From assembly GCA_030627235.1 (NCBI GenBank), contig DAOUSL010000023.1:1-32840 (forward strand): a stretch of 32,840 nucleotides of DNA. Direction: 5' to 3'. Below the pieces are notes generated by a model. That model saw only the letters and a program-made list of their open reading frames with translations. It searched no databases and was not told where the DNA came from. Below are positions 1-32,840 of the stretch, one piece after another (position 1 is the stretch's first letter; every line of letters starts with the position of its first letter). The DNA comes from Thioploca sp. GTDB lineage: Bacteria; Pseudomonadota; Gammaproteobacteria; Beggiatoales; Beggiatoaceae. A program made the position numbers and the translations under genes.

Positions 1-138
1 AATTAAATCAGATACATGTTGGTTGGAAACTAACATACGGGTAGCAATTCTCTGAAAAATCATGGCTGTTGCCATTGCATCGCCATAGGCAGTATGCCGA
101 GCTGGATTTTTTACCTTACAAATTTTAACTCGTAAGCC
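1..138 (-). pseudogene. C-terminal fragment of a DnaQ-like (DEDDh) 3'-5' exonuclease, 5' part missing
   Basis: The minus strand encodes an open frame running off the left edge. It contains RHTAYGDAMATAMIF, which matches the third exonuclease motif of DEDDh exonucleases (His, then Asp five residues later, followed by an A-T-A helix), as in DNA polymerase III epsilon-like proteins. The frame stays open upstream only to a TGA at 186-188. The upstream 140 bases encode nothing exonuclease-like, and the next gene ends at 308, so motifs I and II have no room. The break coincides with a palindromic repeat at 164-198, so I infer a 5'-truncated gene. The part left of base 1 cannot be seen. A different exonuclease family with an unusual N-terminus is less likely. 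Confidence 0.5.
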
Positions 139-163
139 GTATATGTATGATTAATAATAAATT

Positions 164-198
164 GTAGGATACATAAGCGATAACGTCATGCACCTTAC
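164..198. repeat. Degenerate palindromic dispersed repeat (REP-like)
   Basis: GTAGGAT at 164-170 faces the imperfect complement CACCTTAC at 191-198 around a GC-richer centre containing AAGCGATAACG. The layout resembles the short palindromes with GTAGG...CCTAC ends that are common in repeat-rich bacterial genomes. It sits where the exonuclease remnant stops being recognisable. Confidence 0.45.
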
Positions 199-238
199 GT
201 GTTTGTTATGATATTTGATATACATGCCTAATTTAATG

Positions 239-285
239 AGTGGTAGTCCTTCAAAAAAACCGCAAAATTTGAAAGATTTACCACT
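239..285 (-). terminator. Hairpin 3' of the VWA-LRR gene
   Basis: AGTGGTA (239-245) pairs with TACCACT (279-285), and inside it TTCAAA (250-255) pairs with TTTGAA (268-273). The hairpin lies 23 bases after the stop of the minus-strand gene ending at 308. There is no clean T-run on that strand, so it may be a weak terminator or an mRNA-stabilising structure. Confidence 0.4.
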
Positions 286-307
286 ACATATTTTAGGATT
301 ATTAAAA

Positions 308-1603
308 TTAGAAGAGAAAAATAATAATCAGACCAATAATAGCTACAGAACCAATTGTAAGCAAAGTATCTGTAGACCATTTATCTGTATTATTAGTTGT
401 TGGAACGTCAATAAATTTATTATCAGACCAATCAAGAGATATAGGTTGATTCAAATTATTTAAAAAAGTTGGTGACAACCCAGTCAATTGATTATTACTT
501 ATATCAAATCTTTGTAATTGTTTTAATTTTCCTAAAGATTTGGGGACATGGCCATTTAGCTGATTGTCATTCAAGTTAAGGATTTGTAGTTTTTTAATAT
601 AACCAATAGGACTAGGGATGGAACCATTGAGTTGGTTATTATTCAAGGCTAAAGTTTGTAACTGACTCAAATGTCCCAAAGAAGATGGAATTGCACCACT
701 GAGTTTATTATCAGCTAATTTAAGGCTTGATAACTTACTAAAATAATAACCAATTGATGATGGAATTGCTCCTTTTAGTTCATTTGCAGTTAAATCAATT
801 TGAGTGACATGTCCATCTTGACAGGTTATACCTTTCCATTCGCAATGTTTTTTCTCTGCATTCCAACTTTCATTCCAATAATAACCTTTAGTACGATAAT
901 AAAGTTCTACCAAACCTTTGCATTCAACTTGAGGAAGTTGTGTACACTCGATTGCTAGTAATTGTCCAGTTTCTGCGGCCATTTTTGCCTTGATAGCCTT
1001 AGCATAATTATTAAAATTAGGAGTGACATAGACAAAGCCTTTTTCTGGAAATTCAGAAGCCGGTTGAGGTCTAACCAGGGATTGCAATTCATTAATATTT
1101 ATACCACTTCCTACCCCTAACGCATTGATAACATCTACACCGGCTGCTATTGCTCGGTCTGCCACATTCGAAGAACCGGAACTTTGGCCATCTGTAGAAA
1201 TATCAATTACTTGTTTGCCTGTTGTGAATTTAAATTGCCGAGTACAAGCATCAATGGCAGCCGAAATAGAAGTTCCTCCTTCCATTTGATATATAGCACG
1301 AACCTGAGCCGCTACATTATCAGCAGTAGCTTGATTATCTATAAGTGTGGGACTAATTTCAATTTGAACATTGTTTGAAAATTGTACTATGGAAAGAGTG
1401 ACGCTACCATTTTGAGGTACTACAGAAGATTTTTCAATGGCTCTTGCCAAACCTTCTAATTGCAATTGAAACTCACTAGAGCCTATACTGCTGGAACCGT
1501 CTATGGCAGTGCATAGCTCTAAGTTTTCAGCTGCTTGTAACATACTACAGATTAATATGGACAGCAACAATGCCCACAATTTGAAAATATTAATATTTTT
1601 CAT
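308..1603 (-). CDS. Exported von Willebrand A (DUF1194-like) protein with plant-type leucine-rich repeats and C-terminal membrane anchor
   Basis: The 431-residue protein begins with a signal peptide (about residues 1-24). A von Willebrand A domain of DUF1194 type follows (about 27-215). Its metal-ion-dependent adhesion site is visible: D35-x-S-x-S, T111 in GGTSIS, and D138 in STDG. After a Cys-rich linker, about 230-270 resembles the plant LRR N-terminal cap, with W, C, then CEWKGITC. Roughly five repeats of the plant-specific LxGxIPxSLGxLxxLQ type follow (about 270-395). The last 20 residues are hydrophobic and probably anchor the C-terminus. A GGAG about ten bases before the ATG supports the start. 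I infer a surface adhesion or protein-binding role; the ligand is unknown. Confidence 0.8.
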   Translation of the reverse strand: MKNINIFKLWALLLSILICSMLQAAENLELCTAIDGSSSIGSSEFQLQLEGLARAIEKSSVVPQNGSVTLSIVQFSNNVQIEISPTLIDNQATADNVAAQVRAIYQMEGGTSISAAIDACTRQFKFTTGKQVIDISTDGQSSGSSNVADRAIAAGVDVINALGVGSGININELQSLVRPQPASEFPEKGFVYVTPNFNNYAKAIKAKMAAETGQLLAIECTQLPQVECKGLVELYYRTKGYYWNESWNAEKKHCEWKGITCQDGHVTQIDLTANELKGAIPSSIGYYFSKLSSLKLADNKLSGAIPSSLGHLSQLQTLALNNNQLNGSIPSPIGYIKKLQILNLNDNQLNGHVPKSLGKLKQLQRFDISNNQLTGLSPTFLNNLNQPISLDWSDNKFIDVPTTNNTDKWSTDTLLTIGSVAIIGLIIIFLF

Positions 1604-1763
1604 TGATAATAATCTCCTACTATTATAAAATTAACAAGACTATATTCTAATCCAAAAAATATTCCATTTCAACATTATAAAACCATATTTAAATCTAAAG
1701 CATAAACTCTAGATAAATAAATATGTTTCCGAACTTGCCAAAGCCAAAAATTATCCTGCATAA

Positions 1764-3467
1764 TTAACTAATTCGATGAATAAATTTGGACATTAATGAT
1801 ACAGTTTTACCAGTTTTTAGATATGTTAAAATAACCGGATCACGTAAAGCCCATTCCATCCATTCAGCAACACCATGTTTACCACACCATAATATTTTAT
1901 CGCCAATACTTAATGATTCAGTTCTTTCTGGCAACAAAATACTTTTCTCATTTCTAATTAATAATAAAGGTAAACACTCTAGAATATTATCTCTATCTCT
2001 TGGATTGCGTAATAAACAGTCTAATGATATTGACGTATTCATAGCCAATTCTGCACAAATAGTTGGTGCTTGTTCAGGATTGATGGTCACTTCCCAGATG
2101 TTTGGTTTAGTATCATTTAGAATATCTTTCTTTATATGTTGCAATAACTTGCGTATCCATTCCCGTTTTCCGCTACGTTTGATAATTCGCATAAAATTAA
2201 CTAATGATGGAGTAGTCAATAGCACTCTAATGCGGCTTGCAATAATTTTACTTGGTTGCATAATTATATCGGCTTTAGCAGCTTTAAAGATAATTTGATT
2301 AGAAGTATTATTTTGTCTAAGAACTACAAATAGTTTAGGATTCAATTCTTTAGCAGTCATAACAATAGATAGATTATTAACATCATCATCAGTTCCAGCC
2401 ACAATGCCAACTGCTTGTTCAATATGAGCTTGTTGTAATGTATGTGCTTCTGTACCACGCCCATTTATAAACTCACCTTTATCTGGATAGCCAGTTCTAT
2501 CAGGTATGGCTTCTATTACTACCAATTTTATATTGTCTACATCTTTAAGTTGTTCATATATGGCCTTTCCAAATCTTCCATAACCACATAAAACCCATAA
2601 TCCCTGTTGAGGTGGAGATAAAGCTTCGCAAGATTCGATATTTAAACTGTTAGTTAAACATTCTTGAAGCAATAATAAATCTGGAGTATGAATAGCAGTA
2701 TGTAATTTACGAGCAAAAATATCAAAAGGATTAATCAGATAATTAGTTCCAAAAGAATCCATATTAGCTGCCACTTCATGAGAATCTACTCGGCTAATAA
2801 CTATTAATTCTGGTCGCAAAAGTTTAGCTGTAATAGCAATATGCAAATTGGCCAAATTATCATCAGTTATGGCAACAACTCCAGCACAATTAATATTTTT
2901 TAAACCACCTTCAACTAGATGAATAGGCTTACTAGCATCGGCACATAGTGTAGGGATATAAACAGGGTAATTTTCTATAGTAAGTACATTAATACGTTCT
3001 TGACGATATTCTATTACCGCAGAACGCATTAATTTCTCTTCTAAAGCAATTACTAACGCTTGACCAGTATCACCATAGCCACAAATTAAATAAAATGGTT
3101 CGTGAATATTTCTAACGATACTGGCAAATTGTCTTTCAATAATTGTTTGTCTTAACGCTTTATCTTGCAATAGAGCCAATAAAGCTCCAATGGCATAAAT
3201 CCATGCAATAACCGTCATATACATTGACACTATCACCCACATGCGTTGTAATTTGGAAAACTCATAAGGAATTTCGCCAAAACCAATCGTGCTACCCATG
3301 TAAGATACAAAATAAAAGGCATGAAAAAAATCCATATACCATAAATTGCCTTCATTATCTTTACCTGGCATTAGAGTTATACCGATAATTGCAATCGTAT
3401 ATACGGTTAATATTACCAATAACGGAGTTCGCATTCTCCGCATTATTAAAAAAATAACTGTATTCAT
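1764..3467 (-). CDS. Two-TM potassium channel with tandem TrkA-N (RCK) domains
   Basis: The 567-residue inner-membrane protein has a first transmembrane helix at about 14-35, a pore loop with selectivity filter TIGFGE (60-65), and a second helix at about 70-95. Two Rossmann-type RCK/TrkA-N domains follow. The first starts at about 125 with the nucleotide motif CGYGDTG and the second at about 288 with CGYGRFG. A TrkA-C-like region (about 460-555) ends the protein. The family passes K+ through a tetrameric pore gated by nucleotide or ion binding to the RCK ring. The filter is GFG rather than the commoner GYG, a known variant. The start lies four bases after the stop of the small membrane-protein gene at 3472-3840, so the two are almost certainly cotranscribed. 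Confidence 0.87.
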   Translation of the reverse strand: MNTVIFLIMRRMRTPLLVILTVYTIAIIGITLMPGKDNEGNLWYMDFFHAFYFVSYMGSTIGFGEIPYEFSKLQRMWVIVSMYMTVIAWIYAIGALLALLQDKALRQTIIERQFASIVRNIHEPFYLICGYGDTGQALVIALEEKLMRSAVIEYRQERINVLTIENYPVYIPTLCADASKPIHLVEGGLKNINCAGVVAITDDNLANLHIAITAKLLRPELIVISRVDSHEVAANMDSFGTNYLINPFDIFARKLHTAIHTPDLLLLQECLTNSLNIESCEALSPPQQGLWVLCGYGRFGKAIYEQLKDVDNIKLVVIEAIPDRTGYPDKGEFINGRGTEAHTLQQAHIEQAVGIVAGTDDDVNNLSIVMTAKELNPKLFVVLRQNNTSNQIIFKAAKADIIMQPSKIIASRIRVLLTTPSLVNFMRIIKRSGKREWIRKLLQHIKKDILNDTKPNIWEVTINPEQAPTICAELAMNTSISLDCLLRNPRDRDNILECLPLLLIRNEKSILLPERTESLSIGDKILWCGKHGVAEWMEWALRDPVILTYLKTGKTVSLMSKFIHRIS

Positions 3468-3471
3468 CTTT

Positions 3472-3840
3472 TCAACGTCGTAATAATACTGTTTCAGAAA
3501 CTAATAATAAAACGGATATGACATTTGCTAACATAGCACCACCAGCTAAAGATACGATGCTTGTCATAATTTCTGGAGTAATTTCTGCATTAATTCCCCA
3601 AACTAATGCTGCTGCTAATAATTGTAAATCAGCCACTAAGCTGGTAGATAATAATATTGCTCCTACTTGTGATCGATCTCCAAATTTTAAGATAGTAGCA
3701 ACTAAATTAACAAATATAGCAATGGCAAGTTCATATACATGATGGTGTTCTGGATTATCTATATCACCTATAAAAAAACCAAAATTGAGAGTTAATGCCA
3801 TCACAATGAAAAATCCAAAAATAACTTTTTCAAAATTCAT
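3472..3840 (-). CDS. DUF6394-like small membrane protein
   Basis: The 122-residue protein is hydrophobic, with about four membrane segments (near 5-25, 35-52, 58-82 and 92-118) and a short polar loop with a HHH run (about 32-34). The opening MNFEKVIFGFFIVMALTLNF and the central KFGDRSQVGA resemble the DUF6394 family as I remember it; that assignment is from memory and its function is unknown. The gene is first in a unit with the K+ channel four bases downstream, so a role with that channel or in membrane ion homeostasis is a reasonable inference only. The upstream gap holds the inverted repeat pair at 3987-4284. Confidence 0.7.
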   Translation of the reverse strand: MNFEKVIFGFFIVMALTLNFGFFIGDIDNPEHHHVYELAIAIFVNLVATILKFGDRSQVGAILLSTSLVADLQLLAAALVWGINAEITPEIMTSIVSLAGGAMLANVISVLLLVSETVLLRR

Positions 3841-3986
3841 ATATTGTCAACTTAATGAAATTATTTTTATAATATAAACAAAAGTTTATTGATTTATTTA
3901 GCAAAATAGCTAACATAAGATTACCTAAATTTTTAGTAATAAATAATATATTTAAAATTAATACCTTAGCCAATGTCAAAATTTGT

Positions 3987-4284
3987 TATTTAGGTTTCGG
4001 GAAATCCGCTATGCTCCATTCCCGAAACAACCATTGGCGAAGGTAAGTTGTTAATTATATCAAACTAGTTAAATTTACAATATATATAATTTATTTTTTA
4101 TCGATTATTCATATATATCTAGTATTTACGCTGATATTAGAACTATAGCAAAAAATGTTAGAAGAAGAATTATAAATAGACATCTTACCTAAAGTCCGTA
4201 ATTAACTGTATAGCTTTGGTCAATTTCATGTCGTTAATGGTTGTTTCGGGAATGGAGCATAGCGGATTTCCCGAAACCTAAATA
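3987..4284. repeat. Inverted pair of perfect 49-bp repeats (MITE-like or paired REP element)
   Basis: Bases 3987-4035 and 4236-4284 are exact reverse complements over 49 bp, enclosing 200 bp of AT-rich sequence with no ORF. Each arm is itself a hairpin: GTTTCGGGA and TCCCGAAAC form a 9-bp stem around a 17-base loop. The arms stand out as GC-richer than their surroundings. I see no target-site duplication outside the arms. The element fills most of the bioF/DUF6394 intergenic region (3841-4323), so it could act as the bioF terminator and lie upstream of the channel operon promoter. It is either a non-autonomous transposon-like element or two copies of one palindromic repeat in opposite orientation. 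Confidence 0.8.
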
Positions 4285-4323
4285 CAATCATACTTAGCTA
4301 CTTTCCTTATTTAGGAAAGATGT

Positions 4324-5472
4324 CTAATGATTAGGAATTATTTCCATTAGTGCTTCTATTAATCTATCTATTTGATTTTTAGTATGTAATATAGATAAAG
4401 TGATTCTTAAGCGAGCAGTTCCTTTAGATACGGTTGGTGGACGGATTGCAGTAACTATAATTCCACGTTTATATAATTCTTTACTTACTGTTAACGTTGT
4501 TACAGAATCGCCTAAGATAATTGGTTGGATTGGAGTACAGGATTCCATTAGTGGTAAACTAATCGCTTGTTTACGGAAATAAGCAACTAATTCTTGTAAT
4601 TGCTTCTGTCGCCAGTTTTCTTCGATTACAATAGTTAAACTTTTTCGTACTGATTCTATTAATGCTGGAGGTAAAGCAGTTGTATAAATATAGCTACGAG
4701 CTGACTGAATTAACGTTTCAATTAATAATTCGCTACCAGCTATAAAAGCTCCAAATACTCCAAAAGCTTTTCCTAAAGTTCCCATCAAAATTGGAACTTC
4801 TGTAACTCCAAAATTATATAATTCTACTGTTCCACGTCCAGTTTTACCAATCACTCCTAAACCATGAGCATCATCTACCATAACCCAAGCATTATAAGCT
4901 TTAGCCAATTCTACAATTTTCGGTAAATTAGCAATCTTACCATCCATACTAAATACCCCATCAGTAATTATTAATTTATGCTTTGCTATTGATTTAGATA
5001 ATAAACTATTCAATGTTTGCATATCTGAATAACGGTACATTTTTGCTGAAGATAATTTTGCGGCATCAACTAAAGAAGCATGGTTTAATCTATCTAAAAA
5101 TACTGCGTCATGTCGTCCTAATAATGCAGTGATAACTCCAAAATTAGCCATATATCCAGTTGAAAATAATAATGCTCTTTCTCGTTTAGTGTATAAAGCC
5201 AATTCCTGTTCAAGAACTTGATGAACTATAGTATGTCCAGTTATTAAATGAGATCCACCACTGCCAATTCCATATTTTTCTGCTCCATCTTGCCAAGCAA
5301 TTTTTAATCGATCATCACTTGCTAAACCTAAATAATCATTGCTAGAAAAAGACAGATAGTTTTGTCCATTTATCAATAAAATTGGAGATTGGATACTAGA
5401 ATGTGTTTGACGAACTCGGTATAGATTATCTTGTTTACGTTGTTGTAATAAGGAGTTAAGAAATTGCTGCAT
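4324..5472 (-). CDS. bioF: 8-amino-7-oxononanoate synthase
   Basis: The 382-residue protein (typical length about 385) belongs to the PLP-dependent alpha-oxoamine synthases. BioF condenses pimeloyl-ACP (or pimeloyl-CoA) with alanine to give 8-amino-7-oxononanoate in biotin synthesis, in the cytoplasm. Visible family features are SSNDYLGL near residue 43, the glycine-rich GIGSGGSHLITGH segment near 69, FSTGYMAN near 103, the cofactor-binding VDDAHGLG near 199, and the Schiff-base lysine K235 in TLGKAFGVFG. No other bio gene lies nearby. The gene is divergent from a TonB-dependent receptor. Related oxoamine synthases (Kbl, SPT) are alternatives, but the length and motifs favour BioF. Confidence 0.88.
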   Translation of the reverse strand: MQQFLNSLLQQRKQDNLYRVRQTHSSIQSPILLINGQNYLSFSSNDYLGLASDDRLKIAWQDGAEKYGIGSGGSHLITGHTIVHQVLEQELALYTKRERALLFSTGYMANFGVITALLGRHDAVFLDRLNHASLVDAAKLSSAKMYRYSDMQTLNSLLSKSIAKHKLIITDGVFSMDGKIANLPKIVELAKAYNAWVMVDDAHGLGVIGKTGRGTVELYNFGVTEVPILMGTLGKAFGVFGAFIAGSELLIETLIQSARSYIYTTALPPALIESVRKSLTIVIEENWRQKQLQELVAYFRKQAISLPLMESCTPIQPIILGDSVTTLTVSKELYKRGIIVTAIRPPTVSKGTARLRITLSILHTKNQIDRLIEALMEIIPNH

Positions 5473-5502
5473 AATTTAAATATATTTTAAAAGAGATTTT
5501 AT

Positions 5503-5583
5503 GAATTATAATGATTAATTCTGTTATTGAAAGATAATGTGTATTTGGATATAAATTTGCAATACCAGCTAACAGAATTTTTT
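5503..5583 (+). promoter_or_regulatory. Palindrome and stem plus T-run in the TonB-receptor leader (candidate operator/attenuator)
   Basis: Two overlapping symmetric structures lie in the 278-bp bioF/receptor gap. First, 5503-5521 reads GAATTATAATGATTAATTC, with 6-bp inverted ends around 7 bases, operator-sized but not a good Fur-box match. Second, AATTCTGTTA (5517-5526) and TAACAGAATT (5570-5579) form a perfect 10-bp stem immediately followed by six T residues on the plus strand. A stem plus T-run about 170 bases before the receptor ATG resembles a leader terminator or the end of a short RNA. The 43-base loop matches no riboswitch class I know. Confidence 0.3.
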
Positions 5584-5750
5584 CTAAAAATAATTAATTA
5601 AATACTTTCTTGAAATATACAGTTTGTTGGAGATAACATTAATTGCCTGTTACAATCTTTGCAAGCATATTTTTGTTTTACATTGGGGATGCTTCCATTT
5701 TTTATACATCACTACTTTCTTTAGGACTACCAAATTTTGTTTGAATATAT

Positions 5751-7736
5751 ATGCAATCAAAAATATTAATTTTTACAGCAATCTTTATTGCTAATTTATG
5801 TTATGCTGAAGAACAAGATACTGAATTACAAAATGAATTACATTTTTTACGATTAGAAAATTTTTTAAATTTAGAACTTGATATTGCTTCAACTAAAGCA
5901 GAAACTTCTTTACAAAGCCCTTCTACAGTAACTGTAATTGATCGGCAAATGCTTGAAGAATATAATTTTGCTTCAATTTCAACTGCGGTAGAAACTTTAG
6001 CTGGCATCCAAATTTATCGAACTGCCTTCAAACAGCAAGTAACCACTATACGAGGTGTATTGCAAGATCATTACGCTAATAAAGTATTGGTTATGATCAA
6101 TAATATACCAAGTTGGCATGCAATAACTGGAGAAGGTAACTTAGATAGATTAAGTATCCATGACGTAGAACGAATTGAAGTATTACGTGGGCCAGCTTCA
6201 GTAATCTATGGTTCACAAGCATATTCTGGCGCAGTAAATATTATTTTACGCAAAGATACCAAACAGTTACATACTAGTATTGGGAATAAAGATAGAAATT
6301 CTATAGGTGCTAATTATCGTTACAATTCAAAAGATAAGTTATCTATATTTACCGCTGCTAATAAAGAACATGGCCAACATTATCAAGATAATTTTACTGA
6401 TGAAGCTGGAATAAATGGCAATATAGAAGATTATCACGATAGTTTGAATGCGACTGCTGCTTTAGAATATCAAGATCATTCTTTATTGTTTAATGTGTTT
6501 CGTAATGATGAAGGCAACTATGAAGGTTCTACTCAAAAATTTTCTGCTGGAGCTGGTAATAATCATGATGTTGATGGGATTTTATTAGGATATACTTATT
6601 CTCACAACTGGAATCAATTTTTTTACTCTAAAATGAAATTATTTTATGATCAGAATGAACGCAATTTCTCTCGATCTGCCGATGATGATATTAGAGCAAA
6701 TGTATTAGGACAAAGAGTTGGAGGTAATATTAGTAATATTTTTACTTGGGATGATAAATTACAATTTGAATTAGGGACAGACTATGAAATTAGAACCAGT
6801 AAAGAATATAAGAATATTCAGCATAGTACTGTTTTAACAGAAAATAATCTCTCTGATCGAAGTGTGTATGAATACTCTGGTTATGCTCAAATCGATTGGA
6901 AACCATTGGCTAAATGGCGTATATTGATTGGTAGTAGATTGACTAAAAGTGAGACTTTTGGGGAAAATATATCTTCACGAGGAACTATTGTTTATTCAAT
7001 CGATGCTAATAATACAGTTAAATTCATTGCTGGTCAATCGTTTCGGACTCCAAGCTTATTTGAATTATATTTCATAACTCCAACTAAAAGTGTGTTTGGT
7101 ACTGAAAGTTTAGAACCAGAAACAGCTGATACTTTTGAAATTGGTTATCAACATAGCCATAATTATATTTACATCCAAGCATTAGCTTATTATTCTATTT
7201 ATCAAAACAAAATCCATCGAATTAAAGATGATGTTATGCTTGATGATGGTACAATTGCTAATAATGTTAGTGTATATACCAATGGTCAAGAGTTTAGTGC
7301 TAAAGGTGTGGAGCTTGAATTAAAATATCTTAATCCTAAAGTGGCCAATATATTTCTAAATTTTGCGTATATTTCCGGCGATGATGGGGATAAAATGTCA
7401 GGAACTGAACATTATAATTTTAAATATGTACCAGATTTTACTACTTCAATTGGAGTGCATAAAAACATCCAAGGAATTGATATTTCTGTAATTGGTAATT
7501 ATAGTGATACTGCCAATAGTCATCAAGAATCAGTTGATAGCTACTTCAATTTAAGCTTCAATCTTGCTTATCAACATAAATATAAATCTTTACAATTGAA
7601 ACATATTTTATCCGTTCAAAATCTTACTGATACCCAAGTTGCGATACCTGAATATGTACGGCGTGGTGAACTCAATGAATTGCCATTGGTTGGAACTGAA
7701 CGTGGGATATTTTATTCTTTACTTGTAGATTTTTAG
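5751..7736 (+). CDS. TonB-dependent outer-membrane receptor
   Basis: The 661-residue protein starts with a signal peptide cleaved near residue 19 (LCYA/EEQ). The plug domain (about 55-170) shows SPSTVTVIDRQMLEEYNF, LAGIQIYR, the RG of the plug core, and VERIEVLRGPASVIYGSQAYSGAVNIIL, all classic plug motifs. A beta-barrel fills the rest and ends in an aromatic residue (LLVDF). These receptors import siderophores, cobalamin, haem or other scarce ligands using TonB-ExbBD energy. The compact size fits the BtuB/CirA-like group, but the substrate cannot be read from the sequence and no transporter genes are adjacent. I see no strong Shine-Dalgarno before the chosen ATG. A bidirectional hairpin follows at 7754-7785. 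Confidence 0.88.
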   Translation: MQSKILIFTAIFIANLCYAEEQDTELQNELHFLRLENFLNLELDIASTKAETSLQSPSTVTVIDRQMLEEYNFASISTAVETLAGIQIYRTAFKQQVTTIRGVLQDHYANKVLVMINNIPSWHAITGEGNLDRLSIHDVERIEVLRGPASVIYGSQAYSGAVNIILRKDTKQLHTSIGNKDRNSIGANYRYNSKDKLSIFTAANKEHGQHYQDNFTDEAGINGNIEDYHDSLNATAALEYQDHSLLFNVFRNDEGNYEGSTQKFSAGAGNNHDVDGILLGYTYSHNWNQFFYSKMKLFYDQNERNFSRSADDDIRANVLGQRVGGNISNIFTWDDKLQFELGTDYEIRTSKEYKNIQHSTVLTENNLSDRSVYEYSGYAQIDWKPLAKWRILIGSRLTKSETFGENISSRGTIVYSIDANNTVKFIAGQSFRTPSLFELYFITPTKSVFGTESLEPETADTFEIGYQHSHNYIYIQALAYYSIYQNKIHRIKDDVMLDDGTIANNVSVYTNGQEFSAKGVELELKYLNPKVANIFLNFAYISGDDGDKMSGTEHYNFKYVPDFTTSIGVHKNIQGIDISVIGNYSDTANSHQESVDSYFNLSFNLAYQHKYKSLQLKHILSVQNLTDTQVAIPEYVRRGELNELPLVGTERGIFYSLLVDF

Positions 7737-7753
7737 TTGTAAAATATTTAAAT

Positions 7754-7785
7754 TAGGTCTGGTTAAACTCTGTCAACCAGACCTA
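7754..7785. terminator. Bidirectional terminator between convergent receptor and rpoD genes
   Basis: TAGGTCTGGTT (7754-7764) and AACCAGACCTA (7775-7785) form a perfect 11-bp stem with a 10-base loop. It lies in the 58-bp gap between two convergent genes. Flanking T/A-rich sequence is present on both sides, without a long pure T-run. Confidence 0.7.
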
Positions 7786-7794
7786 TGATTATAT

Positions 7795-9594
7795 CTAATC
7801 CAAAAAGCTTCTTAATTGTTCAGAAAAACTAGGATGTCTTAATTTGCGTAAAGCTTTAGCTTCAATTTGTCGAATCCTTTCCCTAGTAACATCAAATTGC
7901 TTACCAACTTCTTCCAGAGTATGATCAGTGTTCATATCAATCCCAAATCGCATTCGTAATACTTTAGCTTCACGTGGGGTTAAACCCAATAACATATCTT
8001 GAGTTGCACGTCGTAAACCTTCAAAAGTTGCAGAGTCAAGTGGAGCTTGAATGCTGGTATCTTCAATAAAATCACCTAAATGAGAATCGTCATCATCTCC
8101 AATTGGAGTTTCCATTGAAATAGGTTCTTTAGCAATTTTCAGCACCTTGCGGACTTTTTCTTCCGACATTTCCATCCTTTCAGCTAATTCTTCTGGAGTT
8201 GGATCACAACCTTTTTCCTGTAATATTTTGCGAGATATACGATTGAGTTTATTAATAGTTTCAATCATATGCACCGGAATTCGGATAGTTCTAGCTTGAT
8301 CTGCTATTGAACGAGTGATAGCTTGCCGAATCCACCAAGTTGCATAGGTAGAAAATTTATAACCTCGCTTATATTCAAATTTATCAACCGCTTTCATTAA
8401 GCCAATATTACCCTCTTGAATCAAATCAAGAAACTGTAAGCCACGGTTGGTATATTTTTTTGCGATAGAAATAACTAACCGTAAATTAGCTTCAATCATT
8501 TCCCGTTTAGCTCGACGTGCCTTAGCCTCTCCGACTGACATTCTTCGGTTAATCTCTTTAATTTCGGCAATCTTTAAGCGACTTTGCTTTTCCATGATAA
8601 TTAAATTTTCTTGGATTCGCGTTAGCATTTTATGATGCTTTTTCAAGTTGCTTACATATGATTTATTACTATTTAATAAAGAAGGTATCCAATGTAAATT
8701 AGTACTATTATCTTTAAAAGATGATAAAAATTCTTTTTTAGTCATACCTACTTTATAAATACAAATATCCCTTATTTTGTATTCTTGTTCTTTAATCAAA
8801 TCTACACTATGGTGTAATTTATTGGCTAATTCATCAATAACCTTAGGGATTAATTTGAATTTTAAAAAACAATCAGCAAGTTCTTTGCGTAATTCTATAT
8901 ATTTAGCTGACTTAATTCCTGAAGAACTTTCCATCTGAGTTAAATTAATATAAAGTTCAAACAAATGATTAAAATGTTTACAAACCTCTTTAGAATCAAC
9001 TACACGTTTTTCAGCAACTGGATTACCATCATGAGCATTACCAAATTCATCAGTAAGTTCTACACTTAATCCGTATTTAGAGCCATCCTTAAACCCAGTG
9101 ATAATATCAGCCATTCTGATTTCGCCAGTTTTTACTCGCTCATAATCTTTTAGGAATTCAGCAATAATATCTGGATGAGTTGCTAATGCGGATAAAACTT
9201 GATTTAAACCATCTTCAATCCGTTTAGCTATTTGAATTTCACCATCTCTTGTTAATAAATCAACACTACCCATTTCTCGCATATACATACGAACTGGGTC
9301 AGTAGTACGTCCAAATTCTCCATCCACATTAGCTAAAGCTGCAACAGCCTCTTCAGTAGCATCTTCTTCGTCAGCGATTGGAGTATCGGTAATCATTAAA
9401 TCATCGTCATCAGGAGCAAATTCATGTACAGCTATTCCCATATTATTGATCATATCTATAATATTTTCGATTTGCTCTGGATCGATAATATCATCTGGTA
9501 AATGATCATTAACTTCATGATAAGTTAAGAAACCTTGGCCTTTACCTTTGGCGATAAGCAGTTTAAGTTGAGATTGCTGTTGTTCTTGGTTCAT
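7795..9594 (-). CDS. rpoD: RNA polymerase primary sigma factor (sigma-70)
   Basis: The 599-residue protein has the full sigma-70 layout. Region 1.1 is about 1-80 and region 1.2 includes [20 protein letters not shown] (about 97-116). A non-conserved insert of gammaproteobacterial type follows (about 140-330). Region 2 carries the core-binding [15 protein letters not shown] and the -10-reading [20 protein letters not shown] (about 395-430). Region 3 follows, and region 4 has the -35-reading helix-turn-helix [20 protein letters not shown] near the end. It directs RNA polymerase to housekeeping promoters. It lies 51 bases after dnaG on the same strand, the conserved macromolecular-synthesis arrangement. 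No clear Shine-Dalgarno precedes this ATG, but the N-terminus ([20 protein letters not shown]) matches known RpoD starts. Confidence 0.97.
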
Positions 9595-9645
9595 AATTGT
9601 ATCGATTGTTATCGGTTAATGGATAGCTAGTGATGGAAGAAGCTC

Positions 9646-11340
9646 TTAATTCTTTTCTTGATTAATCTGGGCAAGTTTCAAGTTAATTTGTGTTAATAAA
9701 TCAATACTTTGTTGTTCTTGACAAGGTTGATATAAACTATTTAAAATACTAATAAATTCCTCTTCTATATTCAAAGTAGCAATTGCATCTATATTTTCAA
9801 AACTAAGAGCTTTCTTTTTAGCCAATAGATTAATCGTTGATTCATGTTCCGTATATCTCCAATGTTCACAAATCGCCCCTAGCTTTAATTGAGGATGAAA
9901 TTGTATGAATTCAATAAGGTTTAATAATAGTTTTATATGGTCTTGATTTAAAAACGATAATTTTTCAGGATATTTTATTAATTTAACTAATTCAGGATAA
10001 TTTAATAAATAAACAATTGCTCGTTTAACTAAAGATAGTTCTCTAAAACTAGTATTCACAGATTGTTTTAATTGTGATTTGGGTATAATTAAATTATTTA
10101 AACCTGTTAACTTACTTAATTCTTGTAACATCAAATCATGATACGCTCCAGCTGGTAATTGGTTAATTAATGGTTTGGCTAATTCTACTAATTTAGCTCT
10201 CCCATCAATACTATTCATATTAACTTGCTGTTGCAATGTAGCGAATAGGAATTCTGCTAATGGAGTAGCTTGTGTTATACGTTTATTAAAAGCTTGAGTG
10301 CCTTCTGAACGTATTAAACCATCAGGATCATCGTCTTGCGGTAAAAAAATGAAGCGAATTTGTCGGCTTCCCTCTAATAATGGTAAGGCAGTTTCTAAAG
10401 CTCGCCACGCAGCCTTTTGTCCAGCCGCATCACCATCAAAACAAAAAATAATTTCTGGCACATTACGAAAAAGAAAGGTCAAATGTTTCGTAGTGGTAGC
10501 AGTGCCTAGGGTAGCTATAGCATAATGAATGCCATGCTGCACCAAAGCTACAACATCCATATAACCTTCAACCACAATTACAGTTTTTAAAACTCCTTGC
10601 TTACGAGCTAAATACCAGCCATATAACTCGTTACCTTTTTGAAATAATGTCGTTTCTGGAGAGTTAAGATATTTAGGCTTACTTTGATCAAGAACTCGCC
10701 CACCAAAAGCAATTATTCGTCCTCTTCGATCTAATATTGGAAATATAATCCTATTCCGAAACCGATCATAACGTTTCCCTGCATCATTTTGGGTAATCAA
10801 ACCAGTTTTTAATAAATTATTACGTGTTTCAGTATCAGTACCAAATATTTTTAATAAATTATCCCAACCATCGGGTGCATAACCTAATCCATAATCACGA
10901 GCGATTTGACCAGTTAATCCTCTTTGTTTAAGATAATTTATAGCAGTTTGAGATTCTCGTAGTTGCTGACGATAATATGCGGATACTTGTTGCATAATTT
11001 TATATAAATCATCAATGGAATTATCAACTTGATAGGTATTATCTTGTTCATATACTACTTCCACACCAATTCTATTTGCGATTTCTTGTACTGCTTCTAC
11101 AAACTCAAACCTAGCATAATTAAGCATAAAACTTATTGCTGAACCAGAAGCTCCACAACCAAAACAATAATAGAATTGCTTTTCAGAACTAACAGTAAAA
11201 GATGGGGTTTTTTCGTTATGAAAAGGACAACAAGCAGTATAGTTTTGACCAATTTTACGTAATGGAATATAACTATTAATTAAATCAACTATATCAACTT
11301 TGGCCATTAATTCATCGATAAAATAGCGGGGAATACGCAT
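9646..11340 (-). CDS. dnaG: DNA primase
   Basis: The 564-residue protein (E. coli DnaG 581) begins with the CHC2 zinc-binding domain, with ligands C38-x2-H41-x17-C59-x2-C62. The catalytic core includes the YGLGYAPDGWDNLL segment and the RNA-polymerase basic motif around RFRNRIIFPI. The TOPRIM fold shows its glutamate in VVEGYMDVVAL (about 258) and its aspartate in FCFDGDAAG (about 300). The C-terminal helicase-binding region is AT-rich and poorly conserved. DnaG makes RNA primers at the replication fork. It lies directly before rpoD; the usual upstream partner rpsU is absent and 596 bases without a gene precede it. Confidence 0.96.
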   Translation of the reverse strand: MRIPRYFIDELMAKVDIVDLINSYIPLRKIGQNYTACCPFHNEKTPSFTVSSEKQFYYCFGCGASGSAISFMLNYARFEFVEAVQEIANRIGVEVVYEQDNTYQVDNSIDDLYKIMQQVSAYYRQQLRESQTAINYLKQRGLTGQIARDYGLGYAPDGWDNLLKIFGTDTETRNNLLKTGLITQNDAGKRYDRFRNRIIFPILDRRGRIIAFGGRVLDQSKPKYLNSPETTLFQKGNELYGWYLARKQGVLKTVIVVEGYMDVVALVQHGIHYAIATLGTATTTKHLTFLFRNVPEIIFCFDGDAAGQKAAWRALETALPLLEGSRQIRFIFLPQDDDPDGLIRSEGTQAFNKRITQATPLAEFLFATLQQQVNMNSIDGRAKLVELAKPLINQLPAGAYHDLMLQELSKLTGLNNLIIPKSQLKQSVNTSFRELSLVKRAIVYLLNYPELVKLIKYPEKLSFLNQDHIKLLLNLIEFIQFHPQLKLGAICEHWRYTEHESTINLLAKKKALSFENIDAIATLNIEEEFISILNSLYQPCQEQQSIDLLTQINLKLAQINQEKN

Positions 11341-11711
11341 TTATTTTTAATTTAAACCAGGCTGACTAAAATATATGATTAAGAACTTTCGTTTTACTTT
11401 TTATAGAGTATTGTTATATTATTTGAATCAGAATATACAAAATTCAAGAATTTTTATAATAAATAATTTTATTTAGATAAATATTTTTGAGAATTAATTT
11501 AAAATCTGAAGTTATGCGGAAGAAATAAAGTAAAATATTTTAGAATAAATTATAAGATTAACAGTGTCTTAAATAATACTGTAGCTAATTTAAGTTTTTT
11601 TTGCAATATGTCTAGTAACTAATGATTGAAAATTTAATAATTTTTTTGGAAATAAAAACACTCAATTAGGTATTTGTTCTATTATTTGTATTATTATCGG
11701 CTGAGAAGAAT

Positions 11712-11736
11712 GGCAGACACATAGGTCTGCCCCTAC
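11712..11736. repeat. Short dispersed palindromic repeat, GGCAGAC family
   Basis: GGCAGAC (11712-11718) pairs with GTCTGCC (11725-11731) around a six-base loop and is followed by CCTAC. Closely related sequence occurs twice, in opposite orientations, at 22614-22690. This marks it as a member of a dispersed family. Confidence 0.65.
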
Positions 11737-11850
11737 GTTGTAATAAATTTATTTGTCTGAATTAGAATTCATGCCAATATTTTCAGAAAAGGTTTTTTGA
11801 GTAATATCGTTTGCTTTAAGTTTTTTCAGCAAGGAATTAAGAACCATGTA

Positions 11851-11880
11851 GGGTGGATAGAAGCGAAGCGTAAATCCACC
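11851..11880. repeat. Short dispersed palindromic repeat, GGTGGAT...ATCCACC family
   Basis: GGTGGAT (11852-11858) and ATCCACC (11874-11880) enclose AGAAGCGAAGCGTAA. The arrangement, with a GCGAAGCG core and preceding GTAG, is a widespread bacterial REP-like palindrome. A partial relative ending TATCCACCCTA lies at 22080-22090. Confidence 0.6.
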
Positions 11881-11936
11881 TTAATCATAATTTTTTAATT
11901 TGTTGCGGTCGATTTGATTACACATATCCTACCCAG

Positions 11937-13016
11937 CTATAAATATTCTTGAAAAATTTTTGCTGTTGCAATTTGTAGAAGTTCCATCTGATCAGGAATA
12001 TTGCTATCAAGGCTTACAATATGTTTAGCTCCTAATCTTTCAGGATTTTTTAAGTCCAGAATGCCACACATACAAATAACAGGAATATTTTTAGCAATAT
12101 CAATAATTCCCTTTACTAATTTTCCATGTAAAGTTTGTTCATCAATTTTGCCTTCACCAGTAAAAATTAAATCAGTTGTTTGTAATTTATCTGCTAGATT
12201 TAAATTATTAAATATTAGCTCTGTACCTTGTTCTAAACTAGCATTCAAAAAAGCAAAGATTCCTGCCCCTAAACCACCAGCAGCTCCTGCAAATTTAAGA
12301 TTATTAACATTTATTTGCAAGTCTTGTTTTATTATTTTAGCAAGATTAATTAATCCAGCTTCTAGTGTATGTCTTTCTTGTAAATTAGCTCCTTTTTGTG
12401 CAGCATAAACTTGTACAGCTCCAGTAGCTCCATATAGAGGATTATTTACATCACATGCTACTTGAATTGTTATATTTTTTGAAACATAATTAGTGTTATC
12501 AATATGATGAATATTTATTAAGTTTTTGCCTATTGGTTGTAGCTTATTACCATTTTTGTCTAAAAATTTATATCCCAAGGCAGTGGCCATTCCTATACCA
12601 CCATCATTAGTGGCACTACCACCTATTCCCATAATGATTTTTTTTGCTCCAATATCTATTGCCGATTTTATTAATTCGCCAGTTCCAATAGAGGTAGTAA
12701 AATAGCAGTTTCTTTCTGTGGGTTGTAATAGTTGCAACCCTGAAGCTTGTGCCATTTCAATATAGGCAGTTTCATTTATATAGCCAAATTTACTATTTAT
12801 GGGTCTGAATAATGGGTCGTGGACTGTAGTTTTTATGGTTTTAGCATTATTGTTCTGGATGAATAAATCTAAAGTTCCTTCTCCACCGTCTGCTAATGGA
12901 ATTGCTGTTATTTTAACGTTTTGTTTAATTGTCCTAATTCCTTTTTCTATAGCTGTACATACTTGTTGTGCAGTAAGGAATCCTTTAAATTTATCTGGCA
13001 ATATTAGAATTTGCAT
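11937..13016 (-). CDS. Glycerate 2-kinase (GlxK/GarK family)
   Basis: With the start at 13016 the protein is 359 residues and begins MQILILPDKFKGFLTAQQV, matching the family's usual N-terminus. A longer reading from 13103 adds 29 hydrophobic residues that overlap the neighbouring gene and are not family-like, so I reject it. Motifs include IPLADGGEGTLD (about 45-56), YIEMAQASGLQLL, the long GIGGSATNDGGIGMATALGY glycine-rich loop (about 134-153), and GAAGGLGAG and TGEGKIDEQTL near the C-terminus. The enzyme phosphorylates glycerate to 2-phosphoglycerate, feeding glycolate/glyoxylate carbon into lower glycolysis. It begins one base after the stop codon of the nuclease-like gene upstream (13018-14169), an unexpected coupling probably produced when that gene was inserted. 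Confidence 0.9.
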   Translation of the reverse strand: MQILILPDKFKGFLTAQQVCTAIEKGIRTIKQNVKITAIPLADGGEGTLDLFIQNNNAKTIKTTVHDPLFRPINSKFGYINETAYIEMAQASGLQLLQPTERNCYFTTSIGTGELIKSAIDIGAKKIIMGIGGSATNDGGIGMATALGYKFLDKNGNKLQPIGKNLINIHHIDNTNYVSKNITIQVACDVNNPLYGATGAVQVYAAQKGANLQERHTLEAGLINLAKIIKQDLQINVNNLKFAGAAGGLGAGIFAFLNASLEQGTELIFNNLNLADKLQTTDLIFTGEGKIDEQTLHGKLVKGIIDIAKNIPVICMCGILDLKNPERLGAKHIVSLDSNIPDQMELLQIATAKIFQEYL

Positions 13017-13017
13017 A

Positions 13018-14169
13018 TTATTGGTGATATACAGGATTAATCTTTGAAATTGATGCAGAATTATCAAAACAACCAACATTATACAACACAGTCGTATCTC
13101 CAATTTTAGTCCTTAATATTCCATTAACCAAAGTTTTCCAATCTATCAGATGATGAAAGCGAACCAAACCGTAATTTTTGGTGATAAATTTTTCTCTTTC
13201 TGCTTCTGCTATTGGATCGTATGAACTATGGTTATCGTAGCCATTACATTCTAAAATGAGGTTTAAGTCTTTGACGAAGAAATCTACTCGGTATTTGCCG
13301 ATTTGGTAATTATGCTGAAAACCAAGATTCTCAAATACTTGACTAAGAACTAGTTGCCATTCTATCTCTCCTTTAGTATCCAGTTTATCCAAGGTGCTGA
13401 TAGTTCCAAATACTTGTTTCTTCAGTTCGATTCCAATTACTGAATCCATACCAAGAACCATTTTACCAACGTCTTCCAGTGAATAACCGTTCATGCGGTT
13501 GGCTGTAGAACCAGATTGTCTGATAGTTGGAATGTCAAGTTGAATTGTGTTGATGGCATCGGTATGGGTTTTTAGGTAATAATTTATAGTGCTGATTGGG
13601 AGTTTGGTGAATTTGGCAATGTCTTTCTTGGTAGCAATATTACCTTCAACTGAACAGATAAACTTTAAATATTTTAGTAGTTTAACAACATCTGTGTAAC
13701 TTTTTTGGGAAATCTTTTGGATGTTGGGATTTAGACCACAGGCTTGTTTTATGGCTGATTCTAAGGCGGTTTGTACTAAAATCATTAAAAGAGTAACAGC
13801 CCTTTTACCAATATGAATTTGATTTTTACGTAATCCATCTTTGATGAAGGCAGAAGTATATGAATGGATTAGTAACTGAATTATTTCAGTAGAGTAAACT
13901 ACTATTTCTCTACCATGATAGGGACTTTGTCGAGTTGATACATTAACAAAGTTTCCCCTCATGGTCTTGCCCTTATCAATAAAGGGTTTAAGAGTTTTTG
14001 GAGGCCAGTTTCCCCTCATGGCCTTGAGAGTTTTTTGATCCATTCCTAATAGATCAGCAGTACCACGTTCGCTTAAACAGGCAGTGCCATCAGACAGAAT
14101 ATATCCGTCACACTTTACACCAGGGATTAATTCAATTTCCCCATAGTGTATAGCTTCTAATTTTTGCAT
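13018..14169 (-). CDS. Protein with DUF559-like endonuclease domain, intact downstream tandem copy
   Basis: The 383-residue protein is not one I can name. Residues 1-35 form a conserved opening (MQKLEAIHYGEIELIPG...). Residues 36-140 form a variable module with a helix-turn-helix-like start (ERGTADLLGMDQKTLKAM). Residues 141-240 include a second predicted DNA-binding segment (TKKDIAKFTKLPISTINYYL). The C-terminal 260-370 region resembles DUF559/very-short-patch-like nucleases: YRVDFFV with D296, ILECNGYDNH with E307, then an AEREKFITKNYGLVRFH helix-strand. Similar folds cut or bind DNA, but activity here is inferred. MRGN occurs twice, 19 codons apart. A broken near-copy lies just upstream at 14449-15593. 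The last codons overlap repeat-like sequence and the stop sits one base before the glycerate kinase ATG. Confidence 0.7.
   Translation of the reverse strand: MQKLEAIHYGEIELIPGVKCDGYILSDGTACLSERGTADLLGMDQKTLKAMRGNWPPKTLKPFIDKGKTMRGNFVNVSTRQSPYHGREIVVYSTEIIQLLIHSYTSAFIKDGLRKNQIHIGKRAVTLLMILVQTALESAIKQACGLNPNIQKISQKSYTDVVKLLKYLKFICSVEGNIATKKDIAKFTKLPISTINYYLKTHTDAINTIQLDIPTIRQSGSTANRMNGYSLEDVGKMVLGMDSVIGIELKKQVFGTISTLDKLDTKGEIEWQLVLSQVFENLGFQHNYQIGKYRVDFFVKDLNLILECNGYDNHSSYDPIAEAEREKFITKNYGLVRFHHLIDWKTLVNGILRTKIGDTTVLYNVGCFDNSASISKINPVYHQ
13950..14021. repeat. 15-bp direct repeat inside the downstream paralogue (57-bp period)
   Basis: AGTTTCCCCTCATGG occurs at 13950-13964 and again at 14007-14021, exactly 57 bp (19 codons) apart and in the same reading frame, so both copies encode MRGN. 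The corresponding positions in the upstream paralogue carry a different repeated 15-mer (15374-15445). Confidence 0.85.
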
Positions 14170-14250
14170 AGTTTTTTACCATTGAAATGATAATTAGATT
14201 ATACCAGAATAGTTTTTGGATATGCAAATGGGTTGGGATTAAAGGATAAA

Positions 14251-14396
14251 TTGTCTGAATCAGAATTAACAGAATTTAAGGATTTTCAGAATTTAAAAGC
14301 GTTAAAATCAAATTGGTTTTGATTGTAAATTATTCTTTAATGATCTCGCTTAAACCATGCTCGTTACTTCGTTTCTGTGAATTCTGATTCAGACAA
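14251..14396. repeat. Inverted-repeat element with 17-bp perfect ends
   Basis: TTGTCTGAATCAGAATT (14251-14267) and AATTCTGATTCAGACAA (14380-14396) are exact reverse complements flanking 112 bp without an ORF. It lies between the two nuclease-like paralogues, outside the stretch they share. Related TGTCTGAAT/ATTCAGACA ends recur at 31583-31647, and a single arm lies near 11755. Confidence 0.75.
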
Positions 14397-14405
14397 CTAA
14401 TTATT

Positions 14406-14485
14406 TTTGAACATGATTTAACGAATTAAATGATAAAACATGATTAAATCAAAAACATATCGGTTTAAAATCCTGTCCATCCTTA
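14406..14485. repeat. 80-bp direct repeat, copy A (overlaps the 3' end of the broken paralogue)
   Basis: This segment matches 15672-15751 in the same orientation over 80 bp with one substitution that I can see. It supplies the last codons (KDGQDFKPICF) and stop of the frameshifted paralogue on the minus strand. Part of it (TTTAATCCGTTAAATC-like sequence on the minus strand) recurs near 31540-31573. Confidence 0.85.
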
Positions 14486-15593
14486 TTCTCAAAACAACCA
14501 ACATTATACAACACAGTCGTATCTCCAATTTTAGTCCGTAAAATCCCATTAACCAATGTTTTCCAGTCTATCAAATGATGGAAACGAACTAAACTATAAT
14601 TTTTGGTGATAAATTTCTCTCTTTCTGCTTCTGCTATTGGATCGTATGAACTATGGTTGTCATAGCCATTGCATTCTAGGATTAAGTTTAAGTCTTTGAC
14701 GAAGAAATCTACTCGATATTTGCCGATTTGGTAATTATGCTGAAAACCAAGATTCTCAAATACTTGACTAAGGACTAGTTGCCATTCTATCTCTCCTTTA
14801 GTATCTAATTTATCCAAAGTACTGATAGTTCCAAATACCTGTTTCTTCAGTTCGATTCCTATTACTGAATCCATGCCAAGAACCATTTTACCAACGTCTT
14901 CTAGTGAGTAACCATTCATGCGGTTAGCTGTAGAACCAGATTGTCTAATGGTTGGAATATCAAGTTGAATTGTGTTGATGGCATCGGTATGGGTTTTTAG
15001 GTAATAATTTATAGTGCTGATTGGGAGTTTGGTGAATTTGGCAATGTCTTTCTTGGTGGCAATATCACCTTCAACTGAACAGATAAACTTTAAATCTTTT
15101 AGTAGTTTAACAACATCTGTGTAACTTTTTGGGCAATCTTTTGGATGTTGGGGTTGAGGCCACAGGCTTGTTTTATGGCGGATTCAAGGGCGGTTATAAT
15201 AAGAGCAGATTGTAAGATTATACTTCTTTTACCAATATGTATTTGAGTTGGCCTTAAAACATCATTTGCCAATGCTAGGGCATATCCACGAATAAAAGAT
15301 TCAATAAAGTGACTATCATAGACAACTATATTTCGTCCTTGGTATGGACTATTTTTAGCTGTTACTTTTATCAATTTAGGTACAATGCTTGGAACATTAC
15401 CAATAAACGGTTTAAGTGTTTTTGGAGGCCATTTAGGTACAATGCGTCTGAGAGCAGGACGTTGTATTCCTAAAAGCTTTGCAACCCCATTTTCACTTAA
15501 ACATGCAGTACCATCAGATAAAACATATCCGTCACACTTTATACCAGGAATTAATTCAATTTCCCCATAGTGTATAGCTTCTAATTTTTGCAT
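14449..15593 (-). pseudogene. Frameshifted upstream copy of the DUF559-like nuclease paralogue
   Basis: Two reading frames together make one protein homologous along its length to the product of 13018-14169. The N-terminal part (15593 down to about 15125) carries the shared opening, its own variable module and QACGLNPNIQKIAQK. The C-terminal part continues in another frame down to 14449 with FICSVEGDIATKKD, the DNA-binding segment and the nuclease motifs VDFFV and ILECNGYDNH. The frames change at a homopolymer: near 15126 there are five T residues on the plus strand where the intact copy has six (near 13701). A one-base deletion therefore stops the first part after VTQMLLNY. The nuclease half is intact and could be made from an internal start such as the Met of MNGYSLEDV. 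Sequencing error or slippage-based switching are alternatives to decay. Confidence 0.8.
15374..15445. repeat. 15-bp direct repeat inside the upstream paralogue (57-bp period)
   Basis: ATTTAGGTACAATGC occurs at 15374-15388 and 15431-15445, again 57 bp apart and in frame, so both copies encode IVPK. The positions are equivalent to the MRGN pair of the other paralogue, while the codons between the copies (WPPKTLKPFI) are shared by both genes. Confidence 0.85.
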
Positions 15594-15671
15594 AGTTTTT
15601 TACCATTGAAATGAGTATTAGATTATATCAGAATAGTTTTTGGATATGCAAATGGGTTGGGATAAGAAGTG

Positions 15672-15751
15672 TTTGAACATGATTTAACGGATTAAATGAT
15701 AAAACATGATTAAATCAAAAACATATCGGTTTAAAATCCTGTCCATCCTTA
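15672..15751. repeat. 80-bp direct repeat, copy B
   Basis: Nearly identical to 14406-14485 (offset 1266 bp). Here no nuclease coding sequence follows it, so it may be the scar of a third lost paralogue or a free copy of a dispersed repeat. Shared sequence upstream of both paralogues (around 14170-14242 and 15594-15663) shows that the duplication includes the promoter region. Confidence 0.8.
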
Positions 15752-15776
15752 AATTCTGCATAATCATGTTCAAAAA

Positions 15777-15932
15777 CTACAATTCCTCATCCCCCCACAT
15801 CACATTGTTATCCCATTCTCTGGCTTGGGAGAATTTGGCTTTGGCTTCGGTGATTTTACCTACTATCATGAGTATGCGAGCTTCTTCGGTGAGTTCAATT
15901 GCTCCGATTGTGTCTGTAGGGAAGCATGATTC
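15777..15932 (-). pseudogene. C-terminal remnant of a TPR protein gene
   Basis: A 51-codon minus-strand frame ends in TAG at 15777-15779. It encodes GAIELTEEARILMIVGKITE and AKAKFSQAREWDNNVMWGDEEL. The first part has the helix pattern of a tetratricopeptide repeat (EARILMIVGKITEAKAKFSQA). The frame is closed upstream by TAA at 15933-15935 and has no proper start, so only the 3' end of a gene remains. It lies immediately after the 1428-residue AAA-WD40-TPR gene and before the duplicated nuclease genes. Loss of the 5' part during local recombination is plausible. A plus-strand reading of the same bases is low-complexity and unconvincing. Confidence 0.5.
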
Positions 15933-15999
15933 TTAGTCAACGTCCATCTCAATTCATTCGTTGAAATCAGCTTTCTATTAAATCCAAATTATAACAATT

Positions 16000-18900
16000 T
16001 TATTGTGTGAATGTTGAAGAAGGATTACCTAAATCATCATAATTTTCAATATTTTTTAACTCATTCAAAAAGTTTTGCATAAATATTGAGCGATCAAGAT
16101 TTCCAGATTCTATCCACAACTCTATACTTTTTTCAAGCATAATATATGCTAATTGTAAATTTCCATAATTTGAATATGTACTTCCTAGATTGGCATACGT
16201 TTCAGCTATTCCTGATTTATTAGAGATTTCTTGATTAATTTCTATACTCCTTAAATACATCTTTTCTGCTAACAAAAAATTATTATTCAAACTATAAAAT
16301 GTACCAAAATTATGGTAAGTTTGTGCCATACCTTGTTTGCATAATTCATCCGTTTTTCCTTCTTTTTTTAGCTCTTCAAAAAATTCTATGCTTGATTTAT
16401 AAGCATTTTCTGCTTCTTTTTGTAGGTTTAAGGCCATATAAGTCATGCCAAGTTCATTATATACCTTTGCCATTCCTTCTTTATTTTCCCCTTCTTTATA
16501 AATTTCCAAGCTTTTAGAATAAAGTTGTTCTGCTTGATTGAAATCTCCAACATCATAATAAATAACACCTAATTCAATATATTTATCAGCTATATTATCT
16601 ATTATATGATAACGTTTTTCTGTAGATTTTATACTTTTATGATAAAAGTTTATAGCTTCTTGAATGTTACCAATTGAAAGATGTAAATCTCCAAGTGACC
16701 AATATATATCAGTGATACTTTCCTTATCATTTTCATTTTTATTGTCCAAACTTTCATAAAGTTTTGCACTTTGTAAATATGAATTTTCTGCTTGTTGTAA
16801 CTTTTCATATTCAAAATATAAATTGCCCAATCTTTCATAATTAATAGCTAGTGATTTTTTATCAGCAGAATCTCCTAAAATTTCTATACTTCCAAGATAC
16901 ATTTTTTCTGCTTCCTGAAAATTTCCAAGTTGTCTAAAAACAATACCCATATTTCCTAAAACTACACTTATCAATTCATTATGTTTCAAAGATTTAAAAA
17001 TATTCAAGCTTTTTTCATATGCATTCATGGCTTGCTCATATTTATTATCCATATATAGAGAACTACCTATATCATTATAATTATTGGCACTTGCTGCATA
17101 CATTTCTTCAGCTTTTTCAGTATCTCCAATATTTTCATATAAGTGAGCTACATTCGTATAAACATCTTCTTCTGAATTAAAAGTATGTTTTGCATTTAAC
17201 AACTCTGCAATTTTTTGGAATTTAGAAACGGCTTTTTCTATTTTATTTTCTGTCTGTAAAGAGTCAATTTGTTCTATTAACACAGGAATAACTAATTTCC
17301 GTAATTCATAATTAGGATTAATATCTAATTCTGGATTTAATTCTATTGCCTTAAGAAAGAAATTTTTCGCATCATCAACATTACCTTCTTTTGCTAATTT
17401 TTTTGCAGCTCTGGTTAAATTTGATGGATTTTGACATACTTTTAATGATTTTAATTCTTGAGGATGAGTTGCTAAATAATTGTTAAGCCATTCACATCCA
17501 TCTTTTGTTAATTTATCAATATCTAAACTCCAAATAACTTCTTTTCCATCAATGGTAATACTTAAACCACTACCATCAGGAAGAAAACTAGCATTATCTC
17601 CTTGAATTGAATCTATCAATGTTCCATCAATCTTCCAAAGTTTTGTATCACCTCTACTGCTAGAAATAATTATTTTTTCATCAGGGCTAAAACTTACATT
17701 ATCAATGCCAGTATCTGTAGGATAAAAACTATTAAAACTTTTTTCTTTATGACCAAAATGTCCTTTAAATGTACTAATAAGTTTATCGTCTTTACTCAAT
17801 AATTTAACAATTCTCGGATAGTCAACTATAACTTTGATTTTATTAGTTGGACTAATAAAAATTTCTTGTTTATTTTCAATAAAATAATTATCTGCATCAA
17901 TGTCTTCTTCTAGTTTAATTTCCTGAAAATCTGTGCTAGTTTCATGAGGAATATTTTTTTCAACTTTAGAAAGTTGTGAGCCATTTAAATCCCATAAAAT
18001 AATGGTTGCATCAAAACCAGCAGTTGCTAAAAATTTTCCATCAGGACTAAATATAGCATTTCTTAAAGTACCACGATGTCCAACAAGAGTATCTATAACT
18101 TTGCCATCCAGATTGAAAATTTTTACAAGTGCATTATTAGAACAAGCTGCCGCTATTTTTTGTCCATCTACACTAAAATCTAAAGTCCAAGGTTTACAAT
18201 CAATTTTTGGAAACGTTTTCAATAAATTTCCCTTGTTATCCCATAATTTTATGGAAGTAGGATCGTTATAAGAAACAAATTTCTGATTATCAGGACTAAT
18301 ATCTATTGCACTCCACCAATTATCATCTTCAGTATACTCTTTTTCTACAAGTTTTTTTATAGTCTTGAATGTATCATTTTCTACTGACCAAATTTGAACA
18401 GAATCACCACCTGATGCACCAAATAACCTGCCATTTGGACTAAACACAATATCTGTTGCAAAAAAATCTAGGGTTTGTATTAGCTTATTATCAGCTAATC
18501 TCCAAATTTTTATATCACCACCAGTCGATGCTAAAAATTTTCCATCTGAACTAAATTCAACATCGTAAATTAATGGATTGCCATCATCTAATAAACTAAT
18601 TAAATTACCATCAATTGTTTGTAATTCAACATAATTATTTCCTGCTAATGCTATAATTTTACCGTCTTTGCTAAAAGAAACACTTTTACCACCAGATTGA
18701 GTATTTGGCCACAACGTTCTTACTAAAGAACCATCTATTTTCCATAATTTCCATCCTTTAGATAATCCTTCTACAGCAGAAGTAACAATATATTTACCAT
18801 CAGGGCTAAAACTAAGTCTTGTAATCTCACCATAATGCCCTTCTAAGCGATTATATTGTTTAATTTGGTAAAGAATTTTTTGTAATGTAGTCGCAACAGT

Positions 18901-20286
18901 TATCTGTGTATCAGACTCAATTTTTCCGAGTAAAGCTTTCTTTTTTAGTTGTTGTCCTATTTTGATAATTTCTATTAAAGCTTCAATTTCTAAATGAGCA
19001 TCAAACATTGCTTCTGCTGTATTAGACATTGCCTTTAATTGAGAATTATCTCTTTCTTGTTTTGAACGTTGGCTTTCATCTTCAGCTAATTTTTGCTGTA
19101 TTTGAGCAAATTTACTTTGTTCTTCAGCTACAATCCGCTGCTCATTAGCATAAAAAGCAATCCCAACTAATACCAAAGCCACCGCCCCAGCCTGTATCAA
19201 ACCACGCCTAAACGCAGACTTCTGCCGCCGCTTCTCCGCATCCGGCATATTCCCATCAATCCACACCTTATCAAACACCTGAGAATAAATTCGATTCCGT
19301 ACCTGCAAACAGTTCCCTTTAACATGTACTAAACCAGCCAACCGCAAAGTATTAATCAAATCATTCGTATCATCATCCCGCACTCTCTTACCACTACGAA
19401 CCTGCCGATACAAATCCAATACCGCCGCTGTATCCTTCCTCTCATCCAAAACCTGACTACGAACATGCTGCAAATTATTCTCAGCATCCCGTGACCGACT
19501 AGAAAAAAACACCTCCTCACAAAGCTTATCCACCACCATCTCATCATCAACCATCAACTGACAAAGTTTCTGAGTTAAATAAGGATGCCCATTAGTCCAA
19601 TATAATATCCGCTTTAATAACTTATCATCACGCAACCCCTGCCCAAACAAAGCCGCCTCAGCCTCAGAAAAATCAGCCAAATCAATTCGCTTACCAATAT
19701 TAAATGGCGTAATCTGAGGATCAGCAATCAAATCAGACGGCGTAGCCACCCCAATCAAACAAAAAGTCAACCGCTGTAAATCCGAATCCTGAGTTCGATT
19801 GTTATAACATTCACGAATCCCCGCAAAAAATTCATCAGTCGAAAATGGTAAACTGAGAACAACATCAATCTCATCCAAACAAATCACCAATGGTTGTTGA
19901 GAATCAGCTAAAACAACAGAACGAATCGCCTGTATCCAACGTTGCAAAGTCCCAAGTTCTTTATTTTCTTGCCAAAATTTGCGTAATTGTCGGTTTAACC
20001 CCAAATTTCTGCCAATCTTATTTAATAAACCGTTATACCACTGCTCAACATTTAAATTAGTACCGATACCAGTCATTTCCAATACAACTACTGCTGCTCC
20101 ATCAAGGCGTAATCGTTCTGCTACCCGCACCATCAAAGAACTCTTCCCCATCTGGCGACTTGTCAACACATAACAATACTCAGCCTGCTTCAACGCCTCA
20201 TACAAATCAGTATCAGCTTGACGCTGAATATAAGAAGGAGCATCTTCAGGTAAAGTTCCTCCCTTAGCAAAGTAAAAATCTTTCAT
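16000..20286 (-). CDS. AAA-like (AAA_35) ATPase with transmembrane helix, WD40 propeller and TPR domain
   Basis: The 1428-residue protein starts with an AAA-like/STAND-type ATPase of AAA_35 type (about 1-350): Walker [10 protein letters not shown] near 42-50, Walker [11 protein letters not shown] near 132-141, and a C-terminal helical lid with [12 protein letters not shown]. One transmembrane helix follows (about 362-381, [15 protein letters not shown]), then a charged coiled coil (about 385-470). Eight or nine WD40 repeats (about 484-915, FSPDGK...LW pattern) follow. A CEWL...HPQ linker leads to about ten TPR helices (about 960-1410). The architecture suggests membrane-anchored, ligand-sensing signalling through an NTP-driven switch, inferred from the family. 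It follows the protease-ATPase gene by 60 bases containing a palindrome. The ATPase-encoding end is much GC-richer than the WD40/TPR part, which suggests a mosaic origin. Confidence 0.88.
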
Positions 20287-20305
20287 ATTGGTAATCTCTC
20301 TTGTT

Positions 20306-20338
20306 AGACCTGACAGGTTTTGGAAACCTGTCAGGTCT
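20306..20338. repeat. Perfect 15-bp palindrome between the two ATPase genes
   Basis: AGACCTGACAGGTTT (20306-20320) and AAACCTGTCAGGTCT (20324-20338) form a 15-bp stem with a three-base loop. On the minus (coding) strand no T-run follows, so it is not a textbook terminator; on the plus strand TTTCGTTTATT follows. The palindrome is of a kind dispersed in many bacterial genomes. It could lower expression of the large gene relative to the protease-ATPase. Confidence 0.75.
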
Positions 20339-20346
20339 TTCGTTTA

Positions 20347-22056
20347 TTAAAACAAATGTTCCCGCAAATAATGCTCATAAATTTTACAGCGTAAACTAAC
20401 CTTATCCTTTGAATCACCTCGTAAAATACCAGCACTTCGCAACCGATAAAAAGAATCATAATCCGGGCAAGATTGGCCTCGTAATACATTTTGCATAGCT
20501 GGTAACAACTGTTCATCATCACTGATTAATCTAACAATTCTTCGCAAATGCTCACTATAAGTCCCATTATCACGAGTAGATTTACCGATAAATTCATCCA
20601 AAGCCAAATTATAATTAACTAAATCATTCAAACCACATCGTACCAAATACGGTTGTCCACCAACCAATTGATAAAACTGCTTAATTTCCTTATTATTTTT
20701 GAGCGGTAAACCATAACGTTGATTGAGCATAGCCACTTGTTTAAGGGTAAAATCCTCTAAAAACAACTTAGTCCCCACATTAAATGGTGATTGATTCTGA
20801 TCTTTAATAAACAAATAAGTTTCAGTTGCATAAGCAATAGCTAATGTTAAGCGTGAACAAGGATTAGAAGGATTTAACGCTCGCTCATTGTGCCAAGTAC
20901 GAAATAACGCAAAAATTTCATTACTAAAGGGACAGTTAAATAGAATATCAGCTTCATCAATTCCCCATAATACTGGTTTTTCAGTTGTTTCCAATATATT
21001 ATCAATAAAATAGTTTTCAAAATTAATGTTAGCTGGGTAATCAGCTTGCCAAACATCTTGAGGTAAAACACGCAAACGCAGTTGTCGCGCAAACATCTGT
21101 CCAATAGCAATAAAAAAAGTATCCAAACTTTGCAGTTGGGTATCAATTAACTTTTGAAAATCAGTCAACAATACCAAAACTCCAGCTTCTCGTGCTTGTT
21201 GTAAACCTTTAGCTAATAATGAAGTTTTACCAACTTGCCGAGGGCCTTTCAACAATACAATACTATCTCGCCGTTTAATCGCGGTTTGAAATTCTGTATC
21301 AACTTGCCGCTCCACATAAAATTTAGAATTTAATGGCATCGCACCTCCGCATGGTTCTATTGGCGGTGATTTGGATAATGGTTTAGTAGGAAATTTTTTA
21401 GGAAGCTGTTTTAGTGGTTGGTTTAATAATTGCTCATCCCAAGCTTTTGCTACAACTTGATTAATTTGTTCCAATTCTCGCCATTTTTTAAACAGAGGTT
21501 CAAATTTAGTAGCTAAACCAGTGTTTAACATTATTTTATAGCCTTCAGTCACCAATCCAACCACTCGCTGAGTTTCGTAATGATAAACCAATCCACCACT
21601 ATGGCCTTGCCCTTTTGCTACATCATTTTCAATTTTATTACCACGAAATTTAGAAATATTTCCTAAATAAATACCAATATCTTGATTATCTGCAATATTT
21701 CCCGCCGGATAACCAACTGAAACCAGCTCATCAGTTTTATGTTTATCAGCAACAAATCCTAACGGTAAATAATGATTTGGTTTATACTCAATTTTTAACA
21801 CCGCAATATCATATTTTAAATCTCGCAGTGATTTTGAATTATCAAGCAATGCTGGAAATTTTCCATCAAACTGCGTTTCAACAAAAATATCTTTGGGAGA
21901 CTCACCAACACAATGATAAGCAGTTAATAAATAACCATCGAGAGTGATAAAAAAACCAGTGCCACGAAATTCATAATTTCCCCCTACTTTTTCAAAAATT
22001 TTAACGCTGGCATCGGTTAATTCACGGTGGATTTGTTGTTTTAGTTGTTTTGTCAT
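20347..22056 (-). CDS. Cytoplasmic trypsin-like serine protease fused to an AAA-like (STAND-type) ATPase
   Basis: The 569-residue protein has no signal peptide. Residues 1-185 are a trypsin-like peptidase with a complete candidate triad: H48 in LLTAYHCVG, D83 in KYDIAVLKI, and S153 in KGQGHSGGLVY (GHSGG instead of the usual GNSGG). A proline/lysine-rich linker (about 205-235) leads to an AAA_35-like ATPase (about 240-569). This shows Walker A KGPRQVGKTSLL and Walker B VLWGIDEADIL, and VGGQPYLVRCGL corresponds to the NGHPYLTQ element of the larger neighbour. A winged-helix-like tail ends the protein. Protease-ATPase fusions are a recurrent architecture of STAND-type conflict proteins, where sensing triggers proteolysis. 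That role is inferred here from domains and neighbours. It lies 41 bases after the small protein gene. Confidence 0.85.
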   Translation of the reverse strand: MTKQLKQQIHRELTDASVKIFEKVGGNYEFRGTGFFITLDGYLLTAYHCVGESPKDIFVETQFDGKFPALLDNSKSLRDLKYDIAVLKIEYKPNHYLPLGFVADKHKTDELVSVGYPAGNIADNQDIGIYLGNISKFRGNKIENDVAKGQGHSGGLVYHYETQRVVGLVTEGYKIMLNTGLATKFEPLFKKWRELEQINQVVAKAWDEQLLNQPLKQLPKKFPTKPLSKSPPIEPCGGAMPLNSKFYVERQVDTEFQTAIKRRDSIVLLKGPRQVGKTSLLAKGLQQAREAGVLVLLTDFQKLIDTQLQSLDTFFIAIGQMFARQLRLRVLPQDVWQADYPANINFENYFIDNILETTEKPVLWGIDEADILFNCPFSNEIFALFRTWHNERALNPSNPCSRLTLAIAYATETYLFIKDQNQSPFNVGTKLFLEDFTLKQVAMLNQRYGLPLKNNKEIKQFYQLVGGQPYLVRCGLNDLVNYNLALDEFIGKSTRDNGTYSEHLRRIVRLISDDEQLLPAMQNVLRGQSCPDYDSFYRLRSAGILRGDSKDKVSLRCKIYEHYLREHLF

Positions 22057-22097
22057 GATATGGATTAATGATGGATTTCCTATCCACCCTATGATTT

Positions 22098-22484
22098 TTA
22101 TGAATTAGGACATAATTTGTCTAAATAACCATCAGCGACTAAAATTGCACCTACTGTAATCACATTGGTAGTAGGTAACGAAAAAACAACAGCCAAACAA
22201 TCAACTGAAATTGCAATAATCATAGCTTCTTTGCTTTCAAATGTACTCTTTTTTTTGGGATATTCCCAATCAACACAAATCTTATGTCGCAATATTTCAT
22301 GATGTTTTTCAAACCATTGGTTAAATCTCTTTCTCAAAGTAGCTAGTGAAAAATCAGAAGAAAATTGAACTGTGTCAGCATCTTGTTCTGAAAAAGAATC
22401 ATACCAATCTTGATATAACTTGGTTTCATCTGTTAAATAGTTGTCTATAGATTGTTCTAATTTAATTTTATCTGTCATAATCAT
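22098..22484 (-). CDS. Small protein with hydrophobic C-terminus, upstream partner of the protease-ATPase
   Basis: The 128-residue protein is not one I can name. Residues 1-60 are acidic and helical (KLEQSIDNYLTDETKLYQDW...). A basic helix follows (TLRKRFNQWFEKHHEILRHK), then ICVDWEYPKKK. From about 85 to the end the protein is strongly hydrophobic (MIIAISVDCLAVVFSLPTTN followed by VITVGAILVADGYLDKLC), long enough for one or two membrane-inserting helices. It is first in a compact minus-strand set with the protease-ATPase (41-bp gap) and the AAA-WD40-TPR gene. In comparable STAND-type systems a small partner can be an adaptor or an effector; either is possible here. Start at the first of two close ATGs; the second would remove only two residues. 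Confidence 0.65.
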   Translation of the reverse strand: MIMTDKIKLEQSIDNYLTDETKLYQDWYDSFSEQDADTVQFSSDFSLATLRKRFNQWFEKHHEILRHKICVDWEYPKKKSTFESKEAMIIAISVDCLAVVFSLPTTNVITVGAILVADGYLDKLCPNS

Positions 22485-22613
22485 TTTTTTAATTATAGTT
22501 AAAAGATAGTTTTTCTGCTTTAATATTTAATTACTCTGTCACGATATTAAATAAATCTAAAGGAATACTACAGAGCGGTATACATTCCTAACGAAGATGT
22601 TCAATACCATTAA

Positions 22614-22690
22614 GAGCAGACACGCAGGTCTACCCCTACACAATACATTTCAATATGGTAGGGGCTTAACCTATGTGTTCGCCCTGCTTA
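22614..22690. repeat. Inverted pair of dispersed palindromic repeats
   Basis: GCAGACACGCAGGTCTACCC (from 22616) ends in CCCCTAC at 22633-22639. It faces GTAGGGG (22658-22664), which is followed by CTTAACCTATGTGTTCGCCC to about 22684. The two are head-to-head copies of the family seen at 11712-11736, separated by 18 AT-rich bases. The 260-bp gap (22485-22744) holding them also separates the toxin-antitoxin pair from the small-protein gene. Confidence 0.7.
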
Positions 22691-22744
22691 ACTTAATGAC
22701 AGTGACACAATGAGTTGCTATCATTCCTATATTCTCCAATAATT

Positions 22745-23002
22745 TCACTTATACACACCACCACGACTATCAGCTTTAACAAAATATATAATCATTTGTT
22801 GATCAATAATTTCATATAAGAATCTATATTTTCCTATTCTAAGCCTATAACAAGAACTATTTTTTAAGTTTTTTATATCGAGACTATTACAAGATGGATT
22901 TTTTGCAAGTAATTTTACTTGTAATTGAAACTTTTCAAAAATATAAGTATCACATTTAACAAGAAATTTTGCGACACGTTTACTATAACGTACCTCATAC
23001 AT
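22745..23002 (-). CDS. RelE/ParE-family toxin
   Basis: With the start at 23002 the protein is 85 residues, beginning MYEVRYSKRVAKFL. This start overlaps the antitoxin stop by eight bases (ATGTATGA), the usual translational coupling. A longer reading from 23029 adds nine residues and a larger overlap. The fold pattern is that of RelE/ParE: N-terminal helices (SKRVAKFLVKCDTYIFEKFQ), then LAKNP, then the core strands SCYRLRIGKYRFLYEI and MIIYFVKADSRGGVYK. Such toxins cleave mRNA on the ribosome (RelE) or poison gyrase (ParE); the sequence does not settle which. The paired antitoxin precedes it. Confidence 0.82.
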   Translation of the reverse strand: MYEVRYSKRVAKFLVKCDTYIFEKFQLQVKLLAKNPSCNSLDIKNLKNSSCYRLRIGKYRFLYEIIDQQMIIYFVKADSRGGVYK

Positions 23003-23240
23003 TTTTATCTCTCTCGTTTTTAATATCATCCATTGTCACATATTCCTTTGCCTCTTTTAATGCGATTATATCCTCCTTATTAGGTATAACATATTCTTTA
23101 TTACCAACAACTTCTATCGTATCACCCAGATCATCAACATAAGTGTAATAGCCTTCTACCTTATTTTCAGGCAAAGCTTTTAATAATGCAGTAAATTTTT
23201 GGATATAATCATCTGCTATTTTAAGCGTTATCTGTTGCAT
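22995..23240 (-). CDS. Antitoxin paired with the RelE/ParE-type toxin
   Basis: The 81-residue protein precedes and overlaps the toxin gene, the common antitoxin-first order. It opens with a strand (MQQITLKIADDYIQKFTALL) and has an acidic middle and tail (VTMDDIKNERDKNV), as expected for a toxin-neutralising C-terminus. I do not recognise a standard DNA-binding family with confidence. A GGGAA lies just before the ATG. The nested hairpin at 23268-23365 lies immediately upstream and overlaps the promoter region, so it could carry the autoregulatory operator. Confidence 0.7.
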   Translation of the reverse strand: MQQITLKIADDYIQKFTALLKALPENKVEGYYTYVDDLGDTIEVVGNKEYVIPNKEDIIALKEAKEYVTMDDIKNERDKNV

Positions 23241-23267
23241 AATTTCCCATTTAAATAATTGTTATTA

Positions 23268-23365
23268 ATTAATAATTAACCATTCTTAATTCACCAATTC
23301 ACAATTAAAAAGGTTTTAAAAACCCATAATTGTGAATGGTTAACAGCTAATGGTTAATTATTAAT
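23268..23365. repeat. Three-tier nested inverted repeat between the macroglobulin and toxin-antitoxin genes
   Basis: ATTAATAATTAACCATT (23268-23284) is exactly complementary to 23349-23365. Inside, ATTCACAATTA (23297-23307) complements TAATTGTGAAT (23327-23337). Innermost, GGTTTT faces AAAACC. The structure fills the 130-bp gap between two minus-strand genes. It probably terminates the macroglobulin transcript, may be a mobile repeat, and overlaps the likely antitoxin promoter. Confidence 0.75.
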
Positions 23366-23370
23366 GAAAA

Positions 23371-26300
23371 TCACTTAGAATCCCTAACCACCTCTAACCT
23401 AGCAGGCTTCCCACTACCAAATACCTCTGGTTCATACATCTCTTCAGCATGAGTTGCCATTACTCCAAATTTTCCTGGGGCAATTGCTTGAGCTACATAA
23501 GATAAATGATAATTACCAGCGGTTAGATAATCAGAGTAAAATACTGCTACATGATGACGCAATTCCTTGTGATAAAAATTCCACCAAGATTCACCATATT
23601 TCAACCAGTTATCATCAGTAAACCAGATAGATTCCTTAGCATATTGAGCAGTCTCCGCTTTATCCGCATCAATTTTAGAAGTAGTGGCTAAATCCCGATT
23701 AACTGGTTCTAAACCACCTGGAATCGGATCATTCACTACCACAAAGTAACGTGGAGCTGGCAGAGAAACATACAAATCAACCCGTACTAATTCCCCAGTC
23801 AATATTTTTATTGGACTTTGCAACAGAATCCACTTACCATCCCGTTCCACATGGTATTCCCGTTGTACTTCAATCCCAGAATTAACCGCAGTAGCTTTCT
23901 CCTCAGTCTCAGCATAGGTCATTTCTACCTTATAATAAACCCGACCTTGACCTTCCCGTTTTAGCTTGATAACAGTTTCCTGACCAGGATTATCTTCATT
24001 CATTTCATGGACAAAGGTTAATGGAGAGCTTTTCACATTATCAAAACCACCTTTAGTTTTACCATTATCCCGTTTAATCAGAGTGTCATCCAGCCAAGTT
24101 TGCACGGTTAACATCGGTTGGTCTTTCTCATACACGTTAGCATATTCAATCAAGGCATTCATACAGTACATATTTTCCTGCGTATTGCCCCAATAACCTT
24201 TCCGATCCTGCATTTTGGTGATATTGCGCACTAATTTAAAAGGAATCTGTCCGACATTGCTATTCTGTCCCATAGTTTGGTCATAACCGCTCAGACTGCT
24301 AAGTATAGTACATTGCGTCCGTAGCGAAGAGGATAAAATGTGCTTATAACTGTTGTCCAATTCTTCCGAAAAAGAGATATTGCCAGCAGTTTGATTAGCA
24401 TAAGCTAGGATTTTATCAGCCACATCATTACGGATACGTTGAGTTCCCGGAACTTGCAAAGCTGCGGATAGAAACATAGATTTACCAAATAAATCCATCC
24501 GTTCCACATGACTGTGATAGCGAGTGATGTCATTACGAGTAATCTTGCCATGTTTTGCCAATGCTGCTAAAGCGGTAGCTCGTACTGTGGCAGCCATACC
24601 TTTGGAGTAATAATCTGGTAATACATTTTTACGTAATAGTTTCAACAGATAGCTATGCAAACGCTTTTCTACCAAATCAGGAATATCATACTCAGCATCC
24701 CGTAACCAATTGAAAGCTAACGCAGTATACGCACTCAAATAAGGACTAACTCTCTCATCTTTAGCGATAAAATAGGCCATACCACCATTAGGAGCTTGAT
24801 ATTCCTTAGCTAGATTGATAGTTTTACCAGGTAAAGTATAGCTGTTTTTCCAAATCAAATCATCGGCGATATAATCCTGCAAGTTGTTATAATGGGAAGC
24901 CATTGTACCTTTAGTTAGCTTCTGTTCCCAACAATAATACGGATAATCTCGCATATATGAAAACGCACCATCGACTCCACTAATAACAGTAGGAGATGCT
25001 ATCACTTTCAAACCACCAACATTAGGAAAAATATTCTTTGGAAACTTAATACTTTCAGTAATTTCATCCTCAACTGTAGTTCCATAAGTAGCCGCCGTCA
25101 CCGAAGCTTGTCGAGGCCAAATTTTCAAACTTTTCTGTAAACCATCACTATCAGTACCATCGGAAGCAGTTGCCTCCAATTGAATCATACCAGCCGTAGT
25201 AGTTTGCAGTGGTAGCCATTGCACATACCGTTTATATGGCTCTGCTTTAATTGTATAATTCTTACTGATAGATTCCTTTCCTAAGCCAACCATATTTTTC
25301 ATACTTTGCATCCAACCAGTTAATTTAGCTGAATTTGCATTCGGAATTATCACTGAACCTGTAGCGGTTATAGTCATCTGTAAATCTCGAACTGTTTCAG
25401 TCCGATTCATAACGCTAAAACCAGCTTGAAACACATCACCAGTTAATAGTTGATTAGGCATTACTGGACGAATCTCAATTGGTTGATTAACCTTGAAATT
25501 GTAATCTCCCAAGCCCATCAAATCTTCTGGCGTGACAGCCATCACCAAAATACGCCAACCAGTTAAATTATCTGGTAAATCAAACTTAATTTGAGCTTTC
25601 CCATCACTATTAGTTTTCAGAGAAGGATTCCAATAGCTAACATATTTAAATACTGAACGCATACTTAAACTGCTACCACCATCACCACCAGCATTAGCAC
25701 CTTTCTTCTCAAATTTTTGCCGTCCAACTAGACGCATCAATAAGCTAAAATTGGCCAAATCCAAATTATCTAAAGTATAGAAACCTTTGTATGGATTGAA
25801 GTAATCTTTACCAGAACTCAATAAATCAAATACCGATTCATCTAATACCGTGACAGCTAATTCAATTGGTTCTCTGTCTGCTGTTGGATGCCGAGGTTGA
25901 GCTTGAAATTCAACGATTACAGTTTCACTTGGTTTATATACCGATTTATCAGTTTTGACATTGATTAATATCTCTTTATACGGGTCTTTGACTATTGTTT
26001 TGACATAACCCATACGAAAAGCTGGCTTACCTAAATCAACCTGATTTTTATCAATCGGTTTATCCACTCTTGGTGACATAACCGTTACTGATACAAAGAA
26101 ACCCGGTAAATAATCTGGTTCAACTGGCACTTCAATGATTTCCATATTGGATTTTAAAGTAGTTACCCAACTTTTAATTAAGCCAAATCGTTCCACCGTC
26201 ACCAAAGCTTTCGCACCTTGATACGGGTTCTTAACCAAATAACGAGCAGTATCACCAACTTTATAGCTTTCCTGTTCTGGCATAATTTCCAAACCATGTC

Positions 26301-29235
26301 CAGGAGTTGTTTCCCACATCACATAGCCACTGCCAATTGCCCATTGTTGTAACTCAGTCTGATGCTCTCTACCTTTACTATCCTTTATACTAGCTGTTAT
26401 TTTATAAGAACCTGATTTATCTGGAGTAAAAGTACATGGAATAGCTTCCTTAGTTGATTTCAGATTACAATAAGAAGCTGTTTTAACCCAAGTATGCTCA
26501 TAGCGTTTATTGTAGGCATTACCTGCTGTTTTGACACTGACTGCTTTGGTTTCTAAATATTCTACTTTAACCTTAATAGCACTATCAGACACTGGTTTCC
26601 CAAACTCATCTACCACCAATAACATTACTTTACCTTCTTTTTCAGCAGTCAATAACCAGCTAGTTTCTTTTAGACCGACAAAGCGATCTCGCCCCACATA
26701 ACGAGCTGTCACATTACTGGTAACATCCTTTCCTCGGTCATCCCGCACTGCACTTTCCACCATTAACTGACCATACAAAATTTTAGAATCAGTCGGTAAA
26801 CCAAAAGTAGTTTGCAATAATCCCTTATTATCTAGCTTTTCCTTCTCAGTGCTGAAAATTGCTTCACTATCATTATCTTCGGTATACACATCGAACCAAA
26901 AACCTTTGGCCTGTGGATGGCTAGGACGTAGTGCTTGCTGTTTTAAAATAGCTCTCACTTTAGCTTGAGCTTCGCCATATGGTCCGCCAGCGTGTAACAT
27001 TGCTACTATATTAGCAGTAACCTTTTCCCCAACATGGAACAGCTCTCCATTCAAAGCAGTATGAACTTTAAATGGTGATGGAGTGAAATCACTAACTAAA
27101 ACTCGCATTGGATTCCAAGTAGTATTTTTCTTAAATTTAGCCGTTAATTCAAAATCATACCAACCAACAGCTCCAGTTTTAGGAATAGTAAATTCACCAT
27201 CATATGCCCCAAATTCGGACAGCTTAAAATCCTTCTGCTCATAGGTAACTTTACCCATTGAATCAGTAACTTTTAACGTATAGCCGTTACGTGGAGCAGC
27301 GACAAATTTTTCATTACTTTGATCCCGCACAAATAATTTATATTGCACTGTATCGCCAACTTTATAGATACCCTGAGCGGTAGTTCCCCAAGTGTGAATA
27401 TGACCATATTTGGCTTTCATATCTGGATACAAATCATAGTCATCAGTATAATCATATAATTGCACCCGAAAATTAGCATCCAATGGTAATAACGCCTGAT
27501 TTTTACCTTTCTGACATCGGATAAAGAAACGGTCTTTATTTTGGTAATCCCAATAAACATAAGCATGTTTTAATTTTGGATCTAAACTTTTAGTACCTGG
27601 TAGCCGAGCTATTCCATCAGCATTGGTAATCGCTACTGCCAGCTCACTTGGCAATTTTTTATCTGGAGCATAAGTATCTTTATACACCGATACATCGACT
27701 CCTTCCACTGGCAAACCAGTCGCAAAATCCGTCACCCAAACAAGAGTATTATGATGACCTAATTTGGCATGAACATAATAAGGAGTGGTTTGACCAAAGA
27801 ACCAATTATTTCTCTTCGCAGCTTTGTTATTTATATCCGGTTCAGTTTTAAAATAACCTTGCACGACTCCAGACTCAGAAGGAATTAAATCTCTAACTCC
27901 GAGTGGCATTTTAACCGCAATGTCTTTCAGTGACGACGGGTTTACTTCATGGCGTTTATTTTTACTCCAACCATCTGCTGTCAAGGTATTATAAAAAACT
28001 GAAATATCATCTAAATTAGTGACATATATAGGTAACTCACTATCAACACCCTGTTCCAACACAGAAAAATCATGCTCAAAATTGTGACTAGGAGCTCGAT
28101 GATCAGTAGCAAATTTTAGTTCAATGGAATTAGTTAAGGAACGACCAAATTCATCTTTTAATTTAGTCGGATTCGCAATAATCATATTATAATCAGTGAA
28201 AGCTTTGAAAGCTCTCGGTAAACGCACCCAATATTCCTGACCATTATAATATGATTCATCCAAACGAGTGTAACTGTTTCTATCTTTCCAAGGATTATAT
28301 TTCTTGCTACCTATCTTAGGTTTAATTTGTAAATTTTGTTTCAGCATATCTATCGTTACTGGGCTGGAAAACTTTAAATTCACACTTCGCATTGGATTAC
28401 AACGTTTATTAGTCTTCTGATTAACATTAATAATGACGGAATTATCATGCAAATCTTCGCATTCTAAACCAAGAAATTTAAACTCTGGAAAGGTATTTAT
28501 TTTAGTTAAACTACGGCTTTCAATTCCCAGTTCTTTACCTTTTATTGAGCGTAAACCTGGTTCAATCATTAGCTGTACTTGACTATTTAATGGGAAGGTT
28601 CTTTCTGGCAATATATCCCATTTTTTAGATACAGTAGCTGGCAAAGATGGTTCATTTTGGTTACGAGGTGGTAATTCAGCTTTAACTTTTACTCGTTCAC
28701 CATTATGGTCTTGAAAATACAAGTGTTTTAATACAGACTTTTTGGTAACAATCTGTTTAAAAAATACTCGAATTTTAGGTTTTCCCGGTTCTAACCAAAG
28801 GCTAAAAGAGGTGTAATTAACCTGTGGTCGTTTGGTAATAAAGATATGTTGGAAAGACTTTTCAATGGTTAGGCCAGCTTGAGTAGTGATGCCAGGTTCA
28901 ATCACCATTTCATAACGGGTAGCTGATTGTAAAGCAGTACTTTTACCTAGTTCGCAAGCTAAATTAGAGGTATCTAACCATCGCCATTGACATTGTACAG
29001 CTGGTTTAAAAATGATAGGAATCTCAGAAGATTTTCGCTCCATTTTTCCAACTGGAACAACTGGTTGATTGAAACTTATTACAATTTGCCTCCCAGCAGG
29101 CACATCTTCTCCACTGGGTTTGATTTTCATAACTTCTAAAGGCTTTTCTTTATGAAACACACTGGAATCATAAACTGCCAAAACTGGTGTGAACCAGCTA
29201 CATAGTATTATTAATACTAGGATTTTTTTAAACAT
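23371..29235 (-). CDS. Bacterial alpha-2-macroglobulin (YfhM-type) with thioester
   Basis: From the ATG at 29235 the protein is 1954 residues. That start has a GAGG nine bases upstream; the ATG at 29250 has none and adds only MRQLN. A signal peptide (ending near PVLA) has no lipobox cysteine, so periplasmic export without lipid anchoring is expected. N-terminal macroglobulin-like domains are followed by the bait region and the thioester domain with the intact motif CWEQ (Cys about 1435) after the MRDYPYY helix. The terminal receptor-like domain contains LVRVDLYVSLPAPRYFVVVNDP and PGGLEPVN. Family members trap foreign proteases that breach the outer membrane, cross-linking them through the Cys-Gln thioester. 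The usual neighbour pbpC (penicillin-binding protein 1C) is not in the window. A nested hairpin follows the stop. Confidence 0.93.
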   Translation of the reverse strand: MFKKILVLIILCSWFTPVLAVYDSSVFHKEKPLEVMKIKPSGEDVPAGRQIVISFNQPVVPVGKMERKSSEIPIIFKPAVQCQWRWLDTSNLACELGKSTALQSATRYEMVIEPGITTQAGLTIEKSFQHIFITKRPQVNYTSFSLWLEPGKPKIRVFFKQIVTKKSVLKHLYFQDHNGERVKVKAELPPRNQNEPSLPATVSKKWDILPERTFPLNSQVQLMIEPGLRSIKGKELGIESRSLTKINTFPEFKFLGLECEDLHDNSVIINVNQKTNKRCNPMRSVNLKFSSPVTIDMLKQNLQIKPKIGSKKYNPWKDRNSYTRLDESYYNGQEYWVRLPRAFKAFTDYNMIIANPTKLKDEFGRSLTNSIELKFATDHRAPSHNFEHDFSVLEQGVDSELPIYVTNLDDISVFYNTLTADGWSKNKRHEVNPSSLKDIAVKMPLGVRDLIPSESGVVQGYFKTEPDINNKAAKRNNWFFGQTTPYYVHAKLGHHNTLVWVTDFATGLPVEGVDVSVYKDTYAPDKKLPSELAVAITNADGIARLPGTKSLDPKLKHAYVYWDYQNKDRFFIRCQKGKNQALLPLDANFRVQLYDYTDDYDLYPDMKAKYGHIHTWGTTAQGIYKVGDTVQYKLFVRDQSNEKFVAAPRNGYTLKVTDSMGKVTYEQKDFKLSEFGAYDGEFTIPKTGAVGWYDFELTAKFKKNTTWNPMRVLVSDFTPSPFKVHTALNGELFHVGEKVTANIVAMLHAGGPYGEAQAKVRAILKQQALRPSHPQAKGFWFDVYTEDNDSEAIFSTEKEKLDNKGLLQTTFGLPTDSKILYGQLMVESAVRDDRGKDVTSNVTARYVGRDRFVGLKETSWLLTAEKEGKVMLLVVDEFGKPVSDSAIKVKVEYLETKAVSVKTAGNAYNKRYEHTWVKTASYCNLKSTKEAIPCTFTPDKSGSYKITASIKDSKGREHQTELQQWAIGSGYVMWETTPGHGLEIMPEQESYKVGDTARYLVKNPYQGAKALVTVERFGLIKSWVTTLKSNMEIIEVPVEPDYLPGFFVSVTVMSPRVDKPIDKNQVDLGKPAFRMGYVKTIVKDPYKEILINVKTDKSVYKPSETVIVEFQAQPRHPTADREPIELAVTVLDESVFDLLSSGKDYFNPYKGFYTLDNLDLANFSLLMRLVGRQKFEKKGANAGGDGGSSLSMRSVFKYVSYWNPSLKTNSDGKAQIKFDLPDNLTGWRILVMAVTPEDLMGLGDYNFKVNQPIEIRPVMPNQLLTGDVFQAGFSVMNRTETVRDLQMTITATGSVIIPNANSAKLTGWMQSMKNMVGLGKESISKNYTIKAEPYKRYVQWLPLQTTTAGMIQLEATASDGTDSDGLQKSLKIWPRQASVTAATYGTTVEDEITESIKFPKNIFPNVGGLKVIASPTVISGVDGAFSYMRDYPYYCWEQKLTKGTMASHYNNLQDYIADDLIWKNSYTLPGKTINLAKEYQAPNGGMAYFIAKDERVSPYLSAYTALAFNWLRDAEYDIPDLVEKRLHSYLLKLLRKNVLPDYYSKGMAATVRATALAALAKHGKITRNDITRYHSHVERMDLFGKSMFLSAALQVPGTQRIRNDVADKILAYANQTAGNISFSEELDNSYKHILSSSLRTQCTILSSLSGYDQTMGQNSNVGQIPFKLVRNITKMQDRKGYWGNTQENMYCMNALIEYANVYEKDQPMLTVQTWLDDTLIKRDNGKTKGGFDNVKSSPLTFVHEMNEDNPGQETVIKLKREGQGRVYYKVEMTYAETEEKATAVNSGIEVQREYHVERDGKWILLQSPIKILTGELVRVDLYVSLPAPRYFVVVNDPIPGGLEPVNRDLATTSKIDADKAETAQYAKESIWFTDDNWLKYGESWWNFYHKELRHHVAVFYSDYLTAGNYHLSYVAQAIAPGKFGVMATHAEEMYEPEVFGSGKPARLEVVRDSK

Positions 29236-29372
29236 ATTGAGTTGCCTCATTTGATAGGATACATTGTTGATTTTAGCTTAAATTGGTTAAGGATGCAATT
29301 TGTGGTGGTGGAAGAAACTTTTGGATATAGCTAAAAATTGATAATATATATACATTGTGATATTTTAAATTT

Positions 29373-29876
29373 ATGTTTAAATGGAATTTGGATAAAATAC
29401 TCTTTGATACTCGGGGGGTTACTTTTGATGAAGTTGTTCAAGATATTGGTTATGGTGTATCTGATGTTCCGCACTGGAATAAGAAAAAATATCCAAATCA
29501 AAGAATTATTACTGTAATGTTAAATGGTTACGCATATTTAGTACCGTATGTTCGTGATGGTGAACATTATTTTCTTAAAACAATAATCCCAAGTAGGAAA
29601 GAAAATAAAGAGGTCAAAAAAATGTCTAACAATGGACTTGATAGTGAAGAATTAGAGATTTTTGAGGCATATGAAAGTGGAAAATTAAATAGTTCTCATC
29701 TTTCAGATTCAATGGTTCTTGTTGCTAAAGAAACTATGAAAAAGAATAAAAATATTAATATTAGAATTTCTGAAAATGATTTGGAGGCTATTAAATTACG
29801 TGCTGCAAGGGAGGGAATACCTTATCAAACTTTAATTGGTAGTATACTTCATAAATATGCAGCAGGTTATATTTGA
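29373..29876 (+). CDS. BrnT-like toxin fused in frame to CopG-like antitoxin
   Basis: The 167-residue protein joins two normally separate proteins. Residues 1-83 resemble BrnT-type toxins: MFKWNLDK, RGVTFDEVVQDI, KYPNQRIITVML, AYLVPYVRDG and the terminal LKTIIPSRKENK. Residues 84-167 begin with their own Met and form a ribbon-helix-helix antitoxin: acidic start LDSEELEIFEAYE, then NINIRISENDLEAIKLRAAR and EGIPYQTLIGSILHKYAAG. The internal ATG (29622) has a good ribosome-binding site (GAGG, eight bases upstream), so the antitoxin can be made alone. The junction is an A7 run (29616-29622). One extra A would make the toxin end VKKNV-stop just past the antitoxin start, the usual two-gene layout. 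The fusion may be real, a recent deletion, slippage-controlled, or a sequencing error. Confidence 0.72.
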   Translation: MFKWNLDKILFDTRGVTFDEVVQDIGYGVSDVPHWNKKKYPNQRIITVMLNGYAYLVPYVRDGEHYFLKTIIPSRKENKEVKKMSNNGLDSEELEIFEAYESGKLNSSHLSDSMVLVAKETMKKNKNINIRISENDLEAIKLRAAREGIPYQTLIGSILHKYAAGYI

Positions 29877-30354
29877 TTTATTGAACGGCACATGATGGTA
29901 TATTTATGCACTTTATATATAAGATATATACAACTTAAGAGTTTGTTAAAATCAATAACTATTTCAATTATAAAATAATCATGAACTTAAAATATCTTAT
30001 CCTAATCATTACTTTTTTATTTGTATCACCATTATTTGCAGATGAAGATACAATTGCAGCAGCACATATCAAAAAAATTAATCATAATTATACATTTAAT
30101 GTGTATTGGTATTAATTATGCATTAGGAAGATATTTACAACTAAATATACTAGATTGTGAATCATAATAAATCTTATTTTACATTGTTGAAATTATTTTA
30201 TGTATGTCTTTTGTCACGTATAATAAAACTTACATTTTATTTAGGATAATAAATATGATTTCTAATCAATTGGTATTTTTCTGAAAAAGGAGCTGAAGAA
30301 GCAGAAGCAGATGCATATTTATAGAGTAGAAGAGTATATAGATGGAGGTCAATA
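29877..30354. other. AT-rich stretch with a broken small gene
   Basis: No complete gene of normal length is present between the toxin-antitoxin fusion and the membrane nuclease-like gene. The stretch contains the two parts of a small secreted-protein gene (29981-30324) and a strong ribosome-binding site, GGAGG at 30344-30348, belonging to the next gene. Confidence 0.5.
29981..30324 (+). pseudogene. Small secreted-protein gene interrupted by about 164 bp with 9-bp direct repeats
   Basis: The first part (29981-30115) encodes 44 residues: a signal peptide ending near SPLFA, then DEDTIAAAHIKKINHN and VYWY before TAA. A second fragment ends at TAG 30322-30324 and encodes WYFSEKGAEEAEADAYL. ATTGGTATT occurs at 30105-30113, where the first part ends, and at 30269-30277, where the second begins. 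Joining the two across this repeat keeps the frame and gives a 59-residue exported protein. I infer an insertion with a 9-bp target duplication, or two chance fragments. The inserted bases have no terminal inverted repeats that I can see. No homologue is recognised. Confidence 0.35.
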
Positions 30355-31338
30355 ATGAATGCAAGTATAATTGTTACAATATTTAATGGAATTATAATTC
30401 TTTTATTGATTTTGATGTTGATCTATACCGTTCGTGCTTTCCTAGGGAGAGCGTCGTGGGGGCAAGTTCGCTATATGGGTGGTACAGCAGCAATATTCCT
30501 ATGGATTGAAATTGTTTTTTATTTGGTAGTATTTGAAAGTGCTTTTAGTATTGTTAGCTTCATTATTGACCTACCTTTATGGGTGGATTTGTTAGTTCTA
30601 TTAATTATAATTATTCTAATATCATCTATATTTATTAAAGCATCACATAGAGATAAATTTAAGAAGAAACTTTTTATAGCACTCATATTAGTTCCATTAG
30701 GAATACCCGGTGTTCAATCAATAGGAAAATTATTCAAAATAGGCTCGATTGAGATTGTAGAAAAAGAAGCTATTCATCTAGTAAAAGAGAGTCAACTGGT
30801 AGGGAAAAATACCTTAAAAAATGATATTGTTCTATTGCCGAAATATACAGATAAAGGTGAATATGCAGAAAAATTAACAGAAGAAATGCTGAAAATTGAA
30901 AATTATACAATTCTACCTTCAAAAGCTTCCGGAAATACAGGCATAGACCATATTGCAGTAAAATTTAGTAAAAATTCTAATAATAAAATTAAGATAGATG
31001 AAGTTAGAATTATTGAAACAAAATCAAATACATCACAGCTTGTAAAAAACCAAATGTCAAAAGCATGGATTTCTAACCATCTTGAAAATTTGTTTTTAAA
31101 ATATAAAGACAATAAAGAATTTGGTCAGTTATATTTCTTAATACTTAAAGAATGGAATAAAAAAAGTCCAAAAATTACAACAGAACTTTGGAAGCATAAG
31201 CTCGATGAAAATATTTTAAAAACAAGTAAAATAAGTCCAGAATCTACGGCAAAAATAATTAATACTTCTGAACCTGAACGACGTATAAGTGAGATATATT
31301 CAAAAATTAATTGCCAAATTAAAAATAGTTGTATATAA
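30355..31338 (+). CDS. Membrane-anchored protein with PD-(D/E)xK nuclease-like C-terminal domain
   Basis: The 327-residue protein starts with about four hydrophobic segments (near 5-27, 42-62, 66-95 and 105-122). The C-terminal region (about 145-260) looks like a restriction-endonuclease-fold domain. It has helix GEYAEKLTEEMLK, then SGNTGIDHIAVKF with D198, strand IDEVRIIETKS with E221-x-K223, and NQMSKAWIS. The last resembles the QMSxxWI element found with nuclease domains of polymorphic toxins. The start is well supported (GGAGG, six bases before the ATG). An inner-membrane-tethered DNase, either a defence effector or a toxin-like protein, is inferred. I cannot name the family, and catalytic activity is unproven. 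Confidence 0.6.
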   Translation: MNASIIVTIFNGIIILLLILMLIYTVRAFLGRASWGQVRYMGGTAAIFLWIEIVFYLVVFESAFSIVSFIIDLPLWVDLLVLLIIIILISSIFIKASHRDKFKKKLFIALILVPLGIPGVQSIGKLFKIGSIEIVEKEAIHLVKESQLVGKNTLKNDIVLLPKYTDKGEYAEKLTEEMLKIENYTILPSKASGNTGIDHIAVKFSKNSNNKIKIDEVRIIETKSNTSQLVKNQMSKAWISNHLENLFLKYKDNKEFGQLYFLILKEWNKKSPKITTELWKHKLDENILKTSKISPESTAKIINTSEPERRISEIYSKINCQIKNSCI

Positions 31339-31687
31339 AACTATTGAGCTAACAAAACCATATATTAAATCGCTTTTCTGTTATGTTATTTTCTTGTTTA
31401 ACTTCAAAACAGGAGGGTAATCAAGTAGGACAGGTAAAGCTTCATATTTCCCACCAAATATTTGTTAAATATCAAAATTATTTGAACAAGATTAAAAAAT
31501 AAAACCTTTTTTATAGATTGAGGCTTTTGATTTAATCGAGTTTAATCTTTTAATCCGTTAAATCCTGTTCAAACGAATTAATTGTCTGAATAATGCTTTT
31601 GGTGTTATCCTGTTAATCTTTAAATCCTGTGAATCCTGATTCAGACATTTTGAACAAGATTACACAGATTAAAGGATAAAACATGAT
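31339..31687. repeat. Composite dispersed repeat region splitting a gene
   Basis: TTTGAACAAGATT (31481-31493) and AATCCTGTTCAAA (31561-31573) are near-perfect inverted partners (one mismatch). TGTCTGAAT (31583-31591) and ATTCAGACA (31639-31647) form a second pair. A further TTTGAACAAGATT begins at 31648 and ends in AAAGGATAAAACATGAT. The same building blocks occur at 14251-14485 and 15672-15751. A 39-residue frame with an ATG (31383-31502) runs into the repeat and may be the lost N-terminal end of the gene that resumes at 31673. Confidence 0.65.
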
Positions 31688-32302
31688 CCAATTACAAAAT
31701 ATGTATCTTGGTTAAAAAAAGCGGAAGCTACCAATAAAAAAGTACTTGAATCGTATGATGCCGATTTAGCAATAAAAGAGTATAAAAATGTATTACCAAA
31801 TAATTTTCCTAATGTTTGGCTAAATGCACTTATGGAATATGCTGATTTTCAAAAAGAATTTATTAAAGCACAGAAAAAACTAGAACAATTTCTCATTTTT
31901 TATAATAACCAAAAAAATAGTGACCCAAAAGCACTTGAATATTTGAGACGGTTAAAAAATTCTCAATTGTCCAAATATAAAGAATTGGATGACTTATTAA
32001 GAAGGTCTTTATTTTCACGTCCAGTTTTATATTATACTAATTATAGGGCTTCTCAATACTATGCAGCAGATAATTTAATTTGGTTTGACAACAAAGATGC
32101 CATGCGTAATGCAGCAATACAACTTTCAAAATTAACTCCATTTATTCCATATTTAAATGAAGAAAAAATGAAATGGCTAATGGAAACTCAAAGAAAGTTT
32201 AAAGACAAGTTTGGAGTTGAGGAATATCAGGATATTGTTACAGAATCCAAGTTGTTACCAAATAACTGGGCAGATGTATTTAAAAAATTGACTCCGCCTT
32301 GA
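31673..32302 (+). CDS. 5'-truncated hypothetical protein
   Basis: The frame is open from 31673, just after a TAA inside the dispersed repeat, with coding-like sequence from about 31685 (DPITKYVSWLKKAEATNKK). The first ATG is only at 31832, which would give 156 residues and discard about 48 protein-like residues. The natural start therefore appears lost to the repeat. The product is soluble and mostly helical, rich in Lys, Asn and aromatic residues (for example SRPVLYYTNYRASQYY and NNWADVFKKLTPP). I do not recognise the family. It follows the nuclease-like membrane protein, and partnership (such as immunity) is speculative. A truncated product from 31832 remains possible. Confidence 0.5.
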   Translation, partial: RIKHDPITKYVSWLKKAEATNKKVLESYDADLAIKEYKNVLPNNFPNVWLNALMEYADFQKEFIKAQKKLEQFLIFYNNQKNSDPKALEYLRRLKNSQLSKYKELDDLLRRSLFSRPVLYYTNYRASQYYAADNLIWFDNKDAMRNAAIQLSKLTPFIPYLNEEKMKWLMETQRKFKDKFGVEEYQDIVTESKLLPNNWADVFKKLTPP

Positions 32303-32336
32303 AAATATATAGTTTATCTAATTACTTTTTAACATA

Positions 32337-32371
32337 ATGCACTGGCTATAAATTTATATTTGTCAGTGCAT
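32337..32371 (+). terminator. Hairpin after the truncated gene
   Basis: ATGCACTG (32337-32344) pairs with CAGTGCAT (32364-32371) in an 8-bp perfect stem around 19 AT-rich bases, 34 bases after the stop at 32302 and 21 bases before the next ATG. No long T-run follows, so termination may be partial. Confidence 0.45.
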
Positions 32372-32392
32372 AAATTCCAAGGAGTTTAAATA

Positions 32393-32840
32393 ATGATTCA
32401 AAGTAGATTGTACCGTATTTTTTGGCTTATAATTTTGTTGTTGATTCATCCAGTTATTATAGCAAGTGATTGGGTTGATTTGCATAATGATTTAGATAAG
32501 GATTTTTTAGAATATGTAGACACAGCTAAGATTGATGAAGCAACTAAGAAAAAACATACTGAATTAACAGAGCATCTTTGTAAAATTCACGAACAAGGAG
32601 CGAAAAGCAATCGGGTGTTTGAAATCATACGTTATTACGAGCAATTTGATCCAGAACCGGATATTAAGTTAGATTTAGTCCTGACAAAATTGTGGTTTGA
32701 TGCTTTAAAGGGATGGTATATTGCAAGCAACACGTTAATTTTCAATCTATTTTTAATAGACCCTGAATGGAGTAAAGAACATCAAAAAACAGAATACTAC
32801 TTTGTAGATGAACTTCCAAAAAAATTTGAAAATTTTGAAT
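32393..32840 (+). CDS. Hypothetical exported protein, 5' part (runs off the window)
   Basis: The ATG at 32393 has GGAG nine bases upstream (32381-32384). The 149 visible codons begin with a signal peptide (IFWLIILLLIHPVIIA, cleaved near SDW). An acidic, helical region follows (LHNDLDKDFLEYVDTAK, KKKHTELTEHLCKIHEQG, EIIRYYEQFDPEPDIKL), then LTKLWFDALKGWYIASNTLI and LIDPEWSKEHQKTEYYFVD. No family is recognised. Its position after two accessory genes and its Lys/Asn-rich, AT-rich composition suggest it belongs to the same accessory region. The frame is still open at the window edge. Confidence 0.7.
   Translation, partial: MIQSRLYRIFWLIILLLIHPVIIASDWVDLHNDLDKDFLEYVDTAKIDEATKKKHTELTEHLCKIHEQGAKSNRVFEIIRYYEQFDPEPDIKLDLVLTKLWFDALKGWYIASNTLIFNLFLIDPEWSKEHQKTEYYFVDELPKKFENFE

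Follow-up and report, generated by a model that had tools for sequence, protein, structure and literature searches.

Why should two neighbouring genes of Thioploca sp. each contain a short DNA word twice, at the same two positions of the coding sequence, and yet use a different word in each gene? Both genes are located on contig DAOUSL010000023.1, which as a whole constitutes the analysed window of 32,840 nucleotides and belongs to a genome of 4.58 Mb in 471 contigs. As best judged from the data presented below, the repeated word serves self-recognition in the manner of aba and shares a single swappable cassette with its reader, to which it is thereby tied.

The two genes of the window

Gene 1 (13018..14169, minus strand) is intact and encodes 383 residues. 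Its open reading frame, profile matches and structural model point to a BstA-like N-terminal DNA-binding domain and a C-terminal DUF559/Vsr-like nuclease domain. According to the ORF list and the family matches, gene 2 (14449..15593, minus strand) is a paralogue in two pieces. An ORF of 164 residues (15099-15593) makes up the 5' piece, and the 3' piece is open in a different frame. The tandem paralogues described in the sequence-only reading are therefore both present, but due to the frameshift the pair consists of one intact and one broken gene.

The protein encoded by gene 1 contains the motif MRGN at residues 51-54 and again at 70-73. Gene 2 encodes IVPK twice at the same two positions, and the peptide WPPKTLKPFI between both motif copies is common to the two genes. 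As had been noticed from the letters alone, the motif copies are 19 codons apart and are encoded by identical 15-mers within each gene. A sequence search located CCATGAGGGGAAACT at 14007..14021 and 13950..13964 in gene 1, and GCATTGTACCTAAAT at 15431..15445 and 15374..15388 in gene 2, all on the minus strand; in both genes copy 2 follows copy 1 at a distance of 57 bp. The words are rare in the genome. The gene 1 site has two exact copies, both in gene 1, and allowing one mismatch yields seven occurrences in 4.58 Mb, all within related genes. For the gene 2 site, the two copies in gene 2 were joined by a single further occurrence, which has one mismatch and is located on a contig that contains no family match.

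A comparison of the two genes in blocks of 40 columns gave DNA identities of 88-97% from nucleotide 8 to about 87 and of 88-100% from about 408 to about 1087, versus 42-78% from about 88 to about 407. The near-identical flanks and the diverged middle reported previously are thus evident at the DNA level. In gene 1, the diverged module comprises about codons 30-135 (13765..14082, minus strand); its edges, deduced from the block identities, are good to approximately one 40-base block. The modelled recognition helix of gene 1 (residues 45-53; 14011..14037, minus strand, by arithmetic from the start codon) overlaps with its end site copy 1. The corresponding helix of gene 2 (residues 45-53; 15435..15461, minus strand) was assigned by alignment to gene 1 and the same arithmetic.

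Seven neighbouring proteins of the window were scanned, and five of them had Pfam matches (glycerate kinase, AAA/WD40/TPR, trypsin-AAA, macroglobulin and CopG antitoxin). There were no phage genes among these seven, and the window thus lacks the prophage location behind a repressor gene that is typical of BstA.

A BstA-related domain combined with a DUF559/Vsr-like nuclease domain

The AlphaFold model of the gene 1 protein has block pLDDT values of 81-94 across residues 21-130 and is poor between the domains, with values below 50 over most of residues 150-265. The N-terminal part contains a helix-turn-helix (helices 34-41 and 45-53). PADLOC matched residues 24-164 to positions 26-158 of the 292 positions of the BstA profile (E 9e-5), a single BLASTP comparison with BstA of prophage BTP1 gave 31% identity over 58 residues (E 2e-6), and the domain matches PHROG 2384 (E 2e-8). 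In structure alignments the N-terminal part resembled DdrC (Z 8.1-8.3) and, at Z of about 4-5, winged helices of the MerR type; this likeness may simply reflect a common arrangement. A search of a viral library yielded three matches at E ≤0.001, two of which are unnamed and one of which is called endonuclease-like; Bro-N and antirepressor-type entries ranked lower, outside these matches. The C-terminal domain of BstA is absent. The BstA profile match stops at residue 164, and residues 270-339 (13153..13362, minus strand) match DUF559.

The DUF559-like nuclease end proposed from the sequence was recovered by Pfam (25.4 bits, cut-off 20.6) and by fold comparison of the C-terminal domain (3hrl, Z 10.8; 3r3p, Z 9.6; 1cw0, Z 9.2). 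Profile and fold thus indicate a DUF559/Vsr-fold domain, which is probably active as a nuclease: D296, E307, C308, N309, G310 and H314 are invariant in the 40 aligned sequences and constitute a candidate active site. A search of NCBIfam gave no match. A PDB fold search gave nothing at E ≤0.001, the best hit being I-Bth0305I (E 0.036).

The family was detected in 14 of the 57 genomes searched, including that of the window. All 14 belong to the 36 genomes of the window's own taxonomic family, and none of the 21 genomes of other families contained a match; two of the 14 (G017 and G026) showed a weak short match only. The Thioploca genome of the window has 44 match places including the window pair, many of them partial. 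A pattern-based scan of genome contigs found 76 loci in the giant sulfur bacteria Halobeggiatoa, Thiomargarita, Marithrix, Parabeggiatoa, Thioploca and Achromatium, in bins labelled only Thiotrichaceae, Thiotrichales or Gammaproteobacteria, and in one Planctomycetota bin (four loci) and one Brocadiia bin (one locus). A 2017 paper on Achromatium mentions numerous KilA-N proteins (PMC5587575). Neither tblastn with the window protein against phages and plasmids nor one pattern-based scan of viral contigs gave a match, and a phage or plasmid home for close relatives was therefore rejected. The window pair thus represents a multi-copy family of giant sulfur bacteria that combines a BstA-related helix-turn-helix domain with a DUF559/Vsr-like nuclease domain.

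The twin site is maintained at the DNA level

The arrangement seen in the window holds for the whole family. A first set comprised 70 genes, 68 of which had both copies in register. For a second set, 110 domain copies were reduced to 101 distinct ones by merging those sharing nucleotides 101-300. The spacing of the motifs was 57 bp in 99 of these 101 aligned genes and 54 bp in the remaining two. In an alignment-free analysis of 93 family genes of at least 300 nt, 73 contained an exact repeat of at least 10 bp at 57 bp. No other offset from 20 to 200 was reached by more than two genes; with so sharp a peak, the repeat is not due to chance.

The sites are diverse, with 59 different 12-mers among the 101 distinct genes. 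Nevertheless, the two copies within a gene agreed on average in 13.6 of 16 bases, versus 9.2 in shuffled pairings (maximum of 2000 shuffles, 9.96). Of 286 degenerate codon pairs specifying the same residue in these genes, 278 were identical, compared to 169.6 ± 7.0 expected. It follows that the DNA, and not the peptide alone, is kept alike. Taking at least 13 of 16 identical bases as agreement, the copies agree in 48 of 51 unfused full-length genes; three genes break the rule. The check suggested earlier, whether the two motif positions vary independently, thus comes out negative for nearly all unfused full-length genes; the copies do disagree in the tandem fusions described below, which contain two different helices. 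Agreement was also found in 35 of 42 shorter ORFs, which are mostly broken or cut by contig edges. This proportion indicates that recent decay is common, and the site may also be maintained in broken genes.

The recognition helix covaries with the site

In the following, bases are counted from the first base of codon 51, which is base 0. At base 3, all 50 genes with His45 have G, and all 23 with Gln45 have A. Likewise, Gln114 occurred with CT at bases 10-11 in all 28 cases, and Arg114 with AC or AA in all 41. Residues 44-47 and 106-114 covary with the site; the former read DQKT in gene 1 and QRPA in gene 2. Residues 45-47 form the start of the modelled recognition helix, and residue 44 immediately precedes it. 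Among 85 genes, the distances between sites correlated with those of residues 43-49 (r 0.55), 96-140 (0.50) and 75-95 (0.32). For residues 1-35 (0.11), 36-42 (0.14), 141-158 (0.06) and the C-terminus (0.09) the values were small and within the largest of 500 permutations.

The covariation includes silent positions. At codon 52, the wobble base corresponds to residue 46 in 41 of 43 genes, whereas 5000 permutations reached 31 at most. Where codon 53 encodes Thr, its wobble base is T in all 30 genes with Ala47 and A in all eight with Leu47 or His47. For these reasons, a purely peptide reading of the tetrapeptides was rejected.

A predictor was applied to 83 genes, namely those in which at least 13 of the 16 bases are identical between the copies. 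For 66 of these 83, the own site came out on top among 31, a hit rate that is optimistic because residues and bases were picked after the covariation had been seen on largely the same genes. Leave-out versions and permutations limit this optimism. When modules at least 70% identical and all genes with the same site were left out, the own site still came first in 46 of 83 genes, and with permuted sites in only 1-4 of 83. Taken together, the covariation and the silent bases that follow the helix make it very probable that each family protein reads the twin site inside its own gene, physical binding being the presumed basis of this correspondence. In the sequence-only reading, an exchangeable segment that determines specificity and a binding site within the gene had been offered as alternatives. 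The module appears to be both at once, as it contains the helix and the matching site.

Could the repeat exist without any role of the DNA, as a constraint on protein structure or as a product of slippage or gene conversion only? The distance of 57 bp corresponds to 19 codons, which keeps the copies in frame. Moreover, in the first set two genes lack the unit between the sites (L003, L033) and two have extra copies (L052, L105), as direct repeats permit; the second set contained no 168-bp spacing and no gene out of register, hence these four genes are absent from it. On the other hand, the silent bases are kept and follow the helix, the match between the copies is partly or wholly lost in L061 and L032, which contain five stops each, and the spacing recurs in BstA genes that have one copy upstream of the start codon (see below). 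We consider this explanation highly improbable.

Fused double proteins contain unequal copies

Ten units were found in ORFs of more than 470 residues, which are tandem fusions with two different helices per protein. The copies agreed in none of the ten. In four of the five fused ORFs (L021, L023, L057, L129), one twin site is split such that a different unit's helix fits best at each copy. This pattern is difficult to reconcile with a repeat that has no function as DNA. The fifth ORF (L017) has no split pattern, as the second unit is the best fit for both of its own sites; some other sites in the fusions match neither of the two helices. Random pairs of site and helix reach a positive score in 12.8% of cases and have a 95th percentile of 5.3. 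Each of the four split ORFs has one fit above this value (5.8 to 7.3), and in L129 both fits exceed it. The other fits of L021, L023 and L057 (1.8, 0.2 and 3.0) are below 5.3, such that in these cases only the contrast to the other helix (-15.2, -9.7 and -4.6, respectively) counts.

Modules are exchanged and sites differ within a genome

In 92 gene pairs with a C-terminal identity of at least 85%, the mean identity of the module was 59%, and only two pairs had a common site. The faster divergence of the module relative to its flanks, noted for the window pair, is therefore a property of the family. Since the module holds both the recognition helix and the matching DNA site, a module swap moves reader and site together. 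Recombination between paralogues could thus generate new matched pairs, and the location of reader and target in the same gene cassette would be a neat means of staying matched under recombination. The target-recognition domains of HsdS are likewise swappable specificity modules. The comparison with HsdS drawn earlier holds as an analogy, with the difference that the module of this family also carries its own DNA target; kinship was rejected, as there is no HsdS model among the Pfam matches of gene 1.

Among the 83 scored genes, 0 of 242 pairs within one genome shared a site, compared to 57 of 3161 pairs between genomes. As about four shared pairs would be expected within genomes at the between-genome rate, this depletion is modest evidence, and it is further weakened because near-identical recent duplicates had been removed by merging; genome labels were assigned by hand from the match tables.

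These observations bear on two further explanations. The main rival of self-recognition is autoregulation: the twin site would be an internal operator through which the protein blocks its own transcription and keeps a dangerous nuclease at a low level, and distinct sites would prevent crosstalk between paralogues. Simple autoregulation explains most of the same data. It accounts for the restriction of exact gene 1 site copies to gene 1, for the covariation of helix and site, and for the distinctness of sites within a genome, and it agrees with the location of the first repeat copy upstream of the start codon in several BstA genes. Less expected under autoregulation, though compatible with it, are the twin sites present in gene fragments and the action of the element in trans as an antidote in the sole experimentally tested system (see below). 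We regard autoregulation as possible but clearly less probable than self-recognition, alongside which it may also hold.

According to the second explanation, the nuclease acts in a homing-like manner and cuts either the twin site of its own gene or an allele in which this site is also present; the genes would then spread, and their modules would be shuffled, when the break is repaired from a paralogue or another copy of the chromosome. The family is indeed multi-copy, contains many broken copies and shows strong module exchange, and the nuclease fold resembles the catalytic domain of I-Bth0305I and Vsr (EDxHD/Vsr fold; Z 9.6 and 9.2). According to a review, I-Bth0305I binds as a dimer to a target that extends over nearly 60 bp (PMC3943268), which resembles the long, two-part site found here. 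The DNA-binding domain, however, is a different one from those of I-Bth0305I and Vsr, and the site of this family is part of the gene that encodes the nuclease. Homing genes normally have no intact target of their own, because it is absent or destroyed, whereas intact family genes keep the presumed binding site, which need not be the cleavage target. Moreover, no second target to convert is seen, as no scored genes of the same genome share a site. Homing-like self-targeting is thus improbable.

Comparison with BstA and aba

BstA of prophage BTP1 is suppressed by aba, a 63-bp DNA element whose ends are CCCGCC direct repeats, and single base changes in these repeats abolish self-immunity (Owen et al. 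2021, PMC8585504). Every BstA tested in that study had its own cognate aba, aba DNA acted in trans as an antidote to BstA, and one chromosomal aba copy conferred no immunity (PMC8585504). The discussion of the paper leaves open by which mode aba DNA suppresses BstA (PMC8585504).

We calculated that the CCCGCC repeats of the BTP1 aba are 56 bp apart. Eleven BstA genes were analysed (five from phages, two from plasmids and four from genomes); partial BstA matches were not used, and S135 was omitted as a near copy of BTP1. Nine of the eleven, including BTP1 with aba (56 bp), contain an exact repeat of at least 6 bp at 56 or 57 bp, and two do not. All adjacent offset pairs had a mean of 1.2 (sd 1.4), and the best pair without 56/57 reached five. 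Several of these genes have the first copy of the repeat ahead of the start codon. When 131 offsets were ranked in 28 BstA-type relatives, with ties in repeat length broken towards the larger offset, 57 bp came first in 12, which are not independent because several cyanobacterial relatives are close kin. In four more, 56 or 57 bp was second or third; it ranked 5th to 11th in five (BTP1, 5th) and 27th or lower in seven. In BstA/KilA-N-related genes of cyanobacterial plasmids, a repeat of 9-16 bp at 57 bp is likewise located near the helix-turn-helix codons. It starts at nt 135-142 in Picosynechococcus L218, Nostoc L240 and Synechocystis pSYSA L238, and at 135-173 in other repeat-bearing relatives. 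The C-termini of these cyanobacterial proteins are different from those of the sulfur bacterial family (P63C in L240, a helix-turn-helix in L238).

The sulfur bacterial family therefore resembles the BstA-aba system of BTP1 in its related N-terminal domain, in a DNA element of the own locus with direct repeats at nearly the same distance, and in that each protein very probably has a cognate element of its own. It differs by a nuclease in place of the BstA C-terminal domain, by sites of about 13 bp that are wholly coding and coincide with the helix codons, some 150 nt from the start of the gene (the BTP1 repeats surround the start codon), by many copies per genome, and by the lack of phage genes among the neighbours scanned. 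As neither the phage and plasmid searches nor the one scan of viral contigs recovered the window protein, the reasoning that applies to aba in a prophage is not directly transferable.

With a probability of roughly 0.55, the best explanation is that a DNA-binding nuclease and its own recognition address are combined in one gene, and that binding of the address silences the nuclease in an aba-like manner. The N-terminal helix-turn-helix would read a word of about 13 bp, which sits at the end of the recognition-helix codons and is repeated at 57 bp in the same gene. Two subunits, or both halves of a fused protein, might occupy the two copies, as suggested by their pairing and by the pattern seen in the fusions. 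Binding to the own gene would mark the DNA as self and hold the putative nuclease off, and DNA without the word would be open to attack; this part of the mechanism is deduced from the homology to BstA and the common spacing of 56/57 bp.

Self-recognition of this kind would connect the unusual repeat with BstA, a phage-defence protein already known to be silenced by part of its own gene. The family provides dozens of matched pairs of protein and DNA and a relation between residues and bases that is open to tests by single changes. The spacing rule in turn predicts the positions of self-immunity elements in other BstA-type genes. Among the titles and beginnings of abstracts searched, which covered few subscription journals and no preprints, no description of a twin-site rule for BstA, KilA-N or DUF559 was found.

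Twin sites without a full gene

A tentative and rather unlikely extension of self-recognition is a barcode system, in which each genome would contain mutually distinct self-marking nucleases, and in some genomes additional twin sites without a gene would serve as an immunity library against the nucleases of other strains. If this were true, the 56/57-bp twin site would be a general lock of BstA-type proteins, from enterobacterial prophages to cyanobacterial plasmids. Of 89 places with a twin site, 16 did not pass a crude test for N-terminal motifs and were followed by fewer than 250 residues downstream; some of the 16 keep an open frame of 39-68 residues upstream, so not all of them are true orphans. 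The likeness to the nearest full gene was higher for the site than for its surroundings by at least 0.1 in seven of 14 places (13 of the 16 and one other, entered one base out of register), slightly higher in two and lower in five, a comparison that is no test of selection because the places had been preselected for matching copies. In Parabeggiatoa 4572_84 (L149), five gene-less twin sites of four kinds lie in a row, preceding a full gene.

Fragmentary modules and related loci

At one locus of the nuclease family in Parabeggiatoa 4572_84 (L149:2039-2965, contig NBMI01000131.1), five consecutive truncated fragments of the swappable module are followed by a full gene. Each fragment carries a twin site, the two copies of which are identical or differ by one mismatch, and four kinds of site are represented among the five. 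In none of the five fragments was the N-terminal motif found upstream, nor an open frame of more than 80 aa downstream. In genes L003 and L033 the unit between the sites is gone and a single site remains; L052 and L105 contain additional site copies, spaced 57 bp.

In the AlphaFold model of gene 1, the N-terminal domain (residues 8-148) appears to resemble Deinococcus DdrC in structure (Z 8.1-8.3). Some cyanobacterial relatives are annotated as "DNA-damage-inducible protein". Outside the sulfur bacteria, family loci were found in a Planctomycetota bin (L111, L153, L162 and L172) and in a Brocadiia bin (L168), which may reflect transfer or a binning error.

Other genes in the window

Two adjacent AAA_35 proteins are encoded at 16000-22056. 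The first type of addition, WD40 and TPR repeats, is present in one of them, and the other has a trypsin-like domain; together they look like partners in conflict or signalling. The segment 29373-29876 matches Pfam CopG_antitoxin (E 2e-7), a CopG-type antitoxin.
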